Positions 1 to 64,000 of a stretch of 64,000 bases of DNA are shown here, piece by piece; the stretch's first letter is position 1; each line of letters begins with the position of its first letter. The notes under the pieces were generated by a model that was given only the letters and a program-made list of their open reading frames with translations, ran no database searches and was not told the origin of the DNA. The position numbers were made by a program, and so were the translations under genes. The stretch comes from Roseateles sp. SL47 (GTDB lineage Bacteria; Pseudomonadota; Gammaproteobacteria; Burkholderiales; Burkholderiaceae_C). The stretch is from the NCBI RefSeq assembly GCF_026625885.1, contig NZ_CP113068.1:4650001-4714000 (forward strand), written 5' to 3'.

Positions 1-1930
1 ACTGGCTGACCGCATGGCCTTCACGGGTCATGATGACTTCACCGTGCGTCAGCTTGGGACGGTCGGCCAGGGCCTGGGCGATGGACTCGGCGGTGTAGAT
101 GCCTTCCAGCCAATCGTTCATCAGGGCGCGCAGGCCGGCCGACTCCAGCTTGAGCAGATCGGTCAGCGGGGACAGCGCCCGGTGGGTGTTGCTGATCTCC
201 GCCTGCGGCGCCGCATAAAACGCCAAGCGGGCGGGCGGCGGGTCCTGTACAAAGGCCTGCACCGTCTCCAGACGCCCCACCAACAAGGCGCCCATGCGCT
301 CCCGCAAGGCTGCTTCCAGGGCGTTTTCCCAACCTTGGGTGATGTGCAGCTGCGTCCATAGCCCCTGCAGATCCTGCAGGCCGTGACGGGCCAGCCAGGG
401 CTTGAGCTTGCCTTCGGTCTGCACCTTCTCCTGCAGCGCACGCAGTGCGGCGAGACGGGCGGCGATATCGGTCAGCCGGGCCGCCTGGCTCTGTGCTTCC
501 TGCTGGGCGGCCTGGCGCTGTTCATCCGCCTGCGGCACGGCTTCGGCCAGTTCTGCGAGACGGGCGTCGGCCACGGCCTGCTGCTCGTCGGCGGCGGCGC
601 TGAGGCGTTTGACCTCGTCCAGCTTGTCATGCTGGGGGGCGGCCAGCCCCTGACGCTCCTGGGCCAGGCGGTCGCGCCGGCTGCGCAGGCCCCGCAGCTG
701 TTCATCGACGCTGCGGCTTTCGGCGGCCAGCACCTGGATCTGCTGCTGCACCTGGGCGACCTGGCCGCGTTGTTCGTTGGCGCGCGCCTGGGCCGCGCGC
801 AACTGGTCTTCGACCTCGGGCAGCTTCATGGCCTGGTCTTCCGCCTGCGCGGCCAGAATTTCGCTCTGCTCCTCGGCCTGCGCCATCTGGCCAGCCACGT
901 CATCCAGCTCGGCCTGCGCCTGCTCGGCCCGTTCCTGCCACTGCTGGTTCTGGGTCTGCAGCTCCACCAGACGCTGCTCCAGGCGTTGGCGCCCTTCCAC
1001 CACATAGCGAATGCGCTCTTCCAGCCGGCTTACCTCCAGCTGCGCGTCGGCCATGCGGCCCTGCGCGGCATGCAGGTCGTCACCGGCCGCGTAGTGGGCC
1101 TGGCGGATGGTTTCCAGCTCGGTTTCCAGATGGCGCAGTTCCGCCATGCGGGCTTCCAGCGCATTCACCGCCTCGGCATGTTCGGTCTTCACCCGCGTGG
1201 CTTCACCGGAGGCGTCCCGGTGCTTGAGGAACCACAGCTGATGCAGCTTGAGCGTGCCCTGGTCCTGCAGCGAGCGGTAGCTGGCGGCGATCTCCGCCTG
1301 ACGCTCCAGCTTTTCCAGATTGGTGTTGAGCTCGCGGAGGATGTCCTCCACCCGGGTCATGTTCTCGCGGGTGTCCTTGAGCCGGTGCTCCGTCTCACGG
1401 CGACGTTCCTTGTATTTGGAGACACCAGCGGCCTCCTCCAGGAACATGCGCAGTTCCTCGGGCTTGGACTCGATGATGCGGCTGATGGTGCCCTGGCCGA
1501 TGATGGCGTAGGCGCGCGGGCCCAGGCCGGTGCCCAGGAACACATCCTGCACATCCCGCCGGCGCACCGGCTGGTTGTTGATGAAGTAGCTGCTGGTGCC
1601 GTCACGCGTCAGCACCCGCTTGACCGCGATTTCGGTGAACTGGTTCCACTGGCCGCCCGCACGGGCGCTGGTGTTGTCGAACACCAGCTCCACACTGGAG
1701 CGGCTGGCCGGTTTGCGATTGCCGGACCCATTAAAGATCACATCCTGCATGGACTCGCCACGCAGTTCGCTGGCTTTGCTTTCGCCCAGCACCCAGCGCA
1801 CGGCATCCATGATGTTGGACTTGCCGCATCCATTGGGGCCGACCACACCCACCAACTGCCCGGGCAACTGGAAGTTGGTCGGGTCGGCAAAGGACTTGAA
1901 GCCCGAGAGCTTGATCGAGTTCAGTCGCAT
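1..1930 (-). CDS. smc: Chromosome segregation ATPase SMC (N-terminal part, cut by window edge)
   Basis: SMC dimers organise and segregate the chromosome. The visible 643 codons begin with an ABC-type head: the MRLNSIKLSGFKSFADP start is typical of bacterial SMC, and the Walker A motif GPNGCGKSN lies at residues 31-39. A Q-loop region (VRRRDVQDVFLGTGLG) and the EEAAGVSKYKERR stretch that precedes the coiled coil follow. From about residue 180 to 510 the protein is a charged, Glu/Gln/Ala-rich coiled coil. The hinge domain starts near residue 515 (WENALEAAL...) and is still running when the window ends. The returning coiled coil and the C-terminal signature/Walker B half lie outside. The ATG at 1928-1930 is the only start that gives the family N-terminus. 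It is divergent from queF, with 140 nt between. Confidence 0.95.
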   Translation of the reverse strand, partial: MRLNSIKLSGFKSFADPTNFQLPGQLVGVVGPNGCGKSNIMDAVRWVLGESKASELRGESMQDVIFNGSGNRKPASRSSVELVFDNTSARAGGQWNQFTEIAVKRVLTRDGTSSYFINNQPVRRRDVQDVFLGTGLGPRAYAIIGQGTISRIIESKPEELRMFLEEAAGVSKYKERRRETEHRLKDTRENMTRVEDILRELNTNLEKLERQAEIAASYRSLQDQGTLKLHQLWFLKHRDASGEATRVKTEHAEAVNALEARMAELRHLETELETIRQAHYAAGDDLHAAQGRMADAQLEVSRLEERIRYVVEGRQRLEQRLVELQTQNQQWQERAEQAQAELDDVAGQMAQAEEQSEILAAQAEDQAMKLPEVEDQLRAAQARANEQRGQVAQVQQQIQVLAAESRSVDEQLRGLRSRRDRLAQERQGLAAPQHDKLDEVKRLSAAADEQQAVADARLAELAEAVPQADEQRQAAQQEAQSQAARLTDIAARLAALRALQEKVQTEGKLKPWLARHGLQDLQGLWTQLHITQGWENALEAALRERMGALLVGRLETVQAFVQDPPPARLAFYAAPQAEISNTHRALSPLTDLLKLESAGLRALMNDWLEGIYTAESIAQALADRPKLTHGEVIMTREGHAVSQ

Positions 1931-1972
1931 CGGGTCACAAAGTTCCCTAAGCCTTTGATTTGATTGCGGAAA

Positions 1973-2049
1973 CGCCCCTTGACGGGGCGCTTGATTTGCG
2001 GCGGATGATACCATCGCGTCTTATGCATGACGGCTCACTCCGTGAGCCG
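1973..2049. promoter_or_regulatory. smc/queF divergent intergenic region with two hairpins
   Basis: The 140-nt gap between smc and queF contains two perfect hairpins. One has arms CGCCCC/GGGGCG with loop TTGAC (1973-1989). The other has arms CGGCTCAC/GTGAGCCG with a 3-nt loop (2031-2049) and sits 21 nt before the queF ATG. The second could affect queF translation. I see no preQ1 aptamer pseudoknot or A-rich tail next to it, so I do not call a riboswitch. Confidence 0.35.
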
Positions 2050-2070
2050 CGTTTCTCCAGACAAAGACCC

Positions 2071-2655
2071 ATGGCCAAGACCTCCTCCGCCAAGCCGCTG
2101 GCAGCCGCTGCCGCCAAGCCCGCTCCATCCCGGACCTCCGCGAAAGCCGAAAAACCCGAGAAAGCCCCAAAAGCCGACAAAGCCACCCAGCGCAAGCCGG
2201 CCGCCCAGCCCAAGATGCGCGAGATGCCGCCCAACCCGCCCAGCCAGCCGAGCAAGGACATTCATGTGTTCCCCAACCCGGCCCCCGAGCGCGACTATGT
2301 CATCCAGTTCCAGGTGCCGGAGTTCACCTGCCACTGCCCGCTGACCGGCCAGCCCGATTTCGCCCACTTCACGATCGACATGATCGCGGACCAGTACTGC
2401 GTTGAGCTCAAGAGCCTGAAGATGTACTTCTGGAGCTACCGCAATGAAGGGGCGTTCCATGAGAAGGTGACCAACACCATCCTGGACGACATCGTGAAGG
2501 TCACCCACCCCCGCTACATCCGTATCACCGCCAAGTGGTACGTGCGGGGCGGCATCTACACGAACGTGGTGGCGGAACACCGCAAGAAGGGTTGGATGCC
2601 GCTGCCGGCCGTGGACATCCCGTCACACAGCTTCGAATCCGGCCTGCTGCGTTAA
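2071..2655 (+). CDS. queF: NADPH-dependent 7-cyano-7-deazaguanine (preQ0) reductase QueF with long N-terminal extension
   Basis: QueF reduces the nitrile preQ0 to the amine preQ1 in queuosine tRNA modification. The catalytic cysteine is in [13 protein letters not shown] (Cys89 from this start). The QueF signature is present as [17 protein letters not shown], followed by FHE. The fold-sized part is about 130 residues, as in the short unimodular QueF class. In front of it is an Ala/Lys/Pro-rich, low-complexity segment of about 50 residues ([18 protein letters not shown]...), likely disordered and unusual for the enzyme. ATG 2071 was chosen because it is the nearest ATG after the leader hairpin. 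An upstream in-frame ATG at 1960 would run through the hairpins and is less likely. The enzyme assignment is firm; the role of the tail is unknown. Confidence 0.93.
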
Positions 2656-2739
2656 TCGTGGTGCCCGTCGCGATGCCCGTCGCGATGCCTGCACGGGTGA
2701 TCCACGTGATTCACCGGCGCTCCACGGCATGGAGGTCGC

Positions 2740-3165
2740 ATGGCCCTGCGCTTTGATCCTCTCCACACCGAGGTGGCGGTGGCACTCAGGCGCAGCCGGA
2801 TCGACGGCTATGGGGTGTTTGCGCAGCAGCCGATTGCCGCCGGCCAGCGGCTGGGCCAGCTCACCGGTGAGTCCATCACCGTGGCCGAGGCGCGGCGCCG
2901 CGCCCAGGCTGGCGGCCGCCTGATGCTGGTGGAGCTGTCACCGGCCCGCGCCATCGACGCCAGCCGCTCACAGGACGCCCTGCGGTTCACCAACCACAGC
3001 TGTGAGCCCAATGCCCGCATTCTGGTGGACGATGGGGAGGTGCGCTTTGTCGCATTGCGCCCCATCCCGCCTGGCGAAGAGCTGACGGTCGATTACGGCA
3101 TCACCCACCACGAAGGCCGGTTGGCCTGCCACTGCGGAGCGGCAGGCTGTCGGCACTGGCTCTGA
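2740..3165 (+). CDS. Small SET-domain protein (putative lysine methyltransferase)
   Basis: This 141-residue protein is essentially a bare SET domain. RSRIDGYGVFA near residue 18 is the SET-I start. FTNHSCEPNA (about residues 87-96) is the SAM/pseudoknot motif, GEELTVDYG is the second half of the active site, and CHCGAAGCRHWL at the C-terminus looks like a Cys-rich post-SET zinc site. SET enzymes transfer methyl from SAM to lysine; the substrate here cannot be told from sequence. The start at 2740 has a GGAGG Shine-Dalgarno 5 nt upstream. It lies 84 nt downstream of queF on the same strand, with a 12-bp direct repeat (GCCCGTCGCGAT twice) in the gap, and is convergent with the metallopeptidase gene. 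Bacterial stand-alone SET proteins are found in scattered beta-proteobacteria, and most have no known target. Confidence 0.85.
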   Translation: MALRFDPLHTEVAVALRRSRIDGYGVFAQQPIAAGQRLGQLTGESITVAEARRRAQAGGRLMLVELSPARAIDASRSQDALRFTNHSCEPNARILVDDGEVRFVALRPIPPGEELTVDYGITHHEGRLACHCGAAGCRHWL

Positions 3166-3171
3166 TGCTGA

Positions 3172-5943
3172 TCAATAGGGCCAGGCCGGCACGCTTGTTT
3201 CCACATCCAGCCATTGCCCCGTGGCCAGCTGATTGTGCTTGCCTGCCGGTAGCGCATAGAAGCTGCGCGGAGCCATCGGCAAGCTCAGGTCAGCCACCGA
3301 GCCCAGGGCCGTGTCGCTCAACGGCAGCCCATACATCCAGAACACCTTGCGCAAATCCTGGCCGATGATCTTGGAGCTGAGCACATACAGCAGGTCGTGG
3401 TTGGTGATGCCGTTGGTGGTGTAGCGCCCCATCCCATAGCTGCTGGCGGTGGCCGCGCTGAAGGCTTTGCTCACCAGACGGTCGCCCTTGGTCAGCAGGC
3501 TGAAATAGTCCAGCGTGCTGTCCAGTGTGGGTTGCGCCACACCGCTGCGATATTTGCTGAACAGGAAGGCCAGCTGGAAATGCACCGAACGCATGATGTC
3601 CTGGTGGCTGTTGTTCCAGATGCGGGTGGTCTGGTCCGCCAACAGAGCGTCGCCACTCAGGCCGGTGGCCCGATTGGTCTTCAGGGCGGCATACAGACCG
3701 GCATGGTCCAGCGGATGGTCACCGCTGAACTCCATCCCCCACAGCGCATAGGCCCGCAAGGCGGTGGCGCTGGCCAGCAGGTTGTTGTCGCATTCGGTGC
3801 TGCAGCCGGTGGTGCCCTCCGGCACCATGCGCATCACCCGTTGCACGGTGTTGTGGCCCAGCTCATGGGCATAGCCCCAACCCAGGCCGATGCCGGCATA
3901 ACCATCGATCGGGTTGCCGGAACACAGGTAACCGCAGGTGGCGATCCAGCCGACGAAGTGCTGCACGGACGGCGTGTCGTGCAGGCTGCCGGTGCAGGTC
4001 CAGCCGAAGCTGGCACACAGGCTGGTGACCTTGGCGCTCATGCCGGCATCGTTGTAGCCGTTGGTGAGATGGTTGCTCATGAAGAGCCCATCACGGATGT
4101 GCGTGTTGGCATAGACCGACGGTGACAGGCTGCCGATGGTGCTCTTGGCATAGGCCATGATCTGCTGCACTTCACCGCCCACCACCTTGGTCGTCTGCCA
4201 GCCGTAGGTGCCCGCATTCAGCGCGGCGACCGCATCGGCCACATCGGCATCGCTCATCGGATTGGCATAGTCGAAGTGGGCATAGCGCGTCACGCCCTTG
4301 ATCCGCAGGGTCACCACCGTATTGGGCGTGGCCCCGCTGTAGCTCAGCATCAGCGGCCCGCCGTTGGGCGACACAAAGGCCGTGGGGCCGGTGGTGCTCA
4401 GCGGGATGTTGAACGAGTGCGGACGCAACGGGCGGGCATAGGTGTCCTCGTCGTCGTTGAGCGGGTTGCCCCAGCTACGCAGCAGGCTGGTTTGCAGGCC
4501 CAACGTAGCACCCGCAGCCTCCACCACCTCCACCTGCACGCCGCTCGCCGGCAATGCGCCTCGGCCGATCAATGTCGTGCCGCTGGCCTGCGGCAGCGTG
4601 ATGCGCAGCTCTTCAGCGGTGGTGCTGGGGGTGAGGGTCTGGGCGCTGGCCGGCATGTAGTCGCCCTGCCCGGCCGTGGCGGCCTTGGTGGCGCTGCGGG
4701 CAAACCACACAAAAGCGTCGGTGGCGTAGGTGCGGACAAAGTTCACCGCATCGCTGCGGCTGAGCTTGCCATAGACCAGGGTGGGACGCTGCTGGTCGGC
4801 CCAGAGCACCAGCAAGCGGTGCAGCAGGAAGCGGCTGTCGTCATTAAACAGCGCCACACCGCTGCTTTGCAGGTTGCCCAGTTCGGCCAGCATGGCGCTG
4901 AACGGCGCCAGCGCGCTGGTATCGGCCTGGAGGTCGAGCGAGAGGCTGCTGGCCTGCAGCAGCTTCAGCGCCGCCGGCAGTTCGCTCAGCGTGGTCTTGG
5001 CATTGAGCACATCGGCCACCGTGCGGCTGGCAGAAACAGACACCCCGGCCGCAGCAGCGAAGTAGTTGCCCGGATAGCCCCCCAGCTTCATGCCCAGGCC
5101 CGCCAGCACCTGCGACCCACCGGCCGATTGGCCCCAGTTGGGATGCATGTAGATCACCGCCTTGCCCGCCGCGAGATAGCTGCGGATCAGCGCGGTCAAG
5201 CCCGAACTGGCGGTCACACTGCCGCCCATCACCACCAGGTCCACGGTGTTCCAGCAGGTGTTGGCCGGGTCGGCCACGGCGCAGTCCACCGCCTCTCCGG
5301 TGGTGCCGGCGCGGGTGAGAAAGTTCTTGACGGTGCTGGCGTTGTAGCCCGCAGTGGCGAACTTCAGGCTGGAAGGCAACGTGCCGCTACCGCTGCCGGT
5401 CAGCAACCATTTGAAGCTGCTCAGGAACTGCGGATAGTGCTGCTGTTCCTTGGCGCTGGCGGACATCCACTGCAGCACGTCGGCGCCATAGGCCAGACCC
5501 CGGCCCTTGCCGTCCACCGTGACGGCGGCCAGGCCATTGCCGTTGTCGGACTGGATGAGCGCCACTGCAGTGGTGGAACTCAGCGGCGTGATGCTGGCGC
5601 TGTTGGTGCCGATGTTGAGCGACAGGTCCAGGGAACTCTTGCCATCCCCATACACCGCCGACAGGACGGCGCTTTCGGCCTGGCGGCGGCTGGTGGCCTC
5701 CGCAATCGCCCGTTCCAGGAGGGTGGCGGTGTCGGTGCTGGCCAGGCCCGTGGGGTCACCGGAGGCCAGCGCGGCCGCCAGACGCACGTCAGAGGCATTG
5801 CCGGTGCCGCTTCCGTTGCCACCGTCAGGACCGGTGTTTCCGGAGTTCCCATTGCCGGAACCACCGCCACAGCCCGCCAAGGTCGCCATTGCTGCCGCAG
5901 CCAACAGGCTGGCCACCCGCAGGGCTTGTCTGAGTGTTGTCAT
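3172..5943 (-). CDS. ImpA-family zinc metallopeptidase, predicted lipoprotein
   Basis: This 923-residue secreted peptidase begins MTTLRQALRVASLLAAAAMA and then has a lipobox LAGC, so it should be lipidated and held at the outer membrane. A Gly/Asn/Ser linker rich in GNGN follows. The N-terminal half carries a Rossmann-like domain with conserved VVMGGSVTASSG and YMHPNWGQS segments. The catalytic zinc motif is HELGH (His693-Glu694), followed about 20 residues later by a Cys-containing stretch (TTGCSTECDNN). ImpA/M60-like enzymes cleave O-glycosylated proteins such as mucins; the specificity here is inferred from family. ATG 5943 is preferred to a GTG 24 nt upstream because it gives a clean signal peptide. 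It is divergent from dapC and convergent with the SET gene, and stands alone. Confidence 0.82.
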   Translation of the reverse strand: MTTLRQALRVASLLAAAAMATLAGCGGGSGNGNSGNTGPDGGNGSGTGNASDVRLAAALASGDPTGLASTDTATLLERAIAEATSRRQAESAVLSAVYGDGKSSLDLSLNIGTNSASITPLSSTTAVALIQSDNGNGLAAVTVDGKGRGLAYGADVLQWMSASAKEQQHYPQFLSSFKWLLTGSGSGTLPSSLKFATAGYNASTVKNFLTRAGTTGEAVDCAVADPANTCWNTVDLVVMGGSVTASSGLTALIRSYLAAGKAVIYMHPNWGQSAGGSQVLAGLGMKLGGYPGNYFAAAAGVSVSASRTVADVLNAKTTLSELPAALKLLQASSLSLDLQADTSALAPFSAMLAELGNLQSSGVALFNDDSRFLLHRLLVLWADQQRPTLVYGKLSRSDAVNFVRTYATDAFVWFARSATKAATAGQGDYMPASAQTLTPSTTAEELRITLPQASGTTLIGRGALPASGVQVEVVEAAGATLGLQTSLLRSWGNPLNDDEDTYARPLRPHSFNIPLSTTGPTAFVSPNGGPLMLSYSGATPNTVVTLRIKGVTRYAHFDYANPMSDADVADAVAALNAGTYGWQTTKVVGGEVQQIMAYAKSTIGSLSPSVYANTHIRDGLFMSNHLTNGYNDAGMSAKVTSLCASFGWTCTGSLHDTPSVQHFVGWIATCGYLCSGNPIDGYAGIGLGWGYAHELGHNTVQRVMRMVPEGTTGCSTECDNNLLASATALRAYALWGMEFSGDHPLDHAGLYAALKTNRATGLSGDALLADQTTRIWNNSHQDIMRSVHFQLAFLFSKYRSGVAQPTLDSTLDYFSLLTKGDRLVSKAFSAATASSYGMGRYTTNGITNHDLLYVLSSKIIGQDLRKVFWMYGLPLSDTALGSVADLSLPMAPRSFYALPAGKHNQLATGQWLDVETSVPAWPY

Positions 5944-6130
5944 CGTTGGAGGGGCGCGCCGGAGCACTCGCCCAGATCAGTTAGAAGAACACCGGGACTG
6001 TGGACGAGCGCCGTTTCATGTCCGTTTCATGAAGTCCGGCAACCCACGGTTGCCGATTCAAGTAAGCCGCCGCCACCCGCCGCACCTGCGGGGCGCTGCC
6101 GGGGCACCTGCGGCCCACTATGATTCCGCC

Positions 6131-7420
6131 ATGACTGCCACCCCAGCCGCAACGTCGACCACCACCCCGGTCAACCCCCGCCTGGCGCTCCTGAACCCCT
6201 ACCCGTTCGAACGCCTGCGCGCACTGACGCAAGACATCGTCCCCAACCCGGACCTGCGCCCTATCTCCCTTGGCCTGGGCGAGCCCCGCCATCCCGCCCC
6301 CAAGCTGGTGGAGGAAGCGCTGATCGCCCACCTCAAGGGGCTGTCCAACTACCCCAGCACGGCGGGCACGCCCGCACTGCGCGAGGCCATCGCCGGATGG
6401 ATCCAGCGCCGTTACGGCCTGTCGGTGAGCGCCGCCACGCAGATCCTGCCGGTGATCGGTTCCCGCGAGGCGCTGTTCTCGCTGGCACAGGTGGTGATCG
6501 ACCCCACCCGGGCGGGCGCCACGGTGGTCTGCCCCAACCCGTTCTATCAGATCTACGAAGGCGCCGCCCTGCTGGCAGGCGCCACACCGGCCTTTGCCAA
6601 TTCCGACCCGAAGCGCAACTTCGCCGCCGACTGGTCGCAGATCAACGACGCCACCTGGGCCCGCACCCAGCTGCTGTATGTGTGCTCTCCCGGCAACCCG
6701 ACGGGCGCGGTGATGCCGCTGTCGGAGTGGAAGACACTGTTTGAGCTCAGCGACCGCTTCGGTTTTGTGATCGCCTCGGACGAGTGCTACTCCGAGATCT
6801 ATTTCCGTGAAGGGCCCGAGGCGGCGCCGCTGTCCGGCCTGCAGGCGGCGGTTCAGCTGGGCCGCCCGGACTTCCGCAATCTGATCGCCTTGAGCAGTTT
6901 GTCCAAACGCTCCAACGTGCCGGGCATGCGATCCGGTTTTGTGGCGGGTGATGCCGCCTGGATCCAGCGTTTCCTGCTCTACCGCACCTACCACGGCAGC
7001 GCCATGAGCCCGATGGTGCAGGCCGCCAGCATCGCCGCCTGGAACGACGAACAGCATGTGGTGGAGAACCGCGCCCAGTACCGGGCCAAGTTTGCCGCCG
7101 TCACCCCGCTGCTGGCCGAGGTGCTGGATGTGGCCCTGCCCGACGCCGGTTTCTACCTCTGGGCGGGCGTTCCGGACGGCGACGACATCGGCTTCGCCCA
7201 GGGGCTGCTGGCTCAATACAATGTGGGCGTTCTGCCCGGCAGCCTGCTGGCGCGGGAGGCGCACGGCGTCAACCCGGGCGCGGGCCGTGTGCGCCTGGCA
7301 CTGGTGGCGGAGCAGGCGGAATGCCTGGAAGCAGCCCAGCGCATCGTGGCCTACACCCGGGAACGCTTCCCTGACGCCCGCGGCCCCGGAGCGCCCGCCG
7401 GCCAGACCGCCACGACCTGA
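6131..7420 (+). CDS. dapC: Succinyldiaminopimelate transaminase DapC
   Basis: DapC is a PLP aminotransferase that forms N-succinyl-LL-2,6-diaminopimelate in the succinylase branch of lysine/peptidoglycan synthesis. The protein (429 residues) is a fold-type I class I/II aminotransferase: NPRLALLNPYPFERLRAL at the N-terminus is typical of beta-proteobacterial DapC. The conserved SPGNPTG substrate loop and the PLP lysine in SSLSKRSNVPG (Lys259) are visible. The frame is open far upstream, but the ATG at 6131 is the family start. It is the first gene of a dap block: dapD follows after 125 nt and dapE two genes later. This context supports DapC over other aspartate-family aminotransferases. Confidence 0.92.
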   Translation: MTATPAATSTTTPVNPRLALLNPYPFERLRALTQDIVPNPDLRPISLGLGEPRHPAPKLVEEALIAHLKGLSNYPSTAGTPALREAIAGWIQRRYGLSVSAATQILPVIGSREALFSLAQVVIDPTRAGATVVCPNPFYQIYEGAALLAGATPAFANSDPKRNFAADWSQINDATWARTQLLYVCSPGNPTGAVMPLSEWKTLFELSDRFGFVIASDECYSEIYFREGPEAAPLSGLQAAVQLGRPDFRNLIALSSLSKRSNVPGMRSGFVAGDAAWIQRFLLYRTYHGSAMSPMVQAASIAAWNDEQHVVENRAQYRAKFAAVTPLLAEVLDVALPDAGFYLWAGVPDGDDIGFAQGLLAQYNVGVLPGSLLAREAHGVNPGAGRVRLALVAEQAECLEAAQRIVAYTRERFPDARGPGAPAGQTATT

Positions 7421-7545
7421 ATGCCTGACCCCGATCGACTGATCACTTCCGACCACCGAACCGCCGGTACTGCTGCAACACCGCCCAGGCCTCGCCGGGC
7501 GCCCCTTCAGCCGCACCGACCCACTCACACTCATCGAGCAACGCC

Positions 7546-8367
7546 ATGACGCAAGACCTGCAATCCATCATCGACCTGGCCTGGGAAAGCCGTGCCAACC
7601 TCAACCCCGCCAATGCCCCGGACGTGCGCAAGGCCGTGGACGACGTGCTGGCCGCCCTGGACGCCGGCACCCTGCGGGTGGCCGAGCGCAAGAGCGTGGG
7701 GGACTGGACGGTGCACCAATGGGTGAAGAAGGCCGTGCTGCTGTCCTTCCGCCTGAATGACAACCGCCAGATGGGCGCCGGCGACCTGACCTTCTTTGAC
7801 AAGGTGCCCACCAAGTTTGGCGGCATGAGCGACGAGCAGTTGCGCGCCACCGGCGTGCGGGTGGTCCCCCCGGCGGTGGCCCGCCGCGGCAGCTACATGG
7901 CCCGCAACGTGGTGCTGATGCCCTCCTACGTCAACATCGGCGCCTATGTCGATGAGGGCACGATGGTGGACACCTGGGCCACCGTCGGGTCCTGCGCCCA
8001 GATCGGCAAGAACGTTCACCTGAGTGGCGGCGTGGGCATCGGCGGTGTGCTGGAACCGCTGCAGGCCAACCCGACCATCATCGAAGACAACTGCTTCATC
8101 GGCGCCCGTTCCGAGATCGTGGAAGGCGTGATCGTGGAAGAGAATTCGGTGATCTCGATGGGCGTCTACATCGGCCAGAGCACTCCCATCTACGACCGTG
8201 AGACCGACACCGTCAGCTATGGCCGTGTGCCGGCCGGCTCGGTGGTCATCAGCGGCTCGCTGCCCAAGAACGACGGCAAGTACAGCCTCTACGCCGCCAT
8301 CATCGTGAAGAAGGTCGACGCCGGCACCCGCGCCAAGACCAGCATCAACGAGCTGCTGCGCCCCTGA
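7546..8367 (+). CDS. dapD: Tetrahydrodipicolinate N-succinyltransferase DapD
   Basis: DapD transfers succinyl from succinyl-CoA to tetrahydrodipicolinate, the step before DapC. At 273 residues it has the normal length. The N-terminal helical domain ([19 protein letters not shown]...) is followed, from about residue 105, by a left-handed parallel beta-helix of hexapeptide repeats ([35 protein letters not shown]). The tail with [24 protein letters not shown] is the DapD C-terminal signature. It sits between dapC and a pilU-like gene on the same strand, so all three steps from tetrahydrodipicolinate to LL-DAP (dapD, dapC, dapE) are encoded within 5 kb. Confidence 0.96.
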
Positions 8368-8465
8368 GGCCAAAAATTACCTCCTCTTGCAATCCAGACC
8401 CCGGCGGCCAGTGATACAAATTCGATAATGGATGATTGGGCCACTGGCCAGATGGGAAGGGACTC

Positions 8466-9626
8466 ATGAGCACGGGAAACATGGAGCGGATCCTCCGCCT
8501 GATGGCTGAAAAAGGCGCGTCGGACACCTATCTGTCGGCCAACATGCCGGTCTTGATCAAGATCAACGGCCAGATGGTCCAGGTGTCTGACCAGTTGCTG
8601 ACCCCCACCCAGCCCAAGCAGCTGATCGCTGAAGTCATCGACCCGCAGCACCTGGCCGAGCTGGACCAGACCGGTGAACTGAACCTCGCGGTCTCCATCC
8701 CCAAAGTCGGCAGCTTCCGGCTCTCCGGCTTCCGCCAGCGCGGCTCCATTGCCGCCGTGTTCCGCCACATCCCGCACGTCATTCCCTCGCTGGAGAGCCT
8801 CGGCCTCCCAACCATCCTGGGCAAGCTGGTGACCGAAAAGCGGGGCCTGATCCTGATGGTGGGCGCCACCGGCACCGGCAAGAGCACCACACTGGCCTCG
8901 ATGCTGGAGCATCGCAACCAGACCATGACCGGCCACATCCTCACCATCGAGGACCCGGTGGAATACCTGTTTGCCAACAAGCGCTCGCTGGTGAACCAGC
9001 GGGAAGTGGGGCGGGACACCGCCACCCTGCAAGTGGCCCTGAAAAACGCGCTGCGCCAGGCGCCGGACTGCATCCTGATCGGCGAAATCCGGGACCGCGA
9101 CACCATGACCGCGGCCATCTCCTACGCGCTGTCCGGCCACCTGGTGCTGGCCACCCTGCACGGCAACAACAGCTACCACGCCCTGAACCGGATCATGTCC
9201 TTCTACACGCCGGAATCCCGCCCGGCGATGCTGAACGACCTGGGCGCCGGCCTCAAGGCGGTGGTGTCGCAGCGCCTGCTGCGCTCCACCCAGGGCGGCC
9301 GTGTGCCGGCCATCGAAATCCTGCTCAACACCAAGCTGATTTCCGAGCTGATCGAGCAGGGCGACTTCGCAGGCGTGAAGGAAGCGATGGAAAAATCCAT
9401 CGCCGAAGGCTCGCAGAGCTTTGAGGAACACTTCGCCCAGCTCATCAACACCGGCGTCATCACCCGCGAAGAAGGCCTGGCCTTCGCCGACTCCCCCACC
9501 AACCTGTTGTGGCGTCTGCAAAACGACATGACCGGCGGCAAGCAGCAAGCCGGCAACAAGAAGGAAGAGCCGGCCGCCGACGAAGCCAGCTTCACTTCCA
9601 TTACGCTGGACGTGCAGCCAGGGTGA
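8466..9626 (+). CDS. pilU: Type IV pilus retraction ATPase, PilU-like
   Basis: PilT/PilU hexameric ATPases power retraction of type IV pili at the inner membrane. The 386-residue protein has an N-terminal PAS-like domain (MERILRLMAEKGASDTYLSAN), Walker A GATGTGKST (residues 133-141), an Asp box IEDPVEYLF, Walker B DCILIGEIRDRDTM and a His box LVLATLHGNNS. The first residues, the TGHILTIEDP stretch and the C-terminal DSPTNLLWRL resemble PilU more than PilT. ATG 8466 has GGGAAGGGA upstream; an ATG 30 nt earlier has none. It is unusual that this pilus gene stands alone between dapD and dapE, with no pilT or other pil gene in view. The last 30 residues are a charged Gly/Lys/Glu tail. Confidence 0.88.
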   Translation: MSTGNMERILRLMAEKGASDTYLSANMPVLIKINGQMVQVSDQLLTPTQPKQLIAEVIDPQHLAELDQTGELNLAVSIPKVGSFRLSGFRQRGSIAAVFRHIPHVIPSLESLGLPTILGKLVTEKRGLILMVGATGTGKSTTLASMLEHRNQTMTGHILTIEDPVEYLFANKRSLVNQREVGRDTATLQVALKNALRQAPDCILIGEIRDRDTMTAAISYALSGHLVLATLHGNNSYHALNRIMSFYTPESRPAMLNDLGAGLKAVVSQRLLRSTQGGRVPAIEILLNTKLISELIEQGDFAGVKEAMEKSIAEGSQSFEEHFAQLINTGVITREEGLAFADSPTNLLWRLQNDMTGGKQQAGNKKEEPAADEASFTSITLDVQPG

Positions 9627-9650
9627 CCAACCTGGGCGACAATCCACCCG

Positions 9651-10886
9651 GTGAGCTCCACCCCAACTTCTCATCCTTCATCTCCGCGTCCATCCCCGCA
9701 TTCATCTCCGCAGCCCGCAGACCGCTCCCCCCACACAGAGGACCGCGCCCTGACGCTGCTGGAGCAGTTGATCGCGCGTCCGTCGGTAACGCCGAATGAC
9801 GCCGGCTGCCTGGCCCTGATCGGTGATCGGCTGGCGGCGCTGGGCTTCACGCTGGAGCGGATGGACAGCGGCCCGGCCGACTTCCATGTCCACAACCTGT
9901 GGGCGGTGAAAAACGGCCGCCAGCCGGACGGCCCGCGACTGGTGTTTGCCGGCCACACCGATGTGGTGCCCACGGGCGAACTGGCCCGCTGGACCAGCGA
10001 CCCCTTCGTGCCTACCGTGCGGGACGGCCGCCTGTATGGCCGCGGCGCCGCCGACATGAAAACCTCGCTGGCCGCCATGGTGGTGGCCGCCGAGGACTTC
10101 GTGGCGGCGCATCCGGACCATGCCGGCAGCATCGCCTTCCTGCTCACCAGTGACGAAGAAGGCCCTGCCCGCGATGGCACCGTGGTCTGCGTAGAGCGGC
10201 TGCGTGAACGGGGCGAACGGCTGGATTTCTGCATCGTGGGTGAACCGACGTCGGTGGAACAGCTGGGCGATACCGTCAAGAACGGCCGCCGGGGCTCCTT
10301 GTCCGGGCGCCTGCGGGTGATCGGCATCCAGGGCCATGTGGCTTATCCGCACTTGGCCCGCAACCCCGTCCATCAGGCCGCCCCGGCCCTGGCCGCGCTG
10401 GCCGGCATGACCTGGGATGCCGGCAATGCCTACTTCCCGCCCACCACCTTCCAGATGTCCAATATCCAGGCCGGCACCGGTGCCGGCAATGTGATCCCTG
10501 GTGAGATGGTGGTGGATTTCAATTTCCGCTTCTCCACCGAGTCCACCCCGCAGGGTCTGCGTGACCGCGTGCATGCCCTGCTGGACGACCACGGCCTGGA
10601 GTACCAGCTCGACTGGACCTTGTCCGGCGAGCCTTTCCTGACCCCCGTGGGCAGCCTTTCGGCTGCCATCAGCGCCGCCATCACCGAGGAAACTGGCGTC
10701 ACCACGGAACTCTCCACCACCGGCGGCACCTCGGATGGCCGCTTCATTGCGCGCGTCTGCCCGCAGGTGGTGGAATTCGGACCGCTCAATGCGAGCATCC
10801 ACAAGATCAACGAATATGTGCCGCTGGATCAGATCGCCCCGTTGGCGCGCATCTACCGCCGCACCCTGGAGCATTTGCTGCTGTGA
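9651..10886 (+). CDS. dapE: Succinyl-diaminopimelate desuccinylase DapE
   Basis: DapE is a di-zinc M20 hydrolase that removes succinate from N-succinyl-LL-DAP. Metal and catalytic motifs are clear: GHTDVV with His102/Asp104, [21 protein letters not shown] and, near the end, [24 protein letters not shown] is a DapE signature. The GTG at 9651 is the only reasonable start; it gives an N-terminal extension of about 35 Ser/Pro/His-rich residues not present in E. coli DapE (about 375 residues). The true start may therefore be a non-standard codon further in. The gap to pilU is 24 nt. The 3' end overlaps prmB by 4 nt (GTGA), which suggests translational coupling. Confidence 0.94.
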
Positions 10887-11752
10887 CGCTGCTGGAATTG
10901 ATTGAGGCCCAGGCCGCCCGCCTCCACGAGGCGGGCGTTTCATTTGGGCATGGCACCACCAACGCCTTTGACGAGGCCGCGTGGCTGGTGATGTGGAAAC
11001 TGGAGATCCCGCTGGAGACCCTGGACGACCATGCGGAAGATCCGGTGGATGACATCGGCATTGAAGCGGTGCAAGCACTGGTGCAGGAACGGATCGTCAG
11101 CCGCAAGCCGGCCGCGTATCTGACCCGCGAAGCCTGGCTGCAGGGCGTGCCGTTCTACGTGGATGAACGCGCCATCGTGCCGCGCAGCTTCATTGCCGAA
11201 CTGATCGCCGATGCCACCATCGATGCGTGGTTGTCCGACCAGACCGTGCGTGTGCTGGACCTGTGCACCGGCAACGGCAGCCTGGCCGTGCTGGCAGCCA
11301 TGGCCTGGCCGGACGTGCAGGTGGATGCCATCGACCTGAGCGAGGACGCGCTGGCCGTGGCCCGCATCAATGTCGGCCGGCATGCCTTGAGCGACCGCAT
11401 CCGGCTGCTGCAGGGCGACGGACTGGCCCCCGCCGACGGCGCCTATGACCTCATCCTGTGCAACCCGCCCTATGTGAACAGCGCCTCGATGCAGGCCCTG
11501 CCACCGGAATATCAGGCCGAGCCTGCGCTGGCCTTGGCCGGCGGCACCGACGGCATGGACTTCATCCGCCAGTTGCTGGCGCGTGCGCCCGAGCACCTGA
11601 CCGAGCACGGCGTACTGGTGCTGGAAATCGGCAACGAGCGCGAGTTCTTCGAAGCGGCCTTCCCCACCCTGGCTGCGGCCTGGCTGGACACCTCCGCAGG
11701 CGAGGACCAGGTGCTGCTGCTCACCCGTGACGCACTGGTGGCCGCCCGATGA
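10883..11752 (+). CDS. prmB: Ribosomal protein uL3 N5-glutamine methyltransferase PrmB
   Basis: PrmB methylates a glutamine of ribosomal protein L3 using SAM. The 289-residue protein has a helical N-terminal domain, the SAM motif [13 protein letters not shown] (about residue 123) and the catalytic NPPY at residues 194-197. The sequence around [19 protein letters not shown] is typical of PrmB rather than PrmC/HemK, which has a GEREFWGL-like stretch. It starts with GTG inside the dapE stop codon and ends with a TGA that overlaps the ATG of the next gene, so dapE-prmB-ABC-F read as one coupled unit. Confidence 0.92.
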
Positions 11753-13821
11753 TCACACTTCGCAACATCACGCTGCGCCGCGGCACGAAGGTCGTGCTGG
11801 ACGACGCCAGCGTCACCCTGCAACCCGGCGAAAAGGTCGGCCTGGTGGGACGCAACGGGGCAGGCAAGTCCAGCCTGTTTGCCTTGCTGACCGACCGTCT
11901 GCACAGCGACAAGGGCGACGTCGAAATCCCCCGCCAGTGGGCCGTGGGTGAAGTGGCCCAGAACATGCCGGAAACCGACATGCCGGCCACCGAATTCGTG
12001 CTGGAGGGCGACACCCGCCTGATGGCCGCACGCGCGGCCTTGCAGAAGGCTGAAGACGAGGACGATGGCCACGCCATTGCCGAAGCCCATGGCCTGCTGA
12101 TGGATGCCGGCGCCTTTGACGCCCCCGCCCGTGCGCAGGCCCTGCTGATGGGCCTGGGCTTCAAGGGGGCGCAGGTGGATGCGCCGGTGAACAGCTTCTC
12201 GGGCGGCTGGCGCATGCGCCTGCAACTGGCCCGTGCGCTGATGTGCCCGGCCGACCTGATGCTGCTGGACGAGCCGACCAACCACTTGGACCTGGACGCC
12301 CTGGTCTGGTTGGAAGCCTGGCTGCAGCGGTATGACGGCACGCTGATCGTCATCAGCCACGACCGCGAATTCCTGGACGCGATCACCAAGGTCACGCTGC
12401 ATCTGGACGAAGCCAAGCTGCATCGGTACGGTGGCAACTACACCGCCTTCGAAGCGATGCGGGCCGAGCGGATGGTGCTGCAGCAGGCAGCGTTCGAGAA
12501 GCAGCAGGACCGCATGGCCCATCTGCAGAAATTCATCGATCGCTTCAAGGCCAAGGCCAGCAAGGCCAAGCAGGCCCAGAGCCGGGTGAAGGCGCTGGAG
12601 CGCATGGAACGTCTCGCGCCGGTGCTGACGTCGGCGGATTTCAGCTTCTCGTTCCGCGAGCCGCTCAGCCTGCCCAACCCGATGCTGATGTTTGATCAGG
12701 TCGCCGTGGGCTATCTCACGCCCGGCGCGCCGGAAGGTGACCAGAAAGTCATCGTGCGGGGTGTGGACCGGTCGGTGCTGGCCGGCCAGCGTTTCGGCAT
12801 CCTGGGCGCCAACGGTCAGGGCAAGTCGACGCTGGTGAAGACCATCGCGCGCATGCAGCCCTCGCTGGGCGGCACCATCACCGAAGGCAAGGGCCTTTCC
12901 ATCGGCTACTTCGCCCAGCAGGAAATGGATGTGCTGCGGCCCGACGAAGGTCCGCTGCAGCACATGGTGCGTCTGGCCAAGGAGGTGAGCCCGTCGGCAC
13001 GGGAGCAGGAGCTGCGCGACTTCCTGGGGCAGTTCCGCTTTGTCGGGGACATGGTCAACCAGGCGGTGGGCAGTCTTTCCGGCGGGGAAAAAGCGCGCCT
13101 GGTGCTGGCCATGCTGGTGTGGCAACGCCCCAATCTGCTGCTGCTGGACGAACCGACCAACCATTTGGATCTCCAGACCCGTGAAGCGCTGTCGATGGCG
13201 CTCAACGAGTTCGAAGGCACGGTGATGCTGGTCAGCCATGACCGCGCGCTGCTGCGCGAGGTCTGCGACGAGTTCTGGCTGGTGGCCGACGGCAAGGTCG
13301 CGCCATTTGACGGCGATCTGGACGACTATCAGCGGTGGCTGCTCGAGCAGTCCAAGGAAGCCGCCCGGCAGGCGAAGGAACTGGCCAAGCGGGACAAGGC
13401 GTCGGCAGGGCTCTCGACCTCGTCGGGCTCCGGCGGCGCTGCAACGGCGGCGACGGCGTCGGCTGTTGCGGCCTCCGCTGCCTCGGCTCCGGCCCCCGTG
13501 GCTGCGCCCGCACCTGTGGCGGCTGCGCCCGCCCCCATCGCTTCCCGCGAGGACCGCAAGGCCGCCGGGCAGGCCCGGCAGCGCGTGGCGGAACAGACCC
13601 GGCCATTGCGCAAGGAAATGGAGCAGATCGACACCCGGCTCCAGGCACTGCATGGAGAACGCAATCGGCTGGAAGCGGAACTGGCAACGGGGACCCTGTC
13701 TCCCATGCAGATCGCCGATGCCGGCAAACGTCTCAAAGCGATTGGTGACGAGGTCGAGGACAAGGAAATGCGCTGGCTGGAATTGAGCGAACAGGTGGAC
13801 GCGCTGCAGTCAGCGAGTTGA
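11749..13821 (+). CDS. yheS: ABC-F family ATPase, YheS-like
   Basis: ABC-F proteins have two ABC ATPase domains without membrane segments and act on ribosomes. Domain 1 has Walker A GRNGAGKSS (34-42), signature SFSGGWRMRL and Walker B LMLLDEPTNHLDL. A linker rich in charged residues (FIDRFKAKASKAKQAQSR) is followed by domain 2 with Walker A GANGQGKST (353-361), SLSGGEKARL and LLLLDEPTNHLDL. The N-terminus [20 protein letters not shown] and the order of motifs match E. coli YheS. The 690-residue length includes an Ala/Pro-rich linker (about 555-600) and a C-terminal coiled coil. It overlaps prmB by 4 nt and is followed by a terminator hairpin. Its molecular role in translation is only partly known for the family. 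Confidence 0.9.
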   Translation: MITLRNITLRRGTKVVLDDASVTLQPGEKVGLVGRNGAGKSSLFALLTDRLHSDKGDVEIPRQWAVGEVAQNMPETDMPATEFVLEGDTRLMAARAALQKAEDEDDGHAIAEAHGLLMDAGAFDAPARAQALLMGLGFKGAQVDAPVNSFSGGWRMRLQLARALMCPADLMLLDEPTNHLDLDALVWLEAWLQRYDGTLIVISHDREFLDAITKVTLHLDEAKLHRYGGNYTAFEAMRAERMVLQQAAFEKQQDRMAHLQKFIDRFKAKASKAKQAQSRVKALERMERLAPVLTSADFSFSFREPLSLPNPMLMFDQVAVGYLTPGAPEGDQKVIVRGVDRSVLAGQRFGILGANGQGKSTLVKTIARMQPSLGGTITEGKGLSIGYFAQQEMDVLRPDEGPLQHMVRLAKEVSPSAREQELRDFLGQFRFVGDMVNQAVGSLSGGEKARLVLAMLVWQRPNLLLLDEPTNHLDLQTREALSMALNEFEGTVMLVSHDRALLREVCDEFWLVADGKVAPFDGDLDDYQRWLLEQSKEAARQAKELAKRDKASAGLSTSSGSGGAATAATASAVAASAASAPAPVAAPAPVAAAPAPIASREDRKAAGQARQRVAEQTRPLRKEMEQIDTRLQALHGERNRLEAELATGTLSPMQIADAGKRLKAIGDEVEDKEMRWLELSEQVDALQSAS

Positions 13822-13842
13822 CCGTTTGATCGGTGACGCACC

Positions 13843-13873
13843 AGGGGCGGCCCCGCAGGGAGTCCGCCCTTTT
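13843..13873 (+). terminator. Terminator after the dap/prmB/ABC-F block
   Basis: Arms GGGCGG (13845-13850) and CCGCCC (13864-13869), extended by a G-T and an A-T pair, are followed directly by TTTT. It stands 22 nt after the ABC-F stop codon. Confidence 0.7.
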
Positions 13874-13883
13874 AAAAACCACT

Positions 13884-13916
13884 TTGATTGTGTGCAATTG
13901 AATTGCGTACTACAGT
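13884..13916 (+). promoter_or_regulatory. Candidate ohrR promoter with OhrR operator palindrome
   Basis: GCAATT-G-AATTGC (13894-13906) is a perfect inverted repeat with a single central base. It resembles known OhrR boxes, which are AT-rich palindromes with an AATT core. A possible -35 TTGATT (13884-13889) and -10 TACTAC (13908-13913), 18 bp apart, flank it, so a bound repressor would cover the promoter. The site lies 17 bp before the ohrR ATG. No second copy is present before ohr. Confidence 0.7.
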
Positions 13917-13923
13917 AGCACCC

Positions 13924-14451
13924 ATGTCGAACGCAGCCCATCCCAGCAACCCGTCCCTCACGGGCAGCCCAGCCGCTGAGGCTGCGGCCACGGATTGGCT
14001 GCGGCTGGACCAGCAACTCTGCTTTGCGCTCTACGCCAGCTCCCTGGCGATGACCAAGCTCTACAAGCCCTTGCTGTCCCCGCTGGGGCTGACCTATCCC
14101 CAATACCTGGTCATGCTGGTGTTGTGGGAGTCGGATGGCCTGGCCGTATCCGCCCTTGGGGAACGACTGGGCCTGGATTCCGGCACGCTCACGCCGCTGC
14201 TCAAGCGTCTGCAAACCCAGGGCCTGGTGGAACGCCGCCGCAGCGACAAGGACGAACGGCGGGTGGATATCCACCTGTCGGAGGCAGGCCGTTCCCTGCG
14301 TGCGCAGGCGGTCGGCATCCCTGAACAACTGGCTTGTGCCAGTGCCTGCAGCCTGGATGAGCTACAGACGCTGACACGGCAATTGCAAGATTTGCGGTCC
14401 AGTGTCCTGCACCATCTGGAGCAGGCCGACCGCACCCGTCCCCCGGGCTGA
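13924..14451 (+). CDS. ohrR: MarR-family organic-peroxide sensor OhrR
   Basis: OhrR represses the ohr gene until its reactive cysteine is oxidised by organic hydroperoxides. The protein (175 residues) has the conserved N-terminal Cys in [12 protein letters not shown] (Cys33), a winged HTH ([39 protein letters not shown]) and the MarR wing [15 protein letters not shown]. The N-terminal 25 residues are an extra Ser/Ala/Pro-rich tail. ATG 13924 was chosen because an earlier ATG at 13888 would overlap the operator. No resolving Cys is at the usual C-terminal position of 2-Cys OhrR, but Cys residues at about 139 and 143 exist (QLACASACS) and could do that job. ohr follows after 52 nt. Confidence 0.92.
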
Positions 14452-14503
14452 GCCCGGGCCTCTTCCACCCTCGTTTTTTTCAACCCCAATCAAGGAGCGC
14501 CAC

Positions 14504-14938
14504 ATGGCCATCGAGAAAGCCCTCTACACCGCCACCGCCACTGCCACCGGAGGCCGCGCCGGTACCGCCCAGTCGTCGGACGGCGCGCTGAAGCTGGACC
14601 TGTCCACGCCCAAGGAACTGGGTGGCGCGGGCGGCAACGGCACCAATCCGGAACAGCTGTTTGCAGCCGGTTATTCGGCCTGCTTCATCGGCGCGATGAA
14701 GGCCGTGTCGGCCCGCAACAAGGTGGCCCTGCCGGCCGAAGTCTCCATCACCAGCGACGTCTCCATCGGCCCGCACGCCAACAAGCCGGGTGCTTTTGGC
14801 ATCGCCGTGGCCATGAAGATCTCGGTGCCGGGCATGGACCGCGCCGCGCTCGAAACCCTGGTGGCTCAAGCCCACGAGGTGTGCCCGTACTCGAACGCCA
14901 CGCGTGGCAACATCGACGTCACCCTGACGGTGGTCTGA
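14504..14938 (+). CDS. ohr: Organic hydroperoxide resistance peroxidase Ohr
   Basis: Ohr is a small thiol peroxidase that detoxifies organic and fatty-acid hydroperoxides. The 144-residue protein has both active-site cysteines, Cys60 in YSACFIGA and Cys127 in HEVCPYSNA, and the usual start [16 protein letters not shown] strong AAGGAG precedes the ATG at 14504; the frame is open further upstream into ohrR but that is not used. It is most likely transcribed with ohrR from the promoter and operator before ohrR, since the 52-nt gap has no palindrome. Confidence 0.96.
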
Positions 14939-14946
14939 TGAACGGG

Positions 14947-14983
14947 CGCGTGGCCGGTGCCGCCCTGGCGCACCGGCCACGCG
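14947..14983. terminator. Long perfect hairpin downstream of ohr
   Basis: Arms CGCGTGGCCGGTGC and GCACCGGCCACGCG (14 bp, perfect) close a 9-nt loop, 8 nt after the ohr stop. There is no T-run, so it may be a 3' stabiliser or a non-canonical terminator rather than a classical intrinsic one. Confidence 0.5.
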
Positions 14984-15041
14984 ACTGACAACGGGGCTGG
15001 CAACGGCTAGCGCCCTTCGGTGGATGGCTGTGGCCGCCAGC

Positions 15042-15161
15042 ACCTGGCAGGACCTGGCAGGACCTGGCATTGCCTGGCAATGTCAGAGATTACCTGGCAG
15101 TGTCAGAGATTGCAGGGCGGTGACTGGCAGTGTCTGAGAGCGCCTGGCGGTGACCGCGATC
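15042..15161. repeat. 10/20-bp degenerate tandem repeat between ohr and ansA
   Basis: About twelve units in a strict 10-bp register, consensus near ACCTGGCAGT alternating with GTCAGAGATT. The first two units are identical and the rest diverge. It fills most of the gap between the convergent ohr and asparaginase genes. I see no open frame that would use it. Confidence 0.75.
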
Positions 15162-15205
15162 GCCGATGAGCGTGCACCAGTCGCGTCCACCAGTCGCCAC
15201 CAACA

Positions 15206-16141
15206 CTAGCGACGCTGGAGCAATTCCAGCGTCAGCTCAATGCGGGCGGCCCACGGTGTGAGGGCGGCCCCTTTTTCTTCTGGGGCGCCCACGATGCGCC
15301 CCTGGGCACATCGGGTGGTGCGCCACACCGGCACCCCAGCCTGACGGAGTGCCTGGACGGGCCCATTCAGCGCCTGATGCACCGTGCCATTGCCGGTACA
15401 GGCCAGCACCACCCCCTGCACGCCGGCCTGATGCCAGGCCTCCAGGGCACGCGCCTGCGCGCCTGCATGACTGGCCAGCACTTCCACCCAGGGCCAGTCC
15501 GAAGCGTCTTGCGGCAAGGTCGAAGCGCCCAGGGCCACCCCTTGCGGCCAGTCCCGAAAGCGGCGCACGGCGCCCTCTTCCACCACGGCCAGCAGCCCGC
15601 TGTCGGGGCCGGGTTCGAAGGCATCGAGCCGGTAGGTGTGCGTCTTGCGCAGTTCGAGACCGTGCAAGACCTGACCCGCCACCACCGCCACCACCCCGCA
15701 GGCCCCCTCGGACTTGGCGACAGCAACGGCATCCAGCAAATTCTGCGGGCCATCCGCCTGCAAGGCCGTGGCGGGCCGCATGGCGGCGGTCAGCACCACC
15801 GGCTTTTGCGGAGACAACACCCGTTGCAGCAGATAGGCAGTTTCTTCCAGCGTGTCGGTGCCATGGGTGATCACGATGCCCCGCACCTCCGGCCGGTCCA
15901 GGTGGGCCTGGACCCGACGCGCCAGGCGCGCCCAGGTGCTCACATCCATGTCCTTGCTATCGAGCTGAGCCAGTTGCTCAGCTTCCAGCGATTCGGCCCT
16001 GAGCGCCGGCACGGCCGCCACCAGCGAGTCCACCGAGAGCTGCCCGGCCTTGTAGCCCACGTTGTCCGTGGCCGAAGCCGCGGCACCGGCGATGGTCCCG
16101 CCGGTACCGATGATGACAATTCGCTCAATGCGGCTTTGCAA
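15206..16141 (-). CDS. L-asparaginase
   Basis: This 311-residue asparaginase hydrolyses L-asparagine to aspartate and ammonia. Both catalytic motifs are present: [10 protein letters not shown] (nucleophile Thr16) and [11 protein letters not shown]. No signal peptide is visible: the N-terminus [15 protein letters not shown] begins directly at the first beta strand, so it is probably cytoplasmic, although the sequence style is close to the type II family. It is divergent from lexA; their start codons are 54 nt apart and this gap holds both SOS boxes. Downstream it converges with ohr across a tandem repeat. Confidence 0.9.
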
Positions 16142-16152
16142 TTTGGCTTCTC

Positions 16153-16188
16153 CTGGATAAAAATACAGAGCACTGGATGGATACTCAG
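16153..16188. promoter_or_regulatory. Two tandem LexA (SOS) boxes in the ansA/lexA gap
   Basis: Box 1 CTGGATAAAAATACAG (16153-16168) matches the CTGT-N8-ACAG pattern with one change. Box 2 CTGGATGGATACTCAG (16173-16188) is weaker in its right half. The two are 20 bp apart centre to centre, on the same DNA face, as in E. coli lexA. Box 2 ends 7 bp before the lexA start codon. Confidence 0.85.
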
Positions 16189-16195
16189 GTCAACC

Positions 16196-16873
16196 GTGAA
16201 CACACCACCAAAACTCACCGCCCGCCAACAACAGATCTTTGACCTGGTCCGGCGCAGCATCGAGCGCACCGGCTCGCCACCCACCCGCGCGGAAATCGCA
16301 CAGCAGCTGGGCTTTCGCTCGGCCAACGCGGCGGAAGAACATCTTCAGGCGCTGGCCCGCAAGGGCGTCATCGAACTGGTTGGCGGCACGGCTCGTGGCA
16401 TTCGTCTGCCCTCGCCCGCCCTGAAGCAGGTCAATCAGGCGCGTGAACACAGCCAGTTCGCACTCCCCCTGGCCAGCCTCGCGCAGTTGACGCTTCCGCT
16501 GGTCGGCCGGGTGGCAGCAGGCGCGCCCATCCTGGCGGAGGAACATGTCGAGCAGCACTATAGCGTCGATCCCTCCACCTTCTCCCGCATGCCGGACTAC
16601 CTGCTGCGTGTACGCGGCATGAGCATGAAAGACATTGGCATCATGGATGGCGACCTGCTTGCCGTGCAAAAGGCCAGTGAAGCCCGCAATGGTCAGATCG
16701 TGGTGGCCCGGTTGGGCGACGAGGTCACGGTGAAGCGCTTCCAGCGCCACGCGGGTGGTGTGCGTCTGCTGCCGGAGAACACAGAGTTTGAGCCCATCGA
16801 AGTCGCGGCGGGGGACGAGTCCTTTGCGCTGGAGGGCTTGGCGGTGGGCTTGATTCGGGCGCAGTTCAACTGA
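16196..16873 (+). CDS. lexA: SOS repressor LexA
   Basis: LexA represses DNA-damage genes and cleaves itself when RecA filaments form. The 225-residue protein has an N-terminal winged HTH ([40 protein letters not shown]), a linker, and the S24 peptidase domain with the Ala108-Gly109 cleavage site in RVAAGAPIL, Ser143 in RGMSMKD and Lys180 in VTVKRFQ. The GTG at 16196 is the start because it gives the conserved [14 protein letters not shown]-terminus and lies just after the SOS boxes. The long upstream open frame is a shadow of the asparaginase gene. It is monocistronic: no gene follows for about 1.3 kb. Confidence 0.96.
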
Positions 16874-16948
16874 GTTCCCGGTGAGCTTTTGCCGACGTGA
16901 TGCACTGAACGAATATCGCCCACGCATGTAGGCCTACACACCCTAAGG

Positions 16949-17083
16949 ATGGCAGCGCTTCTGATAGCAGCGCTTCTAATGGCGGCCTTTCTGAGGGTGG
17001 CCCTGTGGACGGGCGGCATTGCGGATGGTGGCCTTGCGGAGGTGGCCGTACGCACGGTGGCCGTGCGGATGGCTTGCACACGG
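16949..17083. repeat. 15-bp tandem repeat resembling a decayed pentapeptide-repeat coding segment
   Basis: Nine units in a 15-bp register with a recurring GGYGGC-like core (for example ATGGCAGCGCTTCTG, GATGGTGGCCTTGCG, ACGGTGGCCGTGCGG). Read rightward it gives A-A-L-x-x type pentads (AALLI, AALLM, AAFLR, VALWT, GGIAD, GGLAE, VAVRT, VAVRM). That is the spacing of pentapeptide-repeat proteins, but the central Asp/Asn is missing and no full gene surrounds it. Confidence 0.6.
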
Positions 17084-17188
17084 TCAGCTCCCTGGCGGCC
17101 AACTACCCCGACGCCAGCGAATTCGGCGGGCGTGCGATACGCACCTACAACACCCGGGTTCAACCGTGGATGGCGCGCCCGGCACAAT

Positions 17189-17230
17189 AAAAAAGCACTT
17201 TGCGAACAAGCTTCGCGAAGTGCTTTTTTT
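17189..17230. terminator. Bidirectional intrinsic terminator
   Basis: A stem of about 18 bp with arms AAAGCACTTTGCGAA and TTCGCGAAGTGCTTT (one G-T pair) closes a 5-nt loop. It has A-tract and T-tract flanks, so it can work in both directions. It could end lexA transcripts 315 nt downstream of the stop, or an unrecognised transcript between 16874 and 17188. Confidence 0.8.
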
Positions 17231-17580
17231 GTTTTTGGAAACCAAGAGCGGGTGCCCACCTTGAGTATCGATCGTTGCCGTGGAGTGGCTTACGCGGGCG
17301 GGCGTGGTTTGCTCATCTTGCATCCATCAGTGCGCTGAAATGGGTAAGCGCCACACGGAGCCACCGAGGTATAGCAGCGCAGCTGCTTTGCAGAGGTGAT
17401 TCCGACCCGCGCACCTTGAATGCTCAATATGCCGTGAGCATCGCTGCCGAAGCAAAAGCCGAGACCGCAACCGAAGCCAAAGCCAAATCGTGGTGAATCT
17501 CGCCCCCGGTATGCGATTCATGTCGGCCATTCAACTCCATCTGACATCGGTTATTCAGGTCCCCATTCAGTTCCCCAATC

Positions 17581-17632
17581 ATATCCACCATCCATATCCA
17601 CCATCCATATGCCCCATCCATATGCCCCATCG
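17581..17632. repeat. 13-bp tandem repeat, four units
   Basis: Two copies of ATATCCACCATCC followed by two of ATATGCCCCATC(C/G), in perfect 13-bp register. Looser ATTCAGGTCCCC-like units precede it. It is non-coding as far as I can see. Confidence 0.85.
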
Positions 17633-17886
17633 AGGTCGGTCCTCCATTTCCAACTCCGTCCATCCGGCCGTCGTAGAGATCCACTGACGCTCACGCAACG
17701 TCGGGAAACCTGAACGGGCGAAACCCAGCGTCCGTGGCAACCTTCCGCAACGCTGAATGCGATTGGACTCGCGAGGAGGCAACCGGTGAAGCTCCCTGGG
17801 TGATTCCAGCCCCTCTCTCGGAACCAGTTGTGGAGAGAGCGGTCCAAGAGAACCGGCCGAGCGGAACAGGCTCAGGACAAGAGGCC

Positions 17887-18029
17887 GACGGAGAGGGGCG
17901 ACGGAGAGGGGCGACGAAAAGGGGTTGAGGAAAGAGGTATAGAAACGGTGTATAGAAAAAGGGAAAAAGGGGTTGGGGAAAGGAGTTGACGAAAGGAGTG
18001 TAGGAAAGGGTTTGAGGAAAGGGGCTGAG
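17887..18029. repeat. Purine-rich 13-bp tandem repeat, eleven units
   Basis: Eleven consecutive 13-bp units on the + strand, almost entirely A and G. They begin with two identical GACGGAGAGGGGC units and drift toward GAAAGGAGTTGAC and GAAAGGGGCTGAG. Purine strand asymmetry over more than 140 bp is exceptional in this window. It lies about 100 bp beyond the terminator of the tRNA operon. Confidence 0.85.
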
Positions 18030-18134
18030 GAAGAGGCGGGACCAGGACGCAAGGCGAGCAAGAGCCGTCACGAAAATCGGACACGCCACCAGCGAGTCGC
18101 GCACGGTCGCGCAAAGTGGCACAAAACTGGCCGC

Positions 18135-18174
18135 AGAAAAACAAAAACCCCGCCAACTTGCGTTAGCGGGGTTT
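18135..18174 (-). terminator. Terminator of the tRNA operon
   Basis: On the minus strand, arms AAACCCCGC and GCGGGGTTT close a 12-nt loop, followed by TTGTTTTTC. It starts 8 nt after the 3' end of the last tRNA-Asp. Confidence 0.88.
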
Positions 18175-18181
18175 CAAATAT

Positions 18182-18258
18182 TGGCGGAGTGGACGGGGCT
18201 CGAACCCGCGACCCCCGGCGTGACAGGCCGGTATTCTAACCAACTGAACTACCACTCC
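18182..18258 (-). tRNA. tRNA-Asp (GTC), copy 1
   Basis: A full cloverleaf read on the minus strand: acceptor GGAGTGG/CCACTCC, anticodon loop with GTC in CCTGTCACG, T-arm GGTTCGAGCC, and an encoded CCA. It is identical to the copy at 18657-18733 and is the last gene of the tRNA operon. Confidence 0.97.
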
Positions 18259-18381
18259 AGATTCAAGGCCGCTTATGGTGCCGTTCAGCACTGTTCTGTT
18301 GCCTCAATCCTTCGGACAAGTTGCGCCGCGAATGCAAAGACGCTCTGCGTCTTCACTTCACGAGCCAAGCCTTGTCAAACT

Positions 18382-18457
18382 TGGCGTCCCCTAGGGGATT
18401 CGAACCCCTGTTACAACCGTGAAAGGGTCGTGTCCTAGGCCTCTAGACGAAGGGGAC
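18382..18457 (-). tRNA. tRNA-Glu (TTC), copy 1
   Basis: Acceptor GTCCCCT/AGGGGAC, anticodon TTC in CCTTTCACG, T-arm GGTTCGAATCC, encoded CCA. It is identical to the copy at 18949-19024. gltX, which charges this tRNA, lies 1.1 kb upstream on the same strand. Confidence 0.97.
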
Positions 18458-18504
18458 TTAACTCTTTCTGTGCTACCGCTCTCGCGTCAGCCACCAAGAA
18501 AACT

Positions 18505-18580
<76 letters not shown>

Positions 18581-18656
18581 AAATGCTTTCTCACAGTGCT
18601 TGCGCCCTGCTTCGCATCCGTGGACCAACTCGAGCCCAGTAGCAAAGATCAATTGT

Positions 18657-18733
18657 TGGCGGAGTGGACGGGGCTCGAACCCGCGACCCCCGGCGTGACA
18701 GGCCGGTATTCTAACCAACTGAACTACCACTCC
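18657..18733 (-). tRNA. tRNA-Asp (GTC), copy 2
   Basis: The same sequence as copy 1 including the encoded CCA. It is separated by 76 nt from tRNA-Ala copy 1 downstream and by a 215-nt AT-rich spacer from tRNA-Glu copy 2 upstream. Confidence 0.97.
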
Positions 18734-18948
18734 AGATACGCCGATGATTTGTTTGCACTCATCATCATTGCATCAATTACTTCATACTACTTTCGCGGTA
18801 CTTCGTAATATCTCTTCAACTCACTGCATTGCAATCGCACTGCAGTCAATTTCGACGTTTTCGTTACTATACCAGAGTTTTTGTTTGATTCTTTCGAACT
18901 ATCGAATTCATCAGCAAATTCTTTGGTCAATAACCAAGCACATCAACT

Positions 18949-19024
18949 TGGCGTCCCCTAGGGGATTCGAACCCCTGTTACAACCGTGAAAGGGTCGTGT
19001 CCTAGGCCTCTAGACGAAGGGGAC
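18949..19024 (-). tRNA. tRNA-Glu (TTC), copy 2
   Basis: The same sequence as copy 1 (anticodon TTC, encoded CCA). It lies 38 nt downstream of tRNA-Ala copy 2. Confidence 0.97.
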
Positions 19025-19062
19025 TAAACCTTCTTCTCTTGAACCGCGCGCCACCTAGAATT

Positions 19063-19138
<76 letters not shown>

Positions 19139-19520
19139 TTTTGAGAACCTGAAGCACCAACAAACTGATGCTTCAAACTCCTAAACTCGGGCAACTCCAT
19201 CAGAAACTTGATAATGGCGCCTCATGAAGACGCCACCGTATCGGGCCTAGATTCTATACTGAATTTTGCACTGCTTTTGAAAGCAGCATTCAGTTTTGAA
19301 TCTCGCATCCGGGCTCATCCGGGCTACTTGTTTGTTGCTTGGCCTGCTTGGTTTTTGGCTTGTTTGACTGTTAGTAAAGTACTAGCTTGGCTAGACACTG
19401 AACTACCACTCAACACAACCGCTTTCCAAACATCCCCTCAACATACCCCGAACACATCAATCAGTTGTTTCTGATTTCGTTTCGCGCTGTTCAAGCGAGA
19501 ACGAGAGTATAGAACGAGTT
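19139..19520. other. gltX-tRNA intergenic region
   Basis: A 382-nt gap of lower GC than the surrounding genes, holding the tRNA promoter candidate at 19253-19281. An inverted pair CTGCTTT/AAAGCAG (19271-19284) overlaps its -35. An 88-codon rightward frame here has no Shine-Dalgarno or recognisable features and is not called. Confidence 0.5.
19253..19281 (-). promoter_or_regulatory. Candidate promoter of the tRNA operon
   Basis: On the minus strand, -35 TTCAAA (19281-19276) and -10 TATAGA (19258-19253) are spaced 17 bp. The GC-rich stretch TAGGCCCG follows the -10, resembling the discriminator of stringently controlled stable-RNA promoters. Confidence 0.55.
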
Positions 19521-20948
19521 TTAAACGGAACGCAAGCGGTTCACCAAAATTTCTTTGTTGAAGAGTTCCAACACCGCATCGACTGACGGCGTCTGTGCAC
19601 GACCGCACGCCAGTACACGCACTGGAATGGCCAGCTGCGGCATCTTCACGCCATGCGCCGTAATGGTTTCCTTGATGGCTGCGCTGATGGCGGCCTTGGT
19701 CCAATCCGCCTCCCCCAGCGCGTCCAGCTTGTCCGCCAGCGTGTGAATGGCGGGTTTGATCGCATCAGTGAGATGCGCGGCCTTGTCTTCTTCCGAAGGG
19801 GTCACCGGGGCCACATACATGGCCAACCAATCGGCCAGCGCCACGGTGGTGCTGCAACGGTCCTTGAACAGCGCGCACATGGCCGTCAGGCGGTCCGGCG
19901 CGGGCAAACCGCGCTTGGCCAGTTGGGCCGTCACCAGTTCGGCCAGACGAGCGTCATCGGCCTGCTTGATGTAATGGGCATTCACCCATTCCAGCTTGGC
20001 CGGGTCCCACTGGGCCGGGCTCTTGGAGATGTGCGTGCCGTCAAACCACTGCACCAGCTGGTCGCGGCTGAAGAGTTCGTCGTCGCCGTGGCTCCAGCCC
20101 AGGCGGGCCAGATAGTTCAGCATCGCTTCCGGCAGATAGCCATTTTCTTCATAGGCGGTGACGCTCACCGCGCCACGGCGCTTGGACAGCTTCAGGCCGT
20201 CATCACCCAGAATCACCGGGATGTGCCCGAATTGAGGCAGCGGCGCCCCCAGCGCGCGGAAGATGTTGATCTGCCACGGGGTGTTGTTGATGTGCTCATC
20301 ACCACGGAAGACATGGGTGATCTTCATGTCCCAGTCGTCCACCACCACCGCAAAGTTGTAGGTGGGCACACCCAGGGCACCGGCACCCGCCTCTTCACCG
20401 GCCGGACGCATGATGATGAGGTCATCGATCTCGCGGTTGTTGATGGTGATCGGGCCCTTGACCAGGTCGTCCCAGGTCACATCACCGTCCAGCGGATTCT
20501 TGAAGCGCACCACCGGCTTCACACCGGCGGGCACTGCGGGCAAGGTCTTGCCCGGCTCCGGACGCCAACGGCCGTCGTAGCGAGTCTTTTCGCCACGGGC
20601 CTTCTGCGCTTCGCGCATCTCGTTCAGCTCCTCCGGCGTGCAGTAGCAGTAATACGCCGTACCCGCCTCCATCATCTGCTGCACCACCGCGTGGTAGCGC
20701 TCCAGGCGCTGCATTTGATAGATGGGGCCTTCGTCATAGCCCAGGCCCAGCCACTGCATCGAGGCCAGGATCTGCTCCACCGAGTCCTGCGTGGAACGGG
20801 CCACATCGGTGTCCTCGATGCGCAGCACAAACTGACCACCGTGATGGCGGGCATAGGCCCAGGAGAACAAGGCGGTCCGGGCAGTGCCCAGATGCAGGAA
20901 GCCCGTCGGCGACGGCGCGATGCGGGTGCGGATCACAGTGGATGTCAT
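19521..20948 (-). CDS. gltX: Glutamyl-tRNA synthetase
   Basis: GltX charges tRNA-Glu with glutamate. The 475-residue class I synthetase has [18 protein letters not shown] with the HIGH-type motif HLGT at residues 19-22, and the KLSKRRG loop near residue 254. The [12 protein letters not shown] segment and the C-terminal helical anticodon-binding domain are complete. Its ATG overlaps the metZ stop by 4 nt (ATGA), so it is the 3' member of purF-metZ-gltX. The six-gene tRNA operon, including two tRNA-Glu genes, lies directly downstream on the same strand with its own promoter. Confidence 0.97.
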
Positions 20949-22198
20949 AGGGAATTCAGGCCTCGTGCCAGATCGGCCTTCAGGTCTTCAATGTCTTCCA
21001 GGCCGACCGCCACGCGGATCAGGCCTTGGGTAATGCCCGCCGACTGGCGCTGTCCCTCGGTGAGGCGACCATGCGAGGTGCTGGCGGGATGGGTGATGGT
21101 GGTTTTGGTGTCGCCCAAGTTGGCGGTGATGGAGCAGATGCGCGTGTGGTCAATGACGTGGAAGGCGGCCGCGCGGCCGCCGTCGTCGGCGCCCGGCTGG
21201 CTGCGCACCACAAACGACACCACTGCCCCGCCCTGCCCGCCTTGCTGGCGCATGGCCAGTTCATGCTGCGGATGGGACTTGAGCCCGGGGTAATACACCC
21301 GTTCCACACCCGGATGCGCCTCCAGCCAGCTGGCCAGTTGGGCCGCGCTGTCCGTCTGGGCCTTCATGCGGATGCCCAGGGTCTCCATGCCCTTCAGCAC
21401 CACCCAGGCGTTGAACGGCGACAGGGACATGCCCACGCTGCGCATGACCGGTGTGAACACGTTGTCGATGTAATGCGCACTGGCGCAGATGGCGCCGGCA
21501 ATCACCCGCCCCTGACCGTCCAGATATTTGGTGCCGGAATGGATGATGAAGTCCGCGCCCAGCCGCGCCGGTTGTTGCAGCGCGGGGGAAGCAAAGCAGT
21601 TGTCCACGGCCAGCAAGGCGCCATGGCCGTGCGCCAGTTCCGCCAGTGCCGCCACATCGCAGACTTCAGTCAGCGGATTGGTGGGCGTTTCAGCAAACAA
21701 CAGCTGGGTGTTGGGTTGCAACGCGGCCTTCCATTCGGCGAGGTCGGTCTGCGACACAAAACTCACCTGCACCCCGAACTTGCCGAACTCACCCTGCAGC
21801 AGCTTGATGGTCGAGCCAAACACCGAGCGGGAACACACCACGTGGTCCCCGGCCTTGAGCAAGCCCATCACCAGCAGCATGATGGCCGCCATGCCCGACG
21901 CGGTGCCGATGCAGGCTTCCGTGCCCTCCAGCGCCGCCAGGCGGCGCTCCATCATCATGACGGTGGGATTGGAGAAGCGGCTGTAGACAAATGCCTCTTC
22001 CTCGTTGGCAAAACGACGGGCCGCCGTGGCGGCATCCGGATGCACAAACGAGCTGGTCAGGAACAAGGCTTCGGAGTTTTCACCCCAGGGCGTGGGTGGC
22101 AGGCCCTCGCGCACGGCCAGCGTGGCCAGCCGGGCATCTTCGGGCAGCGCCACGCGGGGGATGCCGCCCTTCTTCTGGTCCTTGGCTTCGCCGCTCAC
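20945..22198 (-). CDS. metZ: O-succinylhomoserine sulfhydrylase MetZ
   Basis: MetZ makes homocysteine from O-succinylhomoserine and sulfide with PLP. The 417-residue protein is a Cys/Met-metabolism fold-type I enzyme: [23 protein letters not shown], the PLP pocket ATASGMAA-like stretch GTASGMAAI, and the PLP lysine in [12 protein letters not shown]. The start is a GTG inside the purF stop (GTGA overlap). The metZ-downstream-of-purF arrangement is the one known from pseudomonads and beta-proteobacteria, which is why I prefer MetZ over MetB/MetC or MetY. Confidence 0.93.
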
Positions 22199-23706
22199 TG
22201 ATCGCCCCCGCTTTGCAGCGCCAGACGGCTGCGGGCCGGCAGGTCATCTTCCTCGGCCTGCGACTTGCGCTGCGCCTGCATGGTGGCGAAGTCCTCCGCC
22301 GACACATCGCCGGTGATGTAGCGGCCGTCGAAGCAGGATGCCTCAAAGCCCTGCAGGCCCGGGCGCAGTTGCGCCACCACCCGCTTCATCGCGTCCACAT
22401 CCTGATAGATCAGAGCATCAGCCCCGATGAACTGGCGAATCTCCTCGATCGAACGGCCATGGGCAATCAGCTCTTCCTTGGTCGGCATGTCAATGCCATA
22501 CACATTGGGGAAGCGCACCGGCGGCGCAGCCGAAGCCAGGTAGACCTTGCGGGCACCGGCCTCGCGGGCCATCTGGACAATTTCCTTGGAGGTCGTGCCC
22601 CGCACGATGGAGTCATCCACCAACAGCACATTGCGGCCCTTGAATTCCAGGCCGATGGCGTTGAGCTTCTGGCGCACCGACTTCTTGCGGGTGGACTGCC
22701 CCGGCATGATGAAGGTCCGGCCCACATAGCGGTTCTTGACGAAGCCTTCACGATAGGGCTTGCCGATGCGGTGGGCCAGCTGCATGGCCGAAGGTCGGCT
22801 GGATTCCGGAATCGGGATCACCACATCGATTTCGGTCGGCGGGATGGTGGAGATCAGGCGCTGGGCCAGGGTCTCACCCATGTTCAGGCGGGCCTGGTAC
22901 ACCGAAATGCCGTCCATGACCGAGTCGGGACGTGCGAGATACACGAACTCGAACATGCAAGGGTTGAGCGTCGGGTTCTCGGCGCACTGCTGCGTGTGGA
23001 TGGTGCCGTGGGTGTCGATGAACAGCGCTTCGCCGGGGGCGACATCGCGGGTCAGCTGATGGCCGGTGCCTTCCAGTGCCACGCTTTCGCTGGACACCAT
23101 CACTTCGCCGTCGGCCGACTGGCCAAAACACAGCGGACGAATGCCGTAGGGGTCCCGGAAGGCCAGCAGGCCGTGGCCGGCGATCAGTGCGATCACGGCG
23201 TACGAGCCCTTGATGCGCTTGTGAACCGCGCTCACCGCCTTGAACACCGAGTCCGGTGTCAGCGGCAGTTCGCGGCCCGCCATCTCCAGCTCATGGGCCA
23301 GCACGTTGATCAACACCTCGGTATCACTCTCGGTGTTGATGTGGCGGCGGTCCACCTCAAAGAGTTGGTCCTTCAACGCATGGGCATTGGTCAGGTTGCC
23401 GTTGTGTACCAGCACGATGCCGTAGGGCGCATTGACGTAGAAGGGTTGGGCCTCTTCTTCGCTGTAGGCATTGCCGGCCGTGGGGTAACGAACCTGCCCC
23501 AGCCCCACATTGCCCGGCAGCCCGCGCATGTTGCGGGTGCGGAACACGTCCCGCACCATGCCGCGCGCCTTGTGCATGAAGCACTTCTTGCCCTGCATGG
23601 TGACGATGCCGGCCGCATCCTGCCCACGGTGCTGCAACAGCAGCAGCGCGTCATAAATGAGCTGGTTGACCGGCGCCTTGGAAATCACACCGACGATGCC
23701 ACACAT
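22195..23706 (-). CDS. purF: Amidophosphoribosyltransferase PurF
   Basis: PurF makes 5-phosphoribosylamine from PRPP and glutamine, the committed step of purine synthesis. The N-terminal Ntn glutaminase nucleophile is the Cys2 of MCGIVGV. The phosphoribosyltransferase half has the PRPP loop [17 protein letters not shown]. The length of 503 residues is normal. It follows cvpA after 51 nt, the classic cvpA-purF pairing. Confidence 0.97.
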
Positions 23707-23757
23707 GCCTGATCCTTCAAATCACAGAGAACAATGGGGCCTGACCACTTGTGATGG

Positions 23758-24255
23758 TCAGGCCGGAATGGGAATGTAGTCATGCAGGGCCTGCGGCAAC
23801 AGTGGCCGGACCTGCATCAAAGTGCCTTGCAGCCAGGGCGCAAGGCGGGATTCTGTCCAGGCCGGCGACCGAGCTGCCGGCGTCATACCCACGATGACGG
23901 CCACCAGCAGCCCCAGCAGCAGGCCTCGCACCACACCGAAGGCCGCGCCCCCGAGACGGTCCACGATGCTCAGCGGCGTGGCCTGGATGATGGCCCGCAC
24001 CAGCTTGGCCCCCAGCCCCCACACCAGCAGCACCAGCAAAAACGCCAGCACCAGGCCCAACGCATGCAGCAAGGCCGGGGTCCATTTGTCCTGCGGCAGC
24101 AGATGCTCGATCCACGGCGCCACAAACGGGGCCGCCAGCCAGGCCACCAGCCAGCCCACGATGGTCATCACCTCAAACACCAGGCCGCGCCACACGCCCA
24201 ACAGCACAGAGATGACCAGCATGGTCAGCAGTGCGAGGTCAACCCAGCCTGTCAT
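23758..24255 (-). CDS. cvpA: CvpA family inner-membrane protein
   Basis: This 165-residue protein has four predicted membrane segments (about residues 5-25, 28-48, 62-85 and 103-125) and the family start MTGWVDLALLTMLVISVLLG with the RGLVFEV motif. CvpA is needed for colicin V production in E. coli and has been linked to envelope stress; its biochemical activity is unknown. It starts 5 nt after the SPOR-protein gene and precedes purF, so the three are probably cotranscribed. Confidence 0.93.
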   Translation of the reverse strand: MTGWVDLALLTMLVISVLLGVWRGLVFEVMTIVGWLVAWLAAPFVAPWIEHLLPQDKWTPALLHALGLVLAFLLVLLVWGLGAKLVRAIIQATPLSIVDRLGGAAFGVVRGLLLGLLVAVIVGMTPAARSPAWTESRLAPWLQGTLMQVRPLLPQALHDYIPIPA

Positions 24256-24260
24256 CTTGA

Positions 24261-25241
24261 TCAGAGCGTCAGCACGGCCGAGCTGAGGCCACCACCACGA
24301 ACCTTGGCCGCGACCTTGTCCGCCTCATCGCGGGTGCCGAAGGGGCCCACCCGTACGCGGATGCGTTTGCCGTCCGGCGTTTCCACCGCCTGCGTATAGG
24401 TCTTCAGCCCCATGCGCTCGACCTTGGCGCGTGCGTCCTGGGCCGCCTTGGCATCGGCATATGCGCCGACTTGCACGATGAAGCGGGCACCGCTGGTGGC
24501 GGCGTCGGCAGCCTTGCGGTCATTGTTGCGCTCGTTGGCATGGCCTTCCAGCAGCGCCTGCACACGCGCCGATTCATTGCCGGTGGCGGGGCGGCGGTCG
24601 GCTTTGGCGTCCGGCTTGGGTTCCACGCGGGTGTCCGGCTTCGCAGCCACCTTGGTGTCGGCCGGTCGCGTGTCCGAAGGCTTGGGGCGGGGGTCCGCAT
24701 GTGCCGGCTCGGCGATGCGCGCCCTGGCATCGGGTTTGACGTCGGTCCGGGCGGCCGGGTCGGGGGACCCCTCACGTGTCACTTCACGTGTCACTTCACG
24801 TGTTGCCTCACGTGTCACTTCACGCGGTACGTCCCGAGTGGTGTCCCGTGTCTCCGGGGGCGGCACCGCACGGTCGGCTGCTGCCTGTTCGGCGGTCTCG
24901 GTGATGATGGCGGCGCGGCCCGCTTCCTTGGGGTCCACGGTGTCGTCGGTCCGGGCCACCTTGGGCGCCGGCACGTTCAGCGGTGCGGCACCATCTTTTT
25001 TCGGGATGTCGATCGGCAGGTCGACCGGAATGGGGCGAGGCTGCGTCTCGAACAGCAGCGGGAACACAATCACCGCCACCCCCACCAGCACGGCTGCGCC
25101 AATGAGGCGACGGCGAGCCCGCAGACGCAGTTGCTGCACATCATCGACCGCATCGACCGAGGCACGGGTGTTCTTGGCTGGTTTGGCCGCCTTACCGCCG
25201 TCTTCAGCTTCACCGCGCTTCAGGAAGGACAACAGACCCAT
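24261..25241 (-). CDS. dedD: SPOR-domain cell-division protein, DedD-like
   Basis: DedD-type proteins are anchored in the inner membrane and bind denuded peptidoglycan at the septum through a C-terminal SPOR domain. Here a short cytoplasmic part is followed by one membrane segment (RRLIGAAVLVGVAVIVFPLL, about residues 44-63), then the conserved IPVDLPIDIPKKD stretch. A long low-complexity periplasmic linker follows, and a SPOR domain of about 75 residues (ARFIVQVGAYADAKAAQDAR ... VRVGPFGTRDEADKVAAKV). The linker contains a run of REVT/REAT tetrapeptides from a 12-bp tandem repeat at about 24773-24832. It sits between folC and cvpA as in related genomes. Confidence 0.9.
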   Translation of the reverse strand: MGLLSFLKRGEAEDGGKAAKPAKNTRASVDAVDDVQQLRLRARRRLIGAAVLVGVAVIVFPLLFETQPRPIPVDLPIDIPKKDGAAPLNVPAPKVARTDDTVDPKEAGRAAIITETAEQAAADRAVPPPETRDTTRDVPREVTREATREVTREVTREGSPDPAARTDVKPDARARIAEPAHADPRPKPSDTRPADTKVAAKPDTRVEPKPDAKADRRPATGNESARVQALLEGHANERNNDRKAADAATSGARFIVQVGAYADAKAAQDARAKVERMGLKTYTQAVETPDGKRIRVRVGPFGTRDEADKVAAKVRGGGLSSAVLTL

Positions 25242-25288
25242 GGAGCTTCAATGCCTATGCTGGCGTTAAGGACGGACCGACGTTTGAG

Positions 25289-26644
25289 TCAAGGCGCATG
25301 CTCATCCTCAGGCTGCACGCCAGCGCCCAGGCGCGGCAGCCCATGCTTGAGCACACCCCCAACGGTGTAGAAAGAACCAAAGACCAAAATTCTATCAGCG
25401 GGGTCTGCGCCAGCCGCGGCCGCCGCCAGTGCCGCTGCGGGATCTTCATGCAGGCTGACACCCACGCCTGCCGGGGCTTTGAGCAGCCCTTGCGTCCGCG
25501 CCTCCTCAAATCGCTGGGTCAACGCCTGGGCGGTCGCCGCACGAGGCAGCGGCAGATCACAGAAATGCCAATGGTCGATCAGCGGGGCAATGCGCGAGAG
25601 GATGTTGGCCAGGTCCTTGTCCGCCATGGCGCCAAAGACGGCGCGGGTGCGGGGGTAGAAGCCCATCTGGTCCAGGTTCTGCGCCAGCGCGGCCACCGCA
25701 TGCGGGTTGTGCGCCACGTCCAGCACCAGCATCGGGGAGCCAGGCACGACCTGGAACCGACCCGGCAACTCCACCAGGGCCAGCCCGGCCCGCACCGCCT
25801 GGGCGCTGATCGGAAGACGCTCATACAGCGCTTCAAACACGGCCAGCACACCCGCCGCATTCAGCAACTGGTTCACGCCGCGCAGCGCGGGGTAGGACAT
25901 GCCGCTGTAGCGACGGTTCCGCCCTGCCCACTGCCACTGCTGCCGGTCACCGCTGTACGTGAAATCGCGGCCCAATTGCCGCAGATCGGCGCCGATCGCC
26001 TCCGCATGAGCGGCGATGCTGGCGGGAGGCATGGGGTCGGACACCACCACCGGCTTGCCCGGCCGCATGATGTGGGCCTTCTCCCGGCCCACCGATTCGC
26101 GGTCCGGGCCGAGGTATTCGGTGTGATCCAGGTCGATGCTGGTGATGACGCTGCAGTCCGCATCGATCACATTGACCGCATCCAGCCGCCCGCCCAGGCC
26201 CACTTCCAGAATGACCAGATCCAGCGGCTCGGCCGCCAGACGATGCAGGATGGCCAAGGTGGTGAACTCGAAATAGGTCAGGGCCAGATCGCCCCGCGCG
26301 GCTTCCACCGCTTCAAAATGCTTCACCAGCGACGCCGCGTCCACCGGCCGCCCGTCCACACGGCAGCGTTCCTGGAAATGCACCAGATGCGGCTTGATGT
26401 AGAGGCCCACGCGGTAACCCGCCTGCAGCGCCACGCTTTCCAGCATCGCGCAGGTGGACCCTTTGCCGTTGGTGCCGGCCACCATCACCACCGGAGTGTC
26501 ACCAAAGCCCAGCCCCAGGGCGTCCCGCACCTGGGACACCCGGGCCAGGGTCATGTCGATGTCCTTGGGATGCAGCCGTTCACAGTGGGCCAGCCACTGC
26601 TCCAGCGCCTGCTGGGGATCTGCCGAAAAGCCAGAAGTTGTCAT
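25289..26644 (-). CDS. folC: Bifunctional folylpolyglutamate synthase / dihydrofolate synthase
   Basis: FolC adds glutamate to dihydropteroate and then to folates. The 451-residue Mur-ligase-fold protein has the P-loop VAGTNGKGSTCAM, the DHTEYLGPDRESVGREKA motif with the metal-binding region, and the C-terminal domain stretch LVLDVAHNPHAV. The ATG at 26644 (MTTSGFSADPQQ) is chosen over an earlier frame opening because typical FolC sequences begin shortly before LEQWL. It lies between accD (upstream, 169 nt) and dedD (47 nt). Confidence 0.95.
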   Translation of the reverse strand: MTTSGFSADPQQALEQWLAHCERLHPKDIDMTLARVSQVRDALGLGFGDTPVVMVAGTNGKGSTCAMLESVALQAGYRVGLYIKPHLVHFQERCRVDGRPVDAASLVKHFEAVEAARGDLALTYFEFTTLAILHRLAAEPLDLVILEVGLGGRLDAVNVIDADCSVITSIDLDHTEYLGPDRESVGREKAHIMRPGKPVVVSDPMPPASIAAHAEAIGADLRQLGRDFTYSGDRQQWQWAGRNRRYSGMSYPALRGVNQLLNAAGVLAVFEALYERLPISAQAVRAGLALVELPGRFQVVPGSPMLVLDVAHNPHAVAALAQNLDQMGFYPRTRAVFGAMADKDLANILSRIAPLIDHWHFCDLPLPRAATAQALTQRFEEARTQGLLKAPAGVGVSLHEDPAAALAAAAAGADPADRILVFGSFYTVGGVLKHGLPRLGAGVQPEDEHAP

Positions 26645-26708
26645 GCGAATCAAGGCCCAAAACAAACACGGCCAGACCGCTTCCGGCCTGGCCATTCACC
26701 TGTCCACG

Positions 26709-26729
26709 CGCCCGGGAGGGTCCCGGGCG
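26709..26729. repeat. Perfect GC hairpin in the accD-folC gap
   Basis: Arms CGCCCGGGA and TCCCGGGCG with loop GGG (9-bp perfect stem). There is no T-run in either direction, so it is a structure in the transcript between accD and folC rather than a clear terminator. Confidence 0.5.
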
Positions 26730-26813
26730 GACACCACATCTCTTTGGCGACTGACTGCTGCGCCGGGTGATCGTCACCGACCCCCGCAGCGCAGCCGCGC
26801 CGCCGCCCGTTGA

Positions 26814-27686
26814 TCAGGCGACCGCGTCCGCGCTCTGGCGCTGCAGCATCGCCAGACTACGGGCGATGGTGTCGCGCAGCTTGCGGCGGTCGACGATCAT
26901 GTCCACAGCGCCCTTTTCGAGCAGGAACTCGGCGCGCTGGAAGCCCGGTGGGAGCTTTTCACGCACGGTGTTCTCGATCACGCGCGGGCCGGCAAAGCCG
27001 ATCAGGGCCTTGGGTTCGGCGATGACGATGTCACCCACAAACGCGAAGCTGGCCGACACACCGCCCATGGTGGGGTCGGTCAACACACTGATGTAGGGGA
27101 GCTTGGCCTTGGCCAGACGCGTGAGGGCCGCATTGGACTTGGCCATCTGCATCAGCGAGAGCAGACCTTCCTGCATGCGGGCGCCACCGGTGGCGGTAAA
27201 GCAGATGAACGGGGTCTTCTGCTCGATGGCGGTTTCCACGCCCCGTGCAAAACGTTCCCCCACCACCGAACCCATGGAGCCGCCCATGAAGTCGAACTCG
27301 AAACAAGCGGCCACGACAGGGACGCTCATCACGGCACCACCCATGACCACCAGCGCATCGGTTTCGCCGGTCGATTCCAGGGCTTCCTTGAGCCGGTCCG
27401 GATACTTCTTGCTGTCCTTGAACTTCAAGGCGTCCACCGGCAGGACTTCCTGGCCGACTTCATAACGGCCTTCGCCGTCCAGGAAGGCGTCCAGGCGCGC
27501 ACGCGCCCCGATGCGGTGGTGGTGCGAGCACTTGGGGCAGACATTGACGTTTTGCTCCAGGTCCGTCTTGTACAGAACGGTTTCGCAGGACGGGCACTTG
27601 ATCCACAGGCCTTCCGGCACCGTACGGCGCTGGTCCGGATCGGTCTGTTGAATCTTGGGCGGTAGCAGTTTCTCAAGCCAACTCAT
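26814..27686 (-). CDS. accD: Acetyl-CoA carboxylase carboxyltransferase subunit beta
   Basis: AccD with AccA forms the carboxyltransferase that makes malonyl-CoA. The 290-residue protein starts [13 protein letters not shown] and has the four-Cys zinc ribbon ([12 protein letters not shown] ... NVCPKCSHH, about residues 34-57). The crotonase-like core includes [14 protein letters not shown] and [23 protein letters not shown] lies 6 nt before the ATG. It follows trpA by 39 nt on the same strand, the usual trpFBA-accD-folC order. Confidence 0.97.
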
Positions 27687-27725
27687 GGCGGGCTCCTTGG
27701 TGGACGCCAGGCAACCGATCAGGGA

Positions 27726-28523
27726 TCAGCTGTCCAGCGCTTGGCGGATTTCTCGGATGAAGGCCGCAGCCTGGTTGGCGACATTATCGCGTGTCTGGAC
27801 CTCGATCAGTTGGACGAGGGCCGAACCGATCACCACAGCGTCCGACACGCGCGCAACGGCGGCGGCGGTTTGACCGTCCCGGATGCCAAAACCCACGCCG
27901 AGGGGGATCTTCACATGGGCACGCAGTCGCGGCATGGCGTCCGCCACGGCGCTGGTATCCAGATGGCCGGCCCCGGTGACGCCCTTGAGCGACACGTAAT
28001 AGACGTAACCGCTGGCCAATTCACCAATGCGGCGCACCCGGTCATCGGTGGAGGTGGGGGCCAACAGGAAGATGGGGTCCAGCCCCGCAGCCTTCAGGGC
28101 ACCGGCAAAGGCATCGCTTTCTTCGGGCGGATAGTCCACCACCAGCACACCATCCACCCCCGCGGCCTTGGCTTCGCTGACGAAGTTCTGCGGGCCCATG
28201 CGCTCGATCGGGTTGGCATAGCCCATCAGCACGATGGGGGTGTTGGCGTCCTGGGTGCGAAATTCCCGCACCATGGCAAGCACATGCCGCAGGGAAATCC
28301 CCTTGGCCAAGGCCCGCTCGCTGGCGCGCTGAATCACCGGGCCATCGGCCATCGGGTCGGAGAACGGAATACCCAGTTCAATGACATCAGCACCGGCGCG
28401 CGCCAGCGCCAGCATCAGTTCCACCGTGACATCCGCATACGGGTCGCCGGCGGTGATGTAGGGAATCAGGGCCTTGCGGCCTTGCGCACGCAGGCGCTCG
28501 AAGGTGGACTGGATGCGGCTCAT
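27726..28523 (-). CDS. trpA: Tryptophan synthase alpha chain
   Basis: TrpA splits indole-3-glycerol phosphate to indole and glyceraldehyde-3-phosphate. The 265-residue TIM barrel carries the catalytic Glu in [18 protein letters not shown] and Asp in [13 protein letters not shown]. Its ATG at 28523 overlaps the trpB stop by 4 nt (ATGA). The frame continues open far upstream across trpB, but that part is a shadow and not protein. Confidence 0.97.
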
Positions 28524-29896
28524 TGCGCACCTCCCTGAACAGCAGCGCCGGACAGCTCTGCCCCACCCTTCACCGCATGCCCCCCCATGGAGGGGCGGTC
28601 GAAGTAGGTGGCACCGGAGAGGTCGGCCACCGTACCGATGTCCTTGTCGCCCCGACCGGAGAGGTTGATCAGCAGATGCTGGTCGGGCCGCATCGTCGGC
28701 GCCAGCTTGAGCGCATGGGCCAACGCATGGCTGGATTCCAGCGCCGGGATGATGCCTTCGGTGCGGCACAGGCGGTGGAAAGCCGCCAGTGCTTCCGCAT
28801 CGGTGGCCCCCACATATTCGGCGCGGCCGATGTCCTTCAGATAGGCATGCTCCGGCCCGACGCCGGGATAGTCCAGGCCGGCGGAAATCGAATGGGTTTC
28901 GATGATCTGGCCGGCCTCGTCCTGCAGCAGATAGGTCCGGTTGCCATGCAGCACACCGGGCGAACCGGCGCTCAGCGTGGCGGCATGCTTGGGCGTATCC
29001 ACCCCCTGCCCCGCCGCTTCCACGCCGATCAAGCGCACATTGGCGTGCGGAATATAGGGATAGAAGATGCCGATGGCATTGCTGCCACCGCCCACGCAGG
29101 CAATGACGGCATCGGGCTGGCGGCCGATCATCTCCGGCATCTGAACCAGGCATTCATCGCCGATGATGCGCTGGAAGTCCCGCACCATCATCGGATAGGG
29201 ATGCGGGCCGGCCACGGTGCCGATGATGTAGAAGGTGTTCTCGATGTTGGTGACCCAGTCCCGCATCGCCTCGTTCAGCGCATCCTTCAGGGTGCGGGAG
29301 CCGGATTCCACAGGCACCACCTTGGCGCCCAGCAGATGCATGCGATAGACGTTGGGCGACTGGCGCTTCACATCCTCGGCGCCCATGTAGACCACACACT
29401 CCATCCCGTAGCGGGCACAGATGGTGGCCGTGGCCACCCCATGCTGGCCGGCCCCGGTTTCGGCAATCACCCGCTTCTTGCCCATGCGCCGGGCCAGCAG
29501 GGCCTGGCCGATGGTGTTGTTCACCTTGTGGGCGCCGGTGTGGTTGAGGTCTTCCCGCTTCAGGAAGATCTGGGCACCCCCCAGCTCTTCGCTCAGCCGA
29601 CGGGCGTGATAGATGGGGCTGGGGCGGCCCACGAAGTGCGCCAGTTCGTACTGGAATTCGCGGATGAACTCCGGGTCCTTGCTGTAGCGGTCGTAAGCGG
29701 CATTCAGCTCATCCAGGGCGTGGATCAGCGTTTCGGCGACAAAACGTCCGCCGTAGTAGCCGTTGGAGGCCGGGGTCTGAACAGGGCCAAAACGGCCGGC
29801 GGCATCCGGCTGGGCATACCCCTGCAGCGGGGCGGTGAGGGAAACGGGGATCTCGGAATCCAGGTCCGACGATCGGGCAGCAAATGCGGAAGACAT
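28520..29896 (-). CDS. trpB: Tryptophan synthase beta chain
   Basis: TrpB joins indole and serine with PLP. The 458-residue protein has the PLP lysine in [23 protein letters not shown] and the phosphate-binding loop [10 protein letters not shown]. It is longer than E. coli TrpB (about 397) because of an N-terminal extension of about 50 residues ([17 protein letters not shown]...) and some internal insertions. GAGGA stands 8 nt before the ATG. It lies 26 nt downstream of trpF and overlaps trpA, so trpFBA is one coupled unit. Confidence 0.96.
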
Positions 29897-29922
29897 GATG
29901 CGTCCTCAGGTGAGGGCAAGGC

Positions 29923-30594
29923 TCAGCGGCGAGTTGCCAATTTGGCGCTTTCCAGCTCGGCTTGAATCTTGAGCTGGTCGGCTTCGCGCACGGCGTTGCA
30001 GAAATGGCGGATCTTGTCGGCGTCCTTGAGGCCCTTGGCGACCTCGACACCGGAACTGACGTCAACGGCCCAGGGCCGTACCTTCAGCACGCCATCGATC
30101 ACGTTGGCTGCACTCAACCCACCAGACAAAACGACCGGAGAGGGAACGCTTGGAGGCAGCAGTGACCAATCAAACACCTTTCCACCCCCGCCATACCCCT
30201 CGACGAATGCATCGAGCAGGACAGCCTGGGCGCTGGAGAAACGATGTGCGAAGTCTACCAAATCAAAGCCGGGCGCCATGCGAGCCGCACGCAGATAAGG
30301 GCGATTCCAGCGGTCACAGTCCTGAGGACTCTCATCCCCGTGGAACTGAAGCGTGAGGGTGGGCAGCGCCTGCAGAGCGTCCTGGATGAGGCTCGCGTCC
30401 GCGTTCACGAACAGCCCCACCGGCGTGACAAAGGGCGGCAGGTGCCGCACCAGCTCGGCGGCACGCGCCACGGTCACGGCACGCGGGCTTTTGTCGTAGA
30501 AGACCAGGCCGATCGCATCCGCCCCCGCCTCGACGGCAGCGTCCACATCGGCCTCGCGGGTGAGGCCACAAATCTTGATTCGGGTTCGGCTCAT
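29923..30594 (-). CDS. trpF: Phosphoribosylanthranilate isomerase
   Basis: TrpF performs the Amadori rearrangement of phosphoribosylanthranilate. The start MSRTRIKICGLTREADVDAA carries the catalytic Cys in KICGLT. The barrel ends with LSGGLSAANVIDGVL and the catalytic Asp in AVDVSSGVEVAKGLKDADKI. ATG 30594 is preferred because homologues begin right before RIKICG; an in-frame ATG at 30615 would add seven residues. It is the first gene of trpFBA and follows truA by 47 nt. Confidence 0.95.
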   Translation of the reverse strand: MSRTRIKICGLTREADVDAAVEAGADAIGLVFYDKSPRAVTVARAAELVRHLPPFVTPVGLFVNADASLIQDALQALPTLTLQFHGDESPQDCDRWNRPYLRAARMAPGFDLVDFAHRFSSAQAVLLDAFVEGYGGGGKVFDWSLLPPSVPSPVVLSGGLSAANVIDGVLKVRPWAVDVSSGVEVAKGLKDADKIRHFCNAVREADQLKIQAELESAKLATRR

Positions 30595-30641
30595 TGGAAG
30601 CTCACTGGACACCATCGGTCGCTCATCGGAGGGCCGCCCGC

Positions 30642-31424
30642 TCAGGGCAGCCAGTCCATGGCCGCCGTGCGCTCGGGCAGTTGCAGGTGGGCATCGTAAT
30701 AGGGACCCACAAAATACAGGCCATCGGGGGCAAACGTCGGCGCCGCCGCATCGCGGGACCGCGCCGCCAGCACCTCATCCATCCAGCTCGCCGGGCGGTT
30801 GCCCGTCCCCACCGCCACGAGGCAGCCCATCAGATTGCGCACCATGTGATGCAGGAAAGCGCTGGCGTCGAACTCGAACCGCCAGTAGGCACCGCGCCGA
30901 TGGATGTCGATGCGCCGGAGCTGCTTGATGGGGGATGCGGCCTGGCATTCCGCCGACCGAAAGGAGCTGAAGTCATGCTCTCCGATCAGGCGGGCGGCGG
31001 CGTCGCGCATGGCGTCCCCGTCCAGCGGGCGGAAGGTCCAGCCCACCGCGCCGTGCTCGATGGCGGGCCGAACATTGGATTCCAGCAGCAAATAGCAGTA
31101 GCGGCGCCCCCGCGCCCAGTTGCGGGCGTGGAAGTCATCCCCGGGGAAGGCACACCACTGGACCGCAATGTCGGGCGGCAGGTAACGGTTGGTGCCGCGC
31201 ACCCAGGAGAAAGACTCCCGGTCCACCGGCGAGTCGAAATGCACCACCTGGTTGAGGCCATGCACCCCTGTGTCGGTGCGTCCGGCACAGAGGGTGCGGA
31301 TCGGCTGCGCAGCGAACTGGCCCAGGGCAGCCTCCAGCGTGTCCTGCACCGTCCCGCCGCCCGGTTGGCTCTGCCAGCCCTTGTAAGCCCCACCGCGATA
31401 ACTCACACCCAGCGCAACGCGCAT
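30642..31424 (-). CDS. truA: tRNA pseudouridine(38-40) synthase TruA
   Basis: TruA isomerises uridines 38-40 of the tRNA anticodon arm. The 260-residue protein has the catalytic Asp in CAGRTDTGVHGLNQVVHF and the conserved YRGGAYKGWQSQP start, with FLHHMVRNLMGCLVAVG near the end. Its place between fimV and trpF is the conserved beta/gamma-proteobacterial order. A terminator for fimV lies between the two genes, so truA-trpFBA probably has its own promoter, which I could not identify. Confidence 0.96.
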   Translation of the reverse strand: MRVALGVSYRGGAYKGWQSQPGGGTVQDTLEAALGQFAAQPIRTLCAGRTDTGVHGLNQVVHFDSPVDRESFSWVRGTNRYLPPDIAVQWCAFPGDDFHARNWARGRRYCYLLLESNVRPAIEHGAVGWTFRPLDGDAMRDAAARLIGEHDFSSFRSAECQAASPIKQLRRIDIHRRGAYWRFEFDASAFLHHMVRNLMGCLVAVGTGNRPASWMDEVLAARSRDAAAPTFAPDGLYFVGPYYDAHLQLPERTAAMDWLP

Positions 31425-31485
31425 GCCCTGCCCTCACCTGTCCAGCATCCGTCGGTGCGCCGGCACGGCGCAGCCAAAAACAAAA

Positions 31486-31510
31486 AGGCGCCCGGCTTGG
31501 CCGAGCGCCC
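31486..31510 (-). terminator. Terminator downstream of fimV
   Basis: Read leftward, arms GGCGCTCGGC and GCCGGGCGCC (one mismatch) close a 3-nt loop and are followed by TTTTTGTTTTTGG. It lies 63 nt after the fimV stop and 62 nt before the truA start. Confidence 0.85.
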
Positions 31511-31572
31511 TTGATCGAGTGTATCCGCTGCCCGAAGGCGGCGTTGGCTCGGTGTCCGCCTTCGCGTTCGCG

Positions 31573-34254
31573 TCAGCGCAGCTGGTTCAGCATCGCCTGG
31601 GCACGATCCCGCAGCGAGCCGGAGGCCTTGGCCACCAGTTCCTGCAGCACATCCCGTGCGCCTTCGGTGTCGCCGATCTGGCGGAATTCCTCAGCCAGTT
31701 CCAGCTGACGTTGCAGCGCTTCGTCGTCGTTGGGGTCCACGCTGTCCAGATCCACACCCAGATCATCCAGGCTCAGCGTGTCGGCCGAAGGGGTCGGTGC
31801 GGGAGCCGGGACATCCAGGTCGGGCAGATCCAGCGAAGCCACGTCCAGGTGATGACCCGGTGCGGGGCTCGGCGAAGCCGGCAGATCCAGATCGATGCCA
31901 CCCAGGTCGAAGTCCAGGGATTCCGGCGCCTGGGCCGGTGCCGACTTCGGCGCGGCGCGGGGCGTGCTGTCCAGATCACCCAGATCGAACTGCAGGTCGT
32001 TACGGGTGGCCGACGCTGCGGGCGGCGTGCTCAGGTCCAGATCCATGCCGAGGTCCGGCTGGCTCACAGCGCTGGGCAGCGCCTGCGTCGCGGCCATGGC
32101 GGGCGCCGGGGCCGGTGTCGAACCCAGATCCAAATCCAGGTCCAGGTCCATCAGGCTGGACGGACCGGCATCGCGCGGCGCAGCCACGGCGGCGGCAGCT
32201 GCAGCAGCCGCTGCTGCGGGGGCAGCGCGCGGGGCGGCAGGCGGCGGCACCAGGCCGGCGGCCGGCAGCGTGCTGGCATTCATCGGCTCGGGACGGTCCT
32301 CATCATCACCGCCCAGCATGATGGGCGCGCCACCCGGCTGATACAGCGGATTCTCAGGATCGACCTGGCGGCCCAGTTCCTGCACCTTGGCCCAGTCTTC
32401 ACCTTGACCGCGGGTTTCGGCATACAGCTGAACCGCAAGTTGTTCAAAGCCCTTGATGTCACGACGCTTGCCGTAGACCTCCAGCAGCTTCAGGCGGATG
32501 GCCAGGCGGTCCGGATTGGCACGCAGGGCTTCCTTCAGGATTTCCTCGGCCTGCAGATCGCGTCCGTAGGCGAGGTAGACGTCGGCTTCGGCCACGGGGT
32601 CCACATCACCAATGGCATCCAGCTGGCTCAGCGAATAGCTCATGGACGACTGCCCACTCGCCGCACCGTCACGGGTGTCGACGCGCTGGCCGCCGCTATG
32701 GCCGAAAAAAGAGTCTGGTGCCAGGCGGCTTTCCGCAAAAGCGGTCTCGCCGCGGTTGGCCGCGTCCTTCCTGGCCTTCCAGGTGCGGTAGCCGATGCCA
32801 CCCACGATGACCAGCAGGGCCGCGCCGATGGCGGGCAAATAGTCCATCAGCGAGTCCAGCAGGCTGGGCTCCTGGGGTTCGGGCTGGGGAATCGGACGGG
32901 CAACGACCGGTGCAGACGCTGCCACCGGGGGCGATGCGGCTTCCGCCACCGGCGCCACCGAGGCGGCTTGGGAAGCGGCTTCCGGTGCGGTACCCGCGAC
33001 GGTCACGGCGGGCACCGACGGTGCAGCCACCGGAGCGGGAGCCGGGGCCGGCGCGGGGGCCGGAGCCGGCGACGCCGCCGGCGCGGTGGCCGAGGCCGGC
33101 TTGGCCGCTGCGCTGAGCTTCTTCAGCTCTTCGACGTTGCGGGTCAGCTCGGCCACACGAGCGGCCGAATCCTTCTTCTCGGTGTCCTTGGAGACCTTGG
33201 CTTCCGCCTTGTCGGCCGCCGCCCCCTTGCTCAGGGTCAGCTTGTCCGGGGTCGGAGCCGCAGCACTCTTGCGCTCTTCCACGGCGGCCTGCACCTGGCC
33301 CTTGGCCTGGCGCTCGCTGTCGGTGGGCTTGAGCGTCGGCGCGGCTTCGGCCAGACGGGCACGATAGCCACCGAAGTCGCTGCTCTGCGCCTGGATGACC
33401 TGACGGGCTTCCTGCGGCGAAATGCCGTTGAGCGCGTCGCTGCCGGGCACCTGCAACACGGCACCGGACTTGAGCCGGTTCATGTTGTTATTGATGAACG
33501 CGTCCGGATTGTTGCGGTAGAGACCCACCAGCATCTGGTCCAGGGACACACCCGAGGGTTGCGTCTTGGAGGCAATACGCGAGAGCGTGTCCCCCTGCTT
33601 GACCGTGTATTCGCTGGCGCCCGTTGCTGCAGCGGGCGCCTGGGCGGCCGGGGCAGGCGCATTCGCCTTGGGACGCGCGGTGACCGCAGGTGCCGGCGGC
33701 ATGGGCGCTGCCGAAGCCGCACGGCCATTGGAACCGGCCACTGCCGAGCTGCCGGACGAACCGCCACCTTGCGGGGGGCTGGCGGGTGCGGAGATCACCG
33801 GCGAGGTGGCGGTCTCATTGCGGGCCACGTTGTTCGACGGCGGGTCGAACAGCAGCGTGAATTCGCGGGTCAACCGGCCGTTGGACCAGTTCAGCTCCAG
33901 GATCACGTCCACAAACGGTTCCTGCACCGCACGGTCACTGGTGACCCGCAGATACGGACGACCGTCGGCTCGACGCGCCAGTTGCACCTGGGCGCTGGTC
34001 AGCACGGCGTTGTAATCCAGCCCGCTGGCACGGTAGGTGTCGGGGGGAGCAACCTTCAGCTTCAACGAAGCCGCTTCCTCCGGAGTCAGGCTGGTGACGT
34101 CGATTTCGGCGCGCAGGGTTTCACCCAGCGCCGATTGCACCGTCAACTTGCCCAGTCCCAAACCCCAGGCCGAACCTGCCGCCAGACCCAGAGCGGTAAC
34201 CGCAGCTACCTGACTCAGGGCGAATCGCGCATAAGCGCTCGAATGTTTTTTCAA
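31573..34254 (-). CDS. fimV: FimV/HubP-like polar peptidoglycan-binding protein
   Basis: FimV-type proteins are pole-located scaffolds for type IV pili and other polar machinery. The chain (893 residues from this start) has a signal peptide (HSSAYARFALSQVAAVTALGLAAGSAWG) and the FimV N-terminal domain LGKLTVQSALGETLRAEIDV. A LysM motif (YTVKQGDTLSRIASKTQP) follows, then a Pro/Ala linker and one membrane segment (LPAIGAALLVIVGGIGYRTW). The cytoplasmic part is long and acidic with LDLDLDLGSTPAPAP-like repeats, ending in the FimV C-terminal helices (LAEEFRQIGDTEGARDVLQEL). I prefer the TTG at 34254, 4 nt after GGGGGA, because it gives a positively charged signal-peptide start; the ATG at 34305 adds 17 residues and has no Shine-Dalgarno. 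It may partner the PilU-like ATPase. Confidence 0.9.
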   Translation of the reverse strand: MKKHSSAYARFALSQVAAVTALGLAAGSAWGLGLGKLTVQSALGETLRAEIDVTSLTPEEAASLKLKVAPPDTYRASGLDYNAVLTSAQVQLARRADGRPYLRVTSDRAVQEPFVDVILELNWSNGRLTREFTLLFDPPSNNVARNETATSPVISAPASPPQGGGSSGSSAVAGSNGRAASAAPMPPAPAVTARPKANAPAPAAQAPAAATGASEYTVKQGDTLSRIASKTQPSGVSLDQMLVGLYRNNPDAFINNNMNRLKSGAVLQVPGSDALNGISPQEARQVIQAQSSDFGGYRARLAEAAPTLKPTDSERQAKGQVQAAVEERKSAAAPTPDKLTLSKGAAADKAEAKVSKDTEKKDSAARVAELTRNVEELKKLSAAAKPASATAPAASPAPAPAPAPAPAPVAAPSVPAVTVAGTAPEAASQAASVAPVAEAASPPVAASAPVVARPIPQPEPQEPSLLDSLMDYLPAIGAALLVIVGGIGYRTWKARKDAANRGETAFAESRLAPDSFFGHSGGQRVDTRDGAASGQSSMSYSLSQLDAIGDVDPVAEADVYLAYGRDLQAEEILKEALRANPDRLAIRLKLLEVYGKRRDIKGFEQLAVQLYAETRGQGEDWAKVQELGRQVDPENPLYQPGGAPIMLGGDDEDRPEPMNASTLPAAGLVPPPAAPRAAPAAAAAAAAAAVAAPRDAGPSSLMDLDLDLDLGSTPAPAPAMAATQALPSAVSQPDLGMDLDLSTPPAASATRNDLQFDLGDLDSTPRAAPKSAPAQAPESLDFDLGGIDLDLPASPSPAPGHHLDVASLDLPDLDVPAPAPTPSADTLSLDDLGVDLDSVDPNDDEALQRQLELAEEFRQIGDTEGARDVLQELVAKASGSLRDRAQAMLNQLR

Positions 34255-34633
34255 GGCGTCCCCCAAAGCAACAAAGCGGCCCCTAAAACTTGGACCGCCT
34301 GTCATGACGTATTGTTGTTGTGCGACGCGAGCGTTTGGCAGTGCCCGCTCCGTTCCCGCGGTAGAAAATCACAACGGTGGCAAGCATATACGCTCCGTTG
34401 CTGAGAAAGCTCCTGAATAGCATCGATGAACTAGCCATGGTTCACAGCCGGTTACCAGCTTGTCGCGTACGGGCAACGCGAGAAGCCCTACAAAGCCATA
34501 CAGCCCGACCGCCCGTCTGCCAGAGACCACCGTCAGAAGGACAAACGCCCCGGGCACGCCCCACAAACAGGGCACGCCAGGGGCGGCTTTGGTCACAGCC
34601 GGCGACCGGTGTTACCCGGCCACGGCGCATCCC
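34255..34633. other. asd-fimV intergenic region
   Basis: A gap of about 380 nt. It holds the presumed fimV promoter and a direct repeat of GGGCACGCC (two copies near 34553 and 34569). I see no gene and no clear terminator for asd. Confidence 0.4.
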
Positions 34634-35764
34634 TCAACGGTCCAGCAAGATGCGCAGCATGCGGCGCAGCGGTTCGGCCGCGCCCCACAACAACTGATCG
34701 CCCACGGTAAAGGCACCCAGATACTCCGGCCCCATCGCCAGCTTGCGCAGGCGGCCCACCGGGATGGTCATGGTGCCGGTGACGGCCACGGGCGTCAGGT
34801 CACGGATGGTGGCCTCGCGGGTGTTGGGAACCACCTTCACCCACTCGTTGTCCGCAGCGATCATGGCTTCGATATCGGCCAGCGGCACGTCCTTCTTGAG
34901 CTTGAAGGTCAGCGCCTGGCTGTGGCAGCGCATGGCGCCGATGCGCACGCAGAAACCATCCACCGGCACGGCGGCGGTGCCGAAGCCTTCGCCCTGGCCG
35001 AGGATCTTGTTGGTCTCGGCCATGCCCTTCCACTCTTCCTTGGATTGGCCGTCGCCCAGGTCCTTGTCGATCCATGGAATCAACGAGCCCCCCAGCGGCA
35101 CACCGAAGTTGGCGGTTTCTTCCGACGACAGCGAGCGCTGCTTCTGGATGATCTTGCGATCGATTTCCAAAATGGCGCTCTTGGGGTCGTCCAGCAAGGC
35201 CCGGACCTCGGCATTCAAGCTGCCGTATTGGGTCAGCAGTTCGCGCATGTGTTGCGCACCGCCGCCGGAAGCGGCCTGGTAGGTCTGGGTGGACATCCAC
35301 TCCACCAGGCCCGCCTTGTACAGCGCGCCGACGCCCATCAGCATGCAGCTGACGGTGCAGTTGCCGCCGATCCAGTCCCGGCCGCCCTGGGTCAGGGATT
35401 GCTGGATGACCGGCATGTTCACCGGGTCCAGCACGATCACCGCATCGCTGGCCATGCGCAGCGTGGAGGCGGCGTCGATCCAGTGGCCGGCCCAGCCGGC
35501 GGCGCGCAGCTTCGGATAGACCTCGCTGGTGTAGTCGCCGCCCTGGCAGGTGATGATGATCTCGCAGCGCTTGAGCTGCTCCAGATCAAACGCGTTTTGC
35601 AGCTGGGTTTCGTTCTTGGCAAACGCCGGGGCGGTGCCCCCTGCGTTCGAGGTGCTGAAAAACAGCGGCTCGATCAGATCGAAGTCGCGCTCCTGGGCCA
35701 TGCGGTCCATCAGCACCGAGCCGACCATGCCGCGCCAGCCCACCAGTCCTACCAATGTCGTCAT
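34634..35764 (-). CDS. asd: Aspartate-semialdehyde dehydrogenase
   Basis: Asd reduces aspartyl phosphate to the semialdehyde, the branch point for lysine, threonine and methionine. The 376-residue protein has the NADP motif [15 protein letters not shown], the nucleophile Cys in [16 protein letters not shown] and a conserved His in RCHSQALT. It is the Gram-negative type with the QGGDY and [11 protein letters not shown] segments. AGGAA precedes the ATG at 35764; the frame opens 45 nt earlier without a Shine-Dalgarno. It lies downstream of leuB, and its product feeds the dap genes earlier in the window. Confidence 0.96.
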
Positions 35765-35836
35765 CTTGCGTTCCTTTTTCGCTTGATTTCGTCGCTTGAA
35801 TTCATCCACTGAATTCGTCGCTTACGTTCACCGACC

Positions 35837-35884
35837 ACACAAACCCCGGGAGGTCCTGCCCGGCTCGCTTCGCCGGGTTTGTGC
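35837..35884. terminator. Large imperfect hairpin between leuB and asd
   Basis: Outer arms CACAAACCC(C)GG and CCGGGTTTGTG, with an inner hairpin CCCGGC/GCCGGG (35859-35877). It can form on both strands and has TTTG-type tails. It may attenuate leuB read-through into asd. Confidence 0.45.
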
Positions 35885-35908
35885 AGGGGCGAGACGAACC
35901 GGAGCGAA

Positions 35909-37033
35909 CTAGCTCTTGATGGTTTTGGTGGTGGTGGTTGCGGAGGCGCCAGCTTTCTCAGCTTGAACAGCGGCAACAACAGCATCACCCATCTCGCGGG
36001 TGCTCACCTTCTGGGTGCCCTCGCTCCAGATGTCTGCGGTGCGCAGACCCTGGGCCAGCACGGCTTGAACCGCCCGCTCGATACGAGCAGCGGCTTCGGG
36101 CTGGTGGAGGGAGAACTTGAGCATCATGGCAGCGGAAAGGATTGTAGCCAGAGGATTGGCGATTCCCTTGCCGGCGATGTCCGGAGCACTGCCGTGGCTG
36201 GGCTCATACAGGCCCTTGTTGTTCTTGTCCAACGACGCCGACGGCAGCATGCCGATGGAGCCGGTGAGCATGGCGGCCTCGTCCGAGAGGATGTCGCCAA
36301 ACATGTTGCCGGTGACGACCACGTCGAACTTCTTGGGCGCCTTCACCAGTTGCATGGCGGCGTTGTCCACATACATGTGCTCCAGTTCCACGTCCGGATA
36401 TTGGGCGTGGACCTCGGTGACCACGTCTTTCCAGAACTGGAAGGTTTCCAGCACATTGGCCTTGTCCACGCTGGTGACCTTGCGGTTGCGCAGACGGGCC
36501 GCCTGGAACGCCACATGGGCAATGCGTTCGATCTCCGGGCGCGAATAGCGCATGGTGTCAAAAGCTTCTTCGCTGCCGGGGAAGTGGCCGTCGACGGCGG
36601 TACGGCGGCCGCGGGGCTGACCGAAATAGATGTCGCCGGTGAGTTCGCGGATGATGAGGATGTCCAGGCCGGCCACCAGTTCAGGCTTCAGGCTGGAGGC
36701 GTGGGTGAGTTGCTCGTAGCAGATGGCCGGGCGGAAATTCGCAAACAGGCCAAGGGCCTTGCGCAGGCCGAGGATGGCCTGTTCCGGACGCAGGGCGCGT
36801 TCCAGCTTGTCGTACTTCCAGTCCCCCACGGCACCGAACAGCACGGCATCGGCCTGCTGCGCCAGTTTGAGCGTGGCTTCCGGCAGCGGATGGCCGGCCG
36901 CCTCGTAGGCGGCGCCCCCCACCGGAGCGGTTTCCATCTCCAGCGGCAGGTCCAGCACCTTCAGCACCTTCACGGCCTCCGCAATGATCTCGGTGCCAAT
37001 GCCGTCACCCGGCAGAACTGCAATCTTGTTCAT
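35909..37033 (-). CDS. leuB: 3-isopropylmalate dehydrogenase
   Basis: LeuB oxidatively decarboxylates 3-isopropylmalate. The 374-residue protein begins [20 protein letters not shown] and carries the substrate-binding arginines in [26 protein letters not shown]. The metal/NAD site [18 protein letters not shown] ... [15 protein letters not shown] and [20 protein letters not shown] are both complete. GGGGGAGAA lies just before the ATG. The last 14 residues are a Thr/Lys-rich tail ([13 protein letters not shown]). Confidence 0.97.
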
Positions 37034-37040
37034 GGGTTCT

Positions 37041-37080
37041 CCCCCTACGCGCTGCGCGCGCCCTCCTCAGAGGGCAGGCC
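37041..37080. repeat. Inverted, partial copy of the leuC-leuD intergenic repeat
   Basis: CCCCCTACGCGCTGCGCGCG followed by CCCTCCTCAGAGGGC is the reverse complement, with a few changes, of the hairpin core found twice between leuD and leuC. It lies just upstream of the leuB ribosome-binding site. Confidence 0.6.
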
Positions 37081-37137
37081 CGATGGCCTGGCCAAGCCAG
37101 ATCCATGGGCTTCGCTGGATCAACGCCGGGTTGTTGT

Positions 37138-37788
37138 TTAACGTGGAAGTTGATGATTAAGCCACGGCTTGGTGGCGATGCGTTCGGCCTCGAAGGCCTT
37201 GATCTTGTCGGCGTGGCGCAGGGTCAGGCCGATGTCGTCAAAGCCATTGAGCAGACAGTACTTGCGGAACGGCTGCACCTCGAAAGGCAGCTCCTCGCCA
37301 TCCGGCTTCACCACCACCTGGCGCTCCAGATCCACCGTCAGCTGATAGCCCGGGAAGGCCGCTACCTCATCAAACAACCGCGCCACCTGGGTTTCCGGCA
37401 GGACGATGGGCAGCACCCCGTTCTTGAAGGTGTTGTTGAAGAAGATATCTGCAAAGCTCGGCGCGATCAGGGCGCGGAAGCCGTATTGCTGCAGGGCCCA
37501 CGGCGCATGTTCGCGGCTGGAACCGCAGCCGAAGTTGGCTCGCGCGATCAGGATGGAAGCCCCCTGATAACGCGGCTGGTTGAGCACGAAGTCCGGATTG
37601 GACTTGCGGCTGGCCGGGTCCTGGCCCGGTTCGCCGTGGTCCAGATAACGCCATTCGTCAAACAGATTGGGGCCAAAGCCGGTCCGCTTGATCGACTTCA
37701 GGAACTGCTTGGGAATGATCGCGTCGGTGTCGACGTTCTCGCGGTCCATCGGAGCAACCAGCCCCTTGTGAATGGTGAACTTGTCCAT
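37138..37788 (-). CDS. leuD: 3-isopropylmalate dehydratase small subunit
   Basis: LeuD is the swivel subunit of isopropylmalate isomerase, paired with LeuC. The 216-residue protein has [20 protein letters not shown], the [14 protein letters not shown] loop and the [16 protein letters not shown] segment. AGAGG lies upstream of the ATG at 37788. leuC is upstream, separated by 205 nt that contain two copies of a hairpin repeat. Confidence 0.97.
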
Positions 37789-37837
37789 CGAAATGCCTCT
37801 CCTCAGCACTCAAGCCTATTTGAAACTACCCAGCAAA

Positions 37838-37994
37838 CACCGCAGAACCGGCTTTGCCGGGCTGCTGGTGTTGCCCCCTTGAGGGGGCGCGCGAAGCGCG
37901 TAGGGGGTGGTCCAACTCCCACCGCAGAACCGGCTTTGCCGGGCTGCCGGTGTTGCCCCCTTGAGGGGGCGCGCGAAGCGCGTAGGGGGTGGTT
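37838..37994. repeat. Two tandem copies of an ~75-bp hairpin repeat between leuD and leuC
   Basis: Copy 1 (37838-37912) and copy 2 (37920-37994) differ at very few positions and are offset by 82 bp. Each holds a GCCCCCTTGAGGGGGC palindrome, a GCGCGCGAAGCGCG palindrome and AGAACCGGCTTTGCCGGGCT. They look like REP-type extragenic elements. The second copy touches the leuC stop codon. Confidence 0.85.
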
Positions 37995-39421
37995 CAATGA
38001 ATTCGGCGCACATCCACGAAGTGGCCTTCCATGGCGGCCGCAGCGGCCATCGCCGGGCTGACCAGATGGGTGCGCCCACCCGCGCCCTGACGACCCTCGA
38101 AATTGCGGTTGCTGGTGGAGGCGCAGCGCTCGCCCGGGTCCAGCCGGTCGGCGTTCATCGCCAGGCACATCGAGCAGCCGGGCTCGCGCCATTCAAAGCC
38201 CGCCGCCTTGAAGATCTGATCCAGCCCTTCGGCTTCGGCCTGCGCCTTCACCAGGCCGGAGCCCGGCACCACCAGCGCCAGCTTCACATTGCTGGCGATG
38301 CGCCCACCCAGGCGTTTCACCACGGCAGCCGCTTCGCGCATGTCTTCGATGCGGCTGTTGGTGCAGGAACCGATGAACACCTTGTCGATGCGGATGTCGT
38401 TGATCGCCTTGTTGGGCTCCAGCGCCATGTAGTGCAGCGCCCGCTCCATGGCGCCGCGCTTGACGGCGTCCTTTTCCTTGTCGGGGTCCGGCACGCGGTC
38501 TTCGATGGACAGCACCATCTCGGGCGAGGTGCCCCAGGTGACCTGCGGACGGATCTGCGTGGCGTCCAGCTCGACCACCTTGTCGAACTGCGCACCTGCA
38601 TCGGAATGCAGCGTGCGCCAGTACTGCACCGCCTGGTCCCATTCCACGCCGGCGGGCGAGAACGGCCGGCCCTTCACATAGTTCAGCGTGGTGTCATCCA
38701 CGGCGATCAGGCCAGCACGGGCACCCGCCTCGATGGCCATATTGCAGACCGTCATGCGGCCTTCCATGCTCAGAGCGCGAATCGCGGAGCCGGCAAACTC
38801 GATGGTGTAGCCGGTGCCACCAGCGGTGCCGATGCGGCCGATGATGGCCAGCACGATGTCCTTGGCGCCGACGCCAGGGGCCACCTGGCCGTCTACCTTG
38901 ATCAGCATGTTCCGGGCCTTCTTGGCCAGCAGCGTCTGGGTGGCCAGCACATGCTCCACCTCGGAGGTGCCAATGCCATGCGCCAGCGCGCCAAAAGCAC
39001 CATGGGTGGAGGTATGGCTGTCGCCGCACACCACCGTCATGCCGGGCAGCGTGGCGCCCTGCTCCGGGCCGATCACATGGACGATGCCCTGACGGCGGTC
39101 GCTCATCTTGAACTGGGTGATGCCAAAGCGGTCGCAGTTGGCATCCAGCGTGTCCACCTGCAGGCGGGAGACCGGGTCGGCAATGCCTTCAGTGCGGTCG
39201 GTGGTGGGCACGTTGTGGTCGCTCACGGCCAGGTTGGCGGACAGGCGCCACACCTTGCGGCCGGCAATATCCAGACCTTCGAACGCTTGCGGGCTGGTCA
39301 CTTCGTGGACCAGATGGCGGTCGATGTACAGCACGGCCGTGCCGTCGTCTTCCGTGTGTACCACATGCTCGTCCCAGAGCTTGTCGTAGAGCGTGCGGGG
39401 GGTGGCGTGGGGGGTGGTCAT
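37994..39421 (-). CDS. leuC: 3-isopropylmalate dehydratase large subunit
   Basis: LeuC is the aconitase-type subunit that holds a [4Fe-4S] cluster. The 475-residue protein has [12 protein letters not shown] at the N-terminus, [14 protein letters not shown], and the cluster cysteines in [12 protein letters not shown] and [17 protein letters not shown] stands 4 nt before the ATG at 39421; an in-frame ATG 15 nt earlier is less well placed. It follows the lysR gene by 45 nt on the same strand. Confidence 0.97.
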
Positions 39422-39466
39422 GGGACTCTCCATCACTTCGAAATCACGTGGCGATCGCTGGGTGGA

Positions 39467-40360
39467 TCACTTGGCGGGAGGGGGGCACAGCGCATCCACA
39501 AAGCGCTGCACAACGGTGGGCAGGCGCTCCTGGCGAGCCACACCCAGAACATAGTCGCGCCGGGCCCAGGCTTCATCCAGATCCAGGCGCTGGACTTCAA
39601 ACACCTGGGCAAAGCGGCGGGCGGGGGCATCGGGCAGCACGGCCACGCCCATGCCGGCTTCCACCAGCTGGGCGATGGCATCAAAACCACGCACCTGCAG
39701 GCGGGCCTTGAGCGTGCGGCCACGGGCCATGGCTTCCTGCAACATCAGTTCCTGGGCGGCGGCACCACTGTGCAGGCCGACCAGATCGTGATCCAGCAGG
39801 TCGTCGAAGGTGACGCTCGTGCGGTCCGCCAACGCATGGCGGTTGGGCACCAGCACCGACAGGCGGCCATGGCGGTAGGACCAGGTCTGCAGGCGGTTGT
39901 CCAGCAAGGGCGTGGTGAACACCCCCACATCGGCGCGGCCTTCGGCGACAGCGGCCTGGACTTCCGCACTGGTCTGGTCTTCCAGGCTGATGCGGATCTG
40001 GGGATGGGCCTGCGAGAACGCGGCCAGGTCGGGCGGCAGCGCTTCTGCGATGGCGCCCGCGTTGGCGGCGATGCGCAGGTGGCCCTTGATGCCGCGGGCG
40101 AATTCAACCACTTCGCTTTCAAGCGCATGCAGGGATGCATGCAGCGATCGGATGTGACGCACCAGCGCCCGGCAGGCTTCGGTGGGTTCCACACCGCGGG
40201 CGCGGCGCTCAAAAAGCTGGACCCCGAGCCGGGTTTCGAGGTCCGAAATACGCTTGCTGGCAGCGGCCAGGGCCAGGTGCTCTCGCTCAGCGCCCCGGGT
40301 GATGGACCGGGTCTGTTCGATGGCCAAAACGAGGTTGAGCGTGGTGAGATCGAGGCGCAT
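39467..40360 (-). CDS. LysR-family transcriptional regulator upstream of leuC
   Basis: This 297-residue LysR-type regulator has an N-terminal winged HTH (LNLVLAIEQTRSITRGAEREHLALAAASKRI) followed by the two-lobed effector domain (GHLRIAANAGAIAEALPPDL...). The ATG at 40360 is the family start; the frame is open 150 nt further without a Shine-Dalgarno. It lies 45 nt upstream of leuC in the same direction, so it may be cotranscribed with leuC and may regulate leucine synthesis, but this is inference from position. The effector is unknown. Confidence 0.9.
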   Translation of the reverse strand: MRLDLTTLNLVLAIEQTRSITRGAEREHLALAAASKRISDLETRLGVQLFERRARGVEPTEACRALVRHIRSLHASLHALESEVVEFARGIKGHLRIAANAGAIAEALPPDLAAFSQAHPQIRISLEDQTSAEVQAAVAEGRADVGVFTTPLLDNRLQTWSYRHGRLSVLVPNRHALADRTSVTFDDLLDHDLVGLHSGAAAQELMLQEAMARGRTLKARLQVRGFDAIAQLVEAGMGVAVLPDAPARRFAQVFEVQRLDLDEAWARRDYVLGVARQERLPTVVQRFVDALCPPPAK

Positions 40361-40520
40361 GATGGGCTGCTGGCTAGGTTGGACTGTAGCCTTCGCCTTG
40401 AGGGCACGGACTACCGACATCCATGATAGTCCCTTCGCAGGGCGCGAAGTCTGAAAATTTGCGACTCGTGCGGATTGGCCCCTCCGATGGGCACGCCCCA
40501 GCCGCTTCACGCCGGCAGCC

Positions 40521-43094
40521 TCAGTGGCGGCGCCCGGTCACTCCAAAGGCCAGGCAGAGCGCCTTCGTCTCGTCCATCCGCTCGCCCTCCGCACGCAAGG
40601 CTGCGAACGCAGGCCCGCCCAATGTCTTGACCAGACCCGCGTCCAGCATGGACCGGTCTCGTGCCTCGTTGGGCTGACGGGCTTCCTGGCCGTGCATGCG
40701 CAGCGCCCGATCCGAGGCGCCGGCCAGTCGTGCAGCCGTTTCGAGATCGCCTTCGACCAGGAACAGGCGGCCCAAGGTATCCAGCGACGACCATAGGCAC
40801 GCATCAAACAGCAAGGGTCCAAGGCGGCGGCCGCATTCGTCAGCCACCCCACGAGCAGACGGACCGTCCCCTTGCTCCAGCAGCGCGCCAATGAGATTGC
40901 TCTGCACATTGGCATACAGCGCCGAGGGCGGCAACGACGCCAACCGCTGACGCAATGCCTGGCCTTGCGCCACCGCCTCATCGATGTGTCCCGCTGCGCG
41001 GGCGAGGTCCGCCAGATTGACCAGGGCACGCACAATGCCGCTCTCGTGGCCATCCCGCTCACAGACCTCCACCACCGCCTCAAACACCCGCCGCGCCCCG
41101 TCATGGTCACCGGCGCTGGTAAGCAGGGTCGCCTCGGTGGACCATCCCCGTTCCAGCACCACCGCAGGCCAGCGCGGATCTTCCAGCGCCCGGGCCGCGG
41201 CCATCGCATCGCGCGCGCCTGCACCATCCACCCGCCAGTTGAACGCCAGTTCCACCTGCGCCAGATATTCGCCGCGCGGGTCGCCCAGCGCCCGGTACAA
41301 CGCCGCCGCCTGGCTGGCAGCCTCGCGGGCGATGGCGGGGTGGTCCACCGCATGTGCGCGAGCCATGGCTTCCCAGAATCGCGCCCGCACCACCGCCTCC
41401 GGTTGTTCTTCCGCCAGCGGCAGCAGACATTGCGCCACCGCCCTCGCCCGCTCCAGCGAAGGTGCCAGCACCCATACCGGCCAGGAGGACCCGAACAGCG
41501 CGACCGCCTGCTCCGGACAGTGCGCCAGGGCCGCGTCCAACAGGGTCCACAAGGTCGCGAGTTCAGGCTCGTACCGTGCACGCCAGGCGGCGTGGGGCAG
41601 GCGCCAATACTCCTCATAGGCCTCATCCAACAGCCATCGCAAGCCTGCGCACCATCGCACCCGCATGGCCGGTGTTTCACCGGCCGCTTCCAGCTGTTCA
41701 TGGGCATAAAGCCGCATCGTCTCCAGCAAGCGAAGACGGCGTGGCGTTGCCGTCTCCACATGGATCAGTGACCGGTCCACCAGTGCCAGCACGGTTTCGA
41801 TCACCCGGGCTGCCGGCAGCAGGTCATCCGCCAGCGACAGCGAGGCCGCCTCCATCGAAAAGCTGGCCGGGAACACGCTGAGCCGACGCAGCACCACGCG
41901 CTCACGATCCGACAGCAGTTCACAGGACCAGGCCAAGGCGGCCGCCAAGGCGTTACGGCGGGTGGCCAGCACGGCCTCCCCGGGCGCAAGCAGCGACAGC
42001 CGCTGTGGCAACCGTGCCTCGAGCCCCTCCAGCCCCAGCGCGTGCAGCCGTGCCGCGGCCAGTTGAATCGCCAAGGGGTTGCAGTCCAAGCGACGGCAGA
42101 TGCGCTCCGCGAGGTCCGCCTCTTCCCCAAGCCAGACGGTCGCGACATCCACATCCGCATCTGCCTGAGGGCCGGTCCGAGCGCGGGCCGCCAACAGGGC
42201 CACCGCATCCGCCACCGGCAGCGCCGCCAGCCGCATCACCCGCTCCGCATCCACTCGAAGCGGCTGCTGGCTGGTGACCAGGATGACCACACCCGGGGTG
42301 GCACGCACCAGGGTTTCAGCCACCCGGCCCACGTCGTCGATGACATGTTCCGCGTTGTCCAGCACCAGCAGCAGGGAAGCAACGGCCAAGCGGCTGGCCA
42401 ATGCAGCCAGGCGGTCACCCGACTCCGGCAGGTGAAGGCCCAAGGTGCGGCCGATGATGTCCGCCACGATGGCGCCTGCGCCACTGTGCTCGTCCCGGGT
42501 TGGCGTGGCCCCCCTGTGGCGTTCAGCGTAGGCGGGCAGCGCCGCCAGATCGATCCACCAGGCCCCGTCCACAAAGCCCTCACGCGCGGCGAACGCCGCA
42601 GCCTGGGCCAGGCGGGTCTTGCCCACGCCCGCTTCGCCGCACAGGGTGAGCAGCGGCACATCCGTCAGCAGACGGACCGCAGCCGCCAGCTCCTCGCGAC
42701 GCCCCACCAGCGCAGGCATGCGTCGTGGCAATTGGCCCGGTCGGCTGCTGACAGGCACCGGATCCGCGGAGATCTGCGCGACCTCCAGCGCAAACCGGTA
42801 GCCGCAGCCGGCGATGGTGACGATGGACTGCGGCCCCAGCGCCTTGCGCAACGCGGCAATCTGGACCGCGAGGTTGTTGTCCTCCACCACAACGCCAGGC
42901 CAGATGCGTTGCATCAACTCGTCCTTGGACAGCAGCCGGCCGCCGTGGGACACCAGCTCCACCAGCAGGCGGAACGCACGCGCCGTCAGCGGCACCGCCA
43001 CGCCGCGCCGCACCAGCAGCCGTTCGGCGGGCAGCAGCTTGAAGTCGCCAAAGCGATATTGCAAGGCGGAGGGCGGCGCGGCGGGGGCGGACAT
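40521..43094 (-). CDS. Large STAND-type regulator: OmpR-like winged helix plus P-loop ATPase
   Basis: This 857-residue protein joins an N-terminal OmpR/ToxR-type DNA-binding winged helix (YRFGDFKLLPAERLLVRRG ... NLAVQIAALRKALG, residues 12-90) to a signal-transduction ATPase. The P-loop is LCGEAGVGKTRLAQ near residue 150 and Walker B is LLLVLDNAEHVIDD near 245. The remaining 500 residues are helical, TPR-like repeats rich in Ala/Leu/Arg. There is no receiver domain or membrane segment, so it is probably a cytoplasmic, ligand- or protein-sensing activator. It is divergent from a small DUF4242 gene. Their 199-nt gap holds interlocking inverted repeats, and the DUF4242 gene is its most likely target. 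Confidence 0.85.
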   Translation of the reverse strand: MSAPAAPPSALQYRFGDFKLLPAERLLVRRGVAVPLTARAFRLLVELVSHGGRLLSKDELMQRIWPGVVVEDNNLAVQIAALRKALGPQSIVTIAGCGYRFALEVAQISADPVPVSSRPGQLPRRMPALVGRREELAAAVRLLTDVPLLTLCGEAGVGKTRLAQAAAFAAREGFVDGAWWIDLAALPAYAERHRGATPTRDEHSGAGAIVADIIGRTLGLHLPESGDRLAALASRLAVASLLLVLDNAEHVIDDVGRVAETLVRATPGVVILVTSQQPLRVDAERVMRLAALPVADAVALLAARARTGPQADADVDVATVWLGEEADLAERICRRLDCNPLAIQLAAARLHALGLEGLEARLPQRLSLLAPGEAVLATRRNALAAALAWSCELLSDRERVVLRRLSVFPASFSMEAASLSLADDLLPAARVIETVLALVDRSLIHVETATPRRLRLLETMRLYAHEQLEAAGETPAMRVRWCAGLRWLLDEAYEEYWRLPHAAWRARYEPELATLWTLLDAALAHCPEQAVALFGSSWPVWVLAPSLERARAVAQCLLPLAEEQPEAVVRARFWEAMARAHAVDHPAIAREAASQAAALYRALGDPRGEYLAQVELAFNWRVDGAGARDAMAAARALEDPRWPAVVLERGWSTEATLLTSAGDHDGARRVFEAVVEVCERDGHESGIVRALVNLADLARAAGHIDEAVAQGQALRQRLASLPPSALYANVQSNLIGALLEQGDGPSARGVADECGRRLGPLLFDACLWSSLDTLGRLFLVEGDLETAARLAGASDRALRMHGQEARQPNEARDRSMLDAGLVKTLGGPAFAALRAEGERMDETKALCLAFGVTGRRH

Positions 43095-43293
43095 GAGCCC
43101 ATGGTGCCCCGTCCCGTCGCCCCAGTGAAGACCTCAGAGCCGCTTCAAGCCCTCTTGAAGCTGATTTAAGAGGAATTTCATGCCAACGAAAGGACGGCCC
43201 AGGTCGCGCCCGCCGAGCATGACGCCAGGCCATCCAGCCGGACTTGGCCGCTTTGGCGCACCACGGTGCGCCGTCCATCAAGAGGAAATGATC
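43095..43293. promoter_or_regulatory. Divergent regulatory gap with inverted repeats
   Basis: GCTTCAAG-N4-CTTGAAGC (43142-43161) is a perfect inverted repeat. Its right half overlaps a second, imperfect one, CCTCTTGAA-N5-TTTAAGAGG. The pair lies 48 bp from the regulator start and about 130 bp from the DUF4242 start, so it may be the regulator's own binding site. No clear -10/-35 could be fixed. Confidence 0.55.
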
Positions 43294-43575
43294 ATGCCGA
43301 CATACGTCATCGAACGTCACATCCCGGGCGCAGGCGCGCTCTCCCCGGCCGACCTGCAGGCGGTGTCAGAAAAGTCCTGCGCCGTGCTGCGGGACCTGGG
43401 CCCGACCGTACAGTGGCAACAGAGCTATGTGACGGACAACAAGCTCTATTGCGTGTACATCGCGCCCAGCGAGACGCTGATTCGAGAACACGCGCGCCTG
43501 GGGGGCTTTCCTGCGGACAGCATCGCCCGGGTCCACCGGGTCATTGACCCCACCACGGCGGAAGCTGGCGGCTGA
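43294..43575 (+). CDS. DUF4242 domain protein
   Basis: This 93-residue protein is of the DUF4242 type: MPTYVIERHIPGAGALSPADL, then SYVTDNKLYCVYIAPSETLI and HARLGGFPADSIARVHRVIDP. It is expected to be a small ferredoxin-like barrel; a Streptomyces member has been described as a nickel-binding protein, but no function is established here. AGAGGAA is 8 nt before the ATG at 43294; an ATG at 43288 is too close to it. It is divergent from the STAND regulator and convergent with the FAD protein gene, so it is the only gene that regulator faces. Confidence 0.85.
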   Translation: MPTYVIERHIPGAGALSPADLQAVSEKSCAVLRDLGPTVQWQQSYVTDNKLYCVYIAPSETLIREHARLGGFPADSIARVHRVIDPTTAEAGG

Positions 43576-43586
43576 AGCAACCTTCT

Positions 43587-45272
43587 TCATCGCAGGTCCG
43601 GCACGGCGATGCCCAGCACCGCCTTGCCCAGCGCTTCCGCCACCTCGATGCCATCAACACCGGCGGACATGATGCCGCCCGCATAACCCGCGCCCTCCCC
43701 GGCCGGATACAGGCCGCGGACATTCAGGCTTTGGTAGTCCTTGCCCCGCGTGATGCGCAAGGGCGAGGAGGTGCGGGTTTCAACACCGGTCAGCACGGCA
43801 TCGTTCATCGAAAAACCGCGAATCTGCCGCTCGAAGGCGGGCAGGGCTTCGCGGATGGCATCCAGCGCATATTCCGGCAGGCTGCCCCGGCCCTTCTGCT
43901 GCAGGTCGGTCATCGTGACGCCGGGCTTGTAGCTGGGCTCCACCGCGCCCAGCGCCGTGCTGCGCTGACGCTTGATGAAGTCGCCCACCAGGGCGGCGGG
44001 CGCGCGGTAATCCCCCTCGCCCAGTTCAAAGGCGCGGGATTCCCAATACCGCTGGAAGGCCAGACCATCCAGCGGATTCACCAGGCTGCCGTCCTTCTTG
44101 CCGTCCTGGCGATAGTCCTCCGGCGAAATACCCACCACGATGCCGGCGTTGGCATTACGTTCCGCCCGCGAATACTGGCTCATGCCGTTGGTCACCACCC
44201 GGTTGGGCTCGGAGGTGGCGGCCACCACGGTGCCCCCGGGGCACATGCAGAAGCTGTAGACCGACCGGCCATTGGCGGCATGGTGCACCAGCTTGTAGTC
44301 CGCCGCGCCCAGAATGGGATGGCCGGCATTGGGGCCGAAACGTGCCTTGTCGATGATCGACTGGGGATGCTCGATCCGATATCCAATGGAAAACGGCTTG
44401 GCTTCCATGTAGACGCCGCGCTCATGCAGCATCTGGAAGGTGTCTCGCGCACTGTGGCCCAAGGCCACCACCACGTGGTCCGCCCGCAGCTCTTCACCGG
44501 ACTCCAGCTTCACGCCGCGCACATGCCGGCCACCGTCCGCATCCTTGTCGATCAGCAGGTCTGTCACCTTTTGCTGGAAGCGGATCTCACCGCCCAGCCG
44601 CTCGATTTCGGCGCGGATCTTGATGACCATGCTCACCAGCCGGAAGGTGCCAATGTGCGGCTTGCTCACATACAAAATCTCTTCCGGCGCACCCGCCTTC
44701 ACAAACTCCGTCAGCACCTTGCGGGTGAGAAAACGCGGGTCAGAAATCTGGCTGTAGAGCTTGCCATCGGAAAACGTGCCCGCCCCACCCTCGCCAAACT
44801 GGACGTTGGACTCGGGATTGAGTTCGCTCTGGCGCCACAGCCCCCAGGTGTCCTTGGTGCGTTCACGCACCTGCTTGCCGCGCTCCAGGACGATGGGACG
44901 CAGGCCCATCTGCGCCAGGATCAGGGCGGCAAAGATGCCGCAGGGCCCAAAGCCGATGACCACCGGGCGGGGGCGCTCGGTGGCGTAGAAATCCGCCGGC
45001 GCATGGCCAACGAATTGATAACGTGTGTCCGGGGACGGCTTCACATGCCCATCCCCCGCCAGCCGCTTCAACACGGCCGCTTCGTTGTCCACCTCGCAGT
45101 CGATGCTGTAGATCAGCACCATGGCGGACTTCTTGCGTGCGTCGTAGCTGCGCTTGAAGACGGTGAAGGCGGTGAGATGCCCGTCCGGGATGCCCAGGCG
45201 GGACACGATGGCGGGGCGAAGCGCCTCTTCCGGATGGTTCAGCGGCAGGCGGAGTTCATTGATGCGGATCAT
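43587..45272 (-). CDS. FAD-dependent dehydrogenase of the COG2509 type
   Basis: The 561-residue protein begins MIRINELRLPLNHPEEALRP, a small N-terminal domain shared by this family. Then comes the dinucleotide motif VVIGFGPCGIFAALILAQMGL with VLERGKQVRERT, and the GGAGTFSDGKLYSQI loop. GLYPAGEGAGYAGGIMSAGVDGIEVAEA is the second FAD motif at the C-terminus. The substrate is unknown for the family. The frame is open 210 nt upstream of 45272, but that part is Arg/Pro-rich and covers the hairpin for the small gene upstream, so ATG 45272 is preferred. Confidence 0.88.
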   Translation of the reverse strand: MIRINELRLPLNHPEEALRPAIVSRLGIPDGHLTAFTVFKRSYDARKKSAMVLIYSIDCEVDNEAAVLKRLAGDGHVKPSPDTRYQFVGHAPADFYATERPRPVVIGFGPCGIFAALILAQMGLRPIVLERGKQVRERTKDTWGLWRQSELNPESNVQFGEGGAGTFSDGKLYSQISDPRFLTRKVLTEFVKAGAPEEILYVSKPHIGTFRLVSMVIKIRAEIERLGGEIRFQQKVTDLLIDKDADGGRHVRGVKLESGEELRADHVVVALGHSARDTFQMLHERGVYMEAKPFSIGYRIEHPQSIIDKARFGPNAGHPILGAADYKLVHHAANGRSVYSFCMCPGGTVVAATSEPNRVVTNGMSQYSRAERNANAGIVVGISPEDYRQDGKKDGSLVNPLDGLAFQRYWESRAFELGEGDYRAPAALVGDFIKRQRSTALGAVEPSYKPGVTMTDLQQKGRGSLPEYALDAIREALPAFERQIRGFSMNDAVLTGVETRTSSPLRITRGKDYQSLNVRGLYPAGEGAGYAGGIMSAGVDGIEVAEALGKAVLGIAVPDLR

Positions 45273-45337
45273 GGCAATTGATCGAGCAAAAAAGGAGGGG
45301 GTGGGCAGGGACAGCACATCGGGCGCCCTGAAATGAA

Positions 45338-45368
45338 AACAGGCCCCGCCGGATGGCATGGGCCTGTT
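45338..45368 (-). terminator. Terminator after the 54-residue small gene
   Basis: On the minus strand, arms AACAGGCCC and GGGCCTGTT (9-bp perfect) close a 13-nt loop, followed by TTCATTT. It lies 34 nt after the small-gene stop, which supports that gene being transcribed. Confidence 0.7.
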
Positions 45369-45402
45369 GGGGGAAAGTGCGGTCCCGAGGGGACCCGTCA
45401 CA

Positions 45403-45567
45403 TCAACCCGAATGAGGGCGCTTGCCCGGGTTCTTCTTGCTGCGGGTATGCGAGCCACGCTCCAGGCTGGACTTCTGGCCACGCACGGTGGTGATGGTCA
45501 CACCCTTGGGCGAAACGGGACGGGGAGTGGCGCGGCGATCGGCCTCGGTGATGATCTTGTTGCCCAT
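45403..45567 (-). CDS. Small basic conserved-looking protein, 54 residues
   Basis: MGNKIITEADRRATPRP at the N-terminus is followed by a strongly basic tail (KGVTITTVRGQKSSLERGSH, then RSKKNPGKRPHSG). CGGAG is 7 nt before the ATG at 45567, and a perfect-stem terminator follows the stop, so it looks like a real single-gene unit. The frame extends 30 nt upstream to another ATG without a Shine-Dalgarno. I believe similar short proteins are common in Burkholderiales, but I know no function. The composition (about 30% Lys/Arg/His, no Cys, no hydrophobic run) suggests a nucleic-acid or ribosome-binding peptide; that is a guess. Confidence 0.65.
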   Translation of the reverse strand: MGNKIITEADRRATPRPVSPKGVTITTVRGQKSSLERGSHTRSKKNPGKRPHSG

Positions 45568-45597
45568 GTTGGCTCCGGTAATGAATTGAACTGACAC

Positions 45598-45931
45598 CCA
45601 ACCGAAGTCACAACTCGCCAGCCGTGACGGGAGGGAGACATGATCCCCCGCCTCATCAGAACGTGCTTCGAGCAGCGTCGGAAATTCGGTGAAGCGGGCG
45701 AGTTTACATCAGCTCGGGGGTGAGGGCGGAGTGGGTTGACCCACCCTCCCCTGTCGTCAACCGTCTGGACCGTGATGCGTTGTGCAACATGCGCACTGTT
45801 GATGCGGGTCGGAACACCAGACGGCCACCGACCCACCGCTGCGCCACGTGGCTGCATGCGTCTGTGCATGCAGCAGTTGGACCTTTTGGATTTGCCGGCC
45901 CACAGAGGCCGCGCGCAAGGGAGTAAGAAGC
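45598..45931. other. Divergent gap between the small basic protein and the VWA lipoprotein
   Basis: 334 nt without a gene. It contains a tight inverted repeat GTGGGT-TG-ACCCAC (45731-45744) and a GCATGC pair (45852-45874). Either may be an operator or part of a leader; no clear promoter elements were found. Confidence 0.4.
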
Positions 45932-47707
45932 ATGCGAAATTCCAGGACGGCACCGCATCGCCGGGTGTCGAGCCCGCTGCTGATGGCCATGCTGGCCGCC
46001 GGGGCGGTTCTGCTGCATGGGTGCAGCACGCAGCAGGACCACTCGAAGACGCCGCCGACGCAAGGAGCGCCAGAGAAGGTGGTGGCACCGCCGTCGAAGC
46101 CCGCCCCTGTGGCCGACATGCCGGTGCGCCCCATTGACGCCCGCGCCATGCACCCGGCCGAGCTGATGGTGGGCCTACCAGCCCCCTCCCCGGCGCTGAC
46201 CCAGGCCCCGTTGGATTCGATGCGCAGCCGTCTGACGCGAGTACCCCCGGATATCCACCCCGTGCCGCAACCCGACACGGCCAAATACGAGAACTTCAAC
46301 GAGAACCCCTGGTTGCGGGTGACGGAGCAGCCGGTCTCCACCTTCAGCGCCAGTGTGGACACCGGCAGCTATGCCAATGTGCGGCGTTTCATCAATCGCG
46401 GGCAGTTGCCACCGAAAAACGCCGTGCGGGTGGAAGAGTTGGTGAACTACTTCGGCTTTGACGATGTCGGCCCGGCCCCGGATGCGCGTGACCCGTTCAA
46501 GGTGCGTGCCCAGGTGATGGCCTCTCCCTGGAACCCGGAGCGTGGCCTCATCCGCATCACCGTGAAGGGCAAGGATGCGGCCAAGGCCTCCCTGCCGCCT
46601 GCCAATCTGGTGTTCCTGGTGGATGTGTCGGGGTCGATGTCGCCGCAGGACCGACTCCCCCTGGTGCAGTCGGCCCTGAAGCTGCTCACGGCGCAACTGC
46701 GCCCGCAGGATCGTGTGAGCCTGGTCACCTACGCCAGCGGCTCCCAGGTGGTGCTGCCGCCCACGCCTGGCGACCAGAAGGAACGGATCAACCAGGCCAT
46801 CGACCAATTGCATGCCAGCGGCGGCACCTATGGGGAAGGCGGCATCCGCCTGGCCTACGCGCAGGCCCGAGAGTCGCTGCTGAAGGACGGCATCAACCGG
46901 GTGCTGCTGGCCACGGATGGTGACCTGAACATCGGGGTCACCGACCCGTTGATCCTGAAGGCGCTGGTGGAAGATCAACGCAAATCCGGCATCAGCCTCA
47001 CAACGCTGGGTGTGGGCGACAGCAACTACAACGAAGCGCTGATGAAGAAGCTGGCCGATGTGGGCAACGGCAGCTATCACTACCTGGATTCACTGCAGGA
47101 GGCACACAAGGTGCTGGTCAATGAAATGACTTCCACCTTGGCCATCATTGCGCAAGACCTGAAACTGCAGGTGGAATTCAATCCTGCCACGGTGGAGGAA
47201 TACCGTCTGATTGGTTACGAGCTGAATGCGCTGAAGCGGGAAGATTTCAACAACGACCAGGTGGATGCGGGCGACATTGGCGCCGGGCATCAGGTGACGG
47301 CGATGGTTGAGTTTGTGCCCAAGGGCGCCAAGGGCACGGTGGACCCGCTGCGGTATGGCAGCGACACCCAGCCGGGCGACAAGAATGCAGCGGCCGCCAC
47401 CCGGACGGATGAACTGGCCTGGGTGAAGCTGCGCTACAAGCAGCCGGGGCAATCCAGCAGCGTGCTGACGGAGTTGCCGGTGGCCCGACCCGCCTCACTG
47501 CCCGCCGTGGCCACGCAGGAGGCGGATGCCCGTTTCGCGGTGGCGGTGGCAGCCTGGGGCCAATGGCTGCGCGGCAGCTCGCTCATCGGCAGTTATGGTC
47601 CTGCGCAATTCGTGAAGCTGGCGCGTGATGCGCGCGGCGAAGACCGTTATGGTCATCGCGCGGAGTTCACGCGGCTGGCAGAGCTGTCGGCGACGATGAA
47701 GCAATGA
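45932..47707 (+). CDS. VWA-domain lipoprotein, YfbK-like
   Basis: This 591-residue protein has an Arg-rich start and hydrophobic stretch (RVSSPLLMAMLAAGAVL) ending in the lipobox LLHGC, so it should be an outer-membrane lipoprotein. After a Pro-rich linker comes the N-terminal domain of the YfbK type (STFSASVDTGSYANVRRFIN, then VRVEELVNYFGF). A von Willebrand A domain follows with the metal site DVSGSMS, TYASG and LLATDGDLNIG. The C-terminal third (about residues 410-590) matches the DUF3520-like part in length and position. Function is unknown. AAGGGAG precedes the ATG at 45932. The gene is alone on its strand. Confidence 0.88.
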   Translation: MRNSRTAPHRRVSSPLLMAMLAAGAVLLHGCSTQQDHSKTPPTQGAPEKVVAPPSKPAPVADMPVRPIDARAMHPAELMVGLPAPSPALTQAPLDSMRSRLTRVPPDIHPVPQPDTAKYENFNENPWLRVTEQPVSTFSASVDTGSYANVRRFINRGQLPPKNAVRVEELVNYFGFDDVGPAPDARDPFKVRAQVMASPWNPERGLIRITVKGKDAAKASLPPANLVFLVDVSGSMSPQDRLPLVQSALKLLTAQLRPQDRVSLVTYASGSQVVLPPTPGDQKERINQAIDQLHASGGTYGEGGIRLAYAQARESLLKDGINRVLLATDGDLNIGVTDPLILKALVEDQRKSGISLTTLGVGDSNYNEALMKKLADVGNGSYHYLDSLQEAHKVLVNEMTSTLAIIAQDLKLQVEFNPATVEEYRLIGYELNALKREDFNNDQVDAGDIGAGHQVTAMVEFVPKGAKGTVDPLRYGSDTQPGDKNAAAATRTDELAWVKLRYKQPGQSSSVLTELPVARPASLPAVATQEADARFAVAVAAWGQWLRGSSLIGSYGPAQFVKLARDARGEDRYGHRAEFTRLAELSATMKQ

Positions 47708-47940
47708 CATTGACGGGAGAAGTGCGAAGCGTCTCAACGCTTCGCTTCCCGTCCATGCATGTCGCAGGCTGTTTCCTGGGAACCGCAGATGTGATTGACC
47801 CAGAGTCGGAAGCGCCCCGCCGGGAGCCCCGCGCGAGACTTGGGGTCAATCTTCAGCGCCAGTCGAAGGTCGGCGGGAAGCTTGGACTCCTGGACCTCCA
47901 ACTGAGCCCATTCACTGCTGCATGCAACCAGCGTGGTGGC

Positions 47941-48372
47941 TTATTGGAAGGCCTTTGAGTCGAAGTCTTGCTCGGCCGACAGTTGAAGCACGACCTGAGC
48001 CTCGGCATAGGGCGCTAGGCGGCCAGCGCTGGCCTGCGGCTTGACGATGAGCTTTCGCCCGCTCACCCACCCCTCACCTTGGTAAGTGGGGCGGGCCGGT
48101 TGCTCCGTGAGTTGCTCTTCATCCGATGCATGACGGATCTTGAACCAGCCGTTTCGCGACGCTGTCACCTCAGCTCGAACACGAACTCTTGCCCCATCCA
48201 CCGGGTCCACCCAGACAGGTGGCAATCGCCCCAACACCCGCGATTGCAGCGACGGCTCAGCACGCACATTGAGTCCTGCGGGATCGGTCTCATCGACAAA
48301 TGCGACGATGGAACAGTGATCCGCCGTCTGCGTGGACGCAGATGCATCACCAGTTGAGATCGCTGCAAGTCC
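47941..48372 (-). pseudogene. 5'-truncated SH3-domain protein gene
   Basis: In this frame the sequence reads LAAISTGDASASTQTADHCS, then the SH3 core GLNVRAEPSLQSRVLGRLPP. It continues to NGWFKIRHA and GWVSGRKLIVKPQAS. This is a bacterial SH3-type periplasmic protein that is complete at its C-terminus. The upstream end looks like the last part of a signal peptide with no hydrophobic core and no start codon before it. Instead the frame runs, out of phase, into the 3' end of a histidine kinase gene. I read this as a gene that lost its start in a deletion. A GTG at 48267 could give a short product without export signal. The left limit is the stop codon; the right limit is approximate. Confidence 0.65.
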
Positions 48373-50945
48373 CGACGCAGGAGCGTCGCCAGATCCAGGG
48401 TGGGGCGGCCTCCGCGAACCCCCAGCAGTTGCTCCCGCGTTTCCTCCACCACCCTTTCGGCTCGCTCCAGGGACTGCTCCACCTTCAATCTCACCGGGTG
48501 GGCACTGTCCAGTCCTTTGAGGCTCTTCTGGATGTGCAACACCATGGCCACGATGCTCTGGAGCAGGCTGTCATGCAGGTCACGGGCGATGCTCTCACGC
48601 TCCTTGAGCTTGACCTCCAGGCGTAATTCCGAATGACGCAGCAACCACCCGATGCGGGTGCGGTAGATCAGGGTGGCGGCCAGCAGCACCAGCAGCCCCA
48701 CACAGATGCGGAACCACCCGGTTTGATGCCACGCAGGCCGCACCTCCAGCGCCACTGCCGCCGATTGGGCCTCGCTCCACGGCTGTCGAGGGGTCGCGGC
48801 CTGCACTTTCAGTTGGTAATGCCCGGGTGCCAAGGCACCGAATGCGAAGCGCCGATGAGTGCCGAGCGGCGTCCAATCCTTGTCCAGCCCTTCGATCATC
48901 ACGCGAAACTGCGTGGCGACGGCGTTGCGCAGATCGGTGCCGGCAAACACCATGCGAATCTGCTGTTCCGGTGATTCGACCACGAGGCGGTCCGGCGGAA
49001 ACACCGGCGTGTCATCCACCGAGGCCTGAATCACCAGCGGACGCAGCGGTATGCGGGCTTGCGGCAATTGGTCCGGATCCACCCAGTAGAGGCTGCCCGC
49101 CCGCATGATCCACAGCCGGCCAGTCACGTCCTGCACCAGCGAAGGAAAATTCCGATTCGGGTGCAAGCCGCCATGAACGCCGTCCAGTGGGCCAAAACGT
49201 TCCCTAAGCACGGGGTGGTCCGGCGCGTTCATCCACGTGGACAAGGCGGAGGCGGAAATACGGATCAGGTCGTTCGCTTCATTGAGCCACAGCGCGCCAT
49301 CGGGCGATTCAACGATGCCGGTCACACGCCCCAAGTGGTCGCCGTCCAGAACCAGTTCGGTGGCTTGGCCATGCCGCCACAGCAGCACACCCCGGTCGGC
49401 GCCGATCCATAGATGGTCACCCTTGGCATGGAGCGCCAGCAGACGCCCTCGCGCATCGCCGGGTAGCGTCGCCGCTTGAGCGACCCCGTTGTTGACCAGC
49501 ATCAGGCGGCCATCTTCAAAGCCAACAGCAAGGCCTGTGGGTGTGGGGGTGAGGACGGTGCTGGCGCCGCTGAGCAAGGGGTCCGTGACGGCGCTCCAGG
49601 CAGCGCCATCCCAGATCCACAGCCCCCCATCGTGCAGGCTGATCCACAAACGACCGTCCGGGCTATCGGCCATCGACTGCACCAAACGGGTCCGGGCCGC
49701 TTCCGGCATAGGCGTCAGTTGCCGGCTGGAATCCCCTTCCAGTTGCCAGACCCGCTCATAGCCCCCCACATAGAGCCGACCATCGCGGGCGTGCAACGCC
49801 GAGCTGCTGCCATTGAGCGCGATCTCGCGATCCCCGCGGGTGTGATGCAGGCTCAGATCGGGGCGAATCAGAAAGGGCGGCAAGTTCTGACGGGTGACCC
49901 ACACCCCGCCGCACTTGGCGACCATCATGGCCCCACTTTGGCGCCCAGGCACAGCCAGAGGGTGGACAGCGACACTGCTGAATCGATCCAGGCCGATGGT
50001 CGTGCCGGCCCACACATTGCCTTGATGGTCATCGATGAGATCGAACACCACGCTGCCGCTCATACCGGCTTCCCGGTCGAAGCGCTGGGGCTCCAACGGC
50101 TTGGTGGCATCAAAAACGTCGGGCACCCATTGAACGCCGCCCGGGACGTAGCTGGCCCAAAGATCGCCTCGGGTGTCGAGCAGAAAGGAGTTGGGCACCT
50201 TCAAGGGAAGCTGGCGCTTGTGCTGGATGACACCCTCTCGATCGACCTGCACCAACTCCCCGTTGGACATCCACATCACCCGTCCGCCGTCGGGCAGCAG
50301 GCGGACATCGGCAACGCCGTTGAAGGTCGGGGCCGGCTGCGCCGGGCTCCCGAGCGAGGGCGCCTGGAACCAGTGCCCATCTTCGGTGTGGAGCACAAGC
50401 GGGCCTCGATCCTGGGCCAGCACGACATCAACAAACCGACGCCCCACCAGGGGACCAAAGTCCCACTTCACCCAGCGCTGCCCGTCCTGCCAGTAGACAC
50501 CGGCCAAGGTGGGCAAGAGCACCGTGCCTTGGAAGCTTTTGAAGCCCATGCCACGGGCGATCGGCAGCCCCGATTCGGGGCCATAGTGGACGGTTTGGTT
50601 GGTGGAGGGAAAGTAATGCGCAACACCGTGCGAGCGGTAGGCCACCATCAACGAACCGTCCGGCAGCATCAACACGTCCGACAGGTTCTGCGGTAGCGCG
50701 GGATTGGCGGGTGCCAGGCTGACCGAATGGAAGTTCTCGCCATCGAAGCGCACCAGGCCGCGATCTGTGGCCAACCAGAGCAGGCCCTCCGGTGATTGGG
50801 CGATTGCGGACACGTCGCCAGGCGCGCCGCGCGTGTCGGTCCATGCGAAGTGTTCGATATGCCGCTGGCCAAACGCCGGGAGGGCCCAGACGAACAGGGC
50901 GAGAACACCGGCGACAAGCTGGGCTGTGATGCGGCGTCGCCTCAT
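48165..50945 (-). pseudogene. Two-component sensor kinase lacking its ATPase domain (truncated)
   Basis: The 926-codon frame encodes a signal peptide (ITAQLVAGVLALFVWALPAFG) and a two-component propeller sensor (repeats such as GLLWLATDRGLVRFD, GNVWAGTTIGLDRF). A Y_Y_Y-type domain follows, then a membrane segment (WFRICVGLLVLLAATLIY) and the HisKA_3 dimerisation helix with the phosphoacceptor His in ESIARDLHDSLLQSIVAMVLH. The HATPase_c domain, which should follow for about 100 residues, is absent. After LLGVRGGRPTLDLATLLRRD the frame enters the neighbouring SH3 gene out of phase and stops after an Arg-rich nonsense tail. No partner response regulator is in the window. As read, the protein could not autophosphorylate. 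Confidence 0.75.
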
Positions 50946-51091
50946 GGAATCCCTCTGGTGTCAGTTGGGATTCTGGCAGTTCAGTGATCCGCCCAATAGC
51001 CCGAATGCCGGTCATCTGCGGGGTCTGGCACTCTCCCGTCTGGGGGTGTTGCTGCGGCGGCGAATGGGTGGGTCAGAGCCCAGGTGCCACC

Positions 51092-51556
51092 TCACCCCAA
51101 GGCCGCAATCACCTCGGCCGGCGCCTGCACCAATTCGATCAGCACGCCCTCGCCGCCAATCGGGAATTCGTCATTGCTCTTCGGATGAATGAAGCAGATG
51201 TCGAAACCCGCCGCGCCCTTGCGGATGCCCCCTGGCGCAAAACGCACGCCGTGGGCGGTCATCCATTGCACCGCCTTCGGCAGGTCGTCCACCCACAGGC
51301 CGACGTGATTCAGCGGCGTGGCATGCACCGCCGGCTTCCTGTCCGCGTCCAGCGGCTGCATCAGGTCCACCTCCACCCGGTGAGGGCCGCTGCCGATGGT
51401 GCAGATGTCCTCGTCCACGTTCTCACGTTCCGAGACGAACTGCCCGGTTACCGTCAGCCCCAGCACGTCGACCCACAACTTGCGCAGGGCCTGTTTGTCG
51501 GGCCCGCCGATGGCGATCTGCTGGATGCCCAGGATGCGATAGGGTTTGTCGCTCAT
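51092..51556 (-). CDS. VOC-family protein, probable methylmalonyl-CoA epimerase
   Basis: This 154-residue glyoxalase-fold protein has the two paired modules expected for a VOC enzyme: an N-terminal [20 protein letters not shown] with metal-ligand positions, [16 protein letters not shown] in the second module, and a closing metal Glu in VLIELVQAP. It ends the operon that contains propionyl-CoA carboxylase and, upstream, methylmalonyl-CoA mutase. An epimerase is the missing step between those two enzymes, so epimerase is the most likely role. The sequence alone does not exclude another VOC activity. It starts 9 nt after pccA. Confidence 0.8.
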
Positions 51557-51565
51557 CGCCTTGCC

Positions 51566-53650
51566 TCACTCAAATCGCAGAATCGGCTGATCCACCGCCA
51601 GGCTCTCGCCGGTCTTGGCCAGCACCTCCGCCACCTTCACGTCCTGGCTGGCCGTGAGGATGTTCTCCATCTTCATGGCCTCGATCACCGCCAGACGTTC
51701 ACCCGCCTGCACCGTCTGCCCCGGCTGCACCGCAATGTGCACCAGCAGACCCGGCATCGGAGACAGCAGCTGCTTGCTGGTGTCTGGCGGTGCCTTGTAG
51801 GGCATCAGCCGATGCAACTCGGCCGCCCGCGGTGACAGCACCGTGACCTCGATCGCCCGACCGTTGTGCTGGATGCGATAGGCCAACGGCGCCTTGGGCG
51901 TGCCCCGCTCGGCCTGCGCCGTAAACGCCCGGCCATTCACCGTGCCGCTGATGCGGATGTCGTTGAGACGGGACTGGCTGATGATGCGGTAGGACTGCGG
52001 CGCGGCCGTGTCCGCCCCCTGCCCCTCCACCACGGGCCCGCGCACGGTCACCCGCGCCTCACCCAGGCTGCCCACATATTCCGTGATGCTGATCGGGTAG
52101 CGGCTGAAACGTCCGTTGCCTTCATTCACCACCGCCACATAGTCATGCTCGACCTTGACTTCGTGGCCGGGCAACTGGCCGCTGATGCCGGCCTCCCGCT
52201 CACGGGCCTTGCGCCGGATGAAGCCAGCCAATGCCACGAGGAAGTGGGGATCTTCATGCGGCACGTCTTCCGCATGGAATCCACCGGCGTAGTGGTGGGC
52301 AATGAAACCGGTGTTGAAATGGCCGGCCTGAAAATCCGGATGTGCCAGCAATGCCGATTGGAACGGGATGTTGCTGGAGATACCACGGATGACGAAACCA
52401 TTCAGTGCCTCGCGCATTTTGGCAATCGCCTCTGCCCGATCCTTCCCATGCACGATGAGCTTGGCAATCATCGAGTCATAAAACATCGGGATCTCGCCGC
52501 CTTCATAGACGCCGGTGTCCACCCGCACGCCGAATCGTTCTGCTTGTGCGGCCACCATGGAGGTCTCGGGCGGCTGGTACTTCGCCAGGCGTCCGGTGGA
52601 CGGCAGGAAATTGCGGAAGGGGTCTTCTGCATTGATGCGGCATTCGATGGCCCACCCCTCGCGCTGGATCTGCTCCTGACGGAAAGACAGGGGCTCACCA
52701 GCCGCGACGCGGATCATCTGCTCCACCAGGTCCAGCCCGGTGATGCATTCGGTCACCGGGTGCTCCACCTGCAACCGGGTATTCATTTCCAGGAAGTAGA
52801 AGCTCTGGTCTTTCCCCACCACAAACTCCACCGTCCCCGCGCTCTGGTACTTCACCGCCTGGGCCAGGGCGACGGCCTGTTCGCCCATGGCGCGGCGAGT
52901 GGATTCGCTGATGAAGGGGGAGGGAGCTTCTTCAATCACCTTTTGGTGGCGGCGCTGAATGGAGCATTCACGCTCCCACAGGTAGACCACGTTCCCATGG
53001 CCGTCGCCGAGCACCTGGATTTCGATGTGGCGCGGCTCCTCCACGAATTTTTCCATGAAGACGCGGTCATCGCCGAAGCTATTGCGGGCCTCATTACGGC
53101 AGCTGGTGAAGCCTTCGAAGCATTCCTTGTCATTGAAGGCGACGCGCAGGCCCTTGCCACCGCCGCCGGCGCTGGCCTTGATCATGACCGGATAGCCGAC
53201 GCGCTGCGCGATCGTCACGGCCTCTTCGGCCGACTCGATGGGTTCGTTATGGCCGGGGATCGTATTGACGCGGGCCTCTGACGCCAGCTTCTTGGAGGCG
53301 ATCTTGTCGCCCATGGCTGCGATGGAAAAGTGTTTAGGCCCGATAAACACCAGGCCCTCCTCTTCCACGCGCCGCGCGAAGTCTTCGTTCTCCGACAGGA
53401 AGCCGTAGCCCGGATGGATCGCTTCGGCGCCGGTCTGTTTCGCGGCCGCGATGATCTTGTCCGCCACCAGATACGACTCACGTGACGGTGCTGGCCCGAG
53501 CAACACGGCCTCATCAGCCAGGTCCACATGCCTGGCGTCCTTATCCGCTTCGGAAAACACCGCCACCGTCGCGATACCCATCCGACGCGCCGTCTGAATC
53601 ACCCGGCACGCGATCTCGCCACGATTCGCAATCAGAATCTTCTTGAACAT
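51566..53650 (-). CDS. pccA: Propionyl/acyl-CoA carboxylase biotin subunit alpha
   Basis: PccA carries the biotin carboxylase and the biotin carrier. The 694-residue protein starts MFKKILIANRGEIACRVIQTA. It has the ATP-grasp loop KASAGGGGKGLRVAF, the EMNTRLQVEHPVTE carboxylase motif, a linker (BT-type) domain, and ends with the biotinyl domain where Lys660 of EAMKMEN is modified. pccB and the mutase genes lie upstream in the same direction, so the carboxylase most likely acts on propionyl-CoA rather than acetyl-CoA. Confidence 0.95.
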   Translation of the reverse strand: MFKKILIANRGEIACRVIQTARRMGIATVAVFSEADKDARHVDLADEAVLLGPAPSRESYLVADKIIAAAKQTGAEAIHPGYGFLSENEDFARRVEEEGLVFIGPKHFSIAAMGDKIASKKLASEARVNTIPGHNEPIESAEEAVTIAQRVGYPVMIKASAGGGGKGLRVAFNDKECFEGFTSCRNEARNSFGDDRVFMEKFVEEPRHIEIQVLGDGHGNVVYLWERECSIQRRHQKVIEEAPSPFISESTRRAMGEQAVALAQAVKYQSAGTVEFVVGKDQSFYFLEMNTRLQVEHPVTECITGLDLVEQMIRVAAGEPLSFRQEQIQREGWAIECRINAEDPFRNFLPSTGRLAKYQPPETSMVAAQAERFGVRVDTGVYEGGEIPMFYDSMIAKLIVHGKDRAEAIAKMREALNGFVIRGISSNIPFQSALLAHPDFQAGHFNTGFIAHHYAGGFHAEDVPHEDPHFLVALAGFIRRKAREREAGISGQLPGHEVKVEHDYVAVVNEGNGRFSRYPISITEYVGSLGEARVTVRGPVVEGQGADTAAPQSYRIISQSRLNDIRISGTVNGRAFTAQAERGTPKAPLAYRIQHNGRAIEVTVLSPRAAELHRLMPYKAPPDTSKQLLSPMPGLLVHIAVQPGQTVQAGERLAVIEAMKMENILTASQDVKVAEVLAKTGESLAVDQPILRFE

Positions 53651-53747
53651 AGTCCACCCATTCCTTTAAACCCACCGACCCTTACACCCACCCCACCCCC
53701 TCAACCGCGCCCCAAAAGGAAGCAGCAGCGCAACGCCTGCCACCCCA

Positions 53748-53759
53748 CCCCCCCCCCCC
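53748..53759. repeat. Run of twelve C in the pccA-pccB gap
   Basis: An uninterrupted C12 homopolymer in a C-rich stretch, non-coding. Such runs are prone to length variation and to sequencing error. Confidence 0.85.
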
Positions 53760-53767
53760 GCCGACCA

Positions 53768-53907
53768 GGCTCTGCCAGGCCGCTGCGCAGCGCCCCTCGG
53801 GGGCAGGAGCGCAGCGACTGGGACCCCCATCCAGCCACGCCCGCGGATCTGGCTCTGCCAGGCCGCTGGGCGGCGCCCCTCGGGGGCAGGAGCGATAGCG
53901 ACTGGGG
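53768..53907. repeat. Two tandem copies of an ~56-bp hairpin repeat between pccA and pccB
   Basis: GGCTCTGCCAGGCCGCTG at 53768 and again at 53851 (83-bp offset), each followed by GGCGCCCCTCGGGGGCAGGA or a close variant and AGCGACTGGG. The CCCCTCGGGG core can form a hairpin. It resembles the leuC-leuD repeats in layout (two copies about 82-83 bp apart) but not in detailed sequence. Confidence 0.85.
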
Positions 53908-53916
53908 GGCCAACAT

Positions 53917-55449
53917 CTACAGCGGTATGTTCCCGTGCTTCCGCCAAGGGTTATCGAGCTGCTTGTCCTTCAGCATCACCAGCGACCGGCAGATCCGCTT
54001 GCGGGTTTCATGCGGCTGGATCACGTCATCAATAAACCCGCGTGCGCCCGCCACAAACGGATTCGCAAAACGCGCCTTGTATTCCGCCTCACGCGCTGCC
54101 AGCTTGGCCGGGTCGTTTTTGTCCTCGCGGAAGATGATCTCCACCGCCCCCTTCGCCCCCATCACCGCGATCTCGGCATTCGGCCAGGAGAAGTTCACAT
54201 CCCCCCGCAGATGCTTGGAGCTCATCACGTCATACGCGCCCCCATACGCCTTGCGCGTGATCACCGTCACCTTGGGCACGGTGCACTCGGCATAGGCATA
54301 CAGCAGCTTGGCTCCGTGCTTGATGATGCCCCCATACTCCTGGCTCGTGCCCGGCATGAAGCCCGGCACATCCACGAAGGTGATCACCGGGATATTGAAC
54401 GCATCACAGAAGCGCACAAACCGCGCCGCCTTGATGCTGCTGCGAATGTCCAGGCAGCCCGCCAGCACCAGCGGCTGGTTGGCCACGATGCCCACGGTCT
54501 GCCCTTCCATCCGTCCGAACCCGGTGATGATGTTCTTGGCGTTCTCCGGCTGCAGCTCGAAAAAGTCGCCGTCGTCCACCACCTTCAGGATCAGCTCCTT
54601 CATGTCGTAGGGCTTGTTGGGGTTGTCCGGCACCAGCGTGTCCAGCGAATAGTCCAGCCGGTTGCCCGGGTCCCCGCTGGGGCGGCACGGCGCCTTCTCG
54701 CGGTTGTTGAGCGGCAGGTAATTGAAGAAGCGCCGCAGCATCAGAATGGCTTCGACATCATTCTCCAGGGCCAGGTCCGCCACACCGCTGCGGCTGGTGT
54801 GGGTGGTGGCACCGCCCAGTTCTTCGGCGGTCACCTCCTCATGCGTCACCGTTTTCACCACCTCGGGGCCGGTGACAAACATGTAGCTGGAGTCCTTCAC
54901 CATGAAGATGAAGTCGGTCATGGCTGGCGAATACACTGCGCCCCCGGCGCAGGGGCCCATGATCATGCTGATCTGCGGAATGACGCCGGACGCCATGACA
55001 TTGCGCTGGAACACCTCGGCATAACCGCCCAGCGAGGCCACCCCCTCCTGGATGCGCGCCCCGCCGGAATCATTCAGGCCGATGACCGGCGCGCCGACTT
55101 TCATCGCCTGGTCCATCACCTTGCAGATTTTCTCGGCATGCGCCTCGGACAGCGCGCCCCCAAACACGGTGAAATCCTGGCTGAAGGCAAAGGCCAGGCG
55201 GCCGTTGATCATGCCGTAGCCGGTTACGACACCATCGCCGGGAATGCGTTGGTCCGCCATGCCGAAATCGACACAGCGGTGTTCCACAAACATGTCCCAT
55301 TCTTCGAACGTGCCGTCGTCAAACAGCAGGTCCAGCCGCTCCCGCGCGGTCAGCTTGCCCTTGGCGTGCTGGGCCGATATCCGGCGTTCTCCGCCCCCCT
55401 GCCGAGCCTGCTCGCGTTTGTCTTCGAGCATCTGTCGAATGTCATGCAT
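53917..55449 (-). CDS. pccB: Propionyl/acyl-CoA carboxylase carboxyltransferase subunit beta
   Basis: PccB transfers the carboxyl group from biotin to propionyl-CoA, giving (S)-methylmalonyl-CoA. From [20 protein letters not shown] it spans 510 residues. It has the [23 protein letters not shown] and [22 protein letters not shown] segments, with [19 protein letters not shown] and [21 protein letters not shown]. Its ATG at 55449 lies inside the 3' end of meaB (8-nt overlap), so the two are translationally coupled. The frame extends 27 nt upstream to another ATG within meaB. A gap with two hairpin repeats separates it from pccA. Confidence 0.95.
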
Positions 55450-56563
55450 CTGTGTGGTCTCCGGAAAATCGTGCAAGCAGCCGGCGCGCGGCCGTGGAGG
55501 CGGCCAGCCGCCCTTCCAGCACCTGCGCCAGGGTGTCGTCCATCACCTGCCGCACGGCAGGCGCTGAGCTGAATTGCTGTTGAAGCCCGGCCTGGATGCG
55601 TTCCCACATCCAGGCTTTGGCCTGCTGGCGGCGCTTGGCCGCCAGGCCGCCGTTGGCTTGTTGGACCGATCGGAACTCCGTCACGGCCGCCCAGAACTCG
55701 TCAATGCCCTGCCCTTTGAGCGCGGACAAGCGCATCACACGCGCCACCCAGGCGGGCGGTGTGCCCGCTGGTGCGGCGCGGCGGTGCATGCCGTACAGCC
55801 GCAGTGAGGAGGTGATCTGCGCCTGCGCCCGCGTGGCGGCCGCATCATCCAGGTCGGCCTTGTTGATCACCACCAGGTCGGCCAGCTCCATCACGCCTTT
55901 CTTGATGGCTTGCAGGTCGTCACCGGCATTGGGCAGCTGCAGCAGGCAGTACATGTCGGTCATACCCGCCACAGCGGTTTCGCTCTGCCCAACGCCCACT
56001 GTCTCCACAATGACCACATCAAAGCCGGCGGCCTCGCACACCAGCATGGCCTCGCGGGTTTTTTCCGCCACGCCCCCCAGCGTGCCGCTGGAGGGACTGG
56101 GGCGGATGTAGGCGCGTTCGTCCATGGAGAGCCGCTCCATGCGGGTCTTGTCCCCCAGGATGGAGCCGCCGGAGACACTGCTGGACGGGTCCACCGCCAG
56201 CACCGCCACGCGGTGGCCCTGCCCGATCAAGGCCAGACCCAGCGCTTCAATGAAGGTGCTTTTGCCCACGCCGGGAACACCGGAAATGCCCAGCCGGAAG
56301 GACTGGCCCGTACGCGGCAGCAGTTCCGTCAGCAGCGCATCGGCCTGGGCGCGGTGGTCGGCACGGGTGGACTCCAGCAGGGTGATGGCCTTGGCCATGG
56401 CTCGTCGCTGACGTGCTCCGGGCTCGCCGAGGATGGCGCTCACCAGCGGCGCAGCCGAGCCCAGCGCATGCGCATCGGCCGGGGCCAGGACCGGTGCATG
56501 CGTCTCGGCCTGGGCGGCGCTGCCAGTCGCGGGAGGCAAGTCCTTGTGCATCAGCAGGGCCAT
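55442..56563 (-). CDS. meaB: Methylmalonyl-CoA mutase chaperone GTPase MeaB
   Basis: MeaB is a G3E-type GTPase that loads and protects the cobalamin of methylmalonyl-CoA mutase. The 373-residue protein has the P-loop [51 protein letters not shown] as the switch region and VVINKADL as the base-binding motif. The frame is open to 56716 within the mutase gene. ATG 56563, 53 nt after the mutase stop, is the best start, and an ATG at 56551 is the alternative; neither has a strong Shine-Dalgarno. It sits between the mutase and pccB. Confidence 0.92.
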
Positions 56564-56615
56564 TTCGCGTGGGCCATCAAAGCCAGGCGGAACATGGAGG
56601 GGCGCACCATCCGCC

Positions 56616-58817
56616 TCAGACCGTCGTGGCCGCCTTGCGGATCTGTTCAAGCACGTCCTTGGCGCTGGCCGGAATCGGCGTGCCGGGGCCGTAGATGCCT
56701 TTGACGCCGGCTTCATAGAGGAAGTCGTAGTCCTGCGCGGGGATCACACCGCCCACAAACACGATGATGTCGTCCGCCCCCTGATCGCGCAGCGCCTGGA
56801 TGATGGCGGGGACCAAGGTCTTGTGGCCGGCCGCCAGGGTGGAGACGCCCACCGCATGCACGTCGTTCTCAATGGCCTGCCGTGCACATTCTTCCGGCGT
56901 CTGGAACAACGGGCCCATGTCCACGTCGAATCCCAGGTCCGCATAGGCGGTGGCCACCACCTTGGCGCCACGGTCATGGCCGTCCTGACCCAGCTTGGCG
57001 ATCATCACCCGGGGGCGACGGCCCTGTTCTTCGGCAAAGGCGGCGATTTCCTGCTGCAGCCGCTCCCAGCCTTCGGCCGAGTCGTACGCGGCGGCATACA
57101 CGCCGCTGACCTTCTGGGTGTCGGCACGGTGACGGCCAAACACGGCCTCCAGCGCATCGGACACCTCGCCCACCGTGGCCCGCAAGCGGATGGCCTGGAT
57201 GCTCAAGTCCAGCAGGTTGCCCTGGCCGCTGCGTGCGGCATCGGTCAGCGCCTGCAAGGCCGCGGTGACGGCCGCGCCATCCCGCGCGGCCCGCAACTGC
57301 TTCAACCGGGTGATCTGGCTGTCGCGGACCTTGACGTTGTCCACCTCCAGAATCTCCACCGGGTCTTCCTTGCCCAGCCGGTACTTGTTGACACCCACGA
57401 TGACGTCCTTGCCGGCATCGATGCGCGCCTGCTTCTCGGCCGCGCTGGCCTCGATCTTCAGCTTGGCCCAGCCGGAGTCCACCGCCTTGGTCATGCCGCC
57501 CATCGCATCCACTTCCTGGATGATGGCCCAGGCCTTGTCCGCCATGTCCTGTGTCAGCGACTCCATCATGTAGCTGCCGGCCCAGGGGTCGATCACGCTG
57601 GTGATGTGGGTTTCTTCCTGGATGATGAGCTGGGTGTTGCGGGCAATGCGCGCACTGAATTCGGTGGGTAGCGCAATCGCCTCATCCAGCGAGTTGGTGT
57701 GCAGGGACTGGGTGCCCCCGAACACGGCGGCCATCGCCTCGATGGTGGTGCGCACCACGTTGTTGTAGGGGTCCTGCTCGGTGAGGCTCCAGCCGGAGGT
57801 CTGGCTGTGGGTGCGCAGCATCAGGCTCTTGGGGTTCTTTGCATGGAAGCCCTTCATGATCCGGCACCAGAGCAGGCGGGCGGCCCGCATCTTGGCAATC
57901 TCCAGATAGAAGTTCATGCCCACGGCCCAGAAGAACGACAGCCGACCGGCGAAGTCGTCCACATCCATGCCCTTGGCAATGGCCGTTTTCACATACTCCT
58001 TGCCATCGGCCAGGGTGAAAGCCAGCTCCAGCGCCTGATTCGCGCCCGCCTCCTGCATGTGATAGCCGCTGATGGAGATCGAGTTGAACTTCGGCATGTG
58101 CCGGGCGGTGTACTCGATGATGTCGCCGATGATGCGCATCGACGGTTCCGGCGGGTAGATATAGGTGTTGCGGACCATGAACTCCTTGAGGATGTCGTTC
58201 TGGATGGTCCCGCTGAGTTGTGCCTGCGACACCCCCTGCTCTTCCGCCGCCACCACATAACCGGCCAGCACCGGCAGCACGGCGCCGTTCATGGTCATGG
58301 AGACCGACACCCGGTCCAGCGGAATGCCGTCGAAGAGGATCTTCATATCCTCCACCGAGTCGATCGCCACGCCGGCCTTGCCCACATCGCCGGTCACCCG
58401 GGGATGGTCGGAGTCATACCCCCGGTGCGTCGCCAGGTCGAACGCCACCGACACCCCCTGCCCGCCCGCTGCCAGAGCCTTGCGGTAGAACGCATTGCTT
58501 TCTTCGGCCGTGGAAAAGCCAGCGTATTGGCGGATGGTCCAGGGCCGGACCGCATACATCGTGGCCTGCGGGCCGCGCAGGAACGGTTCAAAACCTGGCA
58601 GGGTGTTGGCATGGGGCAGGCCCTGCACATCCTCCGCCGTGTAGAGCGGCTTGACGACCAGCCCTTCCGGCGTCTGCCAGTTCAGGGCATCCACATCCCC
58701 ACCGGGGGCAGACTTGGCCGCCGCCTTGCGCCACTGCTCCAGGGTGACCGGAGCGAATTCACGGGCCGCCTCCGAGGAGGCGGCCGCAGCTTGGGAAACC
58801 CTGGATTCATCAGACAT
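56616..58817 (-). CDS. scpA: Methylmalonyl-CoA mutase, single-chain
   Basis: The enzyme rearranges (R)-methylmalonyl-CoA to succinyl-CoA with adenosylcobalamin. The 733-residue chain has the TIM-barrel half ([49 protein letters not shown]) and a C-terminal B12 domain with the base-off motif [13 protein letters not shown], then [12 protein letters not shown] and [14 protein letters not shown] lies 10 nt before ATG 58817; the frame opens 18 nt earlier. It is the first gene of the leftward propionate module and is divergent from a GntR regulator. Confidence 0.96.
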
Positions 58818-58861
58818 GAAACGTATCTCCTGCACGCAAAGACGATCATAGCGCCCTGCTT

Positions 58862-58877
58862 ATTCATAATTATGAAT
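58862..58877. promoter_or_regulatory. 16-bp perfect palindrome between the mutase and gntR genes
   Basis: ATTCATAATTATGAAT is a perfect, AT-rich palindrome in a GC-rich region. It lies 44 bp from the mutase start and 102 bp from the gntR start. It contains CATAAT on both strands, so it may overlap -10 elements. It is the best candidate for the GntR binding site. Confidence 0.7.
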
Positions 58878-58979
58878 TCAAGATTTGACTACACTCTGAC
58901 ATCGACTTGAGCCCGGTGACGCTGATCTCGCTCAAAAAGAGTGCGGTCATCGCCCCATCCATCCCCTCCCTCTATAGAT

Positions 58980-59645
58980 ATGTCGTCCCTGCCCTCGGCG
59001 ATGTCGTCCCCGCTAGCCCCACGCGCCCTCTATGAAGAGGTGGCGGAGCGCCTGCGTCAGCGCATCTTCAACCGGGAGCTGGAACCGGGCAGCTGGATTG
59101 ACGAGCTGAAGCTCTGCGCGGAGCTCGGCATCAGCCGCACGCCCCTGCGTGAAGCGCTGAAGGTGCTGGCCAGCGAAGGTCTGGTGACGATGCGGGTGCG
59201 ACGTGGGGCCTACGTCACCGAAATGTCCGAGCGCGACGTGCGCGAGGCCTATCAGCTGCTCTCACTGCTGGAGAGCGACGCCGCCGCCCAGGTGGCCCGC
59301 CATGGCTCGGACGCCGATCTGGCCGAGTTGGCCACCCTGCATGAGGCACTCGAAGCCTCCCTGCCGGACCGCGAGCAGTTTTTCGCCGCCAATGAGCGCT
59401 TCCACCTGCGCATCATTGAGCTGGACGGCAACCGTTGGCGCTTGCAATTCATCACCGACCTTCGACGCGTGATGAAACTCAACCGCCACCATTCCCTCTT
59501 TATGCAGGGCCGCCTGCAGGACTCGCTGCAGGAACACCGCGACATTCTTCACGCTTTGTTGCAACGTGACCCCGACACTGTCGCTCGGCTGATGCGTTTG
59601 CACTTCGAGCACGGGCTTCAAGCCACCGGCCATCGCGTGAACTGA
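58980..59645 (+). CDS. GntR-family regulator with FCD domain
   Basis: The 221-residue protein has a GntR winged helix (ALYEEVAERLRQRIFNRELEPG, then ELGISRTPLREALKVLASEGLV) and an all-helical FCD effector domain (FAANERFHLRIIELDGNRW, HRDILHALLQRDPDTVARLM) with the metal-type His residues of the family. Start: the ATG at 58980 or that at 59001; neither has a clear Shine-Dalgarno. TATAGAT at 58973-58979 could be a -10 and hints at a very short leader. It is divergent from the propionate module, so it probably regulates propionyl-CoA degradation, perhaps responding to a pathway acid; this is inference. Confidence 0.88.
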   Translation: MSSLPSAMSSPLAPRALYEEVAERLRQRIFNRELEPGSWIDELKLCAELGISRTPLREALKVLASEGLVTMRVRRGAYVTEMSERDVREAYQLLSLLESDAAAQVARHGSDADLAELATLHEALEASLPDREQFFAANERFHLRIIELDGNRWRLQFITDLRRVMKLNRHHSLFMQGRLQDSLQEHRDILHALLQRDPDTVARLMRLHFEHGLQATGHRVN

Positions 59646-60056
59646 TCCCCAAACTCACCGCGTTCATGTCGGCGGTGACATTGATCAAAGCCGATGTTCA
59701 TCTACTTGAATGTTTCGGGGTGACATGAGAAATCTGTCACGCCGCGCCCCCTGGGGCGCGCCTCATCGCTGCAGCAACCGCCTGCCAGGCCGATGAATAC
59801 GTGCTTAGGCAAGCATCACCACCCCCCGCATCCATGGGCTTTACGCGCCCCGCGTAACTGTGAACTGAGGCCGACTAGTGCGCCTTTTGTTTGCTTCCAC
59901 GTAAAGCCATGAGCCATACCATTTCTGAGTTGGCTCAAGTTTGTCAATTCGTGTCCGAAAACCGAATGACGGGAGCCGGTCGCTCGACCCCCACCTGCAG
60001 TTAGATCGACAACGAGCGCCTATGGGCGCACCGCCCATAGTCACGGAGCTTCAAAG
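59646..60056. other. 411-nt gap upstream of the giant repeat gene
   Basis: No gene seen. It holds a GC hairpin GCGCCCC/GGGGCGC (about 59742-59761) that may end gntR. A spaced inverted repeat ATGG(G)CTTTACG / CGTAAAGCCAT (59834-59845 and 59900-59910) encloses 54 bp. TTGTCA at 59941 is a weak -35 candidate. The last 40 nt hold the hairpin before the giant gene. Confidence 0.5.
60020..60040 (+). promoter_or_regulatory. Leader hairpin next to the giant gene ribosome-binding site
   Basis: Arms CTATGGGC and GCCCATAG (8-bp perfect) close loop GCACC. The hairpin ends 4 nt before the Shine-Dalgarno GGAG (60045-60048), which is 8 nt from the ATG. It could slow or gate translation, or protect the 5' end of a very long mRNA. 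Confidence 0.55.
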
Positions 60057-63000
60057 ATGGCATCGCTCATTACCAACCTGTCCACCGACCAGATTCAGAC
60101 GCTGACGTCCGCCACGCTCGCGCGCCTGACCAGTGAGGACTGGGCCGCGTTCACCACCGATCAGTTCCAGGCACTGACCACCGACCAATTTGCGTCGCTG
60201 GGCACCAAGGCCGTGTCCTTGTTCACGACGGCCAACATTGCGGTCATCGAATCCGATGACCTGCGGGCCCTGAGCACTGCGGCCGTCCGGACACTGACCA
60301 CCGAACAGCTGAATGCGCTGGGCTCGGACCAGTTCGGCGCCATGACCACGCGCCAGGTCGGCTCGCTGACCACACAACAGGTGCGGGGCCTGGAGTCTGA
60401 TGACCTGAATGCGTTGGGCTCCGACCAGATTCGCTCGCTGAGCAGCCAACAGGTGGCCGCCATCTCCACCGCGCTGATCAGCACGCTCGCTTCCGATGAC
60501 CTGCAGGCCCTGAAGACCGACCAGATCCGCGCCCTGAGTTCCTCGCAGGTCGCCGCCATCTCGACCGACGGCGTGGCCGCCCTGACCACTCAGCAGGCTG
60601 CTTCGATTTCCAGCACCCAGGCAGCGGCCCTGAATTCCGACCAGGCCGCCGCGCTGACCTCGGACGCCGTCAAGGCCCTGAGCACCGCCGCCGTCCATGC
60701 GCTGGGCACCGACCAGGTCGGGGCGCTTGATTCCAATCAGGTGGCCGCGCTGACCACCCAGCAGATCGGGGCGCTGACCACGGCGCAGATCCGCCAGCTC
60801 AGCAGTGACGACATCTCGGCGCTGGACACCACCCAGATCCGTTCCATCACCACCCAGCAGATCGCTGCCCTGAGCACCGACCAGATCGGTGGCCTGGCCA
60901 GCGAGGATGTCCAGGCGCTGTCCACCGCCCAGGTGCGCGCCCTCAGCTCCAGCCAACTGGGCGCCCTCACCTCCGATTCCATCGAGGCGATGAGCTCCAG
61001 CCAGATCGGCGCCCTCACCTCCACCCAGGCCAAGGGCCTGAGCACCGACCAGATCGCCGCGATCAGCTCGGAAGACATCAAGGCCATCTCCACCGCCACG
61101 CTGCGTTCACTGACCACTGACCAGGTGCAGGCCCTGGGCTCGGACCAGGTGGCGGCGATGACCTCCACACAAGTCGGTTCGCTGACCACCGCCCAGGTGC
61201 AGGTGCTCTCCACCGATGAACTGAATGCGCTGGACAGCAGCCAGATCCGCGCCCTGGGCACCGCCCAGATCGCCGCGCTCTCCACCGACCAGGTGCAGGG
61301 CATGGAAAGCGCCGACGTGCAGGCGCTGACCACCGGCCAGATTGCTGCCCTCAGCTCCGCCCAGGTGGCGGCGCTGTCCACCGACGCCATCGTGGCCCTG
61401 ACTTCGGGCCAGGTCGCGTCGCTGACCAGCAAGCAGTTGCTGGGCCTGACCACCGACCAGGTGGTCGCGATTGAATCCGGCGACCTGCGCGCCATGTCCA
61501 CGAATGCCCTGCGTTCGTTGACCACCGCCCAGTTTGATGCCCTGAATTCCGACCAGGTCGGCGCGCTGACCACCCAGCAGGTGGCTGCCCTGACCACTGG
61601 TCAGGTGGCCGCCATGTCCACCGACGACCTCAATGCCCTGGGCACCGGCCAGATCCGCGCCCTGGGCACCGCCCAGGTGGCCGCGCTGACGACCGACCAG
61701 GTCCACGGCATGGAAAGTGCCGACCTGCAGGCCCTGAGCACCGGTCAGGTCCAGGCCCTCAGCTCGACCCAGATGGCCGCGCTGACGACCGACAACGTCG
61801 CCGCGCTGACCTCGGCCCAGGTGGCCACCCTGAGCACCAAGCAGATCTCCGGCCTGACCACCGACCAGGTGGCCGCCATTGAAACCGGTGACCTGCGCGC
61901 CCTGTCCACCGGCGCCATCCGCTCGCTGACCACCGACCAGTTCAATGCCCTGGGCACCGACCAGGTCCAGGCCCTGAGCACCGGCCAGGTGGCGGCGCTG
62001 ACCACCGCCCAGGTGGCCGCGATGTCCAGCGACGACCTGAATGCCCTGGGCAGCTCGCAGATCCGTGCGCTGGGCACCGGCCAGATCGCGGCCCTGACGA
62101 CCGAACAGGTCCAAGGCATGGAAAGCGCCGATGTGCAGGCGCTGACCACCAACCAGGTCGCCGCCCTCAGCTCCACCCAGATGGGTGCGCTGTCCACCGA
62201 GAACATCGCCGCCCTGAGCTCCACCCAGGTCGCGGCGCTGAGCACCAAGCAGATTTCCGGCCTGTCCACCGACCAGGTGGCCGCCATCGAGACGGCCGAC
62301 CTGCGTGCCCTCTCCACCGGCGCCATCCGCTCGCTGACCACCGACCAGTTCGACGCCTTGGGCTCTGACCAGGTCGCCGCCCTGACAACCGGCCAGATTG
62401 CTGCGCTGACCACCGGCCAGGTGGCCGCCATGTCCAGCGACGATCTGAATGCGCTGGGCAGCGCGCAGATCCGCGCCCTGGGCACTGCCCAGATCGCCGC
62501 GCTGACGACTGACCAGATCCACAACATGACCAGCGAGGATGTTCAGGCCCTGACCACCGCGCAGGTGCAGGCCCTGGGCTCGGCACAGATCGCCGCGCTG
62601 GCCACCGACAACATCGCCGCGCTGTCCTCCTCGCAGGTGGCCGCGCTCGGCACCAAGCAGGCCGCCGGCCTGACGACCGACCAGATCGGCGCCATCGAAA
62701 CCGGCGACCTGAAGGCCCTGACCACCAACGTCATCCGCTCGCTGGACAGCAGCCAGCTGGATGCCCTGGGTTCCGACCAGGTGGCGGCACTCAATACCGC
62801 CCAGGTGGCGGCGCTGAGCACCACCCAGGTCAGCAATCTCTCCAGCGATGACCTCAACGCCCTGACCAGCGGCCAGATCAAGGCCCTGTCCACCGCGCAG
62901 GTCGCCGCGCTGACCACCGCCCAGGTCAGCACCATGACCAGCGAGGATGTGCAGGCGCTGAGCACCAACCAGATTGCGGCCCTGAGCTCCGCCCAGGTCG

Positions 63001-64000
63001 GCGCCCTGTCCACCGACAACATCGCCGCACTGAGCTCGTCCCAGATCGCTCCGCTGAACACCAAGCAGGTGGGGGGCCTGACGACCGACCAGGTCGGCGC
63101 CATCGAAACCGTGGATGTGAAGGCCCTGAGCACGCAGGCCCTGCGCGCCCTGACGACCGACCAGATCGGCGCCCTCACCTCCGACCAGGTGGCTGCGCTG
63201 ACGACCGCCCAGGTGGCGGCCCTGAGCACCGCGCAAGTGGTGGCCCTGGGCAGTGAAGACCTCAATGCGCTGGGCACCGCCCAGATCCGCGCCCTGGGTA
63301 CCGCCCAGATCGCCGCGCTGACGACCGATCAGGTCCATGGCATGGAAAGCGCCGACGTCCAGGCGCTGACCAGCGGCCAGGTCGCGGCCCTCAGCTCCAC
63401 GCAGATTGGCGCTCTCTCCACCGACAACGTCGCGGCCCTGACCTCGACGCAGGTCGGCGCGCTGACCAGCAAGCAAGCGCTGGGTCTGACGACCGACCAG
63501 ATCGCCGCCATCGAAACCGGCGACCTCAAGGCCCTGTCCACCACCGCCCTGCGCGCCCTGGACAGCAGCCAGCTGGATGCCCTGGGTTCCGACCAGATCG
63601 CCGCCCTGAGCACGCAGCAGGTCGCGGCGCTGAGCACCAGCCAGGTGTCGACGCTGTCCAGCGACGACCTGAACGCCCTGACCAGCGCTCAGATCAAGGC
63701 CCTGAGCACCGCCCAGGTGGCTGCACTGACAACCGGCCAGGTCAGCACCATGACCAGCGACGACGTCGCGGCGCTGACCACCAATCAACTGCAGGCCATG
63801 GGCTCCGCCCAGATCGGCGCGCTGAGCACCGACGCCATCGTCGCCCTGGGCTCCACCCAGATCGGCTCGCTGACCACCAAGCAGGTGGCTGGCCTGACGA
63901 CCGACCAGATGGCCGCCATTGAAACCGGCGACCTGCGAGCCCTGAACACCACCGCCCTGCGCTCGCTGACTTCCGACCAGCTCAATGCCCTGGGCTCCGA
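60057..64000 (+). CDS. Giant octapeptide-repeat protein with 136-residue higher-order repeat (cut by window end)
   Basis: The frame runs from ATG 60057 (GGAG 8 nt upstream) to the window end with no stop: more than 1,314 codons. After the first residues (MASLITNLSTDQIQTLTSAT) the whole chain is octapeptides of the form x-A-L-[ST]-[ST]-x-Q-[VI]. Seventeen octapeptides form a 136-residue (408-bp) super-unit. Its landmark codon recurs at 60390, 60798, 61206, 61614, 62022, 62430, 62838, 63246 and 63654, exactly 408 apart. In each super-unit octads 1, 5 and 12 are acidic, as in MSSDDL, MESADV and IETGDL. I noticed no Cys or Tyr, one Trp, near the N-terminus, and one Pro. No signal peptide or membrane segment is visible. 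The function is unknown; a long surface or matrix solenoid is possible, but the C-terminus is needed to decide. Confidence 0.85.
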   Translation, partial: MASLITNLSTDQIQTLTSATLARLTSEDWAAFTTDQFQALTTDQFASLGTKAVSLFTTANIAVIESDDLRALSTAAVRTLTTEQLNALGSDQFGAMTTRQVGSLTTQQVRGLESDDLNALGSDQIRSLSSQQVAAISTALISTLASDDLQALKTDQIRALSSSQVAAISTDGVAALTTQQAASISSTQAAALNSDQAAALTSDAVKALSTAAVHALGTDQVGALDSNQVAALTTQQIGALTTAQIRQLSSDDISALDTTQIRSITTQQIAALSTDQIGGLASEDVQALSTAQVRALSSSQLGALTSDSIEAMSSSQIGALTSTQAKGLSTDQIAAISSEDIKAISTATLRSLTTDQVQALGSDQVAAMTSTQVGSLTTAQVQVLSTDELNALDSSQIRALGTAQIAALSTDQVQGMESADVQALTTGQIAALSSAQVAALSTDAIVALTSGQVASLTSKQLLGLTTDQVVAIESGDLRAMSTNALRSLTTAQFDALNSDQVGALTTQQVAALTTGQVAAMSTDDLNALGTGQIRALGTAQVAALTTDQVHGMESADLQALSTGQVQALSSTQMAALTTDNVAALTSAQVATLSTKQISGLTTDQVAAIETGDLRALSTGAIRSLTTDQFNALGTDQVQALSTGQVAALTTAQVAAMSSDDLNALGSSQIRALGTGQIAALTTEQVQGMESADVQALTTNQVAALSSTQMGALSTENIAALSSTQVAALSTKQISGLSTDQVAAIETADLRALSTGAIRSLTTDQFDALGSDQVAALTTGQIAALTTGQVAAMSSDDLNALGSAQIRALGTAQIAALTTDQIHNMTSEDVQALTTAQVQALGSAQIAALATDNIAALSSSQVAALGTKQAAGLTTDQIGAIETGDLKALTTNVIRSLDSSQLDALGSDQVAALNTAQVAALSTTQVSNLSSDDLNALTSGQIKALSTAQVAALTTAQVSTMTSEDVQALSTNQIAALSSAQVGALSTDNIAALSSSQIAPLNTKQVGGLTTDQVGAIETVDVKALSTQALRALTTDQIGALTSDQVAALTTAQVAALSTAQVVALGSEDLNALGTAQIRALGTAQIAALTTDQVHGMESADVQALTSGQVAALSSTQIGALSTDNVAALTSTQVGALTSKQALGLTTDQIAAIETGDLKALSTTALRALDSSQLDALGSDQIAALSTQQVAALSTSQVSTLSSDDLNALTSAQIKALSTAQVAALTTGQVSTMTSDDVAALTTNQLQAMGSAQIGALSTDAIVALGSTQIGSLTTKQVAGLTTDQMAAIETGDLRALNTTALRSLTSDQLNALGS
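60384..64000 (+). repeat. 408-bp tandem higher-order repeat (17 x 24 bp)
   Basis: Nearly nine in-register copies of a 408-bp unit from 60384 to the window end, each made of 17 diverged 24-bp units. The segment 60057-60383 fits as most of another, partial copy. There is no length change between copies. Central copies (around 61614-62838) are more alike than the first ones. Confidence 0.9.

Follow-up and report, generated by a model that had tools for sequence, protein, structure and literature searches.

In this report, we describe a giant gene of Roseateles sp. SL47, here called gene A, whose product consists almost entirely of eight-residue repeats. We lean, by a modest degree, towards the view that this protein, together with that of its tandem paralogue B, is a type I-secreted, probably O-glycosylated, screw-shaped giant stalk, either extracellular or attached to the cell surface. 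New here are the fixed length of the array (2907 aa), the association of genes for a GT41 glycosyltransferase and a type I secretion system (T1SS) with the repeat, and a conserved hydroxyl at position 2 of the octads.

Gene A and its two-level repeat

The window, i.e. the whole stretch of DNA analysed, comprises 64,000 nucleotides, and gene A runs off its end. The features considered are:

59646..60056, plus strand: intergenic region 5' of gene A
60057..64000 in the window, continued in the genome to 69509, plus strand: gene A, an open reading frame for a 3150-aa protein, with its first 1314 codons in the window
60399..63680, plus strand: nine landmark motifs ([D/E][D/E]L[N/S]AL or DDISAL) of the 17-octad (136-aa) super-unit
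61689..62912, plus strand: three modelled super-units, aa 545-952, with a predicted (AF2) helix of 4-6 residues per octad

According to the list of open reading frames and the genome continuation, the frame stays open from the ATG at 60057 to a stop about 5.5 kb beyond the window end; neither a stop nor a frameshift lies just past the window, and the repeat protein of the original prediction is real. The array starts at residue 8 and comprises about 360 octapeptides. The scarcity of Pro, Cys and aromatic residues noticed in the window extends over all 2907 aa, which hold 1 Pro, 0 Cys, 0 Tyr, 4 Trp and 23 Phe. By reading, the N-terminus has no signal sequence and no further domain.

Both levels of the repeat are evident in the DNA. 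Identity within gene A is 0.553 at lag 24, versus 0.239 at lag 23 and 0.245 at lag 25. At lag 408 it is 0.719, compared with 0.570 ± 0.008 (maximum 0.594) after shuffling of the 24-bp units (n = 500); since the observed value exceeds that of every shuffle, the super-unit stands far above what octads alone produce. The landmark octads previously located at nine places were recovered (60399, 60807 and so on to 63663), with a step of exactly 408 bp. Beyond the window, the 136-aa step is interrupted twice, each time by a 192-aa unit (24 octads).

When the upstream stretch 59600-60100 was scanned by consensus, no sigma-70-like site turned up; one terminator-like hairpin did, on the minus strand (59995-59968, with 0.4 expected). 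A promoter/terminator scan of 60001-74700 found none. Gene A is followed by B and then by glycosyltransferase genes, the neighbours of B being a GT4, a DUF5672 and a third transferase-like gene. PADLOC gave no match for B, GT41 or GT4. The antisense reading frames opposite the array (893 aa or longer within the window and 2850 aa when the genome is included) were attributed to the codon pattern and set aside.

Repeat family and predicted fold

The repeat had been put forward as a candidate for an undescribed system, but it is already a curated Pfam family, PF20080 (ALTTAQ repeat), whose profile A matches with 2545.9 bits (E 0) and B with 692.7 bits (cut-off 26.4). We saw no described function, super-unit or partner genes for PF20080, and the word ALTTAQ occurs in no paper of the literature searched. 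Matches of A above cut-off to CAAP1, Phage_TAC_7, HTH_25 and Sigma70_r4_2 were dismissed as chance hits on a low-complexity helical repeat.

The AF2 model of 408 residues (pLDDT 96.1) contains 51 helices of 4-6 residues, one per octad. The earlier expectation of a regular chain of short helices is thus borne out by the model. According to DSSP, every helix begins at octad position 2, which makes position 1 the N-cap and the strictly conserved Ser/Thr of position 2 the residue after it.

The strongest sequence period in A is 3.41 octads (z 45.7), the foremost of several harmonics of the 17-octad unit (weaker ones lie at 5.73, 2.42 and 4.20 octads), and because of this the super-unit may represent five superhelical turns of ~3.4 octads. 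The best period of B is 3.37 octads (z 7.4), and across proteins other than A and B the highest mean peak falls at 3.39 (1.46; next 0.55). The best period lies within 3.2-3.6 in 11 of 69 proteins (longest run each), where 7.4% (about 5) are expected by axis length. Because many ALTTAQ arrays have their best period elsewhere (2.0, 5.46), our confidence in this pitch is moderate.

The Foldseek matches with probability 1.00 are to the mesothelin superhelix (E from 3.1e-5). The octad pattern of gene A also matches that of HeliScrew4 (PDB 9zem, 120 aa, solved), with E 2.6e-17 by sequence and 6.5e-25 by profile; unlike A, HeliScrew4 is short and, in the alignment, mostly has Pro at position 2. This likeness is one of sequence, 9zem being absent among the structure-search matches listed, and the name HeliScrew is found in no paper of the literature searched.

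Association with GT41 and type I secretion genes

In a family sample of 299 genomes, an orthologue of the GT41 enzyme (E <= 1.6e-137) is present in 57 of the 77 PF20080-positive genomes and in 0 of the 222 negative ones. Genomes were called positive at E <= 1e-6, weaker matches (E 1e-6 to 1e-3) being counted as negative, and the threshold for an orthologue was set with knowledge of the gap that separates E 1.6e-137 from 3.1e-108. Because genomes are not independent, the count was repeated by genus, with the orthologue in 29/41 positive and 0/100 negative genera. Of the 20 positive genomes that lack the orthologue, 12 carry no GT41 other than a more distant one (E <= 1e-90); 28 negative genomes also have a GT41 of this distant kind.

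The association is physical as well as phyletic. Both positions are listed for 29 of the 57 genomes; GT41 lies within 9-40 kb of the ALTTAQ gene (the nearest place, where there are several) in 18, far from it on one contig in two, and on a different contig in nine. The gene order GT41-ABC-HlyD-OEP is kept in all nine family loci read (L097, L147-L153, L166). In Roseateles sp. SL47 itself, this cluster is 698 kb away from the A-B pair; a second HlyD-ABC pair (L096), without GT41, could be the exporter of A. Outside the family, GT41 is near the ALTTAQ gene in 5 of 13 genomes (Pseudomonas triticifolii, P. asturiensis, G773, G291 and G753) and T1SS genes are in six (both Pseudomonas species, G773, G291, G175 and G462); the stretch around the array in the other eight holds no GT41, save one weak end fragment in G516.

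The ABC and HlyD proteins of Roseateles sp. SL47 pass the cut-offs of TIGR03375 and TIGR01843, respectively, and the OEP falls far under that of TIGR01844 (64 of 225 bits). The ABC protein is LssB-type and has no C39 match in Pfam; among the ABC proteins examined, only that of G291 has one. The GT41 is TPR-type and OGT-like, its catalytic region matching XcOGT (2jlb, the Xanthomonas OGT homologue) with E 1.4e-76 and human OGT with E 1.2e-72. In the HTT motif, which we take to have a functional role in OGT, its His is replaced by Gly. We know of no link between XcOGT or human OGT and secreted repeat proteins. Among the titles listed in the literature searches, none describes these proteins or a T1SS that has GT41 as its partner, and the accessible part of PMC7716237 concerns other adhesins.

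A conserved hydroxyl at octad position 2

In 355 of the 360 octads of A, position 2 is Ser or Thr in every one of the 13 species, and 72 of the 75 variable position-2 octads merely swap the two residues. The corresponding figures for position 1 are 180 of 360 and 92 of 230. ALTTAQ proteins also differ by group: the median fraction of Pro at position 2 is 0.405 in 14 proteins with a two-partner-secretion domain vs 0.07 in nine that bear the C-terminal module described below, and that of Ser/Thr is 0.155 vs 0.65 (p = 8e-5, which is too good since the proteins are related; one protein out of 10 and one out of 15 had too few octads and were left out, and pattern-based octad detection in these other proteins may lose or misplace octads).

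It is possible, though rather unlikely in our estimation, that the screw is a type I-secreted stalk without sugar, in which the position-2 Ser/Thr serves helix start, solubility or slow pre-export folding, and GT41 acts on another protein or a surface glycan. The near-invariance of position 2 beside a variable model N-cap at position 1 speaks against this, as do the preference of the two-partner-secretion arrays for Pro at position 2 and the absence of the GT41 orthologue from all repeat-negative genomes of the family sample. On the other hand, Ser and Thr are acceptable as the first residue of a helix; B, in the same locus, is far laxer, only 78 of its 153 octads having Ser/Thr there throughout the 13 species; and G753 uncouples the two traits, its GT41 adjoining an array in which the position-2 Ser/Thr fraction is only 0.30.

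Array length and the C-terminal module

All 13 complete copies in the genus have an array of exactly 2907 aa, a count that excludes four copies cut by contig ends (G004, G007, G010 and L038) and the Pelomonas/Paucibacter arrays in L044-L048, whose reading frames have other lengths. The same unit in two species is 83.3% alike, versus 71.4% for two units within one protein. Both facts, along with the GT41-T1SS association, argue against a passive repetitive filament (ice-binding, S-layer-like or sheath-like) lacking a dedicated modification. Extreme regularity and a hydroxyl every eight residues would suit such a filament, and we consider it improbable. Ice-nucleation proteins, to which the periodicity had been likened in form with different residues, have a beta fold; the likeness is indeed merely formal, and a relationship was rejected, given that the array model is helical without strands and that A has no ice-nucleation match in Pfam.

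Outside the window, residues 2909-3076 of A are homologous, by sequence and predicted fold, to the self-processing module of FrpC (6sjw, 6sjx), and in this genome the module matches only A and B. It is followed by an acidic, Ser/Thr-rich tail ending in PLI; the low-confidence tails ending in PLI or PLL are where the uncleaved C-terminal export signal of a type I substrate would be expected. Putative EF-hand-like Ca2+ motifs align to FrpC D462-E474, D499-D511 and D521-E532, as given in the accessible part of the source. The C-terminal search suggested earlier thus found this homologue rather than RTX nonapeptides, GGxGxD occurring 0 times in both A and B. The module of A also stands behind an octad array and has no Asp before its Pro: all 47 ALTTAQ sequences matched by pattern have Thr or Ser in front of it, and in five more read by eye this residue is Thr in four and Ala in one. 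As far as the text available to us goes, FrpC self-processing is reported to take place at an Asp-Pro bond (PMC7078468). The missing Asp-Pro and RTX repeats led us to discard a self-cleaving RTX protein, and an exoprotein like FrpC/ApxIVA, with a module that clips off and links to another protein, is highly improbable.

Since the array has the same length of 2907 aa in 12 further assemblies, an assembly artefact is very unlikely, and with aa identities of 0.79-0.97 among the 13 assemblies and no supporting point found, we give next to no credence to an artefact or relic repeat.

Proposed mechanism and significance

In the glycosylated-stalk reading that we favour, A would be a superhelical screw built from ~360 octads and synthesised without a Sec signal, and its FrpC-module homologue, close to the C-terminus, would bind Ca2+ without cleaving. 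The OGT-like TPR GT41 would decorate, in the cytoplasm, the Ser/Thr that starts each mini-helix, and the products of the three genes beside B (GT4, DUF5672 and the transferase-like third) would perhaps extend the glycan. Export would proceed via the dedicated T1SS (LssB-type ABC, HlyD and outer-membrane factor) clustered with GT41, and calcium would drive folding outside the cell. The constant array length fits a spacer or ruler that would present something at a fixed distance. Several observations weigh against this reading: the 698 kb between the cluster and the A-B pair in SL47, with a second HlyD-ABC pair at hand; the 20 positive genomes that lack the orthologue and the eight outside the family with no GT41 near the array; the low Ser/Thr at position 2 in G753 and the laxer B; the Gly in the HTT motif; and the low OEP score.

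A known system for comparison is HMW1A-HMW1B-HMW1C of Haemophilus influenzae, in which, according to the part of PMC3983070 available, a giant exoprotein has a cytoplasmic GT41 as the “third partner” in its gene neighbourhood. The likeness is one of association, a giant protein with a GT41 partner gene. HMW1 is exported by two-partner secretion and relies on N-linked sequons, and HMW1C has an AAD rather than a TPR domain (same source, same part), whereas here there are T1SS genes, a TPR-GT41 and just 11 N-x-S/T in the 2907-aa array; among the Pfam matches of A and B at E <= 1, the two-partner secretion domain PF05860 is missing. Our best reading is that A would work like HMW1A/HMW1C by a different export route.

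More tentatively, and with less than even confidence, we propose a new secretion-glycosylation system, in which a cytoplasmic OGT-like enzyme would sugar one fixed hydroxyl in nearly all of the ~360 mini-helices of a fixed-length screw (17 octads making five turns of ~3.4), which a type I system of its own would then export, so that it could serve on the cell as a stalk or ruler coated with glycan. If true, the ALTTAQ family, named yet apparently unexplained, would gain a fold, a route of export and an enzyme that modifies it, and the theme of a giant exoprotein plus GT41 would reach beyond two-partner secretion to the type I route. For the study of OGT specificity, the array would supply several hundred candidate acceptor sites, nearly identical and set on a regular scaffold, and an array length without drift between species makes the molecular-ruler idea directly testable.

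Gene A and its genomic setting

The giant gene that starts at 60057 (A) had been put forward as the strongest candidate in the window for an undescribed system. The giant gene is indeed real and its repeat highly ordered, but it belongs to a family already named, the ALTTAQ repeat (Pfam PF20080). We found no description of the family's function in the literature searched. Comparison of the DNA with itself gives an identity of 0.553 at lag 24, versus 0.24 at adjacent lags, and of 0.719 at lag 408, versus 0.570 ± 0.008 in 500 shuffles of the 24-bp units. These values bear out both the eight-residue repeat (octad) and the 408-bp super-unit of 17 octads, and the nine landmarks already located do recur at intervals of exactly 408 bp between 60399 and 63663. 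Past these nine the spacing remains 136 aa, save for two units of 192 aa, and the frame, followed beyond the window, reaches its stop after 3150 aa. The octad consensus is L-T-T-D-Q-V-A-A (positions 0 to 7), with Ser/Thr at position 2 in 356 of 359 octads and Gln at position 4 in 247 of 359.

The genome is a single contig of 6.39 Mb, of which the window covers 64 kb. Its closest named relatives among the scanned genomes are Roseateles (family Sphaerotilaceae); the C-terminal identity to R. terrae is 85%. The array region reads as follows, with coordinates above 64000 continuing the window:

60057-69509, plus strand: gene A, open past the window end, 3150 aa
69864-74312: gene B, tandem paralogue of A, 1482 aa
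from 74464: GT4 gene, 3' of B
from 75635: gene for a DUF5672 protein, after GT4
from 76469: gene for a 325-aa protein with no Pfam hit, perhaps transferase-like, judged only from its own sequence

On the 5' side of A are a GntR/FCD regulator and, on the opposite strand, methylmalonyl-CoA mutase. Opposite the array, on the minus strand (61107-64000), runs a very long open frame, which would reach 2850 aa in the continued genome and probably just follows from the codon pattern. Elsewhere in the window, a tRNA-Asp/tRNA-Glu/tRNA-Ala triplet is duplicated in tandem (18182-19138, minus strand), both copies of each tRNA being identical. A two-component propeller sensor (48165-50945, minus strand) has Reg_prop, Y_Y_Y and HisKA_3 matches and no ATPase-domain match; its frame stops shortly past the histidine region, and truncation or a frameshift is possible.

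Predicted fold and superhelical period

Three super-units (aa 545-952) were modelled by AlphaFold2 from seven input rows, all taken from the window, with a mean pLDDT of 96.1 and a pTM of 0.83. In the model every octad forms one short helix, 51 in all, each 4 to 6 residues long and beginning at octad position 2, in agreement with the chain of short helices suggested in the original prediction. None of the solved structures listed by the structure searches has the global shape of the model. By sequence, HeliScrew4 (PDB 9zem; solved, 120 residues) matches A at E 2.6e-17.

The octad-sequence spectrum of A has its top peak at 3.407 octads (z 45.7 versus shuffled octads), which exceeds the other harmonics of 17; 17/5 is 3.400. 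Each of the two longer units is 24 octads long, and 24/7 is 3.43. From these periodicities we infer that one superhelical turn would take about 3.4 octads, with a 17-octad unit closing five turns and a 24-octad unit seven. In B the 17-octad repeat is faint and the top peak falls at 3.373 octads (z 7.4). Support for the period from other ALTTAQ proteins is moderate.

The arrays read in G516 and G480 have a period of two octads (16-residue units); G516, G480 and G527 (all of the same phylum, family f233) each carry several ALTTAQ genes, with open frames of up to 6436 aa. In an ALTTAQ protein of ~4330 aa (L095, genome G022), repeat matches lie 1158 bp (386 aa) apart. As 386 is not divisible by 8, there are units that carry small insertions.

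Constancy of array length

Measured from MASLITNL to the C-terminal module (a homologue of the FrpC self-processing module), the array of A has 2907 aa in each of the 13 complete copies, taken from as many assemblies; their pairwise amino-acid identities are 0.79-0.97. That of B has 1244 aa in 13 of 14 copies and 1243 in one. The same unit of A is 83.3% alike across two species, versus 71.4% for two units within one protein. Given this and the constant length, the array of A is not expanding, contracting or homogenising. A low rate of recombination among diverged units may be enough to explain the constancy; exact repeats are still present in the array (7 repeated 60-mers). Selection for a fixed length is the bolder explanation. 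ALTTAQ arrays of other lineages differ in length. In Pelomonas sp. Root1237 the ALTTAQ genes are apparently split over several frames, through sequencing error or decay; those of Root1217 are long and open.

Association with GT41 and type I secretion genes

Among 60 relatives, 20 of the 21 PF20080-positive genomes and none of the 39 negative ones carry an orthologue of the OGT-like TPR glycosyltransferase GT41 (62-100% identity). The one positive genome that lacks it, G027, has a diverged GT41 (38%) on the contig of its array, ~4 kb away. In the family sample (299 genomes; PF20080 at E ≤ 1e-6, GT41 at E ≤ 1.6e-137) the counts are 57/77 and 0/222, or 29/41 and 0/100 by genus. GT41 lies within 9-40 kb of the array in 18 of the 29 genomes, among the 57, with both places listed. 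A homologue of the GT4 beside B is found in 17 of the 60 relatives: 15 of 16 genus members (own genome included), G026, and G047, which is repeat-negative.

In Pseudomonas triticifolii and P. asturiensis a TPR-GT41 gene (PF13844, E 4.2e-78 in the former) comes after the ALTTAQ gene, and type I secretion (T1SS) genes follow on the opposite strand. The order in G291 is ALTTAQ, ABC with a C39 domain, HlyD, GT41 and a GT4, cut by the contig end, that is homologous to the GT4 beside B (E 4.8e-33). GT41 is immediately 3' of the array in G773 and G753. ABC and HlyD adjoin it in G175 and G462, where GT41 is absent from the stretch read around the array. In the remaining six such genomes from outside the family (G793, G602, G388, G236, G516 and G480), that stretch holds no full T1SS and no full GT41. 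In the SL47 genome itself, GT41, ABC (TIGR03375, 788 bits, cut-off 693), HlyD (TIGR01843, 304, cut-off 209) and the outer-membrane factor OEP cluster at 5.416-5.423 Mb, 698 kb from A-B; a second ABC-HlyD pair, at ~4.544-4.548 Mb, is without GT41. The SL47 GT41 is similar to XcOGT (E 1.4e-76) and to human OGT (E 1.2e-72).

Proposed glycosylation and export

OGT-type GT41 enzymes modify Ser/Thr in the cytoplasm. The array of A has 746 of these residues in 2907 aa and only 11 N-x-S/T. The pattern of conservation also speaks for glycosylation of A: the hydroxyl is kept at position 2, and position 1, the N-cap in the AlphaFold2 model, varies. Across 13 species position 2 retains it in 355 of 360 octads, with a pure Ser/Thr swap in 72 of the 75 that vary, whereas position 1 is Ser/Thr in all species in 180 of 360. 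ALTTAQ arrays with two-partner-secretion domains use Pro at position 2 instead (a median of 0.405 of their octads, over 14 proteins, versus 0.07 in 9 module-bearing ones). Against glycosylation count B, which keeps position-2 Ser/Thr in all species in 78 of 153 octads, and G753, with a fraction of only 0.30. Overall, glycosylation of A is slightly favoured and export by T1SS is likely. Membership of A among the self-processing RTX proteins was rejected.

Distribution and significance

PF20080 is present in all 15 other genus members. With the own genome counted, it occurs in 21 of the 60 relatives, in 6 of 369 genomes at class level and in 28 of 398 at phylum level; Caulobacter vibrioides, a model organism used as a control genome, is likewise positive. 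Among the matches listed, other ALTTAQ proteins have two-partner secretion, LysM (Mesorhizobium) or G8 domains at an end, and some stem from Verrucomicrobiota and Chlamydiales assemblies. Such varied end domains and wide taxonomic spread suit a general-purpose stalk.

New here are the association with GT41 and T1SS, the conserved hydroxyl and the constant array length. In Haemophilus influenzae, HMW1C acts on a giant adhesin in the cytoplasm, before export, according to PMC3983070. If glycosylated and exported as proposed, A would work like HMW1A with HMW1C, yet as no member of the HMW1 system.
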